A DNA stretch of 64,000 bases from Terriglobia bacterium (lineage in GTDB: Bacteria; Acidobacteriota; Terriglobia; Bryobacterales; Bryobacteraceae), in contig JAIQFN010000007.1 of assembly GCA_020073265.1 (NCBI GenBank), forward strand, positions 1 to 64,000. Reading direction: 5' to 3'. A model generated the notes under the pieces. That model saw nothing but the letters and a program-made list of their open reading frames with translations. It did no database searches and was not told the DNA's origin. A program made the position numbers and the translations under genes. Positions 1 to 64,000 of this stretch are shown piece after piece (position 1 is the first letter of the stretch; each line of letters begins with the position of its first letter).

Positions 1-1
1 C

Positions 2-88
2 AATCCGCAAGCGCGCAACTTATTTGAGGTCATCGGGCACCTTCAGAAGGCCGAGGGTTTGCGTTTCGAGCTCGCGCTGAAACGGTAA
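2..88 (+). CDS. C-terminal end of an unidentified protein (partial, enters from left edge)
   Basis: An open frame runs from the first bases of the window to a TAA at 86-88 and encodes 28 residues ending FELALKR. The residues alternate charged and hydrophobic positions as in an amphipathic helix, which would suit the end of a helical-repeat or regulatory protein, but there is too little to name a family. The other two forward frames close early. Whether it is truly coding depends on sequence left of the window. Confidence 0.4.
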   Translation, partial: NPQARNLFEVIGHLQKAEGLRFELALKR

Positions 89-128
89 GCGGGGGATCTA
101 AACGCCAGTCGTAGAAATGTCTCGTCAC

Positions 129-266
129 TCACCTCGTCAGTCTACCTTCGTCCAGTTTCCAGACGCTCTCCGCCAGCAACTCTGTCCCCGCTAGCCCCAG
201 GAGGCGATCATCTTCGTCCAGATCCCTGCTTGAGAACACCTGGTAGCGCGTACCAAAGTCCAGGAG
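129..266 (-). pseudogene. possible remnant of a small unidentified gene
   Basis: Reading the minus strand, a frame with protein-like composition (RLLDFGTRYQVFSS, then LLAESVWKLDEGRLTR) ends at a TGA at 131-129. It is interrupted upstream by an in-frame TGA, beyond which the same frame continues for a few plausible residues (LNNAGLSESQV). No ATG or ribosome binding site precedes the open part. I read it as a decayed gene end, but chance is not excluded and I do not recognise a family. The rest of 89-444 holds nothing else I can support apart from the promoter at 379-407. Confidence 0.25.
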
Positions 267-378
267 CCGTCAGACTTGTGACTCGGATAGTCCAGCATTG
301 TTAAGGCGCCTACTGGACCGAGACGCCAAGCGGAGGATCAAGGCTCCCGCGCAACGCTCAAACACGTTGCTCATCGGT

Positions 379-407
379 TTGCATTTTTGGCTGCGCGGGC
401 ACATAAT
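379..407 (+). promoter_or_regulatory. sigma-70-type promoter for the holin-like gene
   Basis: TTGCAT at 379-384 and CATAAT at 402-407 are separated by 17 bases. The start codon of the small membrane protein lies 38 bases downstream of the -10, with a good ribosome binding site between. Confidence 0.45.
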
Positions 408-444
408 GGGCCGGGAAAATTAGAGCACTCGTAAGGAGGAACCC

Positions 445-705
445 ATGTATTTGAACGTGAAGGCTTTGGCGCTGGCAACCGGCGCGCTTTGGGGACTGGC
501 GCTATTCATCATCACGCTGGTGGCGGCGGGGCGTGGGATCGGCAACATTCTGAGTCACATATCGGCCATCTTCATTGGCTACCAGGTCAGCTATCCGGGA
601 AGCCTAGTCGGCTTGGTCTATGGCTTCGTGAGCGGCCTGGTTGCAGGCGGCTTGCTGGCATTCGTTTACAACGCGTTCGCAAGCCCGAAGACAGCGGCTG
701 CCTAG
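445..705 (+). CDS. small two-helix membrane protein, bacteriophage holin-like family
   Basis: This 86-residue protein has two hydrophobic segments, about residues 9-30 and 57-79, separated by a short polar stretch with a GYQ motif. The start MxLNVKALAL followed by GALWG, and the central IGYQVSYPGSLVG, match a family of roughly 90-residue bacterial proteins that databases name bacteriophage holin, although most members sit alone in chromosomes with no phage nearby. That is the case here: no lysis or phage gene is adjacent. AAGGAGG lies just upstream of the ATG and a promoter-like element sits at 379-407, so the gene is probably monocistronic. An inner-membrane location is expected; a true pore-forming role is unproven. 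Confidence 0.7.
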   Translation: MYLNVKALALATGALWGLALFIITLVAAGRGIGNILSHISAIFIGYQVSYPGSLVGLVYGFVSGLVAGGLLAFVYNAFASPKTAAA

Positions 706-897
706 ACTGGGGTCACGGGGGAGGGAAACCGCACGCTCGGCAACTCCGCTCCAGCGGACGTTGCTACCGGCTGGATCGCCGCGCTTCATGAAGGGAGCCG
801 CTGAACGCCTTGCGCGAGGAGCGGTCGCCGGACCTCTGGACGGCGTATACTGCGGAAGGATACGCAAGCCGGAAGAAGCCGCAAGGAGGTTCCGAGC

Positions 898-2160
898 ATG
901 TCCACCATCGATCGCCGCACGTTGCTCCGTACCTTAGGATCTGCCGGCGCGACCGCCGCGTTTGTGTCTCCTTCTACTGCCCAGACGGGCGGGAAAACGA
1001 TTACGCTGGCCGCCGCCGGACCGGGCGCAAATCCGCGGTACGTCCCAGCGGACGACTTGAAATTCCTGCCTCCGCAAAAAATCCCCGCCGGCCGGGCCGC
1101 GGATGTCTTCGCCGCCGTTCCCCGACAGAAGTTGCTGGTCACCTATGAGCGTATGGTGAAAAGTCGCAAGTGGGAAACCCGGATGAAGGACCTGTTTCTC
1201 GATCGTAGCCAGGGCCTGTACGGTGCGTTTCATATCTATGTGGGCCAGGAGGCGATCGCCAACGGCGTGGTTGCCGCGCTGAACGACGACGACTATATCG
1301 TCAGCACCCACCGCGGGCACGGCCACCTGGTCGCCAAGGGTGGGGATCTGGACAAAATGTCGGCCGAGATCTTCTTCAAAGAGACCGGCGCCAACCACGG
1401 CTACGGCGGATCGATGCACATGGTGGAGATGGACAAGGGAATCCTGGGTATGAACGGAATCGTCGGCGCATCCTTTTATATCGCCGCCGGAGCCGCCTAC
1501 AGCGCCTTGGTCCGGAAGACGAAGCAGGTGGCGGTGGCGTTCGCCGGAGACGGCGCGGCGAACTCGGTGTACTATTTCAGCGCCGTCCGCAATTCTGCGA
1601 TGTACAAGCTGCCGGCGATTTTCGTCATCGAGAATAATTTCCAGCAGCAAGGTGTTCCCATGGCCACGGTGACGCCCACGCGGCAGATCTCTGACTACAC
1701 CAAGGGCCTCGGAGTCCCGTCGGTGACTGTCGACGGCAACGACGTGGCGAGCATGTACACCGCCACACATCAGGCCGTCGAACGGGCGCGTGCCGGAGAG
1801 GGGCCGAGCGTAATCGAGGCGATCACCTTCCGCTGGTACGATCATGCCGGCGTTGCCGGAGCCAAAGCGGGCGCGGATGGCGCGTTCGGATTGGAGTATC
1901 GCTCCGATGAAGCCGTGCGTCAATGGATAGCGCGTGATCCGATCGCCCGCTTCCGCACGTTCCTGCTCGAGCGGAAGCTCGCTAGCGACAGCGAACTCGC
2001 CGCGATTGACGCCGGTGCGCAGCGCGCCGTCGACTCGTCCATCGAATTCGCGCGCCGCAGTCCCGATCCCCGGCCCGAGGACGGACTAAAGAATGTCTAC
2101 GCCCAGGGGAGCGTCGCGCCGACACAGTTCTTCGGAGCCATGGCTCCAGAGACGAACTAG
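898..2160 (+). CDS. thiamine-diphosphate-dependent dehydrogenase E1 component, alpha subunit, with Tat signal
   Basis: This is the alpha subunit of a 2-oxo acid or acetoin dehydrogenase E1, which decarboxylates its substrate on thiamine diphosphate. The core starts near residue 78 (YERMVKSRKWE) and contains the cofactor motif GDGAAN near 217 running to the conserved NN near 246, plus the typical HRGHGH near 139 and HGYGGSMH near 167. Family members start close to the core; here about 75 extra residues precede it and open with a twin-arginine signal (DRRTLLRTLG, an alanine-rich hydrophobic stretch, then AQ). The start is well fixed: a perfect AAGGAGGT lies 7 bases before the ATG. The beta subunit follows after 11 bases, but no E2 or E3 gene is visible. 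Family is certain; substrate and export are open. Confidence 0.95.
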   Translation: MSTIDRRTLLRTLGSAGATAAFVSPSTAQTGGKTITLAAAGPGANPRYVPADDLKFLPPQKIPAGRAADVFAAVPRQKLLVTYERMVKSRKWETRMKDLFLDRSQGLYGAFHIYVGQEAIANGVVAALNDDDYIVSTHRGHGHLVAKGGDLDKMSAEIFFKETGANHGYGGSMHMVEMDKGILGMNGIVGASFYIAAGAAYSALVRKTKQVAVAFAGDGAANSVYYFSAVRNSAMYKLPAIFVIENNFQQQGVPMATVTPTRQISDYTKGLGVPSVTVDGNDVASMYTATHQAVERARAGEGPSVIEAITFRWYDHAGVAGAKAGADGAFGLEYRSDEAVRQWIARDPIARFRTFLLERKLASDSELAAIDAGAQRAVDSSIEFARRSPDPRPEDGLKNVYAQGSVAPTQFFGAMAPETN

Positions 2161-2171
2161 GAGTAAGGGCC

Positions 2172-3158
2172 ATGGCGAAGAAAACCTACGCGTTTGCAGT
2201 TCTCGAAGGTGTGGCTCAGGAGATGCGGAAGAACCCGACGCTGTGCTTCTGCTATCAGTTTGAAACGCCGGTGGCGCGGCTGCCTGGCGGCGAGATTCTC
2301 GACCTGGCCAAAGAGTTCGGCACGCCGCGTACCTCCGGACGCTGGGGTTGGCCGATCGATGAGGCCTGGTATGCCGGCTGGGCCGCCGGCATGGCGATGA
2401 CCGGTTGCCCGGCGATCGCCAGGATTCCGTATCAGGCCGCGATCTTCCCGGCCGAATTCGTTCTGCACCAGATCGCCAAGCTGCGCTCGATGACCGGCGG
2501 CCAGGCCAATCTGCCGCTGGTGCTGTGGATCGGTGGCGCAGGCCGTAGAATGGGCATGGCAGGGCAGCACACCGACGTGGGCGAGGAAGCCTTTTACGCC
2601 TACCTGCCCGGACTGAAAGTCGTGGCGCCGAGCAACGCTTACGACGCCAAAGGTCTCATGATCGCTGCCATCCGTGATCCCGACCCGGTGGTGTTTCGCG
2701 ACTACGCCGAAGTCCGAGCAGGTCAGCAGCCCGACGTGCCCGACGAAGCCTACGAAGTGCCCATCGGAAAGGCCGCCGTCCGGCAGCCAGGAAAAGACTT
2801 GACGCTGGTGGCCTGGGCTCCGGCGACGGTGGACGTGGCCCAGGCTCTGCCGCGAATCGCCCAGGCCGGAATCAGCGCGGAGTACATCGACCCCAGAACC
2901 ATCAAGCCGTTGGATGTCGAAACCCTGGCCGCGTCGGTGAAGAAGACCGGAAGACTGCTGGTGGTCGACCACGGGAACCACACCAACGGTTTCGGTTCGC
3001 ATGTGGTCGCGGAAATGGCGCAGAAAGTGCCGGGCGCCAAGGTTGCCAGAATCGCGTTCCCCGACGCGCCGGGCCCGGGAGCGAAATCGATGATCTCGTG
3101 GATGCGGCCGGATGCTCCCAAGATCGTCGACGCTGCGCAGAAGCTCATGAGATTGTAA
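2172..3158 (+). CDS. dehydrogenase E1 component, beta subunit
   Basis: This 328-residue protein has the two-domain layout of E1 beta subunits: a transketolase-like pyrimidine-binding domain in about the first 185 residues and a C-terminal transketolase domain from about 195, with VVDHGNHTNGFGSH near 265-278 in the usual place. It should form an alpha2beta2 heterotetramer with the preceding gene and complete the active site. It has no signal peptide, unlike its partner, so if the alpha subunit really is exported the pair must travel as a folded complex, which the Tat system allows in principle. Its stop TAA shares a base with the ATG of the next gene, which indicates translational coupling. 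Confidence 0.95.
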   Translation: MAKKTYAFAVLEGVAQEMRKNPTLCFCYQFETPVARLPGGEILDLAKEFGTPRTSGRWGWPIDEAWYAGWAAGMAMTGCPAIARIPYQAAIFPAEFVLHQIAKLRSMTGGQANLPLVLWIGGAGRRMGMAGQHTDVGEEAFYAYLPGLKVVAPSNAYDAKGLMIAAIRDPDPVVFRDYAEVRAGQQPDVPDEAYEVPIGKAAVRQPGKDLTLVAWAPATVDVAQALPRIAQAGISAEYIDPRTIKPLDVETLAASVKKTGRLLVVDHGNHTNGFGSHVVAEMAQKVPGAKVARIAFPDAPGPGAKSMISWMRPDAPKIVDAAQKLMRL

Positions 3159-3424
3159 TGCCCGAACTCTGCCCGCGCTGCGACGAGCCGATGCGCGCCG
3201 ACCTGGTCCGCAGCGCCATCTGGCTCGGGGATCGGCTCTGTATCGTCGAAGACGTCCCGGCCCAGGTCTGTGATGCCTGTGCCGAGCAGTTCTACGACGA
3301 ACCGACCACGGACGCCCTGCGCCGCCTGACCGAGGCGGGATTCCCCGCGTCAGAGGCGATCCGGGAAGTTCGCGTGCCTGTTTTTTCGCTCCGGACGCGA
3401 CTATCCCAGGACCAGACGCCTTAG
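3158..3424 (+). CDS. YgiT-type zinc-finger protein (MqsA-antitoxin-like N-terminus)
   Basis: An 88-residue protein with two CxxC pairs, CPRC at residues 4-7 and CDAC near 38-41, spaced as in the YgiT/MqsA zinc-finger family, and with the family's C-terminal segment ending in a VxVFSL-like strand. Members are usually the antitoxin half of a pair with a DUF4258 or RelE-like toxin. No toxin frame lies on either side: upstream is E1 beta, with which it overlaps by one base (TAATG), and downstream is a convergent ligase gene. It therefore looks like an orphan antitoxin or a small zinc protein co-opted into the dehydrogenase operon. An upstream in-frame ATG at 3098 lies inside E1 beta and is less likely to be used. 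Confidence 0.8.
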   Translation: MPELCPRCDEPMRADLVRSAIWLGDRLCIVEDVPAQVCDACAEQFYDEPTTDALRRLTEAGFPASEAIREVRVPVFSLRTRLSQDQTP

Positions 3425-3440
3425 GCGCATGTAAGGCGTC
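3415..3440. terminator. hairpin at the end of the E1 operon
   Basis: GACGCCTTA at 3415-3423 pairs perfectly with TAAGGCGTC at 3432-3440 across an 8-base loop. It overlaps the stop codon of the zinc-finger gene and lies between two convergent genes. There is no T-run, so it may act with Rho or bidirectionally rather than as a classical intrinsic terminator. Confidence 0.45.
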
Positions 3441-3507
3441 GAGTCATCCCATGGTTTCATGCGTGTGACGAGAATGGTATTCCTAACGCCTGGGTCGGAA
3501 TCGATTC

Positions 3508-5238
3508 TCAGGTGCGAGGTGCAATCCCGAGTTCGTCCAGGATGCGCCGCTTCAACTTGTATTTCTCGACCTTGCTGGTAGGCGTCAACGGGAGCGCCTC
3601 GATGAACCGCACATGCGTCGGGACCATATACTTGGGCATCAAGGCGCGCGCGTGATCTCGGAGCTCTTCCTCAGTCAGCGTTTCCCCTTCGACGAGTTGT
3701 ATAAAGACCGCGATCTCCTCCTCCTCGCCGACACGCGCAGGTACGGGCACCGCAGCCGTAGCGCGCACCTTAGGATGTGTGTTGATCAGAGTCTCAACGT
3801 CATAGGAAGAAACGGTCTCGCCCCGTACACGAAAGTAACCGCCCATGCGATCCACGAAAACGAACGTGCCGTCCTCCAGCGCCGAGCAAGCATCACCGGT
3901 GTGGAACCAGCAGTTCCGAAGCGCCTTGAGCGTCGCTTCGGGCTTGTTGAAGTATTGCTGCAACAGAAGACCTTGGAAGCGCGGCCGAAAGGCAAGTTGG
4001 CCGACCACGCCGGGCGGGCAGAGATTGTCATGCTCGTCGACTATGGCTGCTTCCAAGAGCGGCGAGGGCTTGCCCATAAAACCCTTGGGGAGCGGCTTCG
4101 CGCCGTCCACTACGGCAAATCCGTATCGCCCAGCCGTGGCTCGCAGTTGGTCTTTCGAAAAACCTCGATACAGCGCCCGAAGCGTGCCTTCCTCGTCGCC
4201 GAACTCATCGATCAGCGCAGCAAACCCGTGACCCGACTCGGTCTGACCGAAGCCGGCCGTCACAAAATCAAACCCGAAGCGCCGAGCAACCTCGTGATGA
4301 TTCGCCGGAAGCGGCTGCATGTGCACTCGATTTATGGTGTTCGCCCGATCGCTCGCGCGTGGCGCAGCGCTCATCAGCCACGGAACCATAACATCCAGAA
4401 GGATGCAGGAGGATGCGCCGCACTCCTCGATGCGGTCCCAGAAGTGGCTCGCGCTGAAGCGGTCCCACAGCCCGATGGTGTTGCCGCGCCAGACAGCTCG
4501 CGCCAGGAGCGCGAAAGCTCCGCCCACGTGATAGAGCGGCAAGTCGCAATAGATGATGTCCTCTTCGGTGCCCAGCATGCGGCTCAGGAAAGTGTACTGG
4601 CTCAGCCAGCGAAACCCCTGCAGCACACCCTTGGAGGGCCCCGTAGTTCCGGATGTGTAGATAATGTTCGCCAGATCGAACGGGCCGCGCGGAATCGAAG
4701 GAACCCTCCCCGCGTTTTCGCAAGCATCCGTGAAAGAAACCACCTGCTTGCCGGCGAAAGCTCTGTTCAGTTGCGCCCCGGTATAGTCGTGATCCTGAAG
4801 CCTGGGAGCATGAATGATGAATCGCTCGATGGGAAGCTCCTCCATCATTGTCGAAAGAATCCCGGCGAACGAAACATCGGTGATCAATGCGGCCGGCGCG
4901 GTGTCTTTGAGTTGATAGCTCAGCAGCTCTCCGATCAAATTGAAATTTACGGGCGCGAACACGGCGCCCGCCCGCCAGATAGCAAACATGGAAAGCGCCG
5001 TCACCAGCGAATTGCGAGTCAGCACGCTGACACGGTCGCCCGGCATGACGTCCATCTCGGCCAGGCCGGCGGCCAGCGCATCCGAGCGCCGCTTGAACTC
5101 CGCGAAGGTCAGTCGAGTGTCGTCTTCGCCGTAATGAATGAAGATCTTATCGGGAAGTCTGGCGGCATAGAAGTCTAGCTTATCGAGAACGATCTCGCCG
5201 TCGGCGACCATTTCAGCGAACGCTTCTTCAGGTGTCAT
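3508..5238 (-). CDS. AMP-binding acyl-CoA synthetase/ligase (crotonobetaine/carnitine-CoA ligase-like)
   Basis: This 576-residue protein activates a carboxylic acid with ATP to an acyl-adenylate and transfers it to CoA. The P-loop-type motif IIYTSGTTGPSKG lies near residue 190. GQTESGH near 330 is the adenylate-pocket motif, HTGDA near 443 the core TGD, and GYFRVRGETVSSYDVE near 470 the hinge before the C-terminal lid, whose catalytic lysine is in TSKVEKYKLK near the end. The sequence flavour is closest to the CaiC branch, but the acyl substrate cannot be read off. AGGAAAC precedes the ATG. The gene stands alone on the minus strand, convergent with the E1 operon. Confidence 0.93.
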   Translation of the reverse strand: MTPEEAFAEMVADGEIVLDKLDFYAARLPDKIFIHYGEDDTRLTFAEFKRRSDALAAGLAEMDVMPGDRVSVLTRNSLVTALSMFAIWRAGAVFAPVNFNLIGELLSYQLKDTAPAALITDVSFAGILSTMMEELPIERFIIHAPRLQDHDYTGAQLNRAFAGKQVVSFTDACENAGRVPSIPRGPFDLANIIYTSGTTGPSKGVLQGFRWLSQYTFLSRMLGTEEDIIYCDLPLYHVGGAFALLARAVWRGNTIGLWDRFSASHFWDRIEECGASSCILLDVMVPWLMSAAPRASDRANTINRVHMQPLPANHHEVARRFGFDFVTAGFGQTESGHGFAALIDEFGDEEGTLRALYRGFSKDQLRATAGRYGFAVVDGAKPLPKGFMGKPSPLLEAAIVDEHDNLCPPGVVGQLAFRPRFQGLLLQQYFNKPEATLKALRNCWFHTGDACSALEDGTFVFVDRMGGYFRVRGETVSSYDVETLINTHPKVRATAAVPVPARVGEEEEIAVFIQLVEGETLTEEELRDHARALMPKYMVPTHVRFIEALPLTPTSKVEKYKLKRRILDELGIAPRT

Positions 5239-5388
5239 TCTGTTTCCTGCCTCGGAATCAGTTTACGCCGTGAGTCTCCAGTTTTGGGCTGGGCAATGTC
5301 AACCAGCAAGGAACGCGAAAATCGTCCGTGATGACACTCGAAGACTTCACTGGCGCCTGACTTGTCAACTCCGCGCGAAAGACCCCCA

Positions 5389-5625
5389 TTAGTTCCGGTT
5401 GAAAATTTTCTTCTGAAGCCAGGCTTCGGCCTTGGCAAGCGCATCTGTGGATGGCTGGGAATCGGTCAAGGCTGCCTCGCGTCGGTTGTGGATTCCGGCC
5501 AAGCGAAACGCTCGTTGCGGAAGAAATCCAGCCAGTCTGGAATCCTTGATTCCTATAGATTCGGCGCTCACGCTGATTCGCTTCCCGCGCCGAGATGATG
5601 CGGATGATTTCTTCGCCATTGACAT
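5389..5625 (-). CDS. small basic hypothetical protein
   Basis: A possible 78-residue protein starting MSMAKKSSASSRRGK and ending in an amphipathic helix (DALAKAEAWLQKK). GAGG stands a few bases before the ATG pair. The lysine- and serine-rich start resembles small DNA-associated proteins, but I recognise no family. It lies in a 463-base gap between two minus-strand genes; the longer reading that starts at 5688 has no ribosome binding site. Nothing else in this gap looks coding. Confidence 0.35.
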   Translation of the reverse strand: MSMAKKSSASSRRGKRISVSAESIGIKDSRLAGFLPQRAFRLAGIHNRREAALTDSQPSTDALAKAEAWLQKKIFNRN

Positions 5626-5701
5626 CGTCCTCACGGTAAGTATGCCGCTGTCAGTAAACGCGGGGCGACTTAACACACGACTTAACACCAGTGTCGTTCA
5701 A

Positions 5702-7036
5702 TTATCCACGCACAGCCCAGCGCACGAGCTCGCTAACCCTCGGAGCCTTCCCCTGCATCAGAATCCCGATGCGAAACACACGCGCCGCAAGCCACGTTAT
5801 CGCGGTGGTTACCAGCACCACGCCCGCCAGTCCGACCCAGGGCTGCCATGCGGGCACGCCGCCCGGAGAGGCTTGTCGGATCAGCATCACGATCGGCGTG
5901 AAGAGCGGAAACAGCGACAGGCCGGTCGCCAGCGAACCGCCCGGCTGCTGAATGACCTGCGAAAGCATGATCAGCGGAACAATCACCGGTGCAATCAGGA
6001 CGAAGTTCAGACTCTGAGCATCCTGAGGGCTGCCGCACGCCGCGCCCAGTGCTGCCGCCATCGCGGAGAGTATGGTGACCTCGGCAATGAGGTACACGAT
6101 GAGCCACGGCAGAAGATGCACCGGCATGAGGTCCGACATGTCGAGCGCCTTCAAAGCCAGCGGCGCTCCCACAAGGTACACGGCCGCGGTCGTCAGCGCC
6201 TGCCAGATAGCCGCCAGCACTTTGCCCCGGATCAGTTCGGATGGCGTCGCTGACGCCAGCAACATTTCATGCACGCGTTGCATCTTGTCCTGTGCGATTG
6301 CAGGCAGCATGGGGGCGGACGTCATAATCACGATCATCGTCAGCAGGAGAGCCATAGCTACCGGAACGGCAGTGCCCCCGATATAGTCTCGTTTCCCCGT
6401 CCGGAATTGCCCGGTTCTCGCGTCGCGCGATACGAGATCCATTCCCTGCAGGCCGATGTTCGCAAGCACTTCATTGAATCGGCTCTTGTCGACGCCAAGC
6501 TCCGCCAGACGGATTCTGCGGAGCGCGTCGTTCACGGGCGCCGCCAGCCACTGCCGGACTTCCCCGACCCCGCCCTCGCTCGAGTACCATGTGAGACCAG
6601 CGGCCGGGTCGGCGCGCATCGCGGGAGTCGGATGCAGCGCGCCGGGACCGATCTCGAGGAATCCGAACAGTTCGCCGTTCCGCACCCGCTGCGAAAGTTC
6701 GAGACGCTGCGCATTCGGGTCGCCCGGATCGGAAGCAATGGTTTCGAAACTGTACTCGGGCATCACCTGGTGCCCGGTTTTCGGATCGTGAAGCTCCATC
6801 TGGTTCAGGCGCTGTATGGATGCGATGACCGGACCGGCCGCCACGCCAGTATGGTCAAGAACCGCAATTCGACGCGGTCGGATATCGGGACGTCTTTTCG
6901 CGATCACCGATGTCATGACGCCGCCACCAAAGAGGATGGGAGCAATCACGAGGCCGATCAGAAAGGCTTTTGTCTGGATCGCCGCGAGATAGTCGCGCTT
7001 CGCGATGAGCAGGATTTTATGAGGCAGGCGTCTCAT
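5702..7036 (-). CDS. ABC-2 type transporter permease (NatB-like)
   Basis: A 444-residue integral membrane protein with the layout of ABC-2 exporters of the NatB type: one membrane helix near residues 24-46, a large extracytoplasmic domain of about 170 residues, then five hydrophobic segments between about 225 and 430. The N-terminal KILLIAKRDYLAAIQTKAFL is the typical cytoplasmic coupling region. It overlaps the ATPase gene upstream by 20 bases, so the two are translated together and form the transporter. The exported substrate is unknown; NatAB relatives move ions or hydrophobic compounds. It is the last gene of the five-gene operon read from 11290. Confidence 0.93.
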   Translation of the reverse strand: MRRLPHKILLIAKRDYLAAIQTKAFLIGLVIAPILFGGGVMTSVIAKRRPDIRPRRIAVLDHTGVAAGPVIASIQRLNQMELHDPKTGHQVMPEYSFETIASDPGDPNAQRLELSQRVRNGELFGFLEIGPGALHPTPAMRADPAAGLTWYSSEGGVGEVRQWLAAPVNDALRRIRLAELGVDKSRFNEVLANIGLQGMDLVSRDARTGQFRTGKRDYIGGTAVPVAMALLLTMIVIMTSAPMLPAIAQDKMQRVHEMLLASATPSELIRGKVLAAIWQALTTAAVYLVGAPLALKALDMSDLMPVHLLPWLIVYLIAEVTILSAMAAALGAACGSPQDAQSLNFVLIAPVIVPLIMLSQVIQQPGGSLATGLSLFPLFTPIVMLIRQASPGGVPAWQPWVGLAGVVLVTTAITWLAARVFRIGILMQGKAPRVSELVRWAVRG

Positions 7037-7961
7037 TGGTTACCTCCGGGGCTCCGGCCGAAGCCGGACCTGCGATCCGCAGAAAGATGTCATGCAAAGA
7101 CGGCTTCGCGAGCGCGAAGCTCGTCAGCTGGGTTCGCGATACAAGCTCGCGCAGCACAAGCTGCGGATCCGAGCCGCGCGCCAGGCGCAGTTCCTGAACC
7201 TGGCCGAGATCCCGAACCTGCTCGACGCCGGGCAGGCCGCTGAAGTCGTGACCGCCTCCGACAGACCCGTTTGCGGTTGACAGGCGGATGATGTCGCTCC
7301 CATACATCTCCTGAATCTCCGCGAGAGACCCGTCGAGCACCTTCCTGCCACGGAAGATCATGAAAATGAAATCGCACATCGCTTCCGCCGTGGGCATGTC
7401 GTGAGTGCTCAGGACCACGGTTGTGCCACGCCGGCGCAATTCGAGAATGGCCTCGCGGAGCGTCTCCGCGGCCACCGGATCAAGGCCGCTGAACGGTTCG
7501 TCGAGAATCACAATGGGCGGGCGGCACAGCACAGCCGCAATAAACTGAGCTTTCTGCGACATGCCCTTGCTGAGGGCTTCGACGGGTTTGTCGGCCCACT
7601 CGGCGAGGCCGAGCCTTTGCAGCCATTCGGTCACCTCGCCCGAAACATCGAGGCCTCCGCGGAGCTCGCCGTGAAATTCGAGAAGCGTGCGCAGCCGCAT
7701 TTTTCGATAAAGCCCGCGCTCCTCGGGAAGATATCCGATCCGGCCGATCGGAACGCCGTTTGTTTTCTCCCCGGGCACCGCAATCGACCCGCGATCCGGA
7801 CGGAGAATGCCGACGATCATGCGCATCGTAGTCGTCTTGCCCGATCCGTTCGGACCAATGAACCCGTATATAGATCCTTCCGGAATGCTCAGGGAAAGAT
7901 CATTCACGGCAGCAACGCCGCCGAACATTTTGGTGACTTCCTGAATCTGGATCGCGTTCAT
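7017..7961 (-). CDS. ABC transporter ATP-binding protein (NatA-like)
   Basis: The 314-residue ATPase partner of the downstream permease. Walker A is GPNGSGKT at residues 36-43, the signature region is LSKGMSQ, Walker B is VILDEP followed by FSGLD, and the switch histidine is in LSTHD. After the nucleotide-binding domain comes a C-terminal extension of about 80 residues typical of ABC-2 exporters. I chose the ATG at 7961, which has GTGAG about 7 bases upstream; a GTG at 7973 would overlap the stop of the preceding PQQ gene but lacks a binding site. Confidence 0.95.
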   Translation of the reverse strand: MNAIQIQEVTKMFGGVAAVNDLSLSIPEGSIYGFIGPNGSGKTTTMRMIVGILRPDRGSIAVPGEKTNGVPIGRIGYLPEERGLYRKMRLRTLLEFHGELRGGLDVSGEVTEWLQRLGLAEWADKPVEALSKGMSQKAQFIAAVLCRPPIVILDEPFSGLDPVAAETLREAILELRRRGTTVVLSTHDMPTAEAMCDFIFMIFRGRKVLDGSLAEIQEMYGSDIIRLSTANGSVGGGHDFSGLPGVEQVRDLGQVQELRLARGSDPQLVLRELVSRTQLTSFALAKPSLHDIFLRIAGPASAGAPEVTNETPAS

Positions 7962-7969
7962 CGAATGTC

Positions 7970-10177
7970 TCACTTGCCATCGACCGAGAAGGCCAGCAGA
8001 ACGTTCCCCGCTTTTCCTCCAAATGCTCCGTAGCCGGAGTTGGTCAGCACCATTCCGTTCGCGATGGTCGGGCCCGAAGCATCCACTGAGCCCCCCTTCG
8101 CCATGACTTTATTGACGGTATCGAAGCTCGTGGCCGTATCGAAGTCCCACAGGATTTTGCCGTCGGCCGTCGCATACGCGCGGAAATGCCCGTTCAATGC
8201 GCCGGAGAAAACGGCTCCCGGGATAACCGAGACGGCTGCCGCCTGACCTGGAGCGCATCCTGCCGGAACCGCGCACGTGACAGCCGGAGCTGGCGTGGTC
8301 CACACCTGCTTCCCCGTCGCCAGATCAACTGCCGAAATGCCGGGCCTCGCTCCCTCCTGAGCCATGCGATCGGAGATCGCAACGTAAGCGTACTGGCTGT
8401 CCGCTGCATGTCCCCACTCGATGCCTCCCAGCGCGCTTCCGGCCCCGAGTCTGAGCTGCCACAGAATCTTGCCTTTGTTGTCCGGGTCGAGGCCCCACAG
8501 AATGCCCGACTTCTGGCCTGCCAGCAGGACCTGCTTCCCGCCGCCGATATCGCGAAGGATGACCGAGGCGCCGAAATCGTAGTCCGGTCCATTGTTTTCC
8601 GGGCAATTGGCCGTTCTCGGGCAACCGTTGACGAAGTTGTCCTTCGCTTCCGTTTGGCTGATCCACTGAAGCTTTCCGGTGTCGAGCGAGTATGCGAGGA
8701 TCGCATCGCTCGAGTTGATGTCCACGCTCGTGTAGGAGTCGCCGGTTGCCACGTAGATCAATTTGCGCTTGACGTCGATAGTGGGCGCGGACCACACCGC
8801 GGCCCCCGCGGGCCCGTACTGCTGGGTGCCGGCTGAATTGTTCTTGAATGGCTTCGGCGGAGCAACCACCGTGTAGCTCTTCCAGAGCTGCTTGCCGGTC
8901 TCGGCGTCAAGCGCCACGAGACTGCCGCGGAAGGTGCAGCATTCGTAGGTGCTGCTGGCGGCGGAAGCTTCTTCGCTGGAAGAGACCGGAACATACAGCG
9001 TTCCGTTGTAGAGCGCCGGCGCGCCGGTTAACGTCGCAGCGCGATGATCGTCTACCCTGGTCTTCCACAACTCCTGACCGGTCTCGGCGTCGAGCGCGTG
9101 GGCCGAGGCGCGCAGATCGCCAAAGAAAACGATGTACTTCCCCGGTGTCTTTGCGGCCGCGACCGTGATCGCCGTGCGAACCCCCGCGCCGGTGCTAAAG
9201 CTCCAGATGGTGCAGCCGGAGGACGCGTCCAGCGAATAAACATTTCCCGCCAGAGTGCCCACGAAGATTCGTCCACCCACCACGGTCGGCTGGGCCATTG
9301 CCAGGGTCACTCTCGGAAATCCGAACGCCCATTTCAGTTTGAGCCGGGGGACATCCGCGGCAGAAAGACCGGGGTTGGGTTGGAAACGCGAGTTGCCCGG
9401 ATCGACGCCCCACCCGTTCCAGTCTGCCTTCGCGTCAGGAGCGAATTTCCCGACCGGCCCGCTGCACTGCCCGGCAGTGGCTTCGCTGACGTTGCCGATG
9501 TTTTTCCCGGTAAGGAAGCGAGCGATGGCCCGTCCTTCCGGTTGCGTAAGTCCGGAAGCCTGCGTCATCATCGCTCCCGAGAACATCGCGTCCATGATGG
9601 CTTCAGGTGTGCGCGCGGCGATTTCTTCCCGCTTGGGCATGCGGAGCCCGGACTGCGCATTGTCGTGGCACCCGGCGCAGCGTTGCTGATAAAGCGCGGC
9701 GCCGTCGGGAGTCTTGTTCAGCACGTAAGTCGCGGCGCCGATATCGGCCTGGGCCAGGACAATGTGCCGCACCACGGTCATGACCTTGCCGTCGTCCGAC
9801 AGTGTCCATCTTTCGGTCAGCGTAAGCGGGCGGCCTTGCACATCCGATTTCATGACGATCACCAGTGCGTTGCCATCCCAGGTTGCAGCGCTCTTCGCCT
9901 CGGCCCCCATCGACAGCTTGTTGATCGTCTCCTTGCCGTCGGTCGAGAACTTCGCTGTGGTGGTCACCTCGCCCTGCGCGCCGCCCGTCTGGGTTTCTGT
10001 CATCGTTAGGGACGGATCGTTGTGCTCCACCTTGCGCATCGCCGGCCCGGGAATCTGGCCGAAATTGCTCTTCGTTACATCGATCGTCCAGTCGCCCGAA
10101 AAGTTCGGCTTGTCGGCGGCGGCGCTGAAACCGGCCATCGCCACAAGCGCCAGCGTCCAAAAAATGGTCCTCTTCAT
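7970..10177 (-). CDS. secreted PQQ-type beta-propeller dehydrogenase with c-type heme (polyvinyl-alcohol-dehydrogenase-like)
   Basis: The 735-residue product starts with a signal peptide (cleavage near residue 22, FSAAA). A beta-rich region of about residues 26-155 resembles a lipocalin-like domain, then a cytochrome c domain carries CAGCH at 167-171, and an eight-bladed PQQ propeller fills about 255-735 with repeated tryptophan-docking strands. That cytochrome-plus-propeller order is known from polyvinyl alcohol dehydrogenases (EC 1.1.2.6), which oxidise secondary alcohols in the periplasm; the extra N-terminal domain is unusual. GAGGAG stands 8 bases before the ATG at 10177; a GTG six bases earlier is less likely. 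It sits 21 bases after the RHH gene and 8 before the ABC ATPase, in one operon. Confidence 0.9.
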   Translation of the reverse strand: MKRTIFWTLALVAMAGFSAAADKPNFSGDWTIDVTKSNFGQIPGPAMRKVEHNDPSLTMTETQTGGAQGEVTTTAKFSTDGKETINKLSMGAEAKSAATWDGNALVIVMKSDVQGRPLTLTERWTLSDDGKVMTVVRHIVLAQADIGAATYVLNKTPDGAALYQQRCAGCHDNAQSGLRMPKREEIAARTPEAIMDAMFSGAMMTQASGLTQPEGRAIARFLTGKNIGNVSEATAGQCSGPVGKFAPDAKADWNGWGVDPGNSRFQPNPGLSAADVPRLKLKWAFGFPRVTLAMAQPTVVGGRIFVGTLAGNVYSLDASSGCTIWSFSTGAGVRTAITVAAAKTPGKYIVFFGDLRASAHALDAETGQELWKTRVDDHRAATLTGAPALYNGTLYVPVSSSEEASAASSTYECCTFRGSLVALDAETGKQLWKSYTVVAPPKPFKNNSAGTQQYGPAGAAVWSAPTIDVKRKLIYVATGDSYTSVDINSSDAILAYSLDTGKLQWISQTEAKDNFVNGCPRTANCPENNGPDYDFGASVILRDIGGGKQVLLAGQKSGILWGLDPDNKGKILWQLRLGAGSALGGIEWGHAADSQYAYVAISDRMAQEGARPGISAVDLATGKQVWTTPAPAVTCAVPAGCAPGQAAAVSVIPGAVFSGALNGHFRAYATADGKILWDFDTATSFDTVNKVMAKGGSVDASGPTIANGMVLTNSGYGAFGGKAGNVLLAFSVDGK

Positions 10178-10198
10178 ATGCACTACTCCTCGGTTGCT

Positions 10199-10402
10199 CT
10201 ATTCCTCTGTCAGCTTCACGAATTCATGGCTATCGGTAGGTGCTTCAGCCGGGATTGCTTCCTTGAGCCGCCCGGATTTGCGCAACGCCTCCCGTAGCAG
10301 AAACTCGATCTGGCCGTTCAGACTCCGAAGATCGTCGTCCGCCCAACGCCGCACTTGATCGAACAGCCGCGCATCGATCCGTAATGGAAAGTTTTTTCTC
10401 AC
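10199..10402 (-). CDS. Arc/MetJ-type ribbon-helix-helix protein
   Basis: A 67-residue protein whose first 45 residues fit a ribbon-helix-helix DNA-binding fold: a strand (NFPLRIDARLF), helix A (DQVRRWADDD) and helix B (SLNGQIEFLLREALRK), followed by an acidic tail. It starts 10 bases after the stop of the SPFH gene and ends 21 bases before the PQQ enzyme. Small Arc-like proteins next to SPFH proteins are a recurring arrangement. It most likely dimerises and autoregulates the operon, though no operator was identified. Confidence 0.8.
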   Translation of the reverse strand: MRKNFPLRIDARLFDQVRRWADDDLRSLNGQIEFLLREALRKSGRLKEAIPAEAPTDSHEFVKLTEE

Positions 10403-10411
10403 TGCGGCGTT

Positions 10412-11290
10412 TTAGTGATACATCGTGCCGGTGTTTAACACGGGTTGAGCCGCGCGCTCCCCGCACAAGACCACCAGGAGATTACTGACCATCGCCGCCT
10501 TCCGCTCCTCGTCGAGCGACACTGTCTGCTTCTCCGCCAGTCTCGTCAGTGCCATCTCGACCATCCCCACCGCGCCTTCTACGATCCTGGTCCGCGCAGC
10601 CACAATCGCGCCCGCCTGCTGGCGTTGCAGCATCGAAGCCGCGATCTCCGGAGCATACGCGAGGTGGCTGATGCGAACATCTTTTATCTCGATACCCGCC
10701 ACAGCCAGCCGCTCCTGCACCTCGTCGCGAAGGTGAGCTGCAACTTCGGCCGTGTTGCCTCGCAGCGATTTCACGCCGTCTTCATGAGCGTCGTAAGGAT
10801 AGGATGTGGCCAGATTTCGCAGCGCGGCCTCGCTCTGCACCTTGATGTAGTTCTCGTAATTGTCGATCTGAAAAATCGCTTCGGCAGTATCGATCACCGC
10901 CCACACCACGATGGCCGCGAACTCGATGGGGTTGCCGTCGTGATCGTTCACCTTCAATTGGCCGGTTTCGAAGTTACGAGTCCGCAGCGAGACGTATTTC
11001 TTTGCGTAGAAGGGGTTCGCCCAGCGCAGTCCCGGCGTTCGCTCTGTGCCGACATAGCGGCCGAACAGTTGAAGCACTACACCCTGGTTCGGCTGCACGC
11101 CGAACAAGCCTTTCAAGCACAGCAAGTCGATCGCCAGCAGGAACGCACACAACGGCGCGGCCCACTGGTTACCAGTTTCGGCGGTTTGCCGAAGCGTGAT
11201 GATGAAGCTGGCGAGGAGGCCGATGGCGATCAGGGCCAACAGCGTGAGGTACACGAAGCCAGAGGCGGTCCGGCGTTCTTTCTCTTTCAT
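10412..11290 (-). CDS. SPFH/band 7 (stomatin-prohibitin-flotillin) membrane protein
   Basis: A 292-residue protein with two hydrophobic segments, about residues 12-34 and 42-66, followed by a band 7 domain from about residue 68 to 260 and a short alanine- and glutamate-rich coiled region ([21 protein letters not shown]). SPFH proteins form oligomeric rings in the membrane and organise membrane microdomains or proteases. AGGAG lies just before the ATG. It heads the minus-strand operon, with a clear promoter at 11315-11343; the partners suggest a membrane-associated secretion or envelope function. Confidence 0.93.
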
Positions 11291-11314
11291 TGCGATCTCC
11301 TTTTGAATATCGAA

Positions 11315-11343
11315 ATGATATCACTATGAGATCAAGATTGCAA
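11315..11343 (-). promoter_or_regulatory. promoter of the SPFH-RHH-PQQ-ABC operon
   Basis: On the minus strand TTGCAA (11343-11338) and TATCAT (11320-11315) are 17 bases apart, 25 bases ahead of the SPFH start codon at 11290. Confidence 0.55.
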
Positions 11344-11419
11344 TACGGAGTCAGCGACCCCTAACGGCTTTGTCCCGGTCCAGCCGGCCACCCAGGACCA
11401 AACGAAATGGATAAGCTCT

Positions 11420-11737
11420 GTGCTATTTCCCAAATGGTATATGGCATTGTACAAAGGGATTGTGCGCGACAAAGTCACTCTGGACCGGGCAGGCCGCGTG
11501 GTTCTGCCCAAGAATCTTCGCGATGAACTACGCCTTTCACCGGGTGACACGCTCGACATCGCGGTCGCCGGCGATCAGTTGACACTGCGGCCCAGGCGGG
11601 CCGGCACGCCGCTGCGGAAGGAGCGGGGCGTTTGGGTTCTTCGCACCGGTGAGCCGCTCACGGCTGGTGAAACGGAAGAAACACTCCGCCACATCCGGGC
11701 GCAACGGCAGCGCCGGAACGTCGGAGATCGCGAGTGA
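11420..11737 (+). CDS. AbrB/MazE/SpoVT-family antitoxin (VapB type)
   Basis: The protein contains a swapped-hairpin AbrB domain with the diagnostic VTLDRAGRVVLPKNLRDEL followed by LSPGD. The C-terminal 45 residues should wrap the toxin. The stop overlaps the toxin start by four bases (ATGA). The start is uncertain: family members normally begin just before the AbrB strand, which would fit a GTG at 11462, whereas the frame is open back to 11420 and also has an ATG at 11441. A perfect 8-base palindrome TTGTACAA at 11447-11454 lies in this ambiguous stretch and could be the autoregulatory operator, which favours the later start. Confidence 0.85.
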   Translation: MLFPKWYMALYKGIVRDKVTLDRAGRVVLPKNLRDELRLSPGDTLDIAVAGDQLTLRPRRAGTPLRKERGVWVLRTGEPLTAGETEETLRHIRAQRQRRNVGDRE

Positions 11738-12168
11738 AAGCGCTTCTCGATACTTCCGTGCTGGTGGCCACATTTCATGGAGATCATGAACACCATCCGC
11801 CTAGCATCGATCTGTTCCTGCGCTTCGGACAGCAAGAGGCCTGCTGCGGCGCCCACAGCCTGGCCGAGGTCTTCGCCACCCTAACCGAAATGCCGGGGCG
11901 GCGGCGAGCCAGCGGTGATGAAGCGCTGTTATTCCTCGGCAACGTCCGCGATCGCCTCTCGCTGGTCGCCCTCGACGAGCGGGAGTACTTTCGGGTGGCG
12001 GAGATGGCCGCGGAAGCCGGTCTCGCCAGCGGCGCGATCTACGACGTGATCCTGGCGCACTGCACCCTCAAGGCCCAGGCCGAAGTGATCTACACGTGGA
12101 ACACCAAGGATTTCTTGCGGCTCGGCTCGGCAATCGCAGACCGCGTGAGGACGCCCGACCAAACTTAG
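11734..12168 (+). CDS. PIN-domain ribonuclease toxin (VapC type)
   Basis: A 144-residue PIN-domain protein. The acidic residues expected to bind magnesium are present: D6 in LLDTSVL, the glutamate in SLAEVFATL near 46, the aspartate in IYDVILAHC near 103, and the aspartate in WNTKDF near 125. VapC toxins cleave structured RNA, usually initiator tRNA or rRNA loops, when released by their antitoxin. The four-base overlap with the AbrB-type antitoxin gene confirms the pair. Confidence 0.92.
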   Translation: MKALLDTSVLVATFHGDHEHHPPSIDLFLRFGQQEACCGAHSLAEVFATLTEMPGRRRASGDEALLFLGNVRDRLSLVALDEREYFRVAEMAAEAGLASGAIYDVILAHCTLKAQAEVIYTWNTKDFLRLGSAIADRVRTPDQT

Positions 12169-12793
12169 GTCCCAACCGCGGCGCTATCCCGAAGCTCTAA
12201 TACAAACCTCGATCGCGAACCATTCTCCAGTCGCGGCGCATGCCACGGCTTACTTGACGGGCGAGCGAAGCTGAGGTGCAGCTCCGGAGCACTTGGAGCA
12301 CTTCCGCTCCACTCGGCGCTCCTTTCCGGTGTTTTGACGCTCCCCCGGCACTCCTTTGCTTCCGTTTATTTCCCCTTCCTCTAGCTCGTTTCGTGTCAAC
12401 GCGCGGGGTCGGCGAAGCGAATCCAACTACCTGCAGGCGTGCGGCTTGCGAAGCGTCAACAAGACCGATCGGGGTTGGCTTGGCACTCCAAACGGCCTGG
12501 GTTCTTACCGTCTCCCTCTTTTATATATAGGCGGTAAAAACACCCCCCGGAAGCTCCGTTGGCAGCGTATGCGCGCCGCCCGGCTCGAACTCGATGCTGC
12601 CGTTGTGGCATTCCGAGCCAGCACGCGAAAGCTCTGTATGAGTTGCGGCCAGGGCGCGCGAATCTTCAAAACAAGGAAGGAACGTGATTTGAATCCTGCG
12701 CAGGCTTGGACTATCGTCGCCAGACCGAGATCAAAGACCAACGGAACGGAAAATGCTGTGGGCCAACGTGCACGATCGTGATACAGGAGGGCC
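12169..12793 (+). other. 625-base stretch without a supportable gene
   Basis: Several frames stay open here for up to about 140 codons because the DNA is GC-rich, but none has a ribosome binding site, a recognisable domain or a consistent composition. I see no tRNA cloverleaf, terminator or repeat. AGGAGG at the right end belongs to the next gene. Confidence 0.5.
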
Positions 12794-14032
12794 ATGACAT
12801 CCAGGGAACGAGTTCTCGCGGCAATAGCGCACAAAGAGCCTGATCGAGTCCCGATCGATCAGGGCTCGATGCGCTCCACCGGCATTATGGCGATCGCCTA
12901 CAACCGGCTGAAAACGCGCCTCGGTATTTCGGCTGGCCCGACGCATCTCTACGACATCGTGCAGCAACTGGCGGAGCCGGACACCTGGTATCTCGACCGG
13001 TTTCACGTGGATGCGGTCGACTTCGGCCGGGCCTTCCGCGACCTTCAGGAGTGGCGACCCTGGACCCTTCCGGACGGCTCGGCGGTGGTGGCACCGGCGT
13101 GGTTCCAGCCCCAGCCTAAAGACGGCGGTTTCGTGCTGCGAGACGCCGAAGGCACCATCATCGCCCAGATGCCGGCCGGCGCGCTGTACTTCGATCAAGC
13201 TTGCTGGCCGCTCTCCGGCCCTGACGGACTGGATCACTACGAACCGCTCCAGGCCAAGATGCGCAAGGTGAACTGGGCTGGCGTGCCCGTATCACCTTAC
13301 GAAGTCCCGCTCACCGCTGAGCGCCTGGATGAGATCGCGAGCGTTGCCCGGCACTATTACGAAACAACCGAGTACGCCATCTCGCTCTCGGTCGGCTGCA
13401 ACCTGCTCGAGTGGACGCAGTATCTGTTTGGGATGGAGAACGCCTACCTGTACATGGCGGGAGAAAAAACCAAGTTGGCCCACTTCCTCGACCGGCTGGT
13501 GGAAACGCACCTCGAAACACTCGAGCGGATCTTGCCGCGCGTGCGGGGATACGTTCAGATCCTGGTCCTCGGGGACGACCTGGGGATGCAGACTGGGCCG
13601 CAGATGTCGCGCCGAATGTATCGCGAGTTGTTCTTCCCGCGTCACCAGTTGCTCTGCAAACGGGCCAAGGAGTTAGGCGGCGCGCACATCTTCCTGCATT
13701 GTTGCGGCGGCATCTATCCGCTCATTCCCGATTTGATCGAGGCGGGCGTGGAAATCCTCAACCCGGTGCAGACGAGCGCGCGCGATATGGAGCCCGAGCG
13801 GCTAAAGCGCGAGTTCGGCCGCGACCTTACGTTCTGGGGTGGGGGCAGCGACACGCAGAGTATCCTGCCGAACGGGACCCCTGAGGAAGTGCGCGAGGAC
13901 GTGCGGCGGCGGATCGAGATCTTCGCACCCGGCGGCGGTTTCGTCTGGACCACCGTGCACAACATCATGGCCGACGTGCCTGCGGCCAACGCAGTGGCCG
14001 CGCTCGATGCGGCCTACGAGTTTGGCAGTTAA
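12794..14032 (+). CDS. uroporphyrinogen decarboxylase (URO-D)-family protein, likely methyltransferase-type
   Basis: A 412-residue protein that opens with the family start (TSRERVLAAIAHKEPDRVPID) and has the URO-D TIM-barrel pattern throughout. The acidic GDDLGMQTGPQMS near residue 256 and HCCGGIYPLIPDLIEAGVE near 302 are the metal- and ligand-binding segments seen in corrinoid methyltransferase members, where cysteine and histidine hold zinc. It is longer and more divergent than true HemE and stands alone, so a role in methyl transfer or demethylation of an unknown substrate is more likely than heme synthesis. AGGAGG lies 5 bases before the ATG. Confidence 0.88.
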   Translation: MTSRERVLAAIAHKEPDRVPIDQGSMRSTGIMAIAYNRLKTRLGISAGPTHLYDIVQQLAEPDTWYLDRFHVDAVDFGRAFRDLQEWRPWTLPDGSAVVAPAWFQPQPKDGGFVLRDAEGTIIAQMPAGALYFDQACWPLSGPDGLDHYEPLQAKMRKVNWAGVPVSPYEVPLTAERLDEIASVARHYYETTEYAISLSVGCNLLEWTQYLFGMENAYLYMAGEKTKLAHFLDRLVETHLETLERILPRVRGYVQILVLGDDLGMQTGPQMSRRMYRELFFPRHQLLCKRAKELGGAHIFLHCCGGIYPLIPDLIEAGVEILNPVQTSARDMEPERLKREFGRDLTFWGGGSDTQSILPNGTPEEVREDVRRRIEIFAPGGGFVWTTVHNIMADVPAANAVAALDAAYEFGS

Positions 14033-14348
14033 TAGAGCGCACTGCAGCTTCAACGCGGGCTTCTCAACCCCCCTCGCCGGTCCGGCCTCCTTCGGGCGCA
14101 GCTTGAGCGCTAAGGGTGTAACAGGATTCGGCAGCAACAGACCGGTGCAGGCTTGACTATTGGAGCATAACTTGCTCCTTCGATGTCCCAAATGTCCCCG
14201 GCGAAGCGAATCGGTCGGAATCACCCCGCGATTGACCATCGCCCGACAGATCTGGTCGTGAAAACTCTCTGGCGACCCACGCGCCTGCGAGGATTTGCGC
14301 AAAGTTTGTGCCATATGACCCACTATGCCCTTTTCGGTGATTCCATCA

Positions 14349-14378
14349 ATGAAACAGGACTTGATCAGACTGTTTCAT
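14349..14378. promoter_or_regulatory. hyphenated inverted repeat, probable operator, before the glycosidase-like gene
   Basis: ATGAAACAG (14349-14357) and CTGTTTCAT (14370-14378) are perfect 9-base inverted arms around a 12-base spacer that itself contains TGATCA. The element lies 38 bases upstream of the ATG at 14417. A second, smaller repeat GGAGCA-N5-TGCTCC lies at 14162-14178. Otherwise 14033-14416 contains no gene I can support; an in-frame open stretch upstream of 14417 has no binding site and hydrophilic filler sequence. Confidence 0.5.
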
Positions 14379-14416
14379 CCCTCGAACTTTCTGCTAGCAC
14401 CGCCCGAGTAGCCGGT

Positions 14417-16345
14417 ATGCGAATCAACCTCACGTTCAGATTCGCTGTTGCCGCTCTCTCGATGGCGCTTGGCGTCGTCGTTGGGCGGGCAGAATCGCCG
14501 TATATCTCCGTTTACGACAACGCATCCACTCCAGTGCGTCACGCCGCCGATCGTCTGTCCCAGTTCACCATGCTGCCGGTGGAGCGGGGGCCCGCCAGCC
14601 AGCAGGTCGTCCGGATCGAGTTGAACTCCAGCTCGAATCCAAGTATCGCCACGCAAGGTTACACCATCCGTTCCTCGGCGGATGGGGCGATCGCCATCCG
14701 CGGCAATACCGAAGAAGGCGCTGCTAACGGCATCTACACATTCCTGCGGACGCTCATGATTGAACACCGCAAGGACCCGTTCTCGCGCCGGTGGGCGATC
14801 GAGGAGAAGCCGCACTTCGCGCTGCGGACGATGCTCGTGTCGCCGTATCGCTTCGGAGCCTCGTACGGTTTTGCGGCCCTGAGCCCGGACCGCTGGTCGC
14901 TCGAGGACTGGAAGAAATACGTCGACTTCATGCGGCTGTGCAACATCACGACTCTGATCATGGGGTCGGAGCGCATGTACCATCCCGACTATCCCAACAG
15001 TTGGCGCGAGAAGTGGCGCTACGAAGTCTGGAAGCAAGTGATGGATTATTGCCACCAGGTAGGCATGAAGTTCAACTGGTACATCACGCCGAGCCTGGTC
15101 ACCGAGCAGGCTTTTTGGGACAACCCCGACAAGCGAGCCGATCAGGAAGCCGGCTCTTGGTCCGGCAATGGGCTGAGCTGGAACAAAGGCAAGGACATCA
15201 TCCTCAAGAATCAGAAATACACGCTTGAGTACTTCCGCGGCCTGGATGGCCTGGAGATCATTTTCAGCGATGGAGGCGGTTTCTCGTTCGACATTGCCGA
15301 TCCCGCCGGGTACATTGCCGACGCAACCCGGAGCTATATCCAGCTCATGAAGGAGACGGGCAACGACGCGCAGTTCGTCTTCTGGAACTGGATACTCGAC
15401 TTTTGGTCGAACGTCATGATCCGCAAGCCGATCCTGGAGAAGTACCCGAAGTACAAGACCATGCAGGACGACGTCATTCCCCTGCTTCCGAAGAACGTCG
15501 CCTGGGTGGACACCTCGGTTCTGACCCTCACACAGTCTCTATGGAAGTACATTCAGGATGCTGGAAATCCTCCCTTGCGCGAGACCGTGCTGCTCGGCAA
15601 GGAGAAGGGTTTCAAGCCGGTGATCGACCTGTTCTGGTACATGAACCCGGAGTTTTCCATCAACATGTTTCCGCGCCCGCTCATTCGCCGCGGTATGCAG
15701 GAAGCGGCCTACGCGCGCGACGAACTGGGAGCAGACGGCGTGATGGGCTATCGGCTGGCGCCGCCCTGCAGGTTCATCGACGACTACGTGTACTTCCGCC
15801 TGGCGTCCGATCCGGGGCTGACCCAGGAACAACTGGTGAACGAACTGGCCGGACTGTTGTGCGAGCGGCCGGAAAGCCAGCCGCAGGTGAAAGAAGGGAT
15901 TAACACGCTCGAAAGGTTCTGGACCACTCACAAGCTCGCCGATATTGAGAAGGCCGAAGGGCTGTTCCGCACGCTGCTCGCGCGGGAGAAGTCCAAAGAC
16001 CTGGAGTACGTGAGCAACGGCGTGACGTTCCTTACCTACATTGTGCGGATGGCCCAGCCCGACGTCACGAGCGCGCAGAAGGACGACCTCAAGACACAGC
16101 TCTACCAGACCGTGAAACCCATGTACATCTTCCAGGGCCTGACGACGGACATCGTGTGGCTTCCCGAGGCGCGGCGGTTCTTCTCGGCCAGAGTGGACAT
16201 GATGGTCGAAGACTATCGCGGGCCGTCCGCTGCCGGGTCGCCCTATCCCGAGGTGGTGGATCGGAGCATCTATCCGCATGCGACCTCGAAGCCATTCACC
16301 CTGCGCTGGCCGAACCGGAGTGTGGGAGCAGGGGGCCATGAGTAA
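14417..16345 (+). CDS. secreted glycoside-hydrolase-like protein (N-terminal GH20/GH67-type domain plus TIM barrel)
   Basis: The 642-residue product starts with a signal peptide (MRINLTFRFAVAALSMALG, cleavage after GRAES). An N-terminal alpha/beta domain of about residues 30-125 has the look of the non-catalytic domain that precedes the barrel in alpha-glucuronidases and hexosaminidases (GNTEEGAANGIYTFLRTL). The remainder reads as a TIM barrel with LRTMLVSPYRFGA, MGSERMYHPDYPNSW and FSDGGGFSFDIADP. I cannot identify catalytic residues with certainty or assign a GH family. I chose 14417 because the signal peptide starts there; the frame is open further upstream but unlike protein. A decayed copy of the N-terminus follows. 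Confidence 0.75.
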   Translation: MRINLTFRFAVAALSMALGVVVGRAESPYISVYDNASTPVRHAADRLSQFTMLPVERGPASQQVVRIELNSSSNPSIATQGYTIRSSADGAIAIRGNTEEGAANGIYTFLRTLMIEHRKDPFSRRWAIEEKPHFALRTMLVSPYRFGASYGFAALSPDRWSLEDWKKYVDFMRLCNITTLIMGSERMYHPDYPNSWREKWRYEVWKQVMDYCHQVGMKFNWYITPSLVTEQAFWDNPDKRADQEAGSWSGNGLSWNKGKDIILKNQKYTLEYFRGLDGLEIIFSDGGGFSFDIADPAGYIADATRSYIQLMKETGNDAQFVFWNWILDFWSNVMIRKPILEKYPKYKTMQDDVIPLLPKNVAWVDTSVLTLTQSLWKYIQDAGNPPLRETVLLGKEKGFKPVIDLFWYMNPEFSINMFPRPLIRRGMQEAAYARDELGADGVMGYRLAPPCRFIDDYVYFRLASDPGLTQEQLVNELAGLLCERPESQPQVKEGINTLERFWTTHKLADIEKAEGLFRTLLAREKSKDLEYVSNGVTFLTYIVRMAQPDVTSAQKDDLKTQLYQTVKPMYIFQGLTTDIVWLPEARRFFSARVDMMVEDYRGPSAAGSPYPEVVDRSIYPHATSKPFTLRWPNRSVGAGGHE

Positions 16346-16623
16346 GTTCATGAAATTAGCAACCAGAATTGCGTTCGCTGCTGTGGGCTAGGTACGACCG
16401 CGATGCGGACGGCGTCACCCTGCATCTCGCTCTACGAAAACACGCCCAGTCCCTGTGCCAAGCCGTCCACCGACTGTCGGAGCATTTCCGTCTGAACGCC
16501 GAGTTCATCGAACCGCTCACGGACATTGGAACGGTGACTGCTTGCCTGCTAAGGATGAATACTCCAGAGCGAGTCGCGGAACGGCGAACCTTGCAGACGT
16601 TGGGCAGCTACCCCCTACGGTGA
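16338..16623 (+). pseudogene. decayed N-terminus of a second glycosidase-like paralog
   Basis: An ATG at 16338, overlapping the end of the previous gene, starts a signal-peptide-like stretch (MSKFMKLATRIAFAAVG) that hits TAG at 16389. Beyond it the DNA encodes, in two frames joined by a frameshift, SPCISLYENTPSP and then LCQAVHRLSEHF. These match SPYISVYDNASTP and VRHAADRLSQF at the mature N-terminus of the upstream protein. The rest of the second copy is missing and 16624-16818 shows nothing further. I infer a tandem duplication, of which only the first copy survives. Confidence 0.6.
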
Positions 16624-16818
16624 AAGAAGTCAGCCAGGAAGCGAGCGTTCAAACGGAAGACGCTGGGCCACCCATTCAATCAGCGACGATCGCAGGAGAC
16701 AACACGGAGGCCCAGTCCGTGAACACGGACTGCAAGCGTCCTGTGTCACCCTATGGCGGCACCTCCCGCAAGACCCTGCTTACCGGGCTTTCTACCTTCG
16801 CGCGAGTGAACTCGAACG

Positions 16819-17712
16819 CTAGTGTACATCTCCCCGCACGGATTTCGGTTCGTGTTTCTGTGCGAGACCGAGCATACCCCAGTCCGCCAGTTTAGTAATC
16901 CTGCTCTGACCATGCGGCGGGCCAACTTCCCTGATCTGAAACTCGATGTCTTTACCGCGGATGGTGACCTGCGCGTGTCCGAAAAACCAACCGTCTTCAT
17001 ATGCTCCAGATGATCGCAGGTGCCCTCCGGAACTCGCCATGGAGAGGTAGGTCACGCCTTCGAGTTGGAAACCCAACATCTGGTGAACATGGCCAGCGAC
17101 TACGTACCGGACTCCGTATCGCCGGGCGATCCGATGCAAAGGGAAATTCGTATTCTGCAGCGCCACATTGGCTAGCCAGGATGGCCGGTGCGAGATGACA
17201 AACTTCCAGGGCTGCGCAGCATGGGCCTTCAGGTCCGCCTCCAGGAAGTCCAGTTCCCCGGCCGAAAGTTGCTCAGACCGGCTGTTGTCCAGGATCGTGA
17301 AATGCGCTTGTTTGTAGTCAAAGCTGTAGTGTAGTCCGCGCGCATGTTGCTGGAACAACCGCTCTGACCCCGCAGACCAGACATCGTGCTTTCCGGGAGT
17401 GAGATAAAGCTCAAAGAGCTGAAAGGGTTTGAGAAGCTCATCCACCTGGCGCCACTCTGTGGCTGCGGTCTGATCGTTCAGCCCCTCGATGCTGTCACCC
17501 ACACTGATGACGAAGGCTGGCTCTTCGGCTGCGACTTCTCGCCACACTTGCTCGTAAACGCCTGACTTGGCTTCTCCGGTGCGGTCGCCCAGAATCGCGA
17601 AATGAAAGGAGTCTGCTCCCCGGGCAGCGCAAGCGCACAGCCGAATGCCGAACAAACATCGGAAAAAGACGGCCCGCCTAAACCAGTCGCGGCTCCGCAA
17701 GCGATAAAGCAT
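16819..17712 (-). CDS. calcineurin-like metallophosphoesterase
   Basis: A 297-residue protein with the metallophosphoesterase blocks in order: GDRTG near residue 43, GDSIEG near 73, TPGKHD near 105, SHRPSW near 155 and GHVHQ near 190. The consensus third block is GNHD or GNHE; here the asparagine, normally a metal ligand and catalytic contact, is lysine, so activity may be altered. The DRTG first block is typical of a bacterial subfamily that probably acts on extracytoplasmic phosphoesters. A weak hydrophobic stretch near residues 13-30 could be a signal anchor. The 5' neighbour on the minus strand is unrelated, so it looks monocistronic. Confidence 0.85.
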   Translation of the reverse strand: MLYRLRSRDWFRRAVFFRCLFGIRLCACAARGADSFHFAILGDRTGEAKSGVYEQVWREVAAEEPAFVISVGDSIEGLNDQTAATEWRQVDELLKPFQLFELYLTPGKHDVWSAGSERLFQQHARGLHYSFDYKQAHFTILDNSRSEQLSAGELDFLEADLKAHAAQPWKFVISHRPSWLANVALQNTNFPLHRIARRYGVRYVVAGHVHQMLGFQLEGVTYLSMASSGGHLRSSGAYEDGWFFGHAQVTIRGKDIEFQIREVGPPHGQSRITKLADWGMLGLAQKHEPKSVRGDVH

Positions 17713-17881
17713 TCCTCCTACAGTTTCGCAGGTGAACCCGCAATGCGCGACGTTTCTCCTCTAGGCTATCTACGCCCGTGTTGCGACACTTCCTCATGGC
17801 GCCGCAGGCTCAGCCGTATCAATGTTCTGGTAATCGACGATTGGGCGATGACCCGTTACTAAACTCCGAGAGCCGCGACTC

Positions 17882-18217
17882 TTGGGAGATCTACGAGGAC
17901 CGCTACCAGGTGCGTTCGACGATCCTGACTTCGCAGCTACCGACCTCGAAGTGGCGCGAACAGATAGGTGGCGCGCAGAAGCCGAAAAACTGATGGCGGA
18001 CGCGCCGGCGCTCTATCCACACACCCGCGGTCCATTTCAATATGCGTTGGCATTTACGGGGCTTGGAGACAAAGAGCAAACAGTGGCGCAGCTTGAACGC
18101 ATGGCGAATCTCGGCCCGGTGCGACTCGGCCGGGATCTGACTTATCCGGAGTTTTCGCTCGTTCGCGGTGATCCTCGGGTGAAAGCTCTTGGCAAGAAAG
18201 TAGGATTGCCGGATTAG
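17882..18217 (+). pseudogene. C-terminal fragment of a TPR-type regulatory protein
   Basis: The last 75 residues of this open frame (ALAFTGLGDKEQTVAQLERM, then YPEFSLVRGDPRVKALGKKVGLPD) have the ending typical of Acidobacterial winged-helix or protein-kinase proteins with tetratricopeptide repeats, where DPRF/V-xxL-x-KKLGL closes the protein. The expected several hundred upstream residues are absent; the DNA from 17713 has stops in all frames and no start signal. It is best read as a 3' remnant. Confidence 0.5.
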
Positions 18218-18315
18218 TTGATTCGCAATGCGGGAATTCATAAGGACAGCCTATCCCCTTGGGTGGCGTCCTACAGGTTCGTGTATGTACCTTTTCGGTA
18301 TCTATGAGATGAGTT

Positions 18316-18549
18316 CTAGTTGCTGCGTCCGGATTCCTTCTTCAGTCTATCCAGCAATGCGGGCGCGATCCATTTCTCAGACTTCCACGCCTTGTGGACG
18401 ACTCCCCAGCCCTGGTCGTATCGCCGGTTCTCATCGTCGAGTCCGAGCAGCGGATTGTAGGGATCGCACAGGCAGCCGTCGGCGGTGGCGCCGTTTGAAC
18501 AGATAAGGCAGAAAGCCATAGCCCAGGCGCTTGGCTGAACCGCGAGCAT
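18316..18549 (-). CDS. small cysteine-containing hypothetical protein
   Basis: A 77-residue open frame with a plausible protein ending (EKWIAPALLDRLKKESG) and four cysteines in CLICSNG and DGCLCDPYNPLLG. There is no clear ribosome binding site before the ATG at 18549 and I recognise no family. It may be real or a fragment; the charged, low-alanine composition is more protein-like than neighbouring chance frames. Confidence 0.35.
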   Translation of the reverse strand: MLAVQPSAWAMAFCLICSNGATADGCLCDPYNPLLGLDDENRRYDQGWGVVHKAWKSEKWIAPALLDRLKKESGRSN

Positions 18550-18610
18550 TGCGCTACTCGACCTTGTCGATTAACGCGGTATCCTAGATCCCGGCGAGGA
18601 AAACGAGTTC

Positions 18611-19774
18611 ATGAAACGATTCATCATTTTGGCAGCCTCGGCTATTACGGTCTTCGCGGCGAGCCGAGCCTTTGCGCAGAACAACGGGTTGCCGAGCGAT
18701 GTATCTCCGGACTCTCGCAACAGGCTGCCTTTGCTGAAGCCCGAAAATGCACCCGAGCGCGCAAGACTGACTTACGACCGGGCCATGGCCAACTTCGCAG
18801 GTGCCCAACCCAAGGGGCCATCCATGCGACTACACGCCAGTCCGGTAACCAACCTTCAGATGCAATCCCCGGTCGGGCTGGGTTTGGCGCAGGTCGCTAT
18901 ACTGATCACGGGACGCGAACACGACCAACCGTACGAGTGGTCGCTTCATGAACTGCAAGCTCTTTCCGTATCCCTGGATCCAAGCGTTATCGACGTCATC
19001 CGACGCAACCAGCCGACTTCGAAGCTAGGGGACAAAGAAGCCGTTATCATCCAGGTTGGCCGTGAAATCTTTCGTACTCACAAGCTCGGCTCTGACACCT
19101 ATGCGCGTGCTCTGGGCATTCTCGGCAGCACGAATCTGGTGGATGTAGTGTCCTTGATGGCCGACTACGCCGGTGTTTGCGCGACGCTGACCGCCTTCAA
19201 TCAGCAAATGCCTCCGGGATTTAAGCAATTTCTCCCGCTGCCTTTCACACCGCCCGATGACATCCACCCGGACTCCAGAAATCGGTTGCCCCTGCTCCCG
19301 CCGGTCCCCTACAACCCAACTGTGCTGTACACCCGCCCGATGGTGCCGGAGGGCACGGGACCGGTGCAGATCCGGCGCCATGGGGGCGGATTGAAGTCCC
19401 TTCAAGCCAGCGTTGCCCGTCGTGATATTGACCTCGCGATTCTCGTTACCGCCCGCGAGCACGACTCGCAGTATGACTGGACAATGAACGAACTCGAGGC
19501 AGGAAAAGACGGTCTCGAACCCTCAGTGATCGATGTGGTCAGCCGGCACAAACCAACCACGGGTTTGACGGAGAAGGATGCAAGCCTGATCGAATTCGCC
19601 CGTGAGCTATTCTCCAAACACGTTGTCGCCGCCACAACCTACGCACGTGCCGTGAAGGTCTTCGGGGAGCGCGACTTGGTGGATTTGGTAGCGGTCATGG
19701 GCCAGCATGCGAGCGAAGCTACGATGCTAGCGGCCTTCGATCAGCATCTGCCGGTTGGCCAAGCACCCCGATAG
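18611..19774 (+). CDS. secreted protein with two carboxymuconolactone-decarboxylase-like domains
   Basis: The 387-residue product has a signal peptide (ends near ASRAFAQ, residue 23) and two homologous halves of about 180 residues, each beginning PDSRNRLPLL. Each half matches the carboxymuconolactone decarboxylase (CMD) fold: REHDQPYEWSLHELQA in the first and REHDSQYDWTMNELEA in the second correspond to the RxxxxxYEWxxHE segment, followed by LxPSVIDVI and TYARAxxxxGxxxLVDxV. The AhpD-type CxxC is absent, so a peroxidase role is unlikely. In half two the helix histidine is asparagine. CMD proteins usually act as oligomers of single domains; here two are fused and exported. Function is unknown. 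Confidence 0.75.
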   Translation: MKRFIILAASAITVFAASRAFAQNNGLPSDVSPDSRNRLPLLKPENAPERARLTYDRAMANFAGAQPKGPSMRLHASPVTNLQMQSPVGLGLAQVAILITGREHDQPYEWSLHELQALSVSLDPSVIDVIRRNQPTSKLGDKEAVIIQVGREIFRTHKLGSDTYARALGILGSTNLVDVVSLMADYAGVCATLTAFNQQMPPGFKQFLPLPFTPPDDIHPDSRNRLPLLPPVPYNPTVLYTRPMVPEGTGPVQIRRHGGGLKSLQASVARRDIDLAILVTAREHDSQYDWTMNELEAGKDGLEPSVIDVVSRHKPTTGLTEKDASLIEFARELFSKHVVAATTYARAVKVFGERDLVDLVAVMGQHASEATMLAAFDQHLPVGQAPR

Positions 19775-19794
19775 CACCGAGGGCGCCCGCCCCC

Positions 19795-19823
19795 TTGACC
19801 TCGCAATCAGCGGGCAGTAACAT
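19795..19823 (+). promoter_or_regulatory. promoter for the gene at 19860
   Basis: TTGACC at 19795-19800 and TAACAT at 19818-19823 are 17 bases apart; the start codon is 36 bases downstream of the -10. Confidence 0.5.
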
Positions 19824-19859
19824 TCTTACATACACAATGTTGCGCAAAAGGAGCGGGAA

Positions 19860-20852
19860 ATGAGCTTGCGATCCTTCGGTCTGGTTGTTTGCGTTACAGC
19901 ATTTGCAGCGTTTGCCCAAGCACAGCACTATAAGGCGCCTTTGGCTTCGGATGGGCATCCCGATTTGCAGGGGTTCTGGGCCAACAACAATGCCACACCG
20001 CTCGAACGGCCGAAGGAACTCGCCGACCATCCGGTGCTGACCGACGCTGAAGTGCAGGCGATGCGGAAAAAAAGTGAGGAGATGTTCACCGGGAAGGTGG
20101 ATGCCGCGTTCGGCGATCAAATTTTTCTGACGACTTGGGCGAATGTGAAGGGCCTGAAGGTTGGCTTCAAGAGCACAGACGGTGAGACGGGCGATTACAG
20201 CTCGGAGTGGAACGATCACAGAGTCTGGGATAACCGGACTTCGCTGATTACGGACCCGGCGGATGGACGCACGCCTCCGTTGACCGATCGGGCGAAGAAG
20301 CTGCAGGAAGAGCAGAGGATAGCCCGGCAGCGTCCCGCTCAGGGTCCCGAGGATCGGTCTTTAGGGGAACGCTGTATCTCTCGCGGCTCGCCAGTGATTC
20401 AGGCGGGATACCAGAGCTATTTCCAGATCGTGCAGACGCCCACAGCGGTCATGATCCTGACAGAAATGTTCCACGATGTGCGAGTTATCAGCCTTGACAA
20501 TCAGCCTCATGTGCCGGCGGCGGTGCATGAGTGGATGGGTGATTCGCGCGGGCACTGGGAAGGCAACACCCTGGTGGTCGACACCACGAACTACCGGCCG
20601 CGCGCTTTTCAGGGTATCTCGAGCGAGAAGCTGCACATCACGGAACGATTCGCGCGTCAGGATGCCGAAACGATTCGGTACGAGATTACCGTGAACGACC
20701 CGGACACCTGGACCAAGCCGTGGAGCCTGATGATTCCGCTGCAGCGGTCGGCGCAGCCGGTTTATGAGTATGCTTGCCATGAAGGCAATATCGGCTTAGC
20801 GGGCATACTAGCCGGTGCGCGGGCCGATGAGGCCAAAGCGTTATCGAAGTAG
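19860..20852 (+). CDS. secreted hypothetical protein of the HPDLQGFW family
   Basis: A 330-residue exported protein with a short signal peptide (AAFAQAQ, cleavage near 22). Directly after it comes SDGHPDLQGFW, the hallmark of a large uncharacterised family that is much expanded in Solibacter-like bacteria. The middle contains GYQSYFQIVQTP and RVISLDN, and later WMGDSRGHWEGNTLVVDTTNY and the C-terminal YEYACHEGN, all characteristic of the family. The fold and function are unknown; the WEGxTLVVDT strand suggests a lipocalin-like beta domain. AAGGAG precedes the ATG by about 7 bases. Confidence 0.85.
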   Translation: MSLRSFGLVVCVTAFAAFAQAQHYKAPLASDGHPDLQGFWANNNATPLERPKELADHPVLTDAEVQAMRKKSEEMFTGKVDAAFGDQIFLTTWANVKGLKVGFKSTDGETGDYSSEWNDHRVWDNRTSLITDPADGRTPPLTDRAKKLQEEQRIARQRPAQGPEDRSLGERCISRGSPVIQAGYQSYFQIVQTPTAVMILTEMFHDVRVISLDNQPHVPAAVHEWMGDSRGHWEGNTLVVDTTNYRPRAFQGISSEKLHITERFARQDAETIRYEITVNDPDTWTKPWSLMIPLQRSAQPVYEYACHEGNIGLAGILAGARADEAKALSK

Positions 20853-21000
20853 ATACTATTCAAGACCGACATTTCTGCTCTGAGGCCTTCGACTCCGGTT
20901 GGCTGGCTCCGCGGCATGCAGTGGAACTACTAACGCGCGTTTTGTGAGGAGTAATCTCCCAGAAGCGGACTGCGGCTGGCACGCGCGCCTTTCTGTGATA

Positions 21001-21018
21001 CTTAACCAGTCTGTTAAG
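21001..21018. promoter_or_regulatory. inverted repeat, probable operator of the globin-ArsR gene
   Basis: CTTAAC at 21001-21006 and GTTAAG at 21013-21018 are perfect inverted arms around six bases, 24 bases ahead of the GTG start. The TTAACC/GTTAA arms resemble the palindromes commonly found before ArsR-SRPBCC operons (from memory), which supports autoregulation by the fusion protein. Confidence 0.6.
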
Positions 21019-21042
21019 CGTGAACCGACAGGAGAAGCTTTC

Positions 21043-21594
21043 GTGCTCGATCCGCGACCGTCCCTGTACCTCCGACTCGGCGGATACGATGCTCTCGCGG
21101 CGTTTGTCGACGACCTGCTCTCGCGAGCCATCTCCGATCCGCGGATCGGCGTGTACTGGAAAGGCACGAGCCGGGACAGCCTGCGACGCTCCCGCCAGCT
21201 CGCCCTGGATTTCCTGTGCGCCTCGATGGGAGGACCCGCGATTTATCTCGGCCGCGATATGAAGACGCTGCACGACGGAATGGGAATCAGCGATGCCGAT
21301 TGGGAGGTTCTGATGCGCCACGCCCGGAAGACTCTCACGAGCCTGGCTCAAAGGGAATGCTCCGTCACTGAACTGTGCGAACCGTTCCCAATCTCCGTAC
21401 CCGCCATCTCCAGACATTTGAGGGTTCTTGAAAGCGCCGGCTTGATCACGCGAAGGAAAGCCGGACGGGTGCACTACTGCCGCATGCGACCGAATGAGTT
21501 GCAGCACGCCGCGGACTGGATGGTTCAGCAGCGTGCGTTCTGGTATCAGCAGCTCGATTCGCTGGCTCGGTACCTCGACGAGGAGGAGCCATGA
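21043..21594 (+). CDS. truncated hemoglobin fused to an ArsR-type winged-helix regulator
   Basis: A 183-residue fusion. Residues about 7-98 are a group I-like truncated hemoglobin: SLYLRLGGYDALAAFVDDL, DPRIGVYWKGT, FLCASMGGPAIYLGRDM, and the proximal heme histidine H77 in KTLHDGMGI. The distal tyrosine of helix B is replaced by leucine and the last globin helix is missing. From about 101 the chain is an ArsR winged helix: AQRECSVTELCEPF, recognition helix VPAISRHLRVLE, wing GLITRRKAGRVHYCRM, and the C-terminal AFWYQQLDSLARYLDE helix. The usual first ArsR helix is absent, so the globin replaces it in frame. GTG at 21043 follows AGGAG by 8 bases. It overlaps the SRPBCC gene by ATGA. I infer a heme or gas-responsive repressor; a degenerate fusion is possible. 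Confidence 0.85.
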   Translation: MLDPRPSLYLRLGGYDALAAFVDDLLSRAISDPRIGVYWKGTSRDSLRRSRQLALDFLCASMGGPAIYLGRDMKTLHDGMGISDADWEVLMRHARKTLTSLAQRECSVTELCEPFPISVPAISRHLRVLESAGLITRRKAGRVHYCRMRPNELQHAADWMVQQRAFWYQQLDSLARYLDEEEP

Positions 21595-22046
21595 TCCCGG
21601 GGGCGATCGCGGTGTCCCAAGGGATTACGCTGCGCCTGTGCCGCCGGTTTCCGCGAACTCCGGAAGCGGTATTTCGCGCGTGGACGAATCCCGATAACAT
21701 TCGCCTCTGGTGGATCCCTGCTGGTTGGACTCCAGCCGAAATGGAAGTCGATCTCCGTGTCAGCGGCAGTTACCGCCTGGGGATGCGCCGCATCGAGGGC
21801 GGAGACACGGTGTACGTGCACGGCCGATTCCTTGAGGTGTGCGTGCCCCAGAAGCTGATATACACCTGGAAGTGGGAAAACGCATTTGAACAGATGCTGG
21901 AGACCCAGGTGACGGTGAGCTTCATCGAATGGGAAGGTGGAACTGAGCTGGAGCTCATCCATGAAGCATTGCCGGAAGTCTCGATCTGCCTCCGTGTACG
22001 GGCCGGCTGGCTGGATGCCTGGCAACGCTTGAAGAAGGTTCTATAG
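21591..22046 (+). CDS. SRPBCC/AHSA1-family protein
   Basis: A 151-residue START-like protein with the family pattern: RRFPRTPEAVFRAWTNPDNIRLWW at the start, a GGSYRLG-like strand (SGSYRLGMRR), VYVHGRFLEVCVPQKLIYTWKW, and a closing amphipathic helix (GWLDAWQRLKKVL). These proteins bind hydrophobic ligands in a deep cavity and are very often the partner of an ArsR regulator, as here, where the genes overlap by four bases. It probably modulates or is controlled by the fused regulator; the ligand is unknown. Confidence 0.9.
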   Translation: MIPGAIAVSQGITLRLCRRFPRTPEAVFRAWTNPDNIRLWWIPAGWTPAEMEVDLRVSGSYRLGMRRIEGGDTVYVHGRFLEVCVPQKLIYTWKWENAFEQMLETQVTVSFIEWEGGTELELIHEALPEVSICLRVRAGWLDAWQRLKKVL

Positions 22047-22061
22047 AAAGGATCATGAACG

Positions 22062-23300
22062 ATGAAAGTTAGCTATCAGGTTGTTGCGTCCGTCTTGGTT
22101 GCCGCGGGGTTGGCCGGCGGTCTTGTGGCGCTTCCTCGAAAGGCGGCCGCGCAAAACGCCCCCCAGGGCGCGACAACGGCTCAGATCCCCACGGGCAGGC
22201 AGGGCCGGGGCGGATATCCGTTGCCGCCGCTACCAGCGGACTTTGAGACGTATCAGCACAAGGTGCGCGTATCCGTGGTCGCGCGCGGGCTCGACCGGCC
22301 GTGGAGTCTGATGATGATGCCGAATGACGACATGCTCATCAGCATGCGCTTCTCCAATCAGATCCGTCTGATTCATGACGGTGTGCTCGATCCCAAGCCC
22401 GTGTCGGGACTGCCGGAGGTGCGCCGTCTGTTCGATATCGTCACGCATCCGAAGTTCGCCGAGAACAAGTGGGTGTATTTCGACTACTTGAAGCCGGGCA
22501 CCGAGGCACGTAGTCCGCTGGCGCTTGCGCGCGCGGTATACGAAAACGGCCAGCTCAAGAACGTCCAGGAGTTATACGTGAGCGATCCCGTCACACAGGG
22601 GGCCTCACGCATGGCCTTCGCGCCCGATGGGACCATCTACATCACGGTTAGCGGCGCCGGAGGCCGGATTCCGAATGGGCCGGATCCGCGCAAGCTCGAT
22701 ACGGTTTACGGAAAAGTGATCCGGCTGCGCGAGGACGGCTCGATTCCTCCCGACAATCCATTTGTCGGAAAGGCCGGCGCGCGTCCGGAGATCTTTTCAC
22801 TGGGCCATCGCGATCACTTTGGACTCGCGCCGCATCCTCAAACCGGGCAGATGTTCCACGTCGAGATGGGGCCCTACGGCGGAGACAAAATCAACATCCT
22901 GAAGGCAGGTGGCGACTACGGTTGGCCGGATTACAGCTACGGCCGCCAGAACGACTCGTCGCCGCTGCCCGATCCGCACAATGTGCCGGGCATCGAGCAG
23001 GCGCTGCTGGTCTGGCTACCGGGCATCACGCCGTCGGGTTTGTTGTTCTACACGGGCGACAAGTTTCCTGCCTGGAAAGGCAACTTGATGGTCGGCAGCG
23101 TGGTGACCGGCCGCGTGAATGGATCAAGCGGAGTCGAGCGTGTCGTGTTCAACAACAAGATGTGGGAGACGCGCCGCGAAATGTTCCTGACGGAACTCAA
23201 GCAGCGCATTCGCGACGTCCGCCAGGGCCGCGACGGATTGATTTATCTGCTAACCGAAGAGGTCGATGGCGCAGTGCTCAAGCTCGAGCCGGCGGACTAG
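22062..23300 (+). CDS. PQQ-dependent sugar dehydrogenase (soluble aldose/sorbosone dehydrogenase type)
   Basis: A 412-residue periplasmic enzyme with a signal peptide (ends ALPRKAAAQ near 31). The six-bladed propeller carries the family markers RGLDRPWSLMMMPNDDMLIS near 78, a GASRMAFAPDGTIYITV blade, SLGHRDHFGLAPHP with the catalytic histidine near 250, and GGDYGWPDYSYG near 284. These enzymes oxidise aldoses with PQQ and calcium. The gene starts 15 bases after the SRPBCC stop on the same strand, so it is probably the third gene of the globin-ArsR operon and a likely regulated target. Confidence 0.9.
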   Translation: MKVSYQVVASVLVAAGLAGGLVALPRKAAAQNAPQGATTAQIPTGRQGRGGYPLPPLPADFETYQHKVRVSVVARGLDRPWSLMMMPNDDMLISMRFSNQIRLIHDGVLDPKPVSGLPEVRRLFDIVTHPKFAENKWVYFDYLKPGTEARSPLALARAVYENGQLKNVQELYVSDPVTQGASRMAFAPDGTIYITVSGAGGRIPNGPDPRKLDTVYGKVIRLREDGSIPPDNPFVGKAGARPEIFSLGHRDHFGLAPHPQTGQMFHVEMGPYGGDKINILKAGGDYGWPDYSYGRQNDSSPLPDPHNVPGIEQALLVWLPGITPSGLLFYTGDKFPAWKGNLMVGSVVTGRVNGSSGVERVVFNNKMWETRREMFLTELKQRIRDVRQGRDGLIYLLTEEVDGAVLKLEPAD

Positions 23301-23335
23301 GCTATCGGCAGGCGATCAAGTCAACAGGCCAAGGT

Positions 23336-23695
23336 GGAAGGCGGCAAATCTCGAACAGCGGCGGCGTGGGGCCGCGATGGCCGCGGACCGGGCACGCGCT
23401 GATGTACCGGTTAGGCGACCAGACCATCGCGGCGAGCTATACCGTGAAAGGTGACACGTTCGTGGCCGGGAAACTTCGGGTGTGGATCGCCAAACTCGGC
23501 GGGACGGAGTGGGATCTGGCTCCGGACGGCAAGCGCATCGCGGTGATGACGCCGGTGGAATCCGCGGAAGCGCTCAAGCCGGATCATGAGATCGTGATGC
23601 TCCTGAACTTCTACGACGAACTGCGGCGAAGTGCCCGTCGCGAAATAGCGTCACGCGCCGCTAATGGCGGAGTTCCCTCGCAAGCAAGTCATTAG
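23336..23695 (+). pseudogene. C-terminal remnant of a PD40/TolB-like repeat protein (protein-kinase type)
   Basis: Beginning near GRRQISNSGGVGPRWP this frame reproduces the last propeller blade and tail of the WD40-like repeat proteins, often serine/threonine kinases, of Acidobacteria: DLAPDGKRIAVMTPVES, then EIVMLLNFYDELRR. Only about 118 residues survive; the frame upstream belongs to an unrelated out-of-phase reading of the sugar dehydrogenase. It overlaps the tail of the next remnant on the opposite strand. Confidence 0.65.
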
Positions 23696-24110
23696 AAATG
23701 TGTTGTTCGGATCGGGAATTGTTTTTGGGATTGACGGCGACCACCGGTCCGACGTGCTCCGCAATTACCAGCCACTTCCCATGCCGCTTCAGGTACATCG
23801 ATGTGTAGCAGAAGGTTTGGGCTTTCTTACTTCTGTCCGAGGGGAAGACGGTTCCAGCGCCAACGATGACCGTATCGCCGTCAATATGTACGACATCATG
23901 GGCAGCCCTCTGAGACGCACAAGTGAACCGCACCGCCTGCGCGATAAACCGGCTCTATCGAGCGGCTTACCGGAGCCGAAAGTGGCCACAAAAACTCGCA
24001 TCCAGGACACCAGCGAGCGTTGCCTGATCATGCACAACTTCGGCCTTCATCCACAACTGCTCCACGGCGAGCAATCGTTGCTCCTCCGGATTGTGCGTCT
24101 TCGAGGCCGG
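23661..24110 (-). pseudogene. frameshifted DUF4440/SnoaL-like (NTF2-fold) gene
   Basis: Read on the minus strand, EEQRLLAVEQLWMKAEVV and LAGVLDASF form the first helices of a DUF4440 domain. The frame then breaks around a T-run; shifting gives VATFGSGKPLDRAG, the expected next strand. A second shift near 23935 restores AAHDVVHIDGDTVIVGAGTVF and the closing strands YTSMYLKRHGKWLVIAEHV. All parts are in order and together would make about 140 residues, so this is one gene inactivated by two frameshifts rather than a set of small genes. Confidence 0.7.
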
Positions 24111-24292
24111 AGGCTGGTCCGTGATCGCGATTGGTCTCCGCTATGTGAGCGCCCTGAAGTGGATCACCCGGACGCTGCTCTGTGACCAACGGCGCCGGTG
24201 ATTGTGGAGTCCACGGTGCTAGCGATTCTGGGTGCGCAGCAGAACAGAGCCTCCGCCAGCCGGTGGTCGAAGTGCGCCGTATGCCCAACATG

Positions 24293-24306
24293 CCATACTA
24301 GTATGG
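24293..24306. promoter_or_regulatory. palindrome covering the vapB start codon
   Basis: CCATACTAGTATGG is a perfect 14-base palindrome; its last ATG is the vapB start. A second perfect palindrome AAGTATACTT lies at 24310-24319. Autoregulation of the toxin-antitoxin operon by binding over the start is inferred. Confidence 0.55.
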
Positions 24307-24539
24307 TAAAAGTATACTTACCTGTGAAGAAGACCTTCAACCTCGATGAGGACCTCTTCAGCAGCGCCAAGGCGGCTTGCGGCGCCACCACCGATACGGA
24401 GACGGTTCGTCTCGGTCTGGAGGCCTTGGTGCGCCACGCGGCCTACCAGCGTCTTCGCGCTCTTCGTGGAACAAAGCCTCGCGCGCGCGACGTACCCAGA
24501 CGTCGTGAGAGGCCGTCGACAAAACGCGGGGCGCACTGA
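24303..24539 (+). CDS. VapB-type antitoxin (ribbon-helix-helix, DUF2191-like)
   Basis: A 78-residue protein with a predicted ribbon-helix-helix start (KTFNLDEDLFSSAKAACGATTDTETVRLGLEALVRH) and a basic, disordered tail that would neutralise the toxin. Its TGA shares a base with the toxin's ATG. The ATG at 24303 lies within a 14-base palindrome and has no strong ribosome binding site, which suggests leaderless or weak translation; a longer upstream reading has no family support. Confidence 0.85.
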   Translation: MVKVYLPVKKTFNLDEDLFSSAKAACGATTDTETVRLGLEALVRHAAYQRLRALRGTKPRARDVPRRRERPSTKRGAH

Positions 24540-24919
24540 TGGTCCTGGTTGATACCTCTGTGTGGATTCGGTTTCTTGCCAATCGTCCGCCGTACGCGAG
24601 TGAGCTGGATCGGTTGCTGGATCTCGATGAAGTAACCGGACATGAATTGGTTTATGGAGAACTCCTGATCGGCGATCGCGGGGGGCGCAGGAAGCTTCTG
24701 GAGTCCTACGAAAAGATGGACCAGGCGCGCCTCGTTCCACACCGCGAGGTCGTCGGGTTCGTTCGCGATCGAGGTTTGTCGGGGCGCGGCGTAGGCTGGA
24801 TCGACATTCACCTCCTCGCCTCGGCTGTGGTTGAGCGAGTGAGTCTGTGGACAGCCGATCCACGTTTCGCTGCGGTTGCAAAAAAGCTCGGCGTTGCCTA
24901 TCAGATGTCGACCTTATGA
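24539..24919 (+). CDS. VapC-type PIN-domain toxin
   Basis: A 126-residue PIN ribonuclease with D5 in VLVDTSVWI, the glutamate in LVYGELLIGD near 41, the aspartate in GWIDIHLLAS near 91, and the aspartate in LWTADPRFAAVAKKL near 109, the full acidic set of VapC toxins. It directly follows its antitoxin and is probably regulated through the palindromes at 24293-24319. It is a different subfamily from the VapC at 11734. Confidence 0.92.
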   Translation: MVLVDTSVWIRFLANRPPYASELDRLLDLDEVTGHELVYGELLIGDRGGRRKLLESYEKMDQARLVPHREVVGFVRDRGLSGRGVGWIDIHLLASAVVERVSLWTADPRFAAVAKKLGVAYQMSTL

Positions 24920-25223
24920 CCGGTGTTGCTGCGGCCACGCGCGAAAAGTAATCCACCAGTTCGAGCGGTCTTTCAAGAAACGCGGGCCGCCAGTCCGAAG
25001 ACCGAAGGGCAGAACGAACAAGAAACCGCGGCGAAGAAGTGAGAAATGATTACTTTGAGTTACTCGGCTGCACAAACCGTCGGTTCTCACTATCAGAGCG
25101 GCCGATCGCACCCCTGGAATTGATCCTTATGACAATCCCGGCACACGGCGCCAGGTTCTCGACCCTGCGCGCCGTGCGAGCGGTACTTGCAGTAGTGGAT
25201 CTCGAGCTTTTCCGCCCCGTCCT
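24920..25223 (-). other. 304-base stretch; only a short heme-motif-like fragment
   Basis: No gene is supported. On the minus strand just downstream of the TonB receptor gene a 45-codon frame reads KLEIHYCKYRSHG and then AVCRDCHKDQFQGC before a TGA near 25099; CRDCH is a heme c attachment pattern, so this may be the tail of a lost cytochrome, but a single motif in so short a frame is weak evidence. Confidence 0.25.
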
Positions 25224-28184
25224 TTAGAAGTTGTATTTCAGCCCAAACTGCATGGACCGGTAGGAGCCAAAACTTCCAGCGGCCGTCTGAGTGCTCAAGC
25301 TTTTCCCGAAGGACGCAGGGCTTGTGACCGTCGCCCCGGGGTTGTTGAACTGCGGCGTGTTGAACATGTTGAACAGTTCGGCGCGGAACTCCACCCGCTG
25401 ATGTTCAGTTACCTGGATGGTCTTGAACAACGAGAAATCCCAGTTGTACGCGGGAGGGCCAGTCAGGAAATTCCGGCCCACGGCGCCCCACTGCTTGGAA
25501 CCGTTCACGACCGGAGCGAATGCGGCGATATTGATCTGGTTGCTGGGAAGATCGTAGTTCGCTGGAACAATGTCCACGCCAGGAACGAAATTCGGCCGGG
25601 CAGTCGTGACCCCGATTCCGAACGGATCGCGGTTGCTGAGGAGATTGATCGGCTGGCCGGCGCGCATGCTGGTGATGCCGTTGAGCTGCCATCCGCTGCC
25701 CAACCAGTTCGGGAGCGTTTTCCAGGTCGGCACCTCGTAGGTGTATGCGAAGGTCAGGTTGTGACGAGTGTCGAGATCGGAGGTGGCCCATTCGGATCTG
25801 CGATCCCAGGGGATCTGACCGTTTGCTGATCCGTCGTCGAAGCCGTGCGACCAAGTGTAGTAAGCGTCAAAACCCATTCCATGGCTCATCCGGTGCTTAA
25901 AGGCGGTCTGCAGACTGTGATAGGCATTGCTGGCGCCTCCCACCGTGTAGTTAATGGAACCAAGGTTCGGGTAGGTTCGCACGCTGGTTCCCGGGATGAA
26001 GAGATTGCCCTCCACCGCGCGGTCGAAATCCACACCGTGGCTGCCAACGTAACCGACCTGCAGGACGGTGTTCTGATCAAGCACAGACTGCTGGATGTTG
26101 AAATTCCAGTTCTGCGTGTAGGGCCGATGCCAGTCCTTGTTGAAGGCATAAATCGTGGTGGTGGCAGGGAAACGGCTGATGTCCGGGAAGGGGAATGCCT
26201 TCACCGTCGGATCCTGTTGGATGTTGAAGCTGTAGCGGTTCCCGAAGCCTTTAATATTCGTTGGCAGGAACTGCGTTTCGGCCGCGTTCAGGTATATGTG
26301 GAATATGCCGTAGCCGGCACGGATCACGGTCTTTTGAGAACGGAACGGCGTGTACGCCAATCCAATTCGTGGCCCGAAATTGAGCTTTGGCGAGGAGAAG
26401 AGCGGAGTTCCCGGAGGATCCACTTGGCCTGTCACTACATCGAAGTTGGCGATGTTCCCGTGAGACTCCGTGGGAGTGGTGTCGTACTTGTAGCGCACGC
26501 CGAGGTTCATGGTCAAGTTGCGGCTCACCCGCCAATCATCCTGCACGAACGCGTCAATGGTCTTACCGCGGATGCCAGGCCGCGGCCATCCCTCGGTCGA
26601 TAGGGAATAGGGTTTGTTGGCCTTGTAGTCGGCAAGGCTCAGGAACGTGGCGAACTCCTGTTCGTTGACGAGTTTGTTCGCCCGCATAGCTCCGAGCTGA
26701 AAACCGAACTTCATTTGATGGGCGCCCTTGATCCAGGACAGCGTGTCCATGTAGGTAAACAAGGTGTTTCTGATATCCATGTCCCAGGTGGATGGGCCAA
26801 CGGAGGCCGTACCGTCGCCGAAATTGGTTTGCGGAAATGCCCGGACTGCATCAGTGCCTGCGGCGGTTGTATATCCTCCCCAGCGGTTGAGAAAGAATCC
26901 GAACTGATTCACCAGGCTGGGCGAGATCGTTCGCGTGTAGCTGATCATGCCGGTTTGCGGAGTGGCGGGGATATTTCGGAACTGGGCCTCAGCCACGCCG
27001 AAATATTGCAGGTTGAAAGACCGGTTGTAGTTATAGCGGGCCGAGAAGTGGTCTTTCACGCTGGCCTGATAGTCCCCTTTGAGCATGAACGTGTTCTCAT
27101 TGAGGATGTTGGTGCGAGAAGTGACTAGCGACGCCAGAAGGGGTTGAGTAGGCGATACGGGTCCATTTGGTAGTGGGAGCATGTTGACGGCTGGCCGCAG
27201 CTCCGGAGCCAGAGAATCTCGATATGCCTGTGTGGGGACGAAGACGTTATAAATCAATCCCTGGCTTTGACGAACACCCTCGTAGTCCCCGAAGAAGAAC
27301 AGCTTGTCGTGGATGATCGGCCCGCCGAACGTTCCACCGAATTGGTTCATCCGGAAGGGAGGCTGAGGGGAACCAACCTTGTTGAAGTAATCGCGCGCGT
27401 CAAACGCGTTGTTACGCAAGAACTCGAACACGCCGCCGTGATACTCGTTGGTGCCGGACTTGCTGATGAAGTTGACGACGCCCATACCCGATTGTCCGTA
27501 CTCGGCCGAGTACATGCTGTTGACTTGGCGGAACTCCCCAACCGCATCCACGCTGATCCGAGTGACGCGAGCTTGGGATCCATACCCGCCGTAGGCCAAG
27601 TCCGAGTCAACCTGCGACGAGTCGCCTCCGTCAACCAGCCATCTGGTGCCGGGAGTCCAAAGACCCTGACCTTGGCCGCTCGTGCTTCGCCGGCCCAGAT
27701 ATACGACTCCCGGCGCGAGCCGCGCCAACTGATCGACCGCACGACCGCTGAGGGGCAAGTCAGTTATCTGCTGTTCGCTGACGACGGCCCCGAGCGTGGT
27801 TGAGGCCGTTTCCAGTACCGGCGCTTGACTGACTACGGTGACCTGTTCGTTGATGGGGCCGGGTTGCAGGACAATCGACAGGTCGAGACGGTCATTCACG
27901 CTGAGGCGCACACCTTCACGCGTGTAGGTTTGAAAGCCGCCCACCGCAACCGAAACTCGGTAGATGCCTACGCGAAGGGCCGGTGCGACGAAGCGACCAC
28001 TTCCGTCGGCCGTCACTTCCACCCGAGCGGCCGTGTTAACTTCCTGAACGACTACTTTGGCATCCGGAATGACAGCGCCGGAAGTGTCGGAAATAATGCC
28101 GACTATGGTGCCTGTGTCAAGTTGAGCAAGACACATTACACAAGCACCCAGCATTGCGAGCGGAAGAACCCAGCGTGACGACAT
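25224..28184 (-). CDS. Oar-type TonB-dependent outer membrane receptor with carboxypeptidase-regulatory domain (1)
   Basis: A 986-residue outer membrane protein: signal peptide (about residues 1-20, ending CLAQ), an Ig-like carboxypeptidase-regulatory domain of about 24-108 (TIVGIISDTSGAVIPDAKV), a plug near 115-230 containing LPLSGRAVDQLARLAPGV and the YSAEYGQSGMGVVNFISKSGTNEYHG segment, and a large beta-barrel ending in an aromatic strand (FGLKYNF). This family imports bulky substrates in Acidobacteria and, unlike SusCD systems, has no SusD partner here. A TTGACA on the minus strand at 28274-28269 could be its -35, but the -10 is poor. It precedes no co-directional gene, so it is monocistronic. 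Confidence 0.93.
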   Translation of the reverse strand: MSSRWVLPLAMLGACVMCLAQLDTGTIVGIISDTSGAVIPDAKVVVQEVNTAARVEVTADGSGRFVAPALRVGIYRVSVAVGGFQTYTREGVRLSVNDRLDLSIVLQPGPINEQVTVVSQAPVLETASTTLGAVVSEQQITDLPLSGRAVDQLARLAPGVVYLGRRSTSGQGQGLWTPGTRWLVDGGDSSQVDSDLAYGGYGSQARVTRISVDAVGEFRQVNSMYSAEYGQSGMGVVNFISKSGTNEYHGGVFEFLRNNAFDARDYFNKVGSPQPPFRMNQFGGTFGGPIIHDKLFFFGDYEGVRQSQGLIYNVFVPTQAYRDSLAPELRPAVNMLPLPNGPVSPTQPLLASLVTSRTNILNENTFMLKGDYQASVKDHFSARYNYNRSFNLQYFGVAEAQFRNIPATPQTGMISYTRTISPSLVNQFGFFLNRWGGYTTAAGTDAVRAFPQTNFGDGTASVGPSTWDMDIRNTLFTYMDTLSWIKGAHQMKFGFQLGAMRANKLVNEQEFATFLSLADYKANKPYSLSTEGWPRPGIRGKTIDAFVQDDWRVSRNLTMNLGVRYKYDTTPTESHGNIANFDVVTGQVDPPGTPLFSSPKLNFGPRIGLAYTPFRSQKTVIRAGYGIFHIYLNAAETQFLPTNIKGFGNRYSFNIQQDPTVKAFPFPDISRFPATTTIYAFNKDWHRPYTQNWNFNIQQSVLDQNTVLQVGYVGSHGVDFDRAVEGNLFIPGTSVRTYPNLGSINYTVGGASNAYHSLQTAFKHRMSHGMGFDAYYTWSHGFDDGSANGQIPWDRRSEWATSDLDTRHNLTFAYTYEVPTWKTLPNWLGSGWQLNGITSMRAGQPINLLSNRDPFGIGVTTARPNFVPGVDIVPANYDLPSNQINIAAFAPVVNGSKQWGAVGRNFLTGPPAYNWDFSLFKTIQVTEHQRVEFRAELFNMFNTPQFNNPGATVTSPASFGKSLSTQTAAGSFGSYRSMQFGLKYNF

Positions 28185-28679
28185 GGACTTTAGTCCTCCT
28201 CTTCAATTCGGTTCGTTCTTGGGGCCGATTTTCAGGGTAGATCATAGGTATCGCCGATCTGACCGGGGTGTCAACGTTATTGTGTCCATGCATGGTGAGT
28301 TTCACAAGATGAAAACTCATATCTCTTATTTCTATCCAGCGAACGCTCTGTTTCTAAGTTACTTATACGTTACATCGAGGCAACCACTGGCTCCTTAATG
28401 GCTTGCAAGTATGAGTGGATGGAATTTCGTGGAAAGAAATATCGGTGCCCGCTCCTCTTGCGAAAATCCGACTCGATCTCTTGGGCGGCAAGCTCTGAAT
28501 CGTTTCAGGCGTTATCTTAGAATTGCGAACGTGTCCAAGACCAGAGCTCCTGAGCAGTTGCGCTGAGCCACCGAGTCTCGGCAAGGAGGCCAGACTCAAC
28601 TGTTTTCTCGAGGACGTCCATTCAACCTAAGATCATCGGCCCCCCAAAGGGGTTGGCAATCCTGGCGGCCGGATGCGGC
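28185..28679. other. 495-base intergenic region, promoter side of receptor 1
   Basis: No coding frame is convincing. The part next to 28184 should hold the receptor promoter (TTGACA near 28274-28269) and a weak operator-like AACCGAAT centred at 28209, which has one mismatch to the AAnCGnTT motif found further right. A short GGCCG-CATC-CGGCC hairpin at 28666-28679 directly follows the DUF1501 stop codon and may help end that operon, though no T-run follows. Confidence 0.4.
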
Positions 28680-30140
28680 CTAAGCCAGCAAGTGTTGCTG
28701 GACTTCACCGGCGACGTCCGTGAGACGGAAATGGCGGCCCTGGTATTTGTAGGTTAGGCGCTTATGATCGACCCCCAGGCAATGCAATAAGGTCGCCTGA
28801 ATGTCGTGGACGTGAATCGGATCCGACACAACGTTGTAGCAGTAATCGTCGGTCTCGCCGACCGTGATACCCTTCTTGATCCCGCCTCCTGCCATCCACA
28901 TTGCGAAGTTGCGCGGGTGATGGTCACGACCGTAGTTCGTGTTGGTGAGCCTTCCCTGGCAATACACCGTGCGGCCGAACTCGCCTCCCCAGATTACGAG
29001 CGTCTCATCGAGCAGGCCCCGCCGTTTGAGATCCTGGACCAAAGCCGCGCTGGGCTGATCGACGCTGGCGCATTGCAGGGCCAGATCGCGCGGAAGGTCA
29101 TTGTGCTGGTCCCAGCCTCGTTTGTACAACTGTACGAATCGGACGCCGCGCTCGACCAGCCGCCGAGCCAGGAGACACTGCGATGCGTAGGTGCCGGGCT
29201 TGCGCGCGTCGGGGCCATAGAGCTCGAAAGTCTCCTCCGGCTCGCCCGAGAGGTCCATCAATTCCGGCACCGACGTCTGCATGCGGTAGGCGAGCTCGTA
29301 TTGCGCAATCCGGGTTTCGATCTCGGGATCTCCGAACGCCTCGGCGCGGACTTGATTTAGCTGGCTGATGGCGTCCAGCATCCGACGCCGGTCGTCTCGC
29401 TCAATTCCGGGAGGATCGGTGAGGAACAACACCGTATCGCCACCCGAACGGAACTGGACACCCTGGTGATCGCTGGGCAAAAAGCCGCTGCCCCATAGGC
29501 GCGAAAACAGCGGCTGATCGATATTAATGGCACTAGCCTGCGACACCAAGACCACGAACGCCGGGAGATTCCGGTTTTCCGTGCCGAGCCCGTAACTGGC
29601 CCAGGCGCCGATGCTCGGACGCCCCGGCTGCATCGAGCCAGTCTGGAAGAAAGTAATGGCGGGATCGTGATTGATCGCGTCGGTGTTCACGGTTTTTACG
29701 ATCGCGATGTCGTCGACGATGTTCGCCAGATGGGGGAGCAGTTCACTAACCCAGGCTCCCGACTGTCCGTGCTGACGGAATTCGAAGAGCGACGACGCCA
29801 CCGGCAGCGTGCTCTGTCCGGAGGTCATTCCCGTGATGCGCTGCCCCCTGCGAACTGATCCAGGAAGATCCTGTCCCTGAAATTTCCGGAGCACCGGCTT
29901 GTAGTCAAACAGGTCCAACTGCGATGGGCCGCCGGATTGAAACAGGAAGATGACGTTCTTGGCTTTCGCCGGAAAGTGAGGGACCCCTGGCAATCCGCCC
30001 GAGCGGCGGTTCGATTCGGCCGCGAGCAGCAATGCTGGATTCAACAGCGAACCCAGTGCAAGGCCGCCGATCCCGCAGGCCGTACGGCCGAAGAAGTGGC
30101 GGCGAGTCATCGCTAGTTTCAGCTCGGAATGGGGATCCAT
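28680..30140 (-). CDS. DUF1501 protein (Tat-exported, sulfatase-like fold) (1)
   Basis: A 486-residue protein with a Tat signal (MTRRHFFGRTACGIGGLALG) and the DUF1501 blocks: AKNVIFLFQSGGPSQLDLFD near 60, a VKTVNTDAINHDP region, and HDIQATLLHCLGVDH and DVAGEVQQHLLA at the end. DUF1501 proteins share the alkaline-phosphatase/sulfatase fold (GGEFGRT is typical) but have no proven reaction. They are almost always encoded directly after a DUF1549-DUF1553 cytochrome, as here with a 3-base gap, and the two probably work together outside the cytoplasm. Confidence 0.93.
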   Translation of the reverse strand: MDPHSELKLAMTRRHFFGRTACGIGGLALGSLLNPALLLAAESNRRSGGLPGVPHFPAKAKNVIFLFQSGGPSQLDLFDYKPVLRKFQGQDLPGSVRRGQRITGMTSGQSTLPVASSLFEFRQHGQSGAWVSELLPHLANIVDDIAIVKTVNTDAINHDPAITFFQTGSMQPGRPSIGAWASYGLGTENRNLPAFVVLVSQASAINIDQPLFSRLWGSGFLPSDHQGVQFRSGGDTVLFLTDPPGIERDDRRRMLDAISQLNQVRAEAFGDPEIETRIAQYELAYRMQTSVPELMDLSGEPEETFELYGPDARKPGTYASQCLLARRLVERGVRFVQLYKRGWDQHNDLPRDLALQCASVDQPSAALVQDLKRRGLLDETLVIWGGEFGRTVYCQGRLTNTNYGRDHHPRNFAMWMAGGGIKKGITVGETDDYCYNVVSDPIHVHDIQATLLHCLGVDHKRLTYKYQGRHFRLTDVAGEVQQHLLA

Positions 30141-30143
30141 CGG

Positions 30144-33100
30144 CTACTCCTTGGTGATCGTCTCATCCAGGTTCAGAATTACGCTGGCGACGCTGGTCCA
30201 GGCGGCGAGCTCCGCCAGATCTTGGCCGGCTGGAACAGGAAATTCCCCGACCGAGGTCACTTTGCGTGCATCGCTCGGGTGCTCCGTGTATCTTGCGAGT
30301 TCGGCGGCTTGGAGCTTGCTTAGAATCGCTTGCTCCTGTTGCGTGGGGCGGCGCGCAGTTGCCAGCCGGAACGCGAATGCGATTCTCTTGTCAACGCTTC
30401 CGCCCGCCTCCCGGATCGCGCGCTGAGCGAGTACCCGGGCTGCTTCGACGTAGGTCGGATCGTTTTCGAGAACCAGGGCCTGCAGGGGTGTGTTCGTCAC
30501 CAGCCGGAGAGCAGTGCATTTTTCACGGTTGGGCGCATCGAACGTTGTCAGACTGGCGGGAGGGCTGGTGCGTTTCCAAAACGTGTACATGCTGCGCCGG
30601 TAGAGATCCGGCCCCTTGCTCTGGACGTAAGTCTGCATGGAAAACGCGCCGCCGAACGCGAGTTCTTCCCACAAGCCCGCGGGCTGGTATGGAAAGACGC
30701 TGGGCCCTCCCACTTGCGGGTTCAGCAGTCCGCTGACGGCCAGGGCATTGTCTCGAACCATCTCGGCCGGCATTCGAAACCGCGGCCCACGCGCGAGCAG
30801 CCGGTTCTCGGGGTCGCGCTCCTGAAGCTGCGGCGTGGTGCGCGAGGTCTGGCGATAGGTAGCGGAAGTGACGATGAGCTTTTGCAGCGCGCGGATATCC
30901 CAGCCGGTCCTTACGAATTCGGTGGCCAACCAATCCAGCAGCGCTGGATCGCTCGGAGCGTCGCCCTGGGATCCGAAATCTTCGGACGTCTTCACCAGCC
31001 CCAGTCCGAAGTACATTTGCCAGAAATGATTCACCGCCACGCGCGCCGCCAAAGGATTCCGCTCGTCCACCAGCCACTTGGCCAATCCCAGCCGGTTGCG
31101 TGGGGCGTCTTGGGGCCATTCGCCGAGGACGGCGGGAGTGCCGGGGTAAACCTTCTCGCCCGGATTCCGATAGTCGCCCCGGGCCAGCACATGCGTGTCC
31201 CGCGGATGGTTCATCTCCTCCATCACCATCGTTGTGAGAATCGATTTCTCGAGCTCGTCACGCCGGCGATTCAAGTCCTTGAGCTCGGCATATTGCTTGG
31301 GAATGTCGCCATCGGCCTGGTAAGAAAGAAAGTAGTCGTACAGGCGGCGCGTCTGGTCGGCGCTGCGCTTGTCGATTGGCAACGCAAGAGTCGCGCGCGC
31401 CGGCTCCTGGATTGCCAGTTGATTGATCTCGCCGGTGCTCAGAACACGCCGGTAGATCCTAAGATCGTCCAGGTCGCCTTTGTAGGGATTTCCCGACGCC
31501 GGATCTCCGATCGCGAGAGGACCACCGGCTGGTGCGGGAGGCAGGGAATCCTCCAGTACATCGATCTCAGCCGGTTGCCCGTCGATGTACAAACGCACGG
31601 CGGATGCTTTGGTCGAGCCGTCGGATGTGACGGCGACGGCATGCCAGGTGCCAATTTGGATGGATTTTCTGGACCGGATCACCAGCGAGTCCGCCAAGCG
31701 AAGACGCAAACTCGAAACCTGCCGCAAGTGGGGGAGCACCTGCGCCTTCTCCAGGATCAGCTCGATGGCCGTGGCGTACGTCAGGATCCGCGTTTCCCGG
31801 GTGGCGGTTGGCTTCAGCCAGAGTGCCAGCGAAAACGGTTTGGTTTTCTCCAGCGCGCCAGGCTTCGCCAAGACGACACTGGTATTCCCGTCAAAAGCCG
31901 CCGCGCGACCTACCGGACCCGCTGTGAATGCGACCGAACCCTTCAGAACGCGGCCGTGTTGATATTGCCCGGACGTGTCGGCAAGGCTTCCATCGAACTC
32001 GTAGTGCGCGGCCAGTCCGTCGGTGGAAGGCGGCGGCATCGAGTCGGTCCTCTCTTTTTCCCACTTCAATTGCTTGAGCGACATCAGCGCCACTGGCAGG
32101 GCCGCCTGCAAACGCACGATCTGCGGGGTGAGCCGCTCTTGCTCGGCGCGCTGTTGCTCGGTCGGAAGTTTCAGAAAAGGCTTCGCGTTGCCATCCATTC
32201 CGTCCAGCCCCTCCTCGGACACCGAATTGAAGAACGCCGCGAACGAATAGAATTCCTTCTGCGTGATTGGATCGTACTTGTGATCGTGGCAGCGGGCGCA
32301 GCCGAGGGTCAGGCCCAGCCAGGTAGTGGCCGTCGTATCGACACGATCGACAACGTACTCCAATTGATACTCTTCCGGAATCGCGCCGCCTTCGAAATTG
32401 ATCATGTGATTGCGATTGAAGCCGGTCGCGATGCGCTGTTCGAGAGTCGCATTGGGCAGCAGATCGCCCGCGATCTGCTCGATCGTAAATTGATCGAAAG
32501 GCATGTTCCGGTTGAAGGCCCGGATCACCCAGTCGCGCCAGGGCCACATATCGCGATGGCTGTCGATGTGGTAGCCGTGCGAATCGGCGTAGCGCGCCAG
32601 ATCCAGCCATTGCATCGCCATGCGTTCTCCGTAGTGCGGCGAATGCAGCAGGCGGTCCACTTGCTTCTCGTAGGCATCCGCCGATTTGTCCTGCTCGAAG
32701 GAATCCAGTTCGGCGGGCGTTGGAGGCAGTCCGGTCAGGTCCAGGCTTACGCGGCGAAGCAGGGTGGCTTTATCAGCTTCCGGCGAGGGCTGCAGGCCTT
32801 CCGTCTCGAGCCGTTTGAGCACAAAAGCGTCAACCGGATTGCGGACTCGCTTCTGATCCTTCACGGTCGGTATCACTGGGCGCTTCGGTGGCACGAACGC
32901 CCAATGCGACTCCCAACTCGCGCCTTGATCGATCCAGCGCCGAATCGAATCGATCTGGTCGGCGGTTAAGCTATGCCCCGAGCTCGGGGGCGGCATGCGC
33001 GAAGCGCTCTGGTCGCTGATGCGCCGGTAAAGCCGGCTCGAGGCCGCATCGCCCGGCACAATGATCTTGTCGTTGCCGCCGTCACGAAATGCGCCTTCTC

Positions 33101-33266
33101 GGGTGTCGAATCGCAGGCCTGCCTTCCGGTTGTTATCGTCGGGCCCGTGACAGGCATAGCAGTTGTCCGAAAAAATCGGGCGGATCTGGCGATCGAAGTC
33201 GACCCGGCCGTTCTGACCCCACAGGACGGAAGCCAACCAGAAAGTCGCGCAGCCTGCTCTTTTCAT
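30144..33266 (-). CDS. planctomycete-type cytochrome protein PSCyt1-DUF1549-LamG-DUF1553 (1)
   Basis: A 1040-residue exported multidomain protein: short signal peptide (to about 18), a heme c domain with CYACH at 36-40, DUF1549 of about 140-350 that ends at a second heme-like site CARCHDHK near 327, a LamG-type concanavalin fold of about 425-625 (LAAHYEFDGSLADTSG, then LDDLRIYRRVLSTGEI), and DUF1553 of about 695-985 (ALVLENDPTYVEAARVLAQR). Such proteins are expanded in Planctomycetes and in Solibacter and are thought to handle complex polysaccharides or related redox reactions outside the cell; no activity is proven. A 12-base palindrome lies at 33337-33348 upstream. It leads the two-gene operon with DUF1501. 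Confidence 0.93.
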   Translation of the reverse strand: MKRAGCATFWLASVLWGQNGRVDFDRQIRPIFSDNCYACHGPDDNNRKAGLRFDTREGAFRDGGNDKIIVPGDAASSRLYRRISDQSASRMPPPSSGHSLTADQIDSIRRWIDQGASWESHWAFVPPKRPVIPTVKDQKRVRNPVDAFVLKRLETEGLQPSPEADKATLLRRVSLDLTGLPPTPAELDSFEQDKSADAYEKQVDRLLHSPHYGERMAMQWLDLARYADSHGYHIDSHRDMWPWRDWVIRAFNRNMPFDQFTIEQIAGDLLPNATLEQRIATGFNRNHMINFEGGAIPEEYQLEYVVDRVDTTATTWLGLTLGCARCHDHKYDPITQKEFYSFAAFFNSVSEEGLDGMDGNAKPFLKLPTEQQRAEQERLTPQIVRLQAALPVALMSLKQLKWEKERTDSMPPPSTDGLAAHYEFDGSLADTSGQYQHGRVLKGSVAFTAGPVGRAAAFDGNTSVVLAKPGALEKTKPFSLALWLKPTATRETRILTYATAIELILEKAQVLPHLRQVSSLRLRLADSLVIRSRKSIQIGTWHAVAVTSDGSTKASAVRLYIDGQPAEIDVLEDSLPPAPAGGPLAIGDPASGNPYKGDLDDLRIYRRVLSTGEINQLAIQEPARATLALPIDKRSADQTRRLYDYFLSYQADGDIPKQYAELKDLNRRRDELEKSILTTMVMEEMNHPRDTHVLARGDYRNPGEKVYPGTPAVLGEWPQDAPRNRLGLAKWLVDERNPLAARVAVNHFWQMYFGLGLVKTSEDFGSQGDAPSDPALLDWLATEFVRTGWDIRALQKLIVTSATYRQTSRTTPQLQERDPENRLLARGPRFRMPAEMVRDNALAVSGLLNPQVGGPSVFPYQPAGLWEELAFGGAFSMQTYVQSKGPDLYRRSMYTFWKRTSPPASLTTFDAPNREKCTALRLVTNTPLQALVLENDPTYVEAARVLAQRAIREAGGSVDKRIAFAFRLATARRPTQQEQAILSKLQAAELARYTEHPSDARKVTSVGEFPVPAGQDLAELAAWTSVASVILNLDETITKE

Positions 33267-33336
33267 CCGCTCAATCCCTCCGCTAGCCCGCTCTTAAGCT
33301 TATCGAAGACCGGCTTCAAGCGGGTACCGGGGGCGA

Positions 33337-33348
33337 GATTCGCGAATC
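33337..33348. promoter_or_regulatory. palindrome upstream of the PSCyt1 operon
   Basis: GATTCGCGAATC is a perfect 12-base palindrome 71 bases upstream of the start at 33266. Its centre differs from the AAnCGnTT motif, so it is probably not the same regulator; chance remains possible. Confidence 0.3.
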
Positions 33349-33360
33349 CGCCAGCCTGAG

Positions 33361-34242
33361 TCAAAGAGCAAAGATGCGCTCGGCATACTCGCGGCTCAAG
33401 CGCAGATCATCGACCAGCGGCCTGGTGACCGCGGTTTCCGGCCGGTAGGCGAGTTCGACGACCAGCAACGGGTTGAGCCTGTAGAGCTTCAGGTGAGCGG
33501 CGACCTTGCGGTAGTCAATATCGCCATCTTCGAACGATTCCAGCCACAACTTGGCGCGCGAATTCCGCAGGTGCAATTCGGATGCGCGCGCCCCGGCTTC
33601 TCGAAGAATCGCCAGCGGATCCTGCCCGCCCTGATAGGCCCAATCCAGATCGATGCACAGCGAAACGTGCTTCGGATCGGTGTTCTTCAGAATGTGGCGC
33701 CACTCGCGGGCGTTGCCGGCCATCTCCGGATTGTGATGATGAACGCGGAACTCGAGGCCGAGTCGATCGAGCTGCCTTCCCATCTCGTTGAGCATGCCGG
33801 CTTGGGTATCGAGCTCCGCGTCTGACTTTGCGGCGCCGGCCGGCAGCGGATCCGGGTTGTTGACCATCGCCCCGCAGCCGAAGGGTTTCGAGAATGCGGC
33901 GACATCGAGCGCTCGCTGAATGGTTTCTTCGGCCCGGCCGCGGAGATGCATCGCGCCGCCGACGTACACCGAGGGCATGGACAGCCGATTTGCACGCAGC
34001 AGCGCCGGAAGAAGCGGACGAACTTCCGGAGTGAAGAAGGTCTGGTTCAGTTCAATATTCGCGAACCCAGCGGCGCGAGCCATGGGTAGAGCCTCGCCGA
34101 TGCCCTCCGCCAGGCTCTTCTTTTGCCGCGCGACATACTGGTTCCAGATGTACCCTTCCATCGACAGCCGTGATCGGCCGCCTGCGGGCGCGGCAAGCAA
34201 GGCAGACGCGGACCCGGCCAGAAGACCCCGCCTGGTCAACAT
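33361..34242 (-). CDS. Tat-exported sugar phosphate isomerase/epimerase-like TIM-barrel protein
   Basis: A 293-residue protein of the xylose-isomerase-like TIM-barrel superfamily. It starts with a Tat signal (MLTRRGLLAGSASALLAAPAGG), followed by ANIELNQTFF, MGRQLDRLGLEFRVHHHN, HVSLCIDLDWAYQGG and DIDYRKVAAHLK with HHH, D and E at expected metal-ligand positions. The start at 34242 is supported by GGGAGAA upstream and by the Tat motif. The ATG overlaps the stop of the truncated hydrolase upstream (AAATGTTGA), which suggests they were once translationally coupled. The substrate is unknown. Confidence 0.82.
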   Translation of the reverse strand: MLTRRGLLAGSASALLAAPAGGRSRLSMEGYIWNQYVARQKKSLAEGIGEALPMARAAGFANIELNQTFFTPEVRPLLPALLRANRLSMPSVYVGGAMHLRGRAEETIQRALDVAAFSKPFGCGAMVNNPDPLPAGAAKSDAELDTQAGMLNEMGRQLDRLGLEFRVHHHNPEMAGNAREWRHILKNTDPKHVSLCIDLDWAYQGGQDPLAILREAGARASELHLRNSRAKLWLESFEDGDIDYRKVAAHLKLYRLNPLLVVELAYRPETAVTRPLVDDLRLSREYAERIFAL

Positions 34243-34529
34243 TTGTTCTCCCAGCGCTGGCCGCACCGCAGAACCTGATACAACTGCCCGACGTGCTCCG
34301 CCGCTTGAATGAAATCGGCGGGGTCAGCCGTGTTAAACAGAAACATCTCATAGCGGCAGGGGATTACGATCGGCGCGCCCATGTCCTTGCCGGGTTGCGC
34401 GGCCTCGGTCCCGTTGAAATTCCCCGCCACGCGCCGCTCAGGCGACCGCCCGCTCATCGGCAGGAGTGCAAGATCGACGCCGAGCGGTCGAAGCTTTTCT
34501 GCCATGCCATCACAAGAGTAGCGCATCAT
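34236..34529 (-). pseudogene. C-terminal fragment of an MBL-fold (UlaG-like) metallo-hydrolase
   Basis: The 97 residues SCDGMAEKLRPLGVDLALLP, MSGRSPERRVAGNFNG and LVIPCRYEMFLFNTADP match the last third of UlaG-like lactonases, where DGMAEKL follows the metal site. The first two thirds, with the HxHxDH motif, are absent: upstream DNA on the minus strand has stops and turns into the promoter of the divergent receptor. The final stop overlaps the isomerase start. It is a truncated gene that may still serve as a translational leader. Confidence 0.72.
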
Positions 34530-34728
34530 CGTTATGGTGTTGAGCGCCTTCGAAATTAGAAATACCAGGTGGGGCTAGTCGGGCGGGGGCCGCACGAACA
34601 GCACGCTAGTCAACTCCGTCCCTGCTGGCGCCGGCAAGAATTCACGGGACTCAGGGGCGGGACAAGTCGGATGAAGCAGTGAGATACCTCACGGTTGAAT
34701 GCTTAGCGGCTTTGGGATCCGCCGCTAC

Positions 34729-34738
34729 GAATCGATTA
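34729..34738. promoter_or_regulatory. LacI-type operator, upstream member of pair (receptor 2)
   Basis: GAATCGATTA, centre at 34733/34734, just upstream of the -35 box of the promoter at 34747. It shares the AAnCGnTT core typical of LacI-family sites and pairs with the site 91 bp downstream. Confidence 0.6.
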
Positions 34739-34746
34739 GATCATCC

Positions 34747-34776
34747 TTGACTCGTTGTTCTCTAGAGGGGTATACT
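34747..34776 (+). promoter_or_regulatory. promoter of TonB receptor 2
   Basis: TTGACT at 34747-34752 and TATACT at 34771-34776 are 18 bases apart. The element lies between two operator-like sites. Apart from this promoter and the operators, 34530-34875 contains no gene I can support. Confidence 0.6.
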
Positions 34777-34819
34777 ATATCCCATTTGAGGCCGTCGCAA
34801 GCAGGTTTTAGCATCGACC

Positions 34820-34829
34820 GAATCGATTC
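34820..34829. promoter_or_regulatory. LacI-type operator, downstream member of pair (receptor 2)
   Basis: GAATCGATTC, inside the 12-base palindrome CGAATCGATTCG at 34819-34830, centre 34824/34825. It lies about 40 bases after the expected transcription start and 46 before the ATG. Confidence 0.65.
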
Positions 34830-34875
34830 GACGAATCGGCAATGGCACGGCTTCTCTCAGTAAAGGGGACAATCC

Positions 34876-37800
34876 ATGACGGCCTTTCTGCAAACGGGCA
34901 CGAGAACCTTTCTCTTCTGGCTCACGATCGTATTCTGTTCCATGGCTCTGGCGCAGAACACATCCGTGGTTCAAATTTCCGGCGTCGTTACAGACCCTTC
35001 CGGTGCGGCGGTTCCGGGTGCAACCATCAAGGCGACTCAAACCGACACCGGATTCAATCGCTCGGCGGTGTCCGCGTCCGATGGATCGTACCTGCTGCCC
35101 AACCTGCCTTTAGGACCATATCGGCTGGAAGTCTCGGCGAACGGATTCCAGGCCTATGCGCGGACCGGGATCGTCCTGCAGGTAAACTCCAACCCGCAAA
35201 TCAACGTTGCCTTAAACGTCGGACCTGTCACCGAGGCGGTTCAGGTGAAAGCCAATGCGGCACTGGTCGAATCGCAGAACTCGAGCGTGGCGCAAGTCAT
35301 CGATCAGCAGCGGGTTGTGGACCTGCCTCTCAATGGCCGTCAAGCAACCCAGTTGATTCTCCTTTCCGGGGCCGCCACCACGCCGCCACCGCGCGATCTG
35401 GCGAGCAGCAAGAACTATCCCAGTTCGGTGGTCGTTTCCGTCGCGGGCGGTCAAGCCAACGGTACCCTATATCTGCTCGACGGCGGTGATCATATGGACA
35501 AGTTTGGAGAGATCAATCTGCCGCTTCCGTTTCCCGATGCTTTGCAGGAGTTCAGCGTTCAAACCGGAGCGCTTTCGGCGGATTATGGGGGCCGGGCCGG
35601 AGCGGCCGTCAACATCGTCACTAAGTCGGGAACCAATACATTTCACGGCAATCTGTTTGAGTTCCTTCGCAACACGGTCACCAACGCGGGCGATTTCTTT
35701 ACCCACCAACGCGACCAGTTGAAGCGCAATCAATTTGGGGGCACGGTCGGAGGGCCCGTGTTGCGCGATAAGTTGTTTTTCTTTTTCGGTTATCAAGGAA
35801 CTCGTCTTCGCACCGCGCCGCAGACGATCAATACCTTCGTGCCCACGCAAGCCGCGCTCCGCGGTGACTTCAGCACGATGCTTTCCAGTGCTTGTGGAAC
35901 ACCGATTTCCCTGAAAGATCCGAACGGCGGCACTTTCCAAAACAATTTTATTAGTCCGTCGCGTTTCAATCCGGAGGCGCTCAAGCTGCTGCAATACATT
36001 CCCATCAGCAACGATCCGTGCGGACGGTACGTCTTCGCGTTCCCGATTCAACAGGACGAAAATCAATACATCGGGCGCGGAGACTGGAATCTCAGCTCCA
36101 AGCAAAGGATCTACGGCCGCTATTTCTATACCAACCTGAACGATCCGGCGCTATTCGATGGAAAGAATTTGCTAACAACCACGCGCCCGGGAGTGAATCC
36201 CCTGGTGCACTCTCTAGTGGCTGGGCACACATACAATTTCGGTGCGGCAACGCTGAACAGCCTGCGCTACACGTGGCTGCTTGAAACGATCCGGCGCGGG
36301 CCGCCGCTGAACCTGATCTCGGCATCCGATATCGGTCTGAAACTGAACGCCTCGCCAGGAAATTTCCCGCTGGTTACGGTCAACAGCTTCTTCTCAGTGG
36401 GCTGCGGTACTTGCTCGCTTGCCAAGTTCGCCAACGGCACGCACCAGATTGCCGACGATCTCACTTTGATTCGCGGCCGCCACCAACTCAGGTTTGGCGT
36501 GAACTACATGCGGATCTGGAACGACTACTTAGTGACCGGCGGCGAAGCTGGGCAATACACGTTCAGTGGAATCCTAACCGGCTCGGGTCTGGCCGACTAC
36601 ATGCTGGGCCGGCCTTCGAGCTTCGTCAATGGCAACGTAGTGGAATTCAATCCCGTCGGCACCGATCTCGCACTCTACGCCAGCGACAGCGTTCGCCTTA
36701 GCCCGCGACTCACTCTGAATGTCGGTCTGCGATGGGAGCCCTACCTTGCGCCCCACGACATCTATGGCCGCGCGACACATTTCGACCTCGGAAAGTTCAT
36801 TGCGGGCCAGAAGAGTACTGTCTTCAAGAATGCTCCTGCAGGTCTGATGTTCCCCGGCGATCCCGGAATGCCGGATGGCGGAACCAACAGCCACTACGCC
36901 AACTTCGCCCCGCGATTGGGCTTGGTTTGGGATCCCAAGGGGGACGGGCGCATGACCATCCGCACGTCCTACTCGATGTCATACGACCTGTCCACGATGC
37001 AGGTGTTCGATCGTATGGGTATTGCTCCTCCCTGGGGGAACACAGTGACTTTGGATGCGCCCGTGGGAGGATTCACCGATCCTTGGGCCGGAATCCCGGG
37101 AGGGAATCCGTTTCCCACACCGCTTCCTCCGCCCGGCGACATCAAGTTCGCTCAGGGCGGCCAATATCCCACGTATCCTCTCGACATTAAGCCGATGAGC
37201 ACGCAAAGCTGGACATTGGCATTGCAGCGCCAGGTGGGGGCCGACTGGCTCTTATCCGCAAGCTACATCGGAAACAAGTCGACGCACCGTTGGTTGGATG
37301 TCCAGGACAATGGAGGGGTTTATATTCCTGGAACCTGTGGCACAGCCGCTTGTTCCACCGCGGGAAATATTCAGTCGCGGCGCATCCTCTCTCAGATCAA
37401 CCCCACCGAAGGGCTGCTGATCAGCAGTCTCACCAGGCTCGACGACGGAGGGAATGCGAACTACAACGGCTTGTTGTTGAGCACGCAGCGCCGTTTCAGC
37501 GCAAATTTCAGCTTGCTGGCGAACTACACCTGGTCGCACTGCATCAGTGACGGCGAATACAATTCAGAGGTGATAGGCAGCCAGTATCAGAATCCGAACA
37601 ATCGGGCGGCCGATCGCGGAAATTGCGAGTCCGACGCGCGTCACATTTTCAACAGTTCTATGGTGGTCCAGTCGCCCCGTTTCCAGGGACAGAATTCGGC
37701 GCTGCGGTACGCGCTGTCCAACTGGCAGTTATCGACCATCATCACCGCGAAGACCGGGCGGTATGTGGAAATCGTATCCGGCCGCGACAATACACTTTCC

Positions 37801-38151
37801 GGAATCGGACATGATCGTCCGGATGTGATCGGAGATCCCCACCTCGACAACCAAAGCGTACAAGAATGGTTCAATCCCGCCGCGTTCCGTAACAATGCCA
37901 CGGGCGCCTTCGGCAATGCCGGCCGGGACACGATCCTGGCTCCCGGCGCGTTTGATTTCGACCTCGCACTGGTGCGCAGCTTCCCGATTCACGAGGCGCA
38001 TACTCTCCAGTTTCGCTTCGAAGCGTTCAACGTCTTGAATCATCCCAGTCTGGGCGCGCCGATCGTCTCGCTCGCGAACCAAAGGCTTGGAGCGATCACC
38101 ACGACGGGAGATCCGAGAATTTTCCAGTTCGCTTTGAAATACAGCTTCTGA
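34876..38151 (+). CDS. Oar-type TonB-dependent receptor with carboxypeptidase-regulatory domain (2)
   Basis: A 1091-residue outer membrane receptor with a signal peptide (ends MALAQN near 29), a carboxypeptidase-regulatory domain of about 34-115 (VVTDPSGAAVPGATIKATQ), a plug with LPLNGRQATQLILLSGA near 154 and YGGRAGAAVNIVTKSGTNTFHGN near 236, and a beta-barrel ending in FALKYSF. AAAGGGGAC precedes the ATG. It is transcribed alone, from the promoter at 34747-34776 that is flanked by two operator sites, and is followed by an intrinsic terminator at 38200. I infer LacI control and uptake of the substrate handled by the neighbouring enzymes. Confidence 0.94.
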   Translation: MTAFLQTGTRTFLFWLTIVFCSMALAQNTSVVQISGVVTDPSGAAVPGATIKATQTDTGFNRSAVSASDGSYLLPNLPLGPYRLEVSANGFQAYARTGIVLQVNSNPQINVALNVGPVTEAVQVKANAALVESQNSSVAQVIDQQRVVDLPLNGRQATQLILLSGAATTPPPRDLASSKNYPSSVVVSVAGGQANGTLYLLDGGDHMDKFGEINLPLPFPDALQEFSVQTGALSADYGGRAGAAVNIVTKSGTNTFHGNLFEFLRNTVTNAGDFFTHQRDQLKRNQFGGTVGGPVLRDKLFFFFGYQGTRLRTAPQTINTFVPTQAALRGDFSTMLSSACGTPISLKDPNGGTFQNNFISPSRFNPEALKLLQYIPISNDPCGRYVFAFPIQQDENQYIGRGDWNLSSKQRIYGRYFYTNLNDPALFDGKNLLTTTRPGVNPLVHSLVAGHTYNFGAATLNSLRYTWLLETIRRGPPLNLISASDIGLKLNASPGNFPLVTVNSFFSVGCGTCSLAKFANGTHQIADDLTLIRGRHQLRFGVNYMRIWNDYLVTGGEAGQYTFSGILTGSGLADYMLGRPSSFVNGNVVEFNPVGTDLALYASDSVRLSPRLTLNVGLRWEPYLAPHDIYGRATHFDLGKFIAGQKSTVFKNAPAGLMFPGDPGMPDGGTNSHYANFAPRLGLVWDPKGDGRMTIRTSYSMSYDLSTMQVFDRMGIAPPWGNTVTLDAPVGGFTDPWAGIPGGNPFPTPLPPPGDIKFAQGGQYPTYPLDIKPMSTQSWTLALQRQVGADWLLSASYIGNKSTHRWLDVQDNGGVYIPGTCGTAACSTAGNIQSRRILSQINPTEGLLISSLTRLDDGGNANYNGLLLSTQRRFSANFSLLANYTWSHCISDGEYNSEVIGSQYQNPNNRAADRGNCESDARHIFNSSMVVQSPRFQGQNSALRYALSNWQLSTIITAKTGRYVEIVSGRDNTLSGIGHDRPDVIGDPHLDNQSVQEWFNPAAFRNNATGAFGNAGRDTILAPGAFDFDLALVRSFPIHEAHTLQFRFEAFNVLNHPSLGAPIVSLANQRLGAITTTGDPRIFQFALKYSF

Positions 38152-38199
38152 GCGCATGCGGGGCAACTTGCTGTTACGGGGGCGCTCTTTCGAAGGCAG

Positions 38200-38218
38200 G
38201 CCGGTTCCCGGCTTTTTT
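38200..38218 (+). terminator. intrinsic terminator of receptor 2
   Basis: GCCGG (38200-38204) pairs with CCGGC (38208-38212), extendable by two weaker pairs, and is followed directly by six T residues. It stands 48 bases after the receptor stop codon. The rest of 38152-38374 shows nothing. Confidence 0.7.
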
Positions 38219-38374
38219 GTACGCTTAAGGAACGGTCCGGCCAGGAATTGTGGAGGTCCGCGTTAGGCGGGTCGGTGGATGCGTCTCCCATCACCTTTCG
38301 CGTAGGAACCAGCAGTACATATCCATCCGACAGGCTGTGTTTACGTTCTCACTGGGCCAGCATGCCCGGTGAAT

Positions 38375-40465
38375 CTACTTGCGGACCAGAACACGAAGCC
38401 CCTCCGGAGGGATGTTGATCCGCAGCTCCGCGCCTTGAGCCTTGAAGATCTCATTGCTCACCAGATCCTGCCAAGTAGTGTTGGCGTCGCTATCGCGCAG
38501 CCTGAGATGGCCGAGGTAATGGCGCTGCGAAGAAATGTTGACCGCCGTGACTACGCGGTTGGCTGCCCCTTCGTAATAGTAGGCCGCAACATCCGGACTT
38601 CCGGTGGCGGGCTGGTAGGATTGTGATCCGTAGATCAAAGCGTCTTTGTATTTTTTCCGAATTTCTACCAGAGGTCGAATGTAGGAAGCGAACGGCAGTT
38701 GCGCGTCGCACAGCGCCAGGTTGTGGCCGGCCGCGAAGACTTGATTCATTTCGTTCAGCGTCTTCCCGCTGGTGATGAAATTTACTTCGGGAATTCCATA
38801 CCGGACCGGCGACGCCAGAATTCGGCCCTGGTTGATCTGCGAGCGCCAGGCAAAATCTGTGCTCAACCCTCCGTGCCAATGCCGGGCAATCGGTCCGGCG
38901 GTGGTTTCACCTAGAACCACCGCATCGGGTTTGATCGCCTGGATCGCATTTCGCACGCGATCCGTCAGCGTCAGAACACCTTGGCTGTACTGCGCGGGTG
39001 AATACAGGATGCCTTCGGCCTGCGTCTGCATTGGCTGGTTCATCTGATAGGCGTAGGAATCGAGAAAGATCCCATCCACGCCGTAGTCTCTGACCAATCT
39101 TTCCGCGACCTGGACAATGTAGTCTTGCCAAGGCACGAACGGCGCAACCATTGAGTAGTTGTTCCTGTAATGGGCATATAAGTCACCCGCCGCGTTTCTG
39201 CCGCCCCATTCTTGTCCTTTCTCCTGTCCGATTTTTGAGGAGTTCGTGATGATGAACGCTTCCACATACACGATCACCCTGCCGCCTTGTTGATGGACCG
39301 CCTTGACTCCCTCAACGAAAGCGGGCACGCCTCCCAAGTCCGGCCGCGGCAAGTAATCGCCTTTGACAAAGTAGTTCCGGCCGCCTTGTTCGCGGCTTCC
39401 TTCCCAGTAATCCCAGATGTAGACGATGTTGGTTCCCAGGTGCTGAGCCTCGGTTAACAATTTGGGCAGTTGACGGAAGGAGTCGATCCGCTGTCTCAAA
39501 TCTTCTTCCGGGTACAGCAGGTAGATGGCGCCCGCGCCGCCGCCTGAATAACCGTAAATCGCACCCTGATCGCGGAACCAGGCCGGGATGGGTGGGAATT
39601 TCCAACGCGGCCGGTGCTTGGCGACATAGTAATCTACCGCCGCGTGCCAATCTCCGCTCGACTGCACGCCGATCGCGAATCGAGGCAACTTTTGGTCTTG
39701 GCCCGGCTCCAAATCCGTGCGCCAATACCCGGCTACTCCGGCGGCTGACAAATTGAACTCTATCGGCGAGATGCCATTGTCAAGATCTCCGTCGATATCG
39801 GCGAAGAATATCCCTCCGGTGCCGCCGGCATCGTAGATGCTCGCCAGCTCCATCGAATTCATCGCCCTGGGGAGGCCGACGTCGGCGTTGACCGGCATCC
39901 CGACGGGCGGATTGACTTGCGGGCGCAATACGGATGGCGGAGCTGTGTTTTCGAGCGGCACGACGGATCCAATTTCTTGCGGAATAGCACCCATCCTCGC
40001 CGAAGCAGGTCCGGAGGTGACAATTCCTCGAGTATTCGGCGCCACCACCCGCACCGATATCCTGCTGGGGCTCCGATTCATAAGATCGATCTGTACGATC
40101 GCTACGGATTCCCCAGCAGGCGCCTTGATATCCACTCGAACTTCCAGGGGCAATTGCTGGCAATGGGCCCATATGGTTGCTGCGGCGCTTTGATCGGATG
40201 TTGAAACTTTGTCTACGGCCGTCCCGTTGTTGCTTGGAATGGTGAAGCCGTTGGCGGACAGCTCAAATAGCGGCGACCGCCCGGAAAGATGTTCCACGCC
40301 GGTGCTCTTGTTGTAAATGCTGGTCAGTGCGATTCCGCGCTCGTTGGCTTCCAGCCGGAGTGCAATTTTTGAATTCTCTACGGTGACAGACTCCGCCCAG
40401 ACCGCGCCTTGGAGGCTGAAGAAAAACATTGCAACCAGGGCAGAATGAAGAATCGTGCCGATCAT
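38375..40465 (-). CDS. secreted DUF6259-type glycoside hydrolase-like protein
   Basis: A 696-residue exported protein. A signal peptide (MIGTILHSALVAMFFFSLQG, cleavage after WAES) is followed by a beta-sandwich domain of about 27-300 and a TIM barrel of about 305-600. The barrel shows NIVYIWDYWEGSREQGG, GVPAFVEGVKAVHQQGGRVI, DYGVDGIFLDSYAYQMNQP with the likely catalytic acid in FLDSY, and VVLGETTAGPIARHWHGG. The order and motifs fit the DUF6259 family of glycosidase-like proteins. I chose 40465 because AGGAGGAGCC precedes it and the signal peptide begins there. Two identical operator-like sites lie upstream. Confidence 0.85.
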   Translation of the reverse strand: MIGTILHSALVAMFFFSLQGAVWAESVTVENSKIALRLEANERGIALTSIYNKSTGVEHLSGRSPLFELSANGFTIPSNNGTAVDKVSTSDQSAAATIWAHCQQLPLEVRVDIKAPAGESVAIVQIDLMNRSPSRISVRVVAPNTRGIVTSGPASARMGAIPQEIGSVVPLENTAPPSVLRPQVNPPVGMPVNADVGLPRAMNSMELASIYDAGGTGGIFFADIDGDLDNGISPIEFNLSAAGVAGYWRTDLEPGQDQKLPRFAIGVQSSGDWHAAVDYYVAKHRPRWKFPPIPAWFRDQGAIYGYSGGGAGAIYLLYPEEDLRQRIDSFRQLPKLLTEAQHLGTNIVYIWDYWEGSREQGGRNYFVKGDYLPRPDLGGVPAFVEGVKAVHQQGGRVIVYVEAFIITNSSKIGQEKGQEWGGRNAAGDLYAHYRNNYSMVAPFVPWQDYIVQVAERLVRDYGVDGIFLDSYAYQMNQPMQTQAEGILYSPAQYSQGVLTLTDRVRNAIQAIKPDAVVLGETTAGPIARHWHGGLSTDFAWRSQINQGRILASPVRYGIPEVNFITSGKTLNEMNQVFAAGHNLALCDAQLPFASYIRPLVEIRKKYKDALIYGSQSYQPATGSPDVAAYYYEGAANRVVTAVNISSQRHYLGHLRLRDSDANTTWQDLVSNEIFKAQGAELRINIPPEGLRVLVRK

Positions 40466-40517
40466 GGCTCCTCCTGCAGGAAGAATACGAGCAGATGGCC
40501 ATGGTAACATTTCCATC

Positions 40518-40527
40518 GAATCGATTT
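40518..40527. promoter_or_regulatory. LacI-type operator, near member of pair (glycosidase)
   Basis: GAATCGATTT, centre 40522/40523, 53 bases upstream of the glycosidase start at 40465. Its sequence is identical to the site 90 bp further upstream. Confidence 0.6.
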
Positions 40528-40607
40528 GATACCCGCGTTAACCGCGAATTTCGTTTAGGACGACGCGAGGCGTGAGTATGGTATCCGGCCGAGGTTCGCG
40601 ATTGGTT

Positions 40608-40617
40608 GAATCGATTT
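40608..40617. promoter_or_regulatory. LacI-type operator, far member of pair (glycosidase)
   Basis: GAATCGATTT, centre 40612/40613, 90 bp from the near site. No strong TTGACA-like -35 was found between them for the minus strand. Confidence 0.6.
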
Positions 40618-40622
40618 AGCAG

Positions 40623-40898
40623 ATGGTTGGAGGGCCTCCGATCGCGGCTACCCAAGGCAAACGCATCCAGCCGGGCGATGCACTGGTGCTGGCCTGCCGA
40701 GGTCCGACGGGAGCCGGCATGGAAGAAACCAGTCAGCTGACTTCCGCTCTCCGTTACCTCGATTTTGGAATACAAGTCGCTCTTGGGAACAGATGCGCAC
40801 TTCAGCGGGCTATCGGACGGCGCGTGCATCGGGCATGTCTAACCGGAAGCGCTGGCCGGCGGGCCGCTTGGCAACCCTACTTCTAGCTGAACGCCAGT
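40623..40898 (+). pseudogene. remnant of an IlvD/Edd-family dehydratase (xylonate-dehydratase-like)
   Basis: The frame from ATG 40623 gives QPGDALVLACRGPTGAGMEE and TSQLTSALRYLDFGIQVAL, which is the C-terminal region of sugar-acid dehydratases of the YjhG/YagF type. One base later in phase the DNA continues correctly as TDAHFSGLSDGACIGHV, then an in-frame TAA, then PEALAGGPLGNP. TDARFSG and GxIGHVxPEAxxGGP are signature motifs of the family, so one frameshift and one stop inactivated the gene. More than 450 upstream residues are missing. Confidence 0.72.
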
Positions 40899-40997
40899 AT
40901 GCGAGCGGTGGAATCCGGAATGAGCCGGCTAGGACGTGGACTCGATTCTAGAAACGCTGGCGGCCGCCAAAGCAGCGCTTAAGAAGGCAAAGATTTC

Positions 40998-42065
40998 CTA
41001 GGGCGCGACGCGCAACCCGACCGAGGCGGGCGGAGCCGTCGATTCGCGGATGCGCAACTCGGCCTCCAGCAGCACGGTTTCATACGCCGAAGGTGGATTG
41101 GTTTCGCCGCTGTCGTGAAGCTTGATCTGCTGAATCAGCATCTCCATGCCGCGGCGCCCTAGTTCCTGCGCGGGTTGCACGATGGTGGACAGACGAGGAT
41201 GGAAGTTTTCAGTCCAGGCGAAATCGTCGAAGCCGAGGATACTCACTTCGTCAGGACAGCTTACGCTGCATTCCGCCAACGCCCTCACCAATCCGAGCAG
41301 CGTCTTGTTATTGGTGCAAAAGATGGCGGTGGGGCGCCGATTCAGTTGCAGAAGCTGCTTGCCGATCTGATAGCCGGTCTCCGAGGAAAGCGAACCGGTT
41401 CTGAAATACTCATCCCGCACGGCGATCCCTGGCTCTTGCATCGCCTTGCGAAAGCCCTCGACGCGCTGAACGTGCGGCGACAGATCCATCCGCCCGGCAA
41501 CGATCGCAATTCTTTCATGGCCCAAATCGATCAGGTGTTTGGCTCCCACGAATCCCGCTTTGAAGTTGTCCGTTGAGATCCGGATCGCATTCACGCCCAG
41601 CGGGACGCGGTCGAGAAAGACTGACGGGATGTTGCGCCTTGCCACCAGATCGAAAGTGGCGGTGCTATTGTCGCAGCAGGCGATCAGCGCCCCGTCGACG
41701 CGCCTAGAGATGAGTGCTTGCAGACCACGCCGCTCCTGCTCGGGGTCTTCGTTGGAATTCACGAAGATGATGGAATAGCCGGCTTTTCCCGCCGCCTGCT
41801 CAACGCCCCGAATCACCTCGGGGTAGAACGGATTCGTAACGTCCGGCACCACCATGCCGATGGCATTCGTTTTGCCCGTCTTCAAGCTTCGTGCGATGTG
41901 ATCCGGATGGTAATCGAGAGCGGCCATCGCCTCGTGAACGCGCTTGGTTCGTGTCGGACTGACGGTGGCGGTCCCGTTGATCACCGCCGACACGGTGGCC
42001 GGCGAGACCGTCGCGAGTCGGGCGACGTCGTAGATGGTTGTTGACTTAGATTTGCGCTTGGCCAT
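40998..42065 (-). CDS. LacI-family transcriptional regulator
   Basis: A 355-residue regulator. The N-terminal LacI helix-turn-helix is residues about 8-56 (TTIYDVARLATVSPATVSAV, hinge AMAALDYHPDHIARSLKTG). Residues 65-330 form the periplasmic-binding-protein-like sensor (IGMVVPDVTNPFYPEVIRG, then LGFDDFAWTENFHPRLSTIVQPA), which binds a sugar-like effector. The likely operator (AAnCGnTT) occurs in pairs near this gene: two sites upstream of it, at 42081 and 42154, and others before the receptor, glycosidase, copper-monooxygenase and second operon promoters. Autoregulation and a local regulon are inferred. Confidence 0.95.
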   Translation of the reverse strand: MAKRKSKSTTIYDVARLATVSPATVSAVINGTATVSPTRTKRVHEAMAALDYHPDHIARSLKTGKTNAIGMVVPDVTNPFYPEVIRGVEQAAGKAGYSIIFVNSNEDPEQERRGLQALISRRVDGALIACCDNSTATFDLVARRNIPSVFLDRVPLGVNAIRISTDNFKAGFVGAKHLIDLGHERIAIVAGRMDLSPHVQRVEGFRKAMQEPGIAVRDEYFRTGSLSSETGYQIGKQLLQLNRRPTAIFCTNNKTLLGLVRALAECSVSCPDEVSILGFDDFAWTENFHPRLSTIVQPAQELGRRGMEMLIQQIKLHDSGETNPPSAYETVLLEAELRIRESTAPPASVGLRVAP

Positions 42066-42080
42066 TCTTCCTGGCGCGCC

Positions 42081-42090
42081 GAACCGTTTT
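42081..42090. promoter_or_regulatory. LacI-type operator near the lacI start
   Basis: GAACCGTTTT, centre 42085/42086, 16 bases upstream of the lacI start codon. It is the exact reverse complement of the site at 42154. Confidence 0.5.
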
Positions 42091-42108
42091 AGCAGGGCGG
42101 CTGGTCTG

Positions 42109-42125
42109 CTTGTCTATAAGACAAG
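42109..42125. promoter_or_regulatory. inverted repeat over the lacI promoter region
   Basis: CTTGTC-TATAA-GACAAG, 6-base arms around 5 bases, between the two operator sites. Its centre supplies a TATAGA/TTATAG -10-like element on the minus strand; the -35 is poor. Confidence 0.35.
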
Positions 42126-42153
42126 TTTACAAGATAACTCAGGAGGCGTTTGG

Positions 42154-42163
42154 AAAACGGTTC
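42154..42163. promoter_or_regulatory. LacI-type operator, distal lacI site
   Basis: AAAACGGTTC, centre 42158/42159, 73 bp from the near site. Beyond it, 42164-42481 has no gene I can support; a short signal-peptide-like frame from ATG near 42331 is cut by a frameshift. Confidence 0.5.
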
Positions 42164-42481
42164 ACGGCATGCGGCTTCGGGAGCTCCAATGGATTTCCGA
42201 GGGCCGGCAGCGTGCCGAGCTGTTTTTCTGAAATCGAATGCTTTCTCAGAGTGCTAACAGGCCGTCCGCCGACATATACTGGCGCGAATCGAGAATGCAA
42301 GCCTTCCGCATCCACCTCGCGAGAATAAGGATGAAACTCAGGTTCACTATTGCTCCGGCTGGGCGTCGCTCTCGCCGGTCCGCCCGTGATCCCGGCCGGC
42401 AGTTCCGGCTGACGGACGTCTACGGCAAACGCGGCTCACAAAATCCTGGCTTAGGCCAGTGGGAAGGACCTCGGCCGGTTC

Positions 42482-43606
42482 TCAGGCCTTCGGGAACATC
42501 ATCGGCGCCACCTCGTGCAGCGCGCGGCGCCACACCTGCCAGGTGTGATTTCCCTGAGTCGAGCGGAAAGTGTGTTTGATTCCGCCGGCCTTCAGTAGTT
42601 CCGAAAACTCCTGGTTGGGAGCGAAGAGCCGGTCCTCCGTGCCGCAGGTCATCCACAGCAGTTTTATATCGGCATTGAGCTTTTGGGAATTGCCCAGTAC
42701 ATCCTTATAGTTGTCCTTGAAGTTGCCGACGAAGCCCGAACTGAACCCGGCCACCCGGCTAAATAGCTCGGGATGATGCAATCCGATGTTGATGGCCTGC
42801 TCTCCTCCCATCGATAGCCCGGCAATGGCGCGCTTGTCGCGATCCGTGTTGACGCGATAGTTTGCTTGCACGAATGGAATCACGTCTTCGAGTAAGTCCC
42901 GCACAAAGCCGGTGCGCTGCTGAGCGCCATCGTACGCGGGATCGTTCGGCGGATAGGCGTAGCCGTAGGTCATTACGACCACCAGTGGCTGAAGTTTGCC
43001 ATCGGCGATCAGGTTGTCGAGCATGAGGTTCGCGTGTCCTAACACCGTCCAGACAGCGTCATCGCCACCTGCGCCGTGCAAAAGATAAAGTACCGGATAG
43101 CGCGTCGAGCTGTGCTCGTAGTCCGGAGGCGTGTAAACGTGTATCCTGCGCTCGGTGTCCAGAGACTTGGAGGAATACCAGCGCTCGTGTACCGTTCCGT
43201 GCGGGACTCGCCGGGCGTCGTAAAACATCGGTTTGTCATCCGCCACCTCGAGCAGGCTGGAGGCTTCCCTGGGGCGCGAGCTGTATTTCATCGCAGGGTT
43301 GTTGGGATCTAGAACGCGAACTCCGTCGAGCTGAAACTCATAGGCGTAAATATCCGGCTGGAACGGCCCGACGGTGACTGTCCAAAGGCCGTGTTCGTCC
43401 TTGTGCATCGCGACCCGGTCGGCGAGAAAATCGCCGCGCAAGAAAGCTTCGGTAGCTTTGGGCGCGTATAGCCGGAACGTCACCCGGTGATCGGTGGAGA
43501 ACTCGGGCGAGCGTACTGCGGCAGGCTGGGTTGCCGGATTCCTTTGTTGAGCGCCGGCAGTTCCGAAGACGCAGGCGACTAGCGCCGCGATCATACCTAT
43601 CCTCAT
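42482..43606 (-). CDS. secreted CE1-type esterase with N-terminal CBM48/E-set-like domain
   Basis: A 374-residue exported esterase. Signal peptide (ends FGTAGAQ near 20), an Ig-like E-set/CBM48-type domain of about 35-120 (VTFRLYAPKATEAFLRGDF) and an alpha/beta-hydrolase of the feruloyl/enterochelin esterase type of about 140-374. The nucleophile is S265 in GLSMGG; the acid is the aspartate in CGTEDRLF and the base the histidine in GNHTWQVW. LLHGAGGDD is the oxyanion segment. It likely removes acyl or feruloyl groups from plant polysaccharides. A strong promoter lies at 43663-43692. Confidence 0.92.
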   Translation of the reverse strand: MRIGMIAALVACVFGTAGAQQRNPATQPAAVRSPEFSTDHRVTFRLYAPKATEAFLRGDFLADRVAMHKDEHGLWTVTVGPFQPDIYAYEFQLDGVRVLDPNNPAMKYSSRPREASSLLEVADDKPMFYDARRVPHGTVHERWYSSKSLDTERRIHVYTPPDYEHSSTRYPVLYLLHGAGGDDAVWTVLGHANLMLDNLIADGKLQPLVVVMTYGYAYPPNDPAYDGAQQRTGFVRDLLEDVIPFVQANYRVNTDRDKRAIAGLSMGGEQAINIGLHHPELFSRVAGFSSGFVGNFKDNYKDVLGNSQKLNADIKLLWMTCGTEDRLFAPNQEFSELLKAGGIKHTFRSTQGNHTWQVWRRALHEVAPMMFPKA

Positions 43607-43662
43607 TTTGCCTCCTTGCTACCCGGTCGGCTTCCCGGGAGAACTCAGGCGTTGTCTCGAAT

Positions 43663-43692
43663 AGCATAGCTTCCAGGGCCAGCCTAAGTCAA
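43663..43692 (-). promoter_or_regulatory. promoter of the CE1 esterase
   Basis: On the minus strand TTGACT (43692-43687) and TATGCT (43668-43663) are 18 bases apart, 57 bases ahead of the start codon. Confidence 0.55.
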
Positions 43693-43710
43693 CCTGTTCT
43701 GTACCGATTC

Positions 43711-43720
43711 GACAACTCTT
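43711..43720. promoter_or_regulatory. weaker LacI-type site upstream of the esterase
   Basis: GTACCGATTC, centre 43715/43716, matches AAnCGnTT with one mismatch (TA for AA). A second imperfect site, GAATCGAACC at 43781-43790, lies 70 bp away. Both are less certain than the other pairs. Confidence 0.35.
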
Positions 43721-43844
43721 GCATTCCTTATAAGACGCTGATAGTATTGTGCTGCAATATATGGTTCGATATCAGATAATGAATCGAACCGACATTTTTA
43801 CCCAGGCTAGGGGAGAGCTGATTGTCTCCGGCTATAGTGGAGCG

Positions 43845-44303
43845 ATGACGGACAAACCGAGCATGCAATTCCCTCGCCTGCTCCCGGTGCGGCAGCTCTT
43901 TCCTGATCGTGCGATTGCCGACGTGGCGCTCGGTGTGGGCAGGCGCGGTATCGCCAACCTGCCGGTCATCGTCGTCGACTACTGGAAATCGCAAGGCTGT
44001 CAGCCTTTCATCTTTCCCGCGATGGGCAGCCATGGCGCGGCCACTGCGATCGGGCAGGCCGAGTTGCTGTCGCACTTCGGATTACACAATACCATCACGC
44101 CAAAGGACCGCCTGAGCGTCCTGCCGTCCATCAGCCAGGCTGCCGTCGCGGTCGGTCACGGCATCGGCCTTCCGTTTCCCAATCTCCTTCGGCAGCAATC
44201 GGCAGGTCCAGTTTGCGCTGCCGCCACTCTTTCTGAGCCTGGGAGTGATATCGGGTTGATCCACTCGCCGGCCTGCGATACGATTTCCGGAGTGTCTAAA
44301 TGA
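43845..44303 (+). pseudogene. degenerate LarA-like (DUF2088) N-terminal fragment
   Basis: MQFPRLLPVRQLFPDR, then GVGRRGIANL and GCQPFIFPAMGSHGAATAIG are the opening blocks of the LarA-like DUF2088 domain, but the roughly 25 residues that should separate the first two are deleted, and after LLSHFGLHNT the sequence loses all similarity. Intact family members are about 420 residues. The frame remains open by chance to a TGA that overlaps the next gene's ATG. I read it as a decayed gene, not a functional small protein. Confidence 0.62.
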
Positions 44304-46336
44304 GCAACGCCAAAGATCGAGCACTTGGAATGGATCGGAGCATTTCGCGGCGCGACTTCCTGGATGGCGCGCTGTTCTCGGTGGGCGCCATGGCTCTGCC
44401 TCTCGTGGCACAACAGCGGGAAGGCGTCCGGCCACCGCCCCCGCTCGGCCCTGGGGCGGATTCCTCAGCAGCGCCGCCGCTGTTCGCGCGCGGCATCCAT
44501 GAATCCGATTCCCAATACTATCCGCCTGCACTGACGGGTATGCGAGGCAGCCATCCGGGTTCGTTCGAGACTGCCCACCAGATGCGCAACACCCGTCAGT
44601 GGGACTTGACGGGAGCGATTCAAGAAGATGAACTCTATGACTTGGTCGTGGTAGGCGGCGGAATCAGCGGCCTCGCGGCGGCCTATTTCTTCATCAAGAC
44701 CGCCGGTCGAAACGTCCGTGTGCTGATCCTCGACAATCACGACGATTTTGGCGGCCACGCCAAGCGCAACGAGTTCGTCTACAACGGCAAGCTGCTGGTG
44801 CTCAACGGCGGGACGGTGAACATCGAAGCGCCGGACCATTACAATGCGCCCGCGCTGCAACTGCTCCGCGATATCGGAATCGATCTCGATCGCTACCTGG
44901 CGGCAAATGCCGATAACCGCCGCCTTTATGGTTCACTCGGTCTTGGAATGTCCCACTTCTTTGACAAAGAGACTTGGGGAGAGGACCGGCTGGTGAAAGG
45001 CGGCGCGAATGACGGCGGCGGAACCTTTACCGCGGAATTCCTGGCCCAGACTCCCATGTCTGCCAAGGCTCAGAAAGACATGCTGCGGCTCTACGACCCC
45101 AATCAACCCGACTACATGCCCGGCCTCGCATCGGCGGAAAAGAAGCTTCGGCTGGCCAAGATCAGCTATCAGGATTTTCTGCTCAACTATGCCAAGGTAG
45201 ACCCGCAAGTAGTCAGGTTCTTCCATGGGAACGCGAAGTCCTTCTTTCAAGTCGGAAACGATGCGATTCCGGCGCTTTTCAGTTGGCAAATGAATCAGCC
45301 GGGGTTTCTGGGAATGAAGCTCGATCCGACTCCGCCCGGCGTGCTGGCCGATCTGCCAGGCGGTCAGCATGGACGTCAGATAGAGCCGCGCAACACCATT
45401 CACTTTCCCGACGGCAACGCCACCATCGCGCGATTGCTGGTGCGCTGGCTCATTCCCGAAGCTGTGCCCGGAACAACTATGGAATCGGTTGCCACGGCAC
45501 GCGCCAACTACGCTTTGCTGGATCGGCCGGGACCAGCGGCGCGGATCCGTCTGAACAGCACTGTAGTCAACGTCAAGCAGGACGGGGACCCGGACCGAGC
45601 CAGCCAGGTAACCGTCAGCTACGTGCGAGAGGGCAAAGTACATCAAGTCCGCGGGCGCGCGTGCGTGATGGCGTGCTGGAATTCGTTCATCCCTTACCTG
45701 GTTCCGGAGCTGCCGGCCAAGCAGAAAGAAGCCCTGAGCTACGGCGTCAAGCGTCCGCTGGTGCTCACCAATGTCGCCATCCGGAACTGGAGGGCGTTCC
45801 ACAAGTTGGGTGTGCGCTACATCAGCACCCCGATGATGTTTTTCCGCGAGATCACGCTGGCCCAAGCGGCCAGTCTCGGCGATTTGAAAGCACCGCAGTC
45901 GCCCGACGAACCCATTGTGCTGATCCTCGAATACGTGCCTTGTGAACCCGGGCGGCCGATGAAGGAGCAACATGAGATCGGAAGAATGAAGCTGATGCAA
46001 ACCTCCTTCGAGGATTTTGAGCGCCACGTTCGCGAGCAACTGGGGCGAGTGCTTGGCCCCGGCGGTTTCAATCCCGCGGAAGACATCGTCGCCATCACCG
46101 TGAATCGCTGGTCGCACGGCTACGCATATTCCTATAACAGCCTCTACGATCCGATGGACTGGACGTACACCTCCACCGACAAGCGTCCCTGTGTTGCGGC
46201 TCGGCAGCCATACGGTCTCATCACGATCGCCAACTCGGACGCGGCCGCCAGTTCCCACACCGACGCCGCCATTCTGATGGCGTACGAGGCCGTGAACCAC
46301 ACGCTGAACCGCCGGGCCATGCCGCGGTTATCGTAG
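44300..46336 (+). CDS. Tat-exported spermidine-dehydrogenase-like flavoprotein
   Basis: A 678-residue flavoprotein. The N-terminus has a Tat signal (SISRRDFLDGALFSVG) and the FAD dinucleotide motif VVVGGGISGLAAAYFF near residue 116, followed by FGGHAKRNEF, the spermidine dehydrogenase (SpdH) signature. Length and the C-terminal DAAILMAYEAVNH fit the same family. SpdH oxidises polyamines at the secondary amine and passes electrons to an acceptor. The next gene encodes a diheme cytochrome and overlaps its stop, a natural acceptor. GGAGTG precedes the ATG at 44300; an internal ATG at 44330 is possible. Substrate identity is unproven. Confidence 0.87.
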   Translation: MSNAKDRALGMDRSISRRDFLDGALFSVGAMALPLVAQQREGVRPPPPLGPGADSSAAPPLFARGIHESDSQYYPPALTGMRGSHPGSFETAHQMRNTRQWDLTGAIQEDELYDLVVVGGGISGLAAAYFFIKTAGRNVRVLILDNHDDFGGHAKRNEFVYNGKLLVLNGGTVNIEAPDHYNAPALQLLRDIGIDLDRYLAANADNRRLYGSLGLGMSHFFDKETWGEDRLVKGGANDGGGTFTAEFLAQTPMSAKAQKDMLRLYDPNQPDYMPGLASAEKKLRLAKISYQDFLLNYAKVDPQVVRFFHGNAKSFFQVGNDAIPALFSWQMNQPGFLGMKLDPTPPGVLADLPGGQHGRQIEPRNTIHFPDGNATIARLLVRWLIPEAVPGTTMESVATARANYALLDRPGPAARIRLNSTVVNVKQDGDPDRASQVTVSYVREGKVHQVRGRACVMACWNSFIPYLVPELPAKQKEALSYGVKRPLVLTNVAIRNWRAFHKLGVRYISTPMMFFREITLAQAASLGDLKAPQSPDEPIVLILEYVPCEPGRPMKEQHEIGRMKLMQTSFEDFERHVREQLGRVLGPGGFNPAEDIVAITVNRWSHGYAYSYNSLYDPMDWTYTSTDKRPCVAARQPYGLITIANSDAAASSHTDAAILMAYEAVNHTLNRRAMPRLS

Positions 46337-47172
46337 TGCATATGTGGTTCCGGCGACGCGGCGCCTTTTGTAGCAGCACTGTGTTCATGCTGCTTGCGCC
46401 GGCGCACCTTGCCGCGCAGGCGCCTGCCAACGCCACCAATCCCCTCGCCAGCAATCGGTCCAACATCGAAAGAGGCCGCCATCACTTCGCCGATAACTGC
46501 GGCATTTGTCACGGCTTCAATGCGCAGGGTGGCGACAAAGGTCCCAGCCTCAATACCGGTCAATTCCGCCATGGCTCGACAGACGCCGAGCTTTACAGCA
46601 CGATTACCCACGGCGTGCCGGGTACCGTGATGCCCGGAAACGCCTTGCCGCCCGAGCAGGTGTGGGCCATCATCACGTACCTGCGTTCGAAGATCGTGGC
46701 GGCGCGCTCGAAGATCGATGGCAATGCTCAGGCTGGTGAGAAAACGTTCTGGAGCAGCGACAAGTGCGCGCGTTGCCACATGGTCGCCGGCCGAGGCGGC
46801 ACCCTGGGGCCGGACCTGACGCGGATCGGCGCGACGCGCACCGTCCAATACCTGACCGAGAAAGTTCGCGACCCGAACAAAGAGCTGACGAAAGGGATGC
46901 ATGAGCCGAACGGCGATTACGTGGTTCCCATCTCGAACGGCACTGTTGTCGTTGTGACCAAGGCCGGGCAACGGATCACCGGCGTTCCGCGGAACGAAGA
47001 CACTTTCTCGATCCAGATGCTCGGAACCGACAACGAAATCCACCTCTTCTTGAAGAGCGATCTCAAAGAGGTGATGCACGAAGAAAAATCCCTGATGCCC
47101 TCGTACAACGAAGCGCTGTTGAGCGACATTCAGCTTCGGGATTTGTTGGCCTACCTTGCCACCTTACGTTAA
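46336..47172 (+). CDS. exported diheme cytochrome c
   Basis: A 278-residue protein with a signal peptide (about residues 8-27) and two cytochrome c domains: CGICH at 55-59 and CARCH near 141, each followed by the expected distal methionine region (GTVMPGN in the first). The C-terminal part resembles the heme-binding domain of PVC-type dehydrogenases (LGPDLTRIGATRT, then YVVPISNGTVVVVTKAG). The start overlaps the upstream flavoprotein stop by one base (GTG at 46336; ATG at 46342 is also possible). It probably accepts electrons from that flavoprotein in the periplasm. Confidence 0.88.
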   Translation: MHMWFRRRGAFCSSTVFMLLAPAHLAAQAPANATNPLASNRSNIERGRHHFADNCGICHGFNAQGGDKGPSLNTGQFRHGSTDAELYSTITHGVPGTVMPGNALPPEQVWAIITYLRSKIVAARSKIDGNAQAGEKTFWSSDKCARCHMVAGRGGTLGPDLTRIGATRTVQYLTEKVRDPNKELTKGMHEPNGDYVVPISNGTVVVVTKAGQRITGVPRNEDTFSIQMLGTDNEIHLFLKSDLKEVMHEEKSLMPSYNEALLSDIQLRDLLAYLATLR

Positions 47173-47318
47173 GGACTAGTCCATGACCCGCGGCTGTTCC
47201 AGTGGGGCGGAGCATTGCGGCTCGAATCGGCGCGAAGACAGCGGCTCATCGGCCCCGGCCGACGAGGGCAAAGTGATCAGCGCGATTCTCGCATGACCTG
47301 TCGTGGCATCTTTCATCC

Positions 47319-47328
47319 GAATCGGTTC
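47319..47328. promoter_or_regulatory. LacI-type operator, upstream member of pair (monooxygenase operon)
   Basis: GAATCGGTTC, centre 47323/47324, identical to the site at 59701. It pairs with the site 88 bp downstream. Confidence 0.6.
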
Positions 47329-47375
47329 ACTCCTGAGGGCCACGAGAATGAATCATTTCTTCTAGACAGTTACGA

Positions 47376-47404
47376 TTGACTCTGCGAGTGGCAACCGATA
47401 TAAT
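47376..47404 (+). promoter_or_regulatory. promoter of the copper monooxygenase operon
   Basis: TTGACT at 47376-47381 and TATAAT at 47399-47404 are 17 bases apart, the best sigma-70-like promoter in the window. Otherwise 47173-47439 has no gene. Confidence 0.75.
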
Positions 47405-47406
47405 TC

Positions 47407-47416
47407 GAATCGACTC
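47407..47416. promoter_or_regulatory. LacI-type operator over the transcription start (monooxygenase operon)
   Basis: GAATCGACTC, centre 47411/47412, lies directly after the -10 box, where a bound repressor would block RNA polymerase. One base differs from the AAnCGnTT core (CT for TT). Confidence 0.55.
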
Positions 47417-47439
47417 GAATCATTAGAAACGGAGGCCGC

Positions 47440-48882
47440 TTGGCTATCAGACTGACGGTAACTCTCTCCGTGCTGGCTTTCCTTGGGGCCCCGGCCTTTC
47501 CGGCCGATGAGCTGCCTACCGTCCAAGGCGAAGTCACCTTCTCGAAAGACATAGCCCCCATCCTGCAGCGCAGTTGTCAAAACTGCCACCAGCCGAATTC
47601 GGTGGCGCCGATGTCGCTGATCTCCTACAAGGACGTTCGCCCTTGGGCCAAGTCTATCAAGCAGCGCACGCTTCTGCGCGATCGCCCGGGCGTGATGCCG
47701 CCCTGGTATATCGAGAAGAATGTTGGGATCCAGCATTACAAGAACGACCCGTCGCTCAGCGATCTGGAGCTCGCCAAGATCGCCAAATGGGCGGACACTG
47801 GCGCGCCCGAGGGAAATCCCGCCGATCTACCTCCTCCGCGTCCACTCCTGGATGGAACCAAATGGACCTTGGGCGAGCCAGACCTGGTGATCTCAACGCC
47901 AGAGGTCACGGTGAAAGCAGGTTCTCCGGACTGGTGGGGCGGACTGGATCCGTCGCCCACCGGGATCACAGAAGACCGCTGGGTAAAATCTGTCGAAATC
48001 AGAGAAGCAAATGACGTGCCGAGCGGAAGCGACGGCGGAAGAAAAACAATCGCCGGCCGGTACGTCTTTCATCACATGATTTGGACCACATCGGTTCCAG
48101 GCCAGCAGGCTGGGCTCGGCGATGACGTCGGGGAAGGCAGCGGCGACTGGCCGATCCACGAACCCGGCCGCAACGCCGATGTGTTCCCGGACGATGCCGG
48201 CAAGCTGCTCAAGGCTGGATCGAGTGTGGTTTTCGCGTCAACGCACCTTCACTCCAACGGGCGAGACACCAAAGCGCGGCTGCTATTCGGCTTCAAGTTC
48301 TTCCCCAAGACCTACAAGCCGACCATGCGCTATGTCAGCCGCGAACTCGGCAATGGCGTCGACATTGATATAAGGGCCGGTGAAACCAACCAGCGGCTGG
48401 ATGCCTACAACGTGCTGGAGGCGCACACCAAGATCAAGTCGTTCGAGCCGCACTTGCATGCACCCGGTATCCGCATGTGTCTGGAAGCCATCTGGGGCAT
48501 CAACATTCAGACGCTGACCTGCGCCGGGTATGATCACAACTGGGTACGCGTCTACGAATACGAAGACGACTACGCGCCGTTGCTGCCGAAGGGAACCATC
48601 CTGCACATCATCGGCTATATGGACAACACGGCGGCGAACCGGAATGTCACGGATCCCCGAAACTGGTCGGGGGCCGGGAACCGCTCGATTGCAAATATGT
48701 TCATCGATCTGGGGCAGAGCATCGCGATGACGGACGGGCAGTTCTACGCCGAAATGAAAAAACGGCGCGAGAGACTCAAGCTGACGCCGAACGATGTCGT
48801 GATCGGCTGCCCGCTGTGCAACGACGATCCCATCGCCCCGCCCCGGAAACGAACGCCGGCAGAAACGGGCGGAACCCAATAA
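47440..48882 (+). CDS. exported cytochrome c / copper type II ascorbate-dependent monooxygenase-like protein
   Basis: A 480-residue secreted protein that starts with a rare TTG, preceded by GGAGG. A signal peptide (to about 22) is followed by a heme c domain with CQNCH at 46-50 and the WAKSIKQR/MPPW segment, and a copper-monooxygenase-like region with histidine motifs HHMIW near 210, THLHSNG near 268 and HLHAPGIRM near 343. Cytochrome-linked relatives are common in Solibacter-like genomes. A peptidylglycine-monooxygenase-like hydroxylation is plausible but untested. It begins the operon that runs to 54835, behind the strongest promoter in the window. Confidence 0.75.
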   Translation: MAIRLTVTLSVLAFLGAPAFPADELPTVQGEVTFSKDIAPILQRSCQNCHQPNSVAPMSLISYKDVRPWAKSIKQRTLLRDRPGVMPPWYIEKNVGIQHYKNDPSLSDLELAKIAKWADTGAPEGNPADLPPPRPLLDGTKWTLGEPDLVISTPEVTVKAGSPDWWGGLDPSPTGITEDRWVKSVEIREANDVPSGSDGGRKTIAGRYVFHHMIWTTSVPGQQAGLGDDVGEGSGDWPIHEPGRNADVFPDDAGKLLKAGSSVVFASTHLHSNGRDTKARLLFGFKFFPKTYKPTMRYVSRELGNGVDIDIRAGETNQRLDAYNVLEAHTKIKSFEPHLHAPGIRMCLEAIWGINIQTLTCAGYDHNWVRVYEYEDDYAPLLPKGTILHIIGYMDNTAANRNVTDPRNWSGAGNRSIANMFIDLGQSIAMTDGQFYAEMKKRRERLKLTPNDVVIGCPLCNDDPIAPPRKRTPAETGGTQ

Positions 48883-48904
48883 AACAGACATCCGGAACGA
48901 AAGC

Positions 48905-49837
48905 ATGCTGAGTCAGAGAACATTTGTTCTGCGAACCCTGACGTTCGCCGCCAGCGCGCTTGCCATGCTGCTAATGTGCCTGGCGGCCGGCGCGCAAACT
49001 TATTCGCGCGGGCAGATTGTCTCGCCGGCCTATGAGGGATGGGAGAAGAATGACGATGGCAGTTTCAACCTGCTGTTCGGATACATGAACTCGAACTGGG
49101 AAGAGGAGCCGGATGTCCCGATCGGTCCCGGCAACAGCTTCCAGCCTGGCGTGCCGGATCGCGGGCAGCCTACACATTTTTTCCCGCGGCGCAATCGATT
49201 TGTGTTTCGAGTTCAAGTGCCGGCCGATTTCGGCGAGCAGGAACTGGTATGGACTTTGACCACTCACGGTAAAACGGTAAAAGCGTACGGTTCGCTCAAG
49301 CAGGATTACTTCATCGACAACATGGTATTGACGTCTGAGACGGGCGCGATCGGCTCCGGCGTGACCACACCGGAGATTCGGGCCAACAAGCCGCCGGTGC
49401 TGGAAGCCGCCGGCGATCGCGTCAGGACGGTCAAGGTGGGCGAGCCGTTGACGCTGTCGGCCCATGTGACCGACGACGGTGTTCCCAAAATTCGGCGCCG
49501 TGTGCGACGCGTGCCGGACGAGATCAAGGATGTCCGGTTGATGCCGCCTCACTATGAGACTGTCAGCAGCGCCACCGGGCTTTGGGTGGCCTGCTATCTG
49601 TACCGCGGACCCGGGAAAGTGAACTTTACTCCCCCACAGCCGAAGACTTGGGAGGACACGCGTTCCGGCGCAAACTCGCAATGGGCGCCCTACTGGCAGC
49701 CACCTCCGCCGCCCGCCGACGGGAAATGGGCCGTGACCGCGACATTTGACGAGCCAGGCACCTATACAGTTCGCTGGCATGCCACCGACGGGGCGCTTTG
49801 GGCGGACGAAGACATCGTTGTGACTGTGACGCGCTGA
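48905..49837 (+). CDS. secreted hypothetical protein with Ig/PKD-like C-terminal domain
   Basis: A 310-residue exported protein; signal peptide ends near 31 (CLAAGAQ). A conserved N-terminal block (SPAYEGWEKNDDGSFNLLFG, YMNSNWEEEPDVPIGPGN, and RGQPTHFFPRRNRFVFRVQVP) marks a family frequent in Acidobacteria next to copper and heme enzymes. The C-terminal 100 residues end in an Ig-like strand pattern (GTYTVRWHATDGALWADEDI). The function is unknown; the neighbours suggest a binding or scaffold role. It starts 22 bases after the monooxygenase-like gene. Confidence 0.7.
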   Translation: MLSQRTFVLRTLTFAASALAMLLMCLAAGAQTYSRGQIVSPAYEGWEKNDDGSFNLLFGYMNSNWEEEPDVPIGPGNSFQPGVPDRGQPTHFFPRRNRFVFRVQVPADFGEQELVWTLTTHGKTVKAYGSLKQDYFIDNMVLTSETGAIGSGVTTPEIRANKPPVLEAAGDRVRTVKVGEPLTLSAHVTDDGVPKIRRRVRRVPDEIKDVRLMPPHYETVSSATGLWVACYLYRGPGKVNFTPPQPKTWEDTRSGANSQWAPYWQPPPPPADGKWAVTATFDEPGTYTVRWHATDGALWADEDIVVTVTR

Positions 49838-49893
49838 ACGCAGGTTTGCCCGGCCGAGGCGAGTCACGACTACTGCATCAGTGGAGTGAGTTC

Positions 49894-51888
49894 ATGGCCA
49901 ACACGAACCTTTCGATTGTTTTTCGGCGGTCAGCGAAGAGTGTGCTCGCATTGGGGATCGTCGCGCTCGCCCTGAGAGGGCAGACTGCGAAACATCCGCT
50001 CGATCCGCTCAATTTTCAAGAGTACTGGACTGCTCTGGAAGTCTTGCGAGAGAACAGCCACATGAATGAGGCGACGCGGTTTTCCATTATCAACCTGCGC
50101 GAGCCGGCCAAAAATCTGGTCTGGGCCTGGTCGCCGGGCAAGGACTTTCCACGCGAAGCTTTCGCCGTGGTGCGCCAGGGCGCGGACACATACGAAGCCG
50201 TCATCGACTTGAAGCAGCGGCGCCTCACCTCCTGGACCAAACTGCACGACGTCCAACCGAACTGGCTCGATGAAGAGTTCCAGGCCATGGTCGGACAAGT
50301 GAAGCAGCACCCCGATTTCCTGGCCGCGCTGAAGAAGCGCGGAATCACCGACCTCACGTTTCTACGGTGCTCGGGTGTGCCTCCCGGTTACTTCGATACC
50401 GAAGAGCAGCGTGGGCGGCGCATCTCCCATATCCAGTGTTCGGATGCGCACGGCGTCCGCAATGGCTGGCCGAAACAAATCCCGGGTTTGACTGCCGTGG
50501 TGGACCTCAACGCCAAGCGCGTGCTGCGAGTGGTGGACGAGGGGGTGATACCCGTCGCGGAGACCGTCGCCGATTACGACCCGGCATCGATCGGTGAGCC
50601 GCGGAAAGTCCCTGGGCCGATCCGCGTCGATCAACCGTTAGGACCGGGCTTCCGCCTGGACGGACACATTGTGGAATGGCAGAAATGGCGCTTTCACGTA
50701 AGGACGGATCAGCGAGTGGGGACCATCATCTCGACCGTCACCTACCAGGATGGCGGATCGCCCCGCCCCATTCTGTACGAAGGACACCTCTCGGAGATTT
50801 TTGTTCCCTACATGGATCCGGCCTTCGATTGGTATCGGCGCAACTTTCTGGACGCGGGCGAAAACGCCTCAGGGATCGTCAAGCCTCTCTTACGAGGGTT
50901 GGACTGTCCGGCGGGCGCGGTCTACCTCGATGCGCTGGTGGCTAGCGATGGAGGCCGGCCCAGGCCTGTGCCCGACGCAATCTGTTTGTTTGAGCGCGAA
51001 GCGGGTGACATGGCCTGGAGGCATTTCTCCGAGGAGCCCGAGAGCCGGCGCAAACGGGATCTGGTGGTTCGCAACGCTTCAGTGTTAGGGAACTACGACT
51101 ACGTCTTCGATTGGGCATTCCAGCAGGACGGCTCGATTCGGATTGCTGTTGGAGCGACCGGAATCGCCGAGGTGAAGTCCAGCAAAACTGCCACCGCCGG
51201 CGAGCAGGCTTCCGCAACGGACGGCCATGCTGGAGCCGAAGCCCCGGACGCCTACGGCCGCTTCGTCGACAAGAACATCATCGCGGTGAACCACGATCAC
51301 TACTTCAGTTTCCGGATTGATCTGGATGTGGACGGTCCAATCAACAGTTTCCTGAACGACCGGCTGGTGAGCAAGACCCTGCCGCCGGAACATCCCCGGC
51401 GGAGCATCTGGGTGCGCCAGCCAAGCCTGGCTCGAACTGAAAGCGACGGGATGCTCCACATGGACATGGAACGCCCCGCGCTTTGGCGCGTGCTCAGCAG
51501 TACGCGCAAGAACCACGTCGGGTATCCAACCAGTTATCAGGTGATGCCGGGAATGACGGCCGGAACACTGCTCTCGGCCGACGACTTTCCGCGCCGCCGG
51601 GCGGGTTTCATCGACCATACCTTGTGGGTCACTCCATACCGCTATGAGGAACGCTACGCCGCCGGCGACTATCCAACTCTGAGCACGCCTGGGCAAGGTT
51701 TGCCGGCTTGGACGAAAGCGAATCGACCCATTGAGCAAACCGACATCGTGCTCTGGTACACCATCGGGATGCATCATATGGTGCGTGCAGAGGACTGGCC
51801 GGTAATGCCAACGCTTTGGCACAGCTTCGAGCTGCGGCCATTTGACTTCTTCGACCGGAACCCAGCCTTGGATCTACCACGCCAGTGA
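49894..51888 (+). CDS. exported copper amine oxidase (TPQ enzyme)
   Basis: A 664-residue copper amine oxidase that oxidises primary amines to aldehydes, ammonia and hydrogen peroxide. The topaquinone precursor is Y401 in VLGNYDY, the catalytic base D308 in YMDP, and the copper ligands are H467 and H469 in NHDHYFSF and H628 in MHHMVRAEDWP, all in canonical order. The C-terminus FFDRNPALDLP is characteristic. A signal peptide (residues about 13-28) puts it in the periplasm. I chose ATG 49894 because of the GTGGAG upstream and the signal peptide. Its neighbours suggest amine catabolism. Confidence 0.95.
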   Translation: MANTNLSIVFRRSAKSVLALGIVALALRGQTAKHPLDPLNFQEYWTALEVLRENSHMNEATRFSIINLREPAKNLVWAWSPGKDFPREAFAVVRQGADTYEAVIDLKQRRLTSWTKLHDVQPNWLDEEFQAMVGQVKQHPDFLAALKKRGITDLTFLRCSGVPPGYFDTEEQRGRRISHIQCSDAHGVRNGWPKQIPGLTAVVDLNAKRVLRVVDEGVIPVAETVADYDPASIGEPRKVPGPIRVDQPLGPGFRLDGHIVEWQKWRFHVRTDQRVGTIISTVTYQDGGSPRPILYEGHLSEIFVPYMDPAFDWYRRNFLDAGENASGIVKPLLRGLDCPAGAVYLDALVASDGGRPRPVPDAICLFEREAGDMAWRHFSEEPESRRKRDLVVRNASVLGNYDYVFDWAFQQDGSIRIAVGATGIAEVKSSKTATAGEQASATDGHAGAEAPDAYGRFVDKNIIAVNHDHYFSFRIDLDVDGPINSFLNDRLVSKTLPPEHPRRSIWVRQPSLARTESDGMLHMDMERPALWRVLSSTRKNHVGYPTSYQVMPGMTAGTLLSADDFPRRRAGFIDHTLWVTPYRYEERYAAGDYPTLSTPGQGLPAWTKANRPIEQTDIVLWYTIGMHHMVRAEDWPVMPTLWHSFELRPFDFFDRNPALDLPRQ

Positions 51889-51908
51889 GCGGCTGAGGTG
51901 ACGATCCG

Positions 51909-53351
51909 ATGGCAACATTGAGCGTATCGATCAGCCATTCTCGCGGATATTGGGGCGCCGCGGGATCTGTGCTGCTGGCGTTTTCATCCGCGCTCATCGC
52001 CGCGCAACCCGCCACGCCGCAAGCTCTCACCGGTACAGCGGCTGGAGTCATCACCGACGCCTCCGGCACGCCGATACCAGGAGCCAAGGTTGTGGCGCTC
52101 GACTTTCGCTCTGGCATCGTGAACCGCGTCTTGACCGATGAGCGCGGCAATTACACGCTGGATGGGCTGCGGCCGGGGGCCCACAAGATCCGGATCTCCG
52201 CTCCGTCCTATGTGTCTCGAATCTTTGGGACCGTGCAGATTGAAGCGAACAGCCGGCTGCGGGTGGATGCCAAACTGCAAAAAGCTCAGCCCGGCGAGGA
52301 TGGAGATACTATCTTGGGAGGGCGCGTTCACCCTCACCAGGACCTCAAAAACGTTCCTCACAGCGCGGTGATCGAGTCGGTTTCGATCGCGACACCTCCG
52401 CTGATGCCGTTCCCCTCCAATGGGGATTTATGGTTCACCACCTGGGCCGACGACGACAATCTTTACGGCACTTGGGGCGACGGCAGGGGCGCGACGCCAG
52501 AGTTCAGAAACGATTTGCGCACCGATTGCGGCGTATTGAAATACAGCGGCGCTCCTCCAAATCTCACGCCGCAAGTGCTGCTCCGGGACGCGCCCACGCA
52601 AACGAATCCGCCCGCGGACAATAAACCATCCAGTCTCCTTTTCCTGGGAAAACGGCTATACGGTGCATTTCATGCGCCGCTCGGAGATGCCTGGATCGGC
52701 TACTTGGCTTACTCAGATGATTACGGGAAGCGTTGGACCAGGGAGGGCTTTTATTTTCCAGACGAAGCGAAGCCGGCCAACGCTTCACCCTGGACCAGAG
52801 ATCAGGGTTCGCCGTTCCGGTGCATGATGATGATCAACATGGGCAGGGCATACAGCCTCAACCGGGATGGCTTCGTGTATGCGCTGGCGATAGGAACGGA
52901 GACGAATTGGAAAGGGGACGTGTATCTGGCGCGAGTGCGGAAGCAGGACCTTCTGAAATACGCTGCCTGGCAATACTACACGGGCCTTGCCAATGGACAG
53001 CCTGCTTGGTCTCAGGCTCAGAAGGACGCCGTGCCAGTTCCCAACCTCTTCGCTACCGACCAGGGATCGGCGATCTATCATCCAGGCGTGAAGCGCTACC
53101 TGTTCTTGACTCTTTCGCATTTATTCGAAGCTCCGGCGCCCTGGGGACCGTGGACACTGGCGGGTGACTTCCCCTATGACAAGCCGGAATGGCAAAGAGG
53201 GTATCAGCCGGGCATCATTTCTAAGGGGCTCGGATCAAATTCGTTTTGGTTCACGATATCCAGCCAGAACAGGACGCCCTATCTGACCTATTCATTTCAC
53301 ATCGGCCAGATGGTGATGCACCCGGCGTCGCAGGCCAAGAACACAAGGTGA
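51909..53351 (+). CDS. secreted carboxypeptidase-regulatory / DUF4185-like beta-propeller protein (1)
   Basis: A 480-residue exported protein with a signal-anchor (about 13-32), a carboxypeptidase-regulatory Ig domain of about 42-125 (GVITDASGTPIPGAKVVAL) and a five-bladed propeller-like domain of about 150-480 with SNGDLWFTTWADDDNLYGTW, GAFHAPLGDAWIGYLAYSDD and AIYHPGVKRYLFLTLSHLFE. The propeller matches the DUF4185 fold, which is structurally like glycoside hydrolases but functionally unassigned. The following gene is its close tandem paralog. It begins 20 bases after the amine oxidase. Confidence 0.78.
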   Translation: MATLSVSISHSRGYWGAAGSVLLAFSSALIAAQPATPQALTGTAAGVITDASGTPIPGAKVVALDFRSGIVNRVLTDERGNYTLDGLRPGAHKIRISAPSYVSRIFGTVQIEANSRLRVDAKLQKAQPGEDGDTILGGRVHPHQDLKNVPHSAVIESVSIATPPLMPFPSNGDLWFTTWADDDNLYGTWGDGRGATPEFRNDLRTDCGVLKYSGAPPNLTPQVLLRDAPTQTNPPADNKPSSLLFLGKRLYGAFHAPLGDAWIGYLAYSDDYGKRWTREGFYFPDEAKPANASPWTRDQGSPFRCMMMINMGRAYSLNRDGFVYALAIGTETNWKGDVYLARVRKQDLLKYAAWQYYTGLANGQPAWSQAQKDAVPVPNLFATDQGSAIYHPGVKRYLFLTLSHLFEAPAPWGPWTLAGDFPYDKPEWQRGYQPGIISKGLGSNSFWFTISSQNRTPYLTYSFHIGQMVMHPASQAKNTR

Positions 53352-53407
53352 CGGGAGCACACGGACTTGCAACCGGCCGCCGAGTCTTCAGAGAAAGGAG
53401 AACGCTG

Positions 53408-54835
53408 ATGAGTTCGTTTCAGGTTGATAATCTGCGCGCGGGCGCAAGAATGGCCGCTTGGTCCGGGGTTCTGGCACTGATCCTGCTGCCCAAGTTCGCA
53501 GCCACGCAAGCGTCCAACGGCGCGGCGAGAGGGACGATAACGGACGCCCGCGGAGCTCCCATCACTGGAGCAAAAGTTGTGGCCCTCGATTTCTATTCAG
53601 GCTCGGCACGACGGGTATTGACGGATGCGCGAGGCAGCTTTGCTTTCGATGCGCTGCGCCCGGGCAACCACAAGTTCCGCATCTCCGCGGCTTCGTACCT
53701 CACCCGGGTGTTCGGCAATGTCGAGATCGAGGCGAACCAGACGAAACGCATCGATGCGGCGTTGCAGGCCGTCCAGCCTGGCACGGATGGAGACACCATT
53801 CTGGCGCAGGGCGCTCGCCAGCAGAAGGATCTCAAAGATATTCCGCGCAGCAAGGTCATCCAATCCATTTCCATCACGACTTCCCCGATGACGCCCTTCG
53901 AGTCCAACGGAGATCTGTGGTTCACTACCTGGGCCGACGACGACAATCTTTATGGAACTTGGGGGGACGGACGGGGACCCACCGGCGAACTCAGCAACCC
54001 ACTCCGGACCGATTGTGGAATCGTAAAATACACGGGGACTCCCCCGAACCTCACACCCAGAGTCCTGCTCCGCGATGCGCCCACCATGACCAATCCGCAG
54101 GCCGATAACAAACCATCCAGCCTGTTATTTTTCGGCAAGCGCCTCTATGGCGCCTTTCATACGCCGCTCGGAGACGCCTGGATCGGCTTCCTGGCGTACT
54201 CCGATGATTACGGATTGCACTGGAAGCGAGAGGGCTTTTACTACCCTGGTGAAGCGAAGCCGGAGAACGCGTCGCCCTGGACCAGAGACCAGAACTCGCC
54301 TTTTCGAAACATGCTCTTGATCAACATGGGCAAGGCCTACAGCTTGAACCAAGACGGTTTCGTTTACGCGCTAGCGATTGGCCGGGAGTACAACTGGAGC
54401 GGCGATGTGTATCTGGCGCGAGTCAAGAAGCAAAACATATTGAAGTACGCGGCCTGGGAGTATTTCACCGGCGCGGCGGATGGAAAGCCGCACTGGTCCA
54501 AGGTGCAGAAGGACGCCGTGCCGGTTCCCAATCTGTACACGCGCGATCAGGGCTCGGCTATCTATCATCCTGGCGTGAAGCGCTACCTGTTCTTGACGGC
54601 CTCGCAGCTGTTCGAAGCCCCAGAACCCTGGGGGCCATGGTCATTAGTCGGGGACTTCCCGGCGGAGAAGCCGGAATGGCAGCGCGGGTATCAGCCTGGC
54701 ATTATCGCCAAGGGCTTGGGTTCGAATTCATTCTGGTTCACGATCGCCAGCCAGAACCGGCCGCCTTATCTGAGCTACTCGTTTCACGTCGGACAGATGG
54801 TGATGCAGACCACGCCGGCTAAGACCGGCGACTAG
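53408..54835 (+). CDS. secreted carboxypeptidase-regulatory / DUF4185-like beta-propeller protein (2)
   Basis: A 475-residue tandem paralog of the preceding gene with the same domain order and long matching segments (GDLWFTTWADDDNLYGTWGD; GLGSNSFWFTI). The Ig domain is at about 38-120 and the propeller at about 145-475. The start at 53408 follows GAAAGGAG; the frame extends back into the previous gene but that part is filler. The pair differs mostly outside the propeller motifs, consistent with an old duplication. Last gene of the operon that begins at 47440. Confidence 0.78.
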   Translation: MSSFQVDNLRAGARMAAWSGVLALILLPKFAATQASNGAARGTITDARGAPITGAKVVALDFYSGSARRVLTDARGSFAFDALRPGNHKFRISAASYLTRVFGNVEIEANQTKRIDAALQAVQPGTDGDTILAQGARQQKDLKDIPRSKVIQSISITTSPMTPFESNGDLWFTTWADDDNLYGTWGDGRGPTGELSNPLRTDCGIVKYTGTPPNLTPRVLLRDAPTMTNPQADNKPSSLLFFGKRLYGAFHTPLGDAWIGFLAYSDDYGLHWKREGFYYPGEAKPENASPWTRDQNSPFRNMLLINMGKAYSLNQDGFVYALAIGREYNWSGDVYLARVKKQNILKYAAWEYFTGAADGKPHWSKVQKDAVPVPNLYTRDQGSAIYHPGVKRYLFLTASQLFEAPEPWGPWSLVGDFPAEKPEWQRGYQPGIIAKGLGSNSFWFTIASQNRPPYLSYSFHVGQMVMQTTPAKTGD

Positions 54836-54857
54836 CCGCCTCCCGTGCCGTTTGGAG

Positions 54858-56297
54858 CTAAGCGAGCAGGTCGTGAATCACGCGGCCATGTACATCCGTG
54901 AGGCGGAAATCGCGCCCGGTGAAGCGGAAGGTAAGTCTGGTGTGGTCGATGCCTAACAGATGGAGAATCGTTGCGTGGAAGTCATGGACATCCATGGCAT
55001 TCTCCACCACCTTGTATCCATACTCATCGGTTGCGCCGTAAACGAAGCCTCGCTTGACGCCGCCGCCGGCAATCCACGAACTGAAGGCGAATGGATTGTG
55101 GTCGCGGCCGTCGGCTCCCTGCGCGAAAGGCGTTCGTCCGAACTCACCGGAGAAGATCACCAGCGTATCTTCGAATAGCCCTCTCGCCTTCAGATCCTGA
55201 AGCAGCGCGCCCACCGGTTGATCGACGCAGAATGCGTTGGCTGCGTGCCCCTTCTTCAATTGGAAATGTTGATCCCAGGCACTGCCGTTGTTTTTCCCGT
55301 CCGGGGATACCATCGAGACTTCCACGAAGCGGACGCCTCGCTCCACTAACCGCCGGGCCAGCAGGCACTGTCTTGCGTAGGCCCGCTTGTACGGCGATTC
55401 GGAATCCATCCCATAGAGCTTCTTGGTGGCTTCGCTTTCCCCCGAGAGGTCTACCAGCTCGGGAATGGCCGTCTGCATCCGATAAGCCAGCTCGTAATTC
55501 TGGATGGCGGACTCGATCACGGAATCATTCTGCGTCCGATTCAAGAATCCGCGATCCACGGCCTCCATGAACTGCAGCCGCTTCCGTTGGATGCTGTCGG
55601 CCTCTTTGGGCGCGATATCCTGCAGCGGCTCCGCCTGCTCGGGATAGATCATGGATGGCTGATAGACGTTCGGCAGAAAACCGTTTCCGAAAACATTGAT
55701 TCCGCCCAGGGGAATCTCTCCGCTACCCAAGACCACGTAGCCGGGAAGATTCTTCGACTCGCTACCCAGACCATAGTTCACCCAGGCGCCGAGGCTCGGG
55801 AATCCCATCAATTGCTGGCCGGTATGGAAGAAGAAGTTGGCCTGCGCGTGTTCCTGGAAGCGAGAGGTGAGCGATCGAATCACGCACAGATCATCGGCGT
55901 GAGCGCCGATATGCGTAAACAGATCATTTACCTCGATTCCGCTTTCGCCATATCGCTGGAATCCCCAGGGGCTGGGAAAGATGACGCCAGGATTGTTCGC
56001 GCCGGTCTTCTCCAGCGGAATTGGCATCTTTTCTCCGGCGTGCTTTACGAGCGTCGGCTTATTCGGATCGAATGAATCGACTTGCGAAACCGCGCCCGAC
56101 ATGAAGCAAAAGATGACGTTCTTCACCTTGGGAGCAAAATGCGGACGGCGGACGCGTGCGGATGCGTCTTCGGTGGAATCCGCACGGGCCTCTTCAGCCA
56201 ACAAACTGGAGAGCGCAAGCATCCCGAAGCCCATGGAAGCCTGCGACAGCAATTGGCGCCGGCTGATTCGCTGACCGATGTTATACAAAGTGTCCAT
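54858..56297 (-). CDS. DUF1501 protein (Tat-exported, sulfatase-like fold) (2)
   Basis: A 479-residue second DUF1501 protein with a Tat signal (ISRRQLLSQASMGFGMLALS) and the blocks VKNVIFCFMSGAVSQVDSFD, ENAMDVHDFHATILHLLG and a C-terminal DVHGRVIHDLLA. It overlaps no gene but starts 4 bases after its DUF1549-DUF1553 partner, an arrangement identical to the operon at 28680-33266. It is convergent with the operon ending at 54835, with only 22 bases between. Confidence 0.93.
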   Translation of the reverse strand: MDTLYNIGQRISRRQLLSQASMGFGMLALSSLLAEEARADSTEDASARVRRPHFAPKVKNVIFCFMSGAVSQVDSFDPNKPTLVKHAGEKMPIPLEKTGANNPGVIFPSPWGFQRYGESGIEVNDLFTHIGAHADDLCVIRSLTSRFQEHAQANFFFHTGQQLMGFPSLGAWVNYGLGSESKNLPGYVVLGSGEIPLGGINVFGNGFLPNVYQPSMIYPEQAEPLQDIAPKEADSIQRKRLQFMEAVDRGFLNRTQNDSVIESAIQNYELAYRMQTAIPELVDLSGESEATKKLYGMDSESPYKRAYARQCLLARRLVERGVRFVEVSMVSPDGKNNGSAWDQHFQLKKGHAANAFCVDQPVGALLQDLKARGLFEDTLVIFSGEFGRTPFAQGADGRDHNPFAFSSWIAGGGVKRGFVYGATDEYGYKVVENAMDVHDFHATILHLLGIDHTRLTFRFTGRDFRLTDVHGRVIHDLLA

Positions 56298-56301
56298 GTT
56301 G

Positions 56302-59300
56302 TCACCGAATATAGATGAACTCTTTCAGGTTCATGATGGAATGCGCGAGATCGCTCCATGCCGCGAAGTCGGCATCGGCTCCGGCTGGGGCGTGTTCTTT
56401 CCGCATTTGTTCGAGGAGTGTCTGCGCCGCGTCTCTCTCTTCTGGAAAGGGCGGGCGCCCGAGCGCCCGAACGAACATATCTTCTATGCGAGCGGACGGC
56501 GTCTGATCCTTGGCCAGGACCGCTTTGGCCCAGCGGTTGGCTTGATCGATGATGAGCGGATCGTTCAACAGGGCCAAGCTTTGCGCCGGCACACTTGTAA
56601 TGTCTCGCTGGCCGCGGGTACTGGAAGGCTTGGGTTGATCGAAGACTTCCAGGAACGGATTTGAAATGTTGCGCCGAACCTCGAGGTACACGCTGCGGCG
56701 GCCGCCGCCGTCCAGAGGCCCTTTCGGAGTGTCGCCGCTTGTTTTTCCACTATCGCGGGCGTACCAAGTCGGGATGGACGGTCCAAACATCGTAAGATCG
56801 AGACCACCGGAGACGAATAAAGCGGAATCCCGGATTGCTTCCGCCTCCAGGCGCTTCACCGGCATATGCTGCAGCCATTTGTTGGTGGGATCATTCTGGG
56901 CGGCGTCGTTGGATGGAACGCTATCCATTTGGTAGGTCTGGGACGTAGCCAGCAAGCGAATGAGTTTCTTAGTCGACCAGCCATCGTCGACGAACCGGGT
57001 GGCCAGCCAGTCCAGCAGCTCCGGATGCGTAGGAGGCTCGCCCAATTTGCCGAAGTTGTCCACGGTGCGGACGATTCCGCTACCGAACAGATATTTCCAT
57101 ACGCGGTTCACCAAAACGCGGGAGGTCAGGGGATCTTGGGGGCTGACCAAGGTTTCGGCCAGGCTCAAGCGTGCCGTCGCATGATCGGCGTACACCGTCC
57201 CGCCGAGCGCATCGAGAAAATGCCACGGGACAGGCTGACCCGGATTCATATGATTGCCGCGAATGAACAAGGGTTGATCGCCGCCGGCTTCCTCGATCAC
57301 CGACGGAGCGCGCTTCAGCAACGGAACCTTTTCCTCTTCGGCCCGATAGGAGGCAACCGGCGCTTGCAGCTTTTCGGAAGCTTTCAAGGAATTGGGCAGA
57401 ATGCCTTGACGCACGAAATAGTCGAGGAACGCGGCCTGGTTATCGGAAAGCGAGTCGTTTTCCCAGGCCTCAATGGCCTTCACCAACTGATCCGAATAGT
57501 GGCGAGCCAGCTCGGCCGGAGTTTTCGGAGTCTCGCCTTCGAGCAAGTAGCAGAGTCCTACGACGTCGTCTTTGGGTGTCAGAGTGTTGTTGTGAAAATA
57601 AACTTTGTCGATGCCGAACCAGGAGCGGCCGTCTTTCGGTTTAACGGGCCTTTCTGAGGGCTTTTCTGCTGCCTTCGGCATGTCCTCAGTCTCATTCTTT
57701 GTTCCAGTGGCCTTTTTCTTGGGACGAGGGAAGGTGTTGAAGTAGGTGACGTCTTCGGTTGTAGCTACTTCGATATAGCCGGTGAGACCCTTCCAGAAGG
57801 CGGTGTCCCAGCGCACCCAGCCCATCTCGTCGGATTCCATTGGTATGCGGAAAAAGTGCCCGCCGCGCGAGACTCCGTGATTTTCGATGATGAGCTGCGC
57901 CGTGGCGTAGGAGCCTCCCAGTACGCGCACGCTCACCGAATCGGTATCCATCTTGAAGCGAGGGGATTGAATCACGCCATTCTGGCGTTGCGAAAGGAGA
58001 TGCGAATACACACCGGCTGGATAGATTCCGCTGACGATCTTGTCGCCGTTAGGGAGAATCGCGAATTCTCCGGATTTCACCGGTTTTTGGGGTACACCTG
58101 AGCCTCGCTTGAACCACTGGTCGTAGTCGGAGCCTCTCAAATCCCACGCGCTTTGGAAGTTTTTCGAATCAAACTCTCTGCGAGCGGCGATTTCGGCCTT
58201 CCAATGATCGGCGAGTTCTTTCCACGCCGCAGGGAATGCTTCTACGCTCTTTTCACGCAGAGCCAGCCAGGGTTGTAGCGCGCTGTCAGTATTGCTGAGA
58301 TCATCCTGGTGGGCGGCTAAGAAGGTGGTTCGGCCCAGCATGCCAGGCAGCTGTCTCGCCGCGTCGATCCAACTGGCCGCCAGTTCCTTGCGGATCTGCT
58401 TCTTTTGACTGACTAAGGCAGCGACGTTTCCGTTGGCCACTTCAGGAAGGTCGATTGCGGATTCGGTGATTCGCGCGCTGGAAAAAATACCATACAGCCC
58501 GTAATAGTCTTTCTGGCTGATCGCATCGAACTTGTGATCGTGGCAGCGGGCGCAAGAGACGGTGAGTCCCTGGAAGGTCTTGGCAAAAACATCGACCTGG
58601 TTGTCGGTCCACTTGAGCCGGTCCTCGAGCGGGTCCAAGGGCTGGAAGCCATACTCCACCATGGCGAGATGCGCCACTCCAAGCATTGACTCGTTGGTTC
58701 GGTCAATCGCATTCAGCCGCGGATTGCGAAGCAGATCGCCCGCCAGTTGCTCGCGGATGAAATCGTTGTAGGGAACATCGGAGTTGAATGCACGGATCAA
58801 ATAGTCTCGATACCGCCAGGCGCCGGGAGTATCGGGATCGCCCTCGCTGCCATGCGACTCGCTGTAACGAACCAGATCCATCCAATGTCGCGCCCAATGC
58901 TCTCCGAATCGCGGAGAAGCCAGCAACCGGTCGACTTGTTTTTCATAGGCGTTCGGAGAATGGTCCGCTTCAAACGCAGCCAGTTCTTCTGGGGAGGGCG
59001 GCAGCCCCGTGAGGTCGAACGAAAGCCGGCGCAGGAGGCTACGACGGTCTGCCGGACGCGCGGGCTTCATCCCTTGCCGTTCGAGCGCAGCGAGCACAAA
59101 CCGATCGCTTGGCTGCAATACCCAGGTTTCGTCGTGAACCGCGGGCGGTATGGTCCGTTGAATGGGCTTCCACGCCCAATGTTCCTGGCGGCGCTGGTCC
59201 AAATTGAACTCAAGCTGAGAAGCGGCTTGCGCGGTCTCGCCGGGATAGGGAGCGCCCATCGAAATCCAGCGAGCCAGCGCGGCAATCTGCTCCGCCTTCA

Positions 59301-59607
59301 GCGGGCCTGAGGGAGGCATGCGAACCGGAGTTTGTCCGCGCACCGCTCGGATCAGCTTGCTGTGGTCGGGATCTCCCGGCACGATCACCGGGCCGGAATC
59401 GCTACCCTTATTGACGCCTTCACGACTATCCAGGGATAAGCCCGCAAAGCGCGGATTCGCTTTGCTGCTATGGCAGCCGAAACACTGAGTCGCCAGCAGC
59501 GGACGAATTTCCTTCTCGAAGAATTCCGATTCATCGGCTCGCGGCTGCGCGAGGATGAGCGTTGTGGCCGTTAGCAGCAGGCCAAGTAGCCGGCAGAGTT
59601 TTGACAT
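56302..59607 (-). CDS. planctomycete-type cytochrome protein PSCyt1-DUF1549-(beta insert)-DUF1553 (2)
   Basis: An 1101-residue exported protein: signal peptide to about 20, heme c motif CFGCH at 42-46, DUF1549 of about 160-370 with a second CARCHDHK, a large insert of about 480-720 containing a beta-rich region (GSGVPQKPVKSGEFAILPNG) in place of the LamG domain in the other copy, and DUF1553 of about 800-1090. I chose 59607 because GAGG precedes it and the signal peptide begins there. A promoter with TTGCCA and TATTAT lies at 59663-59691 and shares its operator with the divergent receptor. Confidence 0.92.
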   Translation of the reverse strand: MSKLCRLLGLLLTATTLILAQPRADESEFFEKEIRPLLATQCFGCHSSKANPRFAGLSLDSREGVNKGSDSGPVIVPGDPDHSKLIRAVRGQTPVRMPPSGPLKAEQIAALARWISMGAPYPGETAQAASQLEFNLDQRRQEHWAWKPIQRTIPPAVHDETWVLQPSDRFVLAALERQGMKPARPADRRSLLRRLSFDLTGLPPSPEELAAFEADHSPNAYEKQVDRLLASPRFGEHWARHWMDLVRYSESHGSEGDPDTPGAWRYRDYLIRAFNSDVPYNDFIREQLAGDLLRNPRLNAIDRTNESMLGVAHLAMVEYGFQPLDPLEDRLKWTDNQVDVFAKTFQGLTVSCARCHDHKFDAISQKDYYGLYGIFSSARITESAIDLPEVANGNVAALVSQKKQIRKELAASWIDAARQLPGMLGRTTFLAAHQDDLSNTDSALQPWLALREKSVEAFPAAWKELADHWKAEIAARREFDSKNFQSAWDLRGSDYDQWFKRGSGVPQKPVKSGEFAILPNGDKIVSGIYPAGVYSHLLSQRQNGVIQSPRFKMDTDSVSVRVLGGSYATAQLIIENHGVSRGGHFFRIPMESDEMGWVRWDTAFWKGLTGYIEVATTEDVTYFNTFPRPKKKATGTKNETEDMPKAAEKPSERPVKPKDGRSWFGIDKVYFHNNTLTPKDDVVGLCYLLEGETPKTPAELARHYSDQLVKAIEAWENDSLSDNQAAFLDYFVRQGILPNSLKASEKLQAPVASYRAEEEKVPLLKRAPSVIEEAGGDQPLFIRGNHMNPGQPVPWHFLDALGGTVYADHATARLSLAETLVSPQDPLTSRVLVNRVWKYLFGSGIVRTVDNFGKLGEPPTHPELLDWLATRFVDDGWSTKKLIRLLATSQTYQMDSVPSNDAAQNDPTNKWLQHMPVKRLEAEAIRDSALFVSGGLDLTMFGPSIPTWYARDSGKTSGDTPKGPLDGGGRRSVYLEVRRNISNPFLEVFDQPKPSSTRGQRDITSVPAQSLALLNDPLIIDQANRWAKAVLAKDQTPSARIEDMFVRALGRPPFPEERDAAQTLLEQMRKEHAPAGADADFAAWSDLAHSIMNLKEFIYIR

Positions 59608-59662
59608 AACGCCTCGAACTCGGTTTACGTGAACCGGGATTCGGCCTCCGATCGCTGTCATA

Positions 59663-59691
59663 ATAATATCCAGTTGGGGGCTTTTTGGCAA
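59663..59691 (-). promoter_or_regulatory. promoter of the second PSCyt1-DUF1501 operon
   Basis: On the minus strand TTGCCA (59691-59686) and TATTAT (59668-59663) are 17 bases apart, 56 bases ahead of the start. An operator-like site lies 10 bases upstream. Confidence 0.6.
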
Positions 59692-59700
59692 GCGACAAAT

Positions 59701-59710
59701 GAATCGGTTC
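59701..59710. promoter_or_regulatory. LacI-type operator in the divergent region
   Basis: GAATCGGTTC, centre 59705/59706, 10 bases beyond the -35 of the minus-strand promoter. An imperfect partner (ACTCGGTT, centre 59621) lies 84 bp away on the operon side. Confidence 0.55.
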
Positions 59711-59810
59711 GGCGCAAGCTAATATGTCATGCGAACGGGCTTGTCATTCTCATCTCATTCACACAGAGTGAGTTAGTCAAAAGGCGCACGTTCGCAGCCA
59801 GGCTATCCCA

Positions 59811-59820
59811 GAACCGATTC
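59811..59820. promoter_or_regulatory. LacI-type operator upstream of receptor 3 promoter
   Basis: GAACCGATTC, centre 59815/59816, the exact reverse complement of the 59701 site, directly upstream of the -35 at 59826. It pairs with the site 86 bp downstream. Confidence 0.6.
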
Positions 59821-59825
59821 CAGTC

Positions 59826-59854
59826 TTGACTCTATCCGCGGGCTGTGCCATTAT
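59826..59854 (+). promoter_or_regulatory. promoter of TonB receptor 3
   Basis: TTGACT at 59826-59831 and CATTAT at 59849-59854 are 17 bases apart, between two operator-like sites. Confidence 0.55.
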
Positions 59855-59896
59855 ACCCCTGATCTCCCGTGAGGTCGTTCGTGAGGGTCGGACTTT

Positions 59897-59906
59897 GAAA
59901 CGATTC
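59897..59906. promoter_or_regulatory. LacI-type operator downstream of receptor 3 promoter
   Basis: GAAACGATTC, centre 59901/59902, 28 bases before the start codon. Together with the other sites and the two promoters it accounts for 59608-59934, which contains no gene. Confidence 0.55.
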
Positions 59907-59934
59907 GGGGTTCAGTTTCTAGGTGGAGGTAGCT

Positions 59935-62900
59935 ATGTCCTCAGTTAACCATCAGCGGTTTGTTTACCTGGTTCTCGCCGCGGTTTTGGCGGCGGTCTGC
60001 ATTCCCGTCGCGAGAGCTCAAGTTCTCTACGGGACCGTCGTTGGAACAGTACTCGATAGCTCCGATGCGGTGATCCATGGTGCGAACATTACTTTGACTA
60101 ACACGGAGACAGGCCAGGCTCGCACTACCGTGACGAATAACGTCGGCGTATTCACGTTGTCCGACGTTCTGGGCGGGCCCTACTCAGTCGAAATCACCAG
60201 TCCCGGTTTTCAAAAATACGCCCAGTCGGGCATCCAGGTGACTATCAACACGGTGACTCGCCTGGAAGTGAAACTCCGTCCTGGCCAATCCTTCGAGACT
60301 GTCACGGTGACCAGCGACGCGACCGTGCTGCAAACCGACAAGTCTGACGTGCACGTCGAGTTGCAGACCAAAGCGGTGACGGATCTGCCGCTACCGGCCT
60401 ATCGCAACTACCAGTCGCTGATCAACCTGGTCCCTGGAGCAACTCCCGGGGCATTTCAGAACTCGATCAACGACACGCCCCATCGCGACCTCACCACCAA
60501 CGTGAACGGGACCAACCGGAACAACAACGATACTCGCGTGGATGGAGCGTTGGACAAAATGAACGTGATCAACTCTCACACGCTATACGTCCCGCCTGCC
60601 GAATCGATCGAGACGATCAACATCAGTACCGCGAGCTTCGACGCCGAACAAGGCATGGCCGGTGGTGTGGCGGTTACGATCATCAGCAAGTCCGGAACGA
60701 ACCAACTGCACGGGTCGGCCTTTCTGTTCCATACCGACAACGCGCTGCAATCGCGCAACTTCTTTTACAACGGATCGCATGCGCCCAAAGCCATCGACAA
60801 TATTCCCGGCTTCACGCTGGGTGGCCCGGTCAAGAAGAACAAACTGTTTTACTTTATCGATTGGGAAGGCCTGCGGGAAGGCAAGAATACGGGGCTGACC
60901 AGCACGGTACCAACCGCGGACCAGCGCGACGGCAATTTTTCCGCCTACAACGTGACCCTCTACAATCCCAATAGCGGCAATCCCGACGGCAGCGGGCGTG
61001 TTCCTTTCCAAGGAAACATGATTCCGCTGAGCAGCCAAAGCAAGATCATGCAGAAACTGCAAGCGCTGATTCCGCTGCCCAACCTGCCCGGTGTGACCAA
61101 CAATTATTTCAGCTCCTCGAGCGCAGTCATCAACCGCGACAACTACGACGCCAAGATCAACTTCGCGCGTACTGAAAAACACACCATCTGGGGTAAGTAC
61201 AGCCGAATGGATGCGCACGTGGAGTGCAATCCTTCCTTGGACGCCGCGGGTGGAATCGGATTATGTCTTGGCAACAAGGCAGGTCAGGCCGATACGACTG
61301 TGCAGATGGCGACCCTGGGTCACACCTGGGTCCTTTCCCCGAGACTCCTCATCGACGGCACGTTCGGATACTTCCGCCTGTCGCAGGATATCGTCGGTCC
61401 ATTTTTTGGCCAGAACTTCGGCTCTGACACGCTGGGCATACCCGGAACCAACGGAAACGACATCCGGCTCAGCGGCCAACCGATCTTCAATATCACTGGT
61501 TATTCGAGCTTGGGCGATGCGGGATTGGGCATCGCGAATCCTGGTTTCCGCCGCGACGCCGGTTGGACGAACACTTCGAACCTGAGCTGGACCTTGGGCG
61601 CTCACATGGTCCGTTTCGGCTTCCAGATGGTGCGCTACCAGCAAAACGACTGGCAGGCGAACACGGTGGGAAGCGTCCGGGGATTGTTCACATTCGATGG
61701 CGCGATTACGGCCCTGAAGGGCGGACCAGCGCCGAATCAATACAATGCCTGGGCGGCCGTGCTCTTGGGTTTGCCGCAATCGGATGCCAAGGACTTGCAG
61801 TTCTACGATCCCCAGACTGCCCGCGAATGGCAATTTGGCTGGTATGGGCAAGATCGCTGGCAGGTCACCAGAAACCTGACTGTGAGCCTCGGTCTCCGAT
61901 ACGAGTTCTATCCGATCTACTCGCGCGTAGGCCAAGGCATTGAACGATACGATCCAGCAACCAACAAGGTTCTCATCGGCGGGCGCGGATCTGTTCCGCG
62001 CGACGCCGGAATCGATGTCAGCGCGAAACATTTCGGCCCCCTGGTTGGACTCGCTTACCGGCTAGGATCTAGCACCGTGCTGCGGGGCGGCTACGGGATG
62101 ACAATCGATCCCACTAGTACATGGAGCGCGTCGCAGCGCGACTATCCGGTCGCATTTGGAAACACATTTGTTGGACCGAACAGCTTCACGCCATATCGGC
62201 CCATTGAGCAAGGAATCCCGGCTCTAGCCGGGCCTGACATCAGCACAGGCGTGATCGACTTGCCGGCGGCCGCCAACGACACGACGCTTCCGGCTGGACT
62301 CCTTCGGCGGGGATATATCGAGTCATGGAACCTGATCGTCGAACGCAAGCTGCCGGCCAGCTTGACTGCGAGCGTGGGCTACGTCGGAACGCACACTGTC
62401 CGGCCCTTCGTGACGGTCGATATAAACGCCGGCAGTCCCGGATTGGGAACCGCGGGCCGGCCTGCCTTCGCCACCTTTGGACGATCGGCTGCAACGAATC
62501 TGCTGGAGCCGCAGTTCGGCGCCATCTATCACTCACTCCAGGCGACCTTGAATCGTCAATTCTCCGGTGGACTTTTCGTCAAGGGAAGCTATACGTTCTC
62601 GCGCGCCATTGATTTTACCGATGATGAGCCCGGCGGGCTTACCTTCAACACACCCAGCCAGATTGGGCGCAACCGCGCGCTGGCAGGCTACGATCGTACG
62701 CACTCGTTCCAGATGTCGGCCATCTACGAATTCCCATTCGGACCGAAAAGACGATTGTTGAACAGCGGGATTGCCAGCCTGCTGTTACGAGACTGGCAGG
62801 CGAATGCGGTGTTCAGCGCGGTGAGCGGCAGTCCATTTACCGTTACCGCTTCCAGCGCATCGCTCAACGCACCAGGCAACACGCAGACCGCGGACCAGGT

Positions 62901-63240
62901 GAAATCGGACGTCGCGATCCTGGGTGGCATCGGCGTTGGGAATCCGTGGTTCGATCCGACTGCATTCAAGGCCGTCACTGACGTTCGCTTTGGCACCACT
63001 GGTCGCAACGTACTGCGCGGACCTGGCATTGGAAACACAGACGCTGGTCTGTTCCGGAATATCCCGCTGACGGAGCGCTTGAACATGCAGTTCCGGGCCG
63101 AGGCCTTCAACCTCACGAACACGCCGCACTTCGATAATCCCAACGCGAGTCTGGCGTCGCCCGCAAGTTTCGGCACCATCACGAGTGCGTCGCGGAATGA
63201 TCAACGAGTGTTCCGGTTTGCTCTCCGGTTTGCGTTCTAG
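59935..63240 (+). CDS. Oar-type TonB-dependent receptor with carboxypeptidase-regulatory domain (3)
   Basis: An 1101-residue outer membrane receptor: signal peptide (ends VARAQ near 29), a carboxypeptidase-regulatory domain of about 33-118 (VGTVLDSSDAVIHGANITL), a plug with LPLPAYRNYQSLINLVPGAT near 152 and EQGMAGGVAVTIISKSGTNQ near 236, and a beta-barrel ending with FRFALRFAF. GGTGGAGG lies just before the ATG at 59935. It is divergent from the second PSCyt1 operon, and both promoters carry operator-like sites, so they are probably co-regulated: the receptor would bring in the substrate that the operon handles. Confidence 0.93.
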   Translation: MSSVNHQRFVYLVLAAVLAAVCIPVARAQVLYGTVVGTVLDSSDAVIHGANITLTNTETGQARTTVTNNVGVFTLSDVLGGPYSVEITSPGFQKYAQSGIQVTINTVTRLEVKLRPGQSFETVTVTSDATVLQTDKSDVHVELQTKAVTDLPLPAYRNYQSLINLVPGATPGAFQNSINDTPHRDLTTNVNGTNRNNNDTRVDGALDKMNVINSHTLYVPPAESIETINISTASFDAEQGMAGGVAVTIISKSGTNQLHGSAFLFHTDNALQSRNFFYNGSHAPKAIDNIPGFTLGGPVKKNKLFYFIDWEGLREGKNTGLTSTVPTADQRDGNFSAYNVTLYNPNSGNPDGSGRVPFQGNMIPLSSQSKIMQKLQALIPLPNLPGVTNNYFSSSSAVINRDNYDAKINFARTEKHTIWGKYSRMDAHVECNPSLDAAGGIGLCLGNKAGQADTTVQMATLGHTWVLSPRLLIDGTFGYFRLSQDIVGPFFGQNFGSDTLGIPGTNGNDIRLSGQPIFNITGYSSLGDAGLGIANPGFRRDAGWTNTSNLSWTLGAHMVRFGFQMVRYQQNDWQANTVGSVRGLFTFDGAITALKGGPAPNQYNAWAAVLLGLPQSDAKDLQFYDPQTAREWQFGWYGQDRWQVTRNLTVSLGLRYEFYPIYSRVGQGIERYDPATNKVLIGGRGSVPRDAGIDVSAKHFGPLVGLAYRLGSSTVLRGGYGMTIDPTSTWSASQRDYPVAFGNTFVGPNSFTPYRPIEQGIPALAGPDISTGVIDLPAAANDTTLPAGLLRRGYIESWNLIVERKLPASLTASVGYVGTHTVRPFVTVDINAGSPGLGTAGRPAFATFGRSAATNLLEPQFGAIYHSLQATLNRQFSGGLFVKGSYTFSRAIDFTDDEPGGLTFNTPSQIGRNRALAGYDRTHSFQMSAIYEFPFGPKRRLLNSGIASLLLRDWQANAVFSAVSGSPFTVTASSASLNAPGNTQTADQVKSDVAILGGIGVGNPWFDPTAFKAVTDVRFGTTGRNVLRGPGIGNTDAGLFRNIPLTERLNMQFRAEAFNLTNTPHFDNPNASLASPASFGTITSASRNDQRVFRFALRFAF

Positions 63241-63324
63241 GAGACCGGATCGCGCGCCGGTGTGAGTCAAGCGAAAGAGCCATCTGACTGCAGCAGCCGG
63301 CTGGGGCAACACTGAAAGGCGAGC

Positions 63325-63453
63325 ATGGCTGCTGCCGGGTGGCAGACCCACAGCGTGCGTGGCTTCGTCAGTGGACACCTGGTCAAGAAAACGGTCCTGC
63401 GGGTGAAATCGTTCCGACCAAATGGCGAGCGAGTCTATGCGATCAAAAGCTAG
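63325..63453 (+). pseudogene. remnant of a DUF3489 protein
   Basis: A 42-codon frame reads MAAAGWQTHSVRGFVSGHLVKK and ends in GERVYAIKS, the core of the DUF3489 domain (GWQxHSVRGFLSG). The family's N-terminal helices are missing and an in-frame stop lies just upstream, so this is a fragment. DUF3489 genes are often carried on mobile or accessory DNA, in line with the toxin-antitoxin pair next to it. Confidence 0.55.
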
Positions 63454-63509
63454 CTGGCCGTTCGTCTCTGTTGGTCACGTCGTGGGAACATGAAACCATC
63501 GAATAGGTT

Positions 63510-63824
63510 ATGCCCAAGGAATACGTGACCAGCGATCAAAACGTCTACAGGGTAGGCGCCACAGGAGTCTCGTTAGACTCGCTCGTTTACTTGTACCGCG
63601 AGGGAATGTCGCCCGAGAGCATGGTGGAGAGCTACCCGACCTTGACCCTGGAAGAAGTGCATGGAGCGCTTGCGTTCTATCTGGCCCACCAAGCGGAAAT
63701 CGACGCCTACGTTGCTGAGGGCGATCGGATCGCTGAGTCGCAGCATGCAGAGTCGAGACGGACCAATGCGGAACTAATCGCGAAGTTGCGACGGGCGCGG
63801 CATGAAAGTCAGATACCAGGCTGA
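63510..63824 (+). CDS. DUF433-family antitoxin-like protein
   Basis: A 104-residue protein with the DUF433 winged-helix pattern (GVSLDSLVYLYREGMSPESM, then TLEEVHGALAFYLAHQAEID) and a charged helical tail. DUF433 proteins are the antitoxin partners of DUF5615 PIN-like toxins, and the next gene is one; the two overlap by 23 bases. No obvious ribosome binding site precedes the ATG. Confidence 0.87.
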   Translation: MPKEYVTSDQNVYRVGATGVSLDSLVYLYREGMSPESMVESYPTLTLEEVHGALAFYLAHQAEIDAYVAEGDRIAESQHAESRRTNAELIAKLRRARHESQIPG

Positions 63825-64000
63825 TGCCGATCTGGACGGGCGGGTGCTGCGAGGCCTGAAACGCGCTGCGCCCGAGATGGACATTCAAACGGCCGTCGAA
63901 GCCGGTCCGGCGGGAATGGAAGACCTGCTGGTATTGGACATTGCTGCGAAGGCTGGCCGAATTCTCGTGAGTCAAGATCGACGCACAATGCCGGCGCATT
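63802..64000 (+). CDS. DUF5615 PIN-like toxin (partial, runs off right edge)
   Basis: The first 66 residues of a DUF5615 (Mut7-C/PIN-like) protein. MEDLLVLDIAAKAGRILVSQDRRTM matches the family core, with the aspartate of SQDRRT in the expected acidic site. The N-terminal ADADLD replaces the common LLDEN start. It begins inside the end of the DUF433 gene, so the pair is translationally coupled. The C-terminus lies outside the window. Confidence 0.85.
   Translation, partial: MKVRYQADADLDGRVLRGLKRAAPEMDIQTAVEAGPAGMEDLLVLDIAAKAGRILVSQDRRTMPAH

Follow-up and report, generated by a model that had tools for sequence, protein, structure and literature searches.

Described globin chimeras and the fused gene

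Truncated globins are widespread, and many of them have no known role. The accessible part of one source gives the chimeric globins as flavohemoglobins and globin-coupled sensors (PMC1457004), and the accessible part of another describes both globin-coupled DNA-binding regulators and a fusion of nitrate reductase with a truncated hemoglobin (PMC3820574). The gene analyzed here resembles the globin-coupled sensors in the principle of coupling a heme globin to an output domain (PMC3820574; PMC1457004, each in excerpt); however, those sensors use 3/3 globins, whereas the globin of our fusion matches the truncated (2/2) family. A 2/2 globin-like fold within a transcription factor, as in the fusion, is presented for MabR (Rv2242, PucR family), but in the excerpt available the globin-like domain of MabR is non-heme and is accompanied by a GGDEF-like domain and another HTH (PMC11617747). 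The globin also occurs as a fused domain in the nitrate reductase NR2-2/2HbN of raphidophytes (PMC3820574, in excerpt) and in a Synechococcus NOS, whose globin class is not named in the excerpt available (PMC6104048), but both of these proteins are enzymes and do not bind DNA. ArsR and truncated hemoglobin are both mentioned, although not joined, in the excerpt of PMC11218638. No fusion of a truncated globin to ArsR or to a LuxR-type domain was found in the open-licence literature searched, which is not proof of absence.

The closest counterparts of the two halves are the group 1 truncated hemoglobins (PF01152; e.g., M. tuberculosis HbN and Shewanella benthica proteins of solved structure) and the ArsR/SmtB regulators encoded beside SRPBCC/AHSA1 genes. 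With the former, the fusion shares the family, the G13-G14 and GGP motifs and a proximal-type histidine; with the latter, it shares the winged helix, the recognition helix, TTAACC-GGTTAA operators and the adjoining AHSA1 gene. Unlike group 1 truncated hemoglobins, the fusion lacks helix H and its chain runs into the winged helix; unlike ArsR/SmtB proteins, it lacks alpha-1 and carries a globin at its N-terminus.

The fused gene lies at 21043..21594 on the forward strand of the window, by which we mean the whole stretch of 64,000 nucleotides that was analyzed. It starts with GTG, comprises 183 codons with zero internal stops, and is preceded by a likely ribosome-binding site (AGGAG at 21030..21034, forward strand, identified by eye). 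According to the Pfam matches and the alignment, the globin-derived part covers approximately residues 1-98 (21043..21336, forward strand), contains the proximal-type histidine H77 and is devoid of helix H. The ArsR-derived part, delimited by Pfam, NCBIfam, the alignment and the models, covers approximately residues 99-183 (21337..21591, forward strand), is devoid of alpha-1 and includes a recognition helix at residues 119-131, a wing at residues 135-148 and a C-terminal helix from approximately residue 150. The first-pass annotation had described this frame of 183 residues as a globin joined to an ArsR regulator, and both domains indeed scored above curated cut-offs. Bac_globin (PF01152) matched residues 7-110 (3.4e-9; 37.4 bits against a gathering score of 21), HTH_5 (ArsR) matched residues 98-136 (3.2e-11; 43.4 bits against a cut-off of 22), and the NCBIfam model HTH_metalloreg reached 62.3 bits against a cut-off of 55 (2.7e-17), while the fusion missed the cut-off of the SdpR autorepressor model (NF033789; 42.4 against 100). 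PF01152 was the sole globin family matched up to E = 1, and the protoglobin family was not among the Pfam matches of the fusion. A mis-called or chance frame was considered and ruled out, because each half matches a curated family and shares 48-63% identity with the unfused relatives.

The assignment to a group I-like globin with H77 in KTLHDGMGI, also proposed in the first-pass annotation, was borne out as well. H77, G13, G14 and the G63-G64-P65 motif are all invariant in a 9-row globin alignment, and the solved structures best matching profile A1, built from the globin part of the window and 8 relatives, are group 1 truncated hemoglobins (4.1e-20, compared with 2.5e-4 for HbO). Judged by the alignment, the globin half is nevertheless a globin-derived domain and not a complete truncated hemoglobin, because helix H, and with it the 2/2 fold of helix pairs B/E and G/H, is missing. 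In the ArsR half, inspection by eye revealed two cysteines, C106 and C112, which occur singly in some relatives and jointly in no other row of the ArsR alignment. The globin-ArsR pairing is apparently a new domain combination whose unfused arrangement is visible in relatives.

Unfused operons and the shared helix

In the sample of 200 genomes from the family of the window, two genomes matched the halves of the fusion separately and side by side among the matches listed. One, labelled a Terriglobia bacterium MAG, is here called G092 (JAENWC010000393.1, loci L038 and L044), and the other, labelled an Acidobacteria bacterium MAG, is called G187 (JACQZR010000309.1, loci L039 and L048). Both carry the gene order globin (133 amino acids), arsR and AHSA1/SRPBCC, tightly packed on one strand, with the Pfam-assigned AHSA1 gene in the same position. 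The globin half of the fusion is 63% identical to that of G092 over 105 residues and 48% identical to that of G187 over 128 residues, and the ArsR half is 59% identical to both. The comparison of these sequences showed that the fused gene unites, in frame, the counterparts of the operon's first two genes.

Alignment with G092 and G187 located the joint at approximately residues 97-101. The fusion tracks the unfused globin to approximately residue 98, the end of helix G, and the unfused ArsR from approximately residues 97-101, in alpha-2, with an ARKTLTSL stretch at the joint that can be read as either parent. The fusion has neither globin helix H nor the N-terminal region of ArsR that includes alpha-1, and zero residues separate globin helix G from ArsR alpha-2. 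A single helix at residues 84-103 (21292..21351, forward strand) is shared by the two domains, with globin helix G continuous with alpha-2, as indicated by the alignment and by low-confidence models. The earlier proposal that the last globin helix and the first ArsR helix are gone and that one helix is common to both domains is therefore supported by two unfused relatives. A hand count from the coordinates gave 218 nucleotides missing from the fusion relative to G092 and 191 relative to G187, and a single in-frame deletion of about 190-220 nucleotides between adjacent genes would be the simplest account of the fusion. It is very improbable that the frame arose instead as an assembly artefact, by the collapse of reads from two adjacent genes: although the draft assembly comprises 131 contigs, the join keeps both the reading frame and the helix register, the operon continues on both sides with the operator before and the SRPBCC gene after, and no long collapse-prone repeat was seen by eye at the joint in the relatives.

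Structure prediction of the 183-residue chain, as suggested in the first-pass annotation, yielded one helix at residues 84-103 in both of two AlphaFold models, but the models are of low confidence (mean pLDDT 59.6 and 66.4; pTM 0.49 and 0.45). In both, residues 119-131 form the recognition helix, the wing has two strands and the C-terminal helix is long, and the predicted helices agree with the alignment on the absence of helix H; residues 68-82, around H77, have a pLDDT under 50 in the second model. A Foldseek search with the first model matched ArsR structures and trHbN. In the VIA structure comparison with the second model, most rows start at residues 86-92, and several ArsR/winged-helix chains start at residues 14-24 (e.g., 2oqg_C, 3f6v, 7p6f_AAA and 1sfx_A; rmsd 3.9-6.1), of which 2oqg_C covers 101 residues at an rmsd of 3.9. 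The VIA list was filled by winged helices, so the absence of globins from its rows means nothing. That globin helix B might stand where ArsR alpha-1 belongs is only a lead from these models.

Such an arrangement is part of a rather doubtful alternative, according to which the protein is a working ArsR autorepressor with a globin half that binds no heme, senses nothing and serves as a scaffold, for instance by replacing alpha-1 at the dimer interface. The early-starting winged-helix chains, the retained recognition helix and operator, the loss of helix H and the poor prediction of helix F would all fit this account; however, the structural hint comes from a low-confidence model in which most VIA rows start only in the shared helix, and the globin half retains H77 together with 33 of 35 conserved columns.

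The operator and the genes around the fusion

An inverted repeat, CTTAAC-N6-GTTAAG, spans 21001-21018 and ends 24 bases before the GTG. The window contains a single copy of the pattern TTAACN6GTTAA, compared with 0.01 on average in shuffled sequences. Sites upstream of the globin start were found in all three operons, namely TTAACCAGTCTGTTAA in the window (21002..21017, no strand assigned), TTAACCATCTGGTTAA in G092 and TTAACCAAATGGTAAA in G187, and they differ from the pattern TTAACCA-N2-TGGTTAA at 2, 0 and 1 positions, respectively. This pattern was picked by eye from all three sites and equals the site of G092, so the later tests were not wholly blind. With two mismatches allowed, it occurs once in the window against 0.02 expected. 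The repeat and the position of the operator described in the first-pass annotation thus hold and recur in two unfused operons, but its 6-6-6 architecture is better described as 7-2-7.

Across the 6.4-Mb genome of the window, allowing at most two mismatches gave 4 places with the pattern, each of which reads on both strands and 1 of which lies before the fusion, against 6 for the reversed control; the motif is therefore not enriched, and it is the position that counts. We then considered 25 ArsR loci, which remained after six duplicates and the loci with less than 150 nucleotides upstream had been dropped. In 15 of them, a site with no more than three mismatches lay within 160 nucleotides upstream of arsR, compared with 2 of 327 control stretches from the same loci. 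The 10 loci lacking it comprise two entries for each of the three globin operons (six in all), in which the site precedes the globin, together with L125, L168, L004 and L167. The site hence looks like a general feature of the ArsR-SRPBCC kind, as far as these upstream sequences indicate. At eight loci (L026, L027, L028, L031, L033, L034, L036 and L037), two operator-like copies lie 16 bp apart upstream of arsR; such tandem copies are absent from the three globin operons.

A scan of the window for consensus sigma-70 promoters and terminators found nothing, while TTGACA was seen by eye before the operator in both unfused relatives. Downstream, a 151-amino-acid SRPBCC/AHSA1 protein (21591..22046, forward strand; PF08327, 3.3e-23) is encoded by a frame that overlaps the stop of the fusion by ATGA. 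This overlap had been pointed out earlier, and the SRPBCC partner is present in both relatives as well. A glucose/sorbosone dehydrogenase (GSDH) gene follows 15 nucleotides after it (22062..23300, forward strand, from its open reading frame and Pfam match) and may be co-transcribed with the fusion operon. The first-pass annotation had counted this PQQ sugar dehydrogenase as a part of the system, but we rejected it as a conserved partner: in G187 the SRPBCC gene is followed by a cupin-like secreted protein, recognized by eye from its translation, and the contig of G092 ends after the SRPBCC gene.

Two observations concern the wider surroundings. At 24198-24919 of the window, a small gene precedes a PIN-domain gene (PF01850, 1.4e-11), and the pair looks like a VapBC-type toxin-antitoxin system, with the antitoxin labelled by eye. 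The gene preceding the fusion (19860-20852) encodes a 330-amino-acid protein, one or two relatives of which (38% and 34% identity) are encoded beside an ArsR gene elsewhere in the same genome (L004, 1438-3181), possibly by coincidence.

Distribution, conservation and proposed function

The first-pass annotation had called for an architecture search for a globin and an HTH in one protein, and this search gave no second globin-ArsR fusion in the genomes covered. None was present among the matches listed for the family sample (200 genomes, E 1e-8), in the 257 genomes of the order (E 1e-24), a set not marked as a sample, or in the class (399) and phylum (396) samples (E 1e-26 each); these sets overlap, and scoring was limited to the top candidates of each genome (e.g., 8 of 22). 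Four genomes of the same genus had zero matches at the cut-off of the order search (E 1e-24). A first scan of genome contigs with the whole fusion as the query found nothing. A later scan gave 450 globin relatives, and among the best 80 of these, ArsR occurred within the 3-kb flanks only in L044 and L048, the operons of G092 and G187; when 135 globin-bearing loci (with duplicates) were screened for ArsR/SRPBCC at higher sensitivity, one more, distant ArsR emerged, approximately 1.6 kb from the globin (L081). In three further loci (L125, L128 and L139), an ArsR is present but the stretch examined has no globin match. A plasmid match over 85% of the fusion query proved to be an ordinary ArsR-SRPBCC pair and not a fusion, and viral contigs contained zero globin relatives and two ArsR relatives. 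Within its own genome, which had 9 matched places, the fusion alone covered both halves, and the rest were ArsR genes and a separate globin. The latter (L003, 1399-1842) is a truncated globin of 147 amino acids whose N-terminus is signal-like.

A quick tree was built from 48 of the 121 globins. In it, the globins of the three operons group together (SH-aLRT 86) and are joined next by L047 (labelled Chloroflexi) and L049 (labelled Gammaproteobacteria; SH-aLRT 92), and then by L045 and L046 (both labelled Chloroflexi) and the long-branched L054 (labelled Acidobacteria; SH-aLRT 87). Just upstream of a separate globin gene, L045 (1921-2535) and L046 (1551-2165) each encode a 205-amino-acid protein in which Bac_globin is joined to GerE (LuxR-type), with both domains above cut-off. 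These proteins resemble the fusion of the window in that a globin of a near clade is joined to an HTH, but they carry another HTH, and their globin is near full length (PF01152 matched to position 113 or 119 of 121) with the joint placed after it. The frame upstream of the globin contains GerE behind a short N-terminus in L047 and L049; L054 had no GerE match, and L091 and L133 had weaker GerE matches on the other strand. Among 147 relatives of the L046 genome, only L046's own genome and that of L047 matched at E values up to 1e-25, the latter via its globins. It seems that globins of this group of close relatives became fused to an HTH on at least two occasions, and that the HTHs differed.

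Of 35 globin columns conserved in at least 85% of the other sequences, 2 are changed in the fusion (L29A and F38Y), compared with 4 in L044 and 3 in L048 (113 of 121 globins kept, some of them duplicates). The fusion differs at 1 of 26 conserved ArsR columns, as do L044 and L048 (19 ArsRs, after three long-branch rows had been dropped), and its codon-position G+C resembles that of the neighboring genes. Branch lengths for the globin are 0.54-0.61 in the fusion, 0.12-0.16 in L044 and 0.37-0.49 in L048; those for ArsR are 0.38-0.43 in the fusion and 0.26-0.28 in both relatives. In the ArsR tree, the ArsRs of the three operons are not resolved as one clade, and L125, which has no adjoining globin match, joins the ArsR of L048 with a support of 80. 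The conservation may predate the fusion, and because a close unfused sister is lacking, selection that acted before the fusion cannot be separated from selection after it.

These data also bear on a rather doubtful account in which a recent in-frame deletion wrecked both proteins and decay has not yet set in. Structural helices are gone from both domains, the fusion was found in one genome with a joint that cannot be dated, its globin branch is longer, and the promoter-like sequence appeared weaker by eye than those of the relatives. Against a broken gene speak the intact frame, start, ribosome-binding site, operator and ATGA coupling, the few conserved sites that have changed, an ArsR branch that is only moderately longer, and an SRPBCC branch (0.59) that lies between those of L044 (0.63) and L048 (0.42).

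The reading that we prefer, to which we give slightly less than an even chance, is that the fusion is a lineage-specific one-component autoregulator that probably senses heme. As a dimer, the ArsR half would occupy the TTAACCA-N2-TGGTTAA site upstream of its own gene and repress both the fusion gene and the SRPBCC gene. H77 would anchor heme in the globin half, and the shared helix would transmit a change at this heme (O2, NO, CO, redox state or heme supply) so that the DNA is released; in the unfused operons, separate globin and ArsR proteins would act as partners. We favor the autoregulator because both domains exceed their cut-offs in one frame, two unfused operons have the same gene order, and the operator stands at the same place in all three operons, and also because few conserved columns have changed, the G+C is like that of the neighbors, and globin kin lie beside GerE frames or in GerE fusions. 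We doubt it because it is represented by a single genome, has lost helix H and alpha-1, which are normally structural, and yields models of low confidence, and because of the longer globin branch, the unresolved ArsR clade, the failure to find a consensus promoter and the lack of a GerE match at L054.

A bolder and unlikely extension would make the fusion a new sensor construction, in which two operon proteins have become one heme switch through a shared helix. Globin helix B would replace alpha-1 and helix G would be alpha-2, so that the ligand would act directly on the dimer and DNA surface without a linker, and the truncated globins of this clade would serve as subunits of regulators, having been fused to ArsR and, independently, to LuxR-type HTH domains.

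Collectively, the globin-repressor operon, its single-protein relative and the globin-LuxR kin point to signalling as a role for truncated globins. Such a role is directly testable with one small protein, one 16-bp operator and two readouts, a heme spectrum and a gel shift. If the fusion works, it would be a candidate gas or heme switch, and, if this is true, it would be a fused sensor whose unfused two-gene arrangement is still visible.
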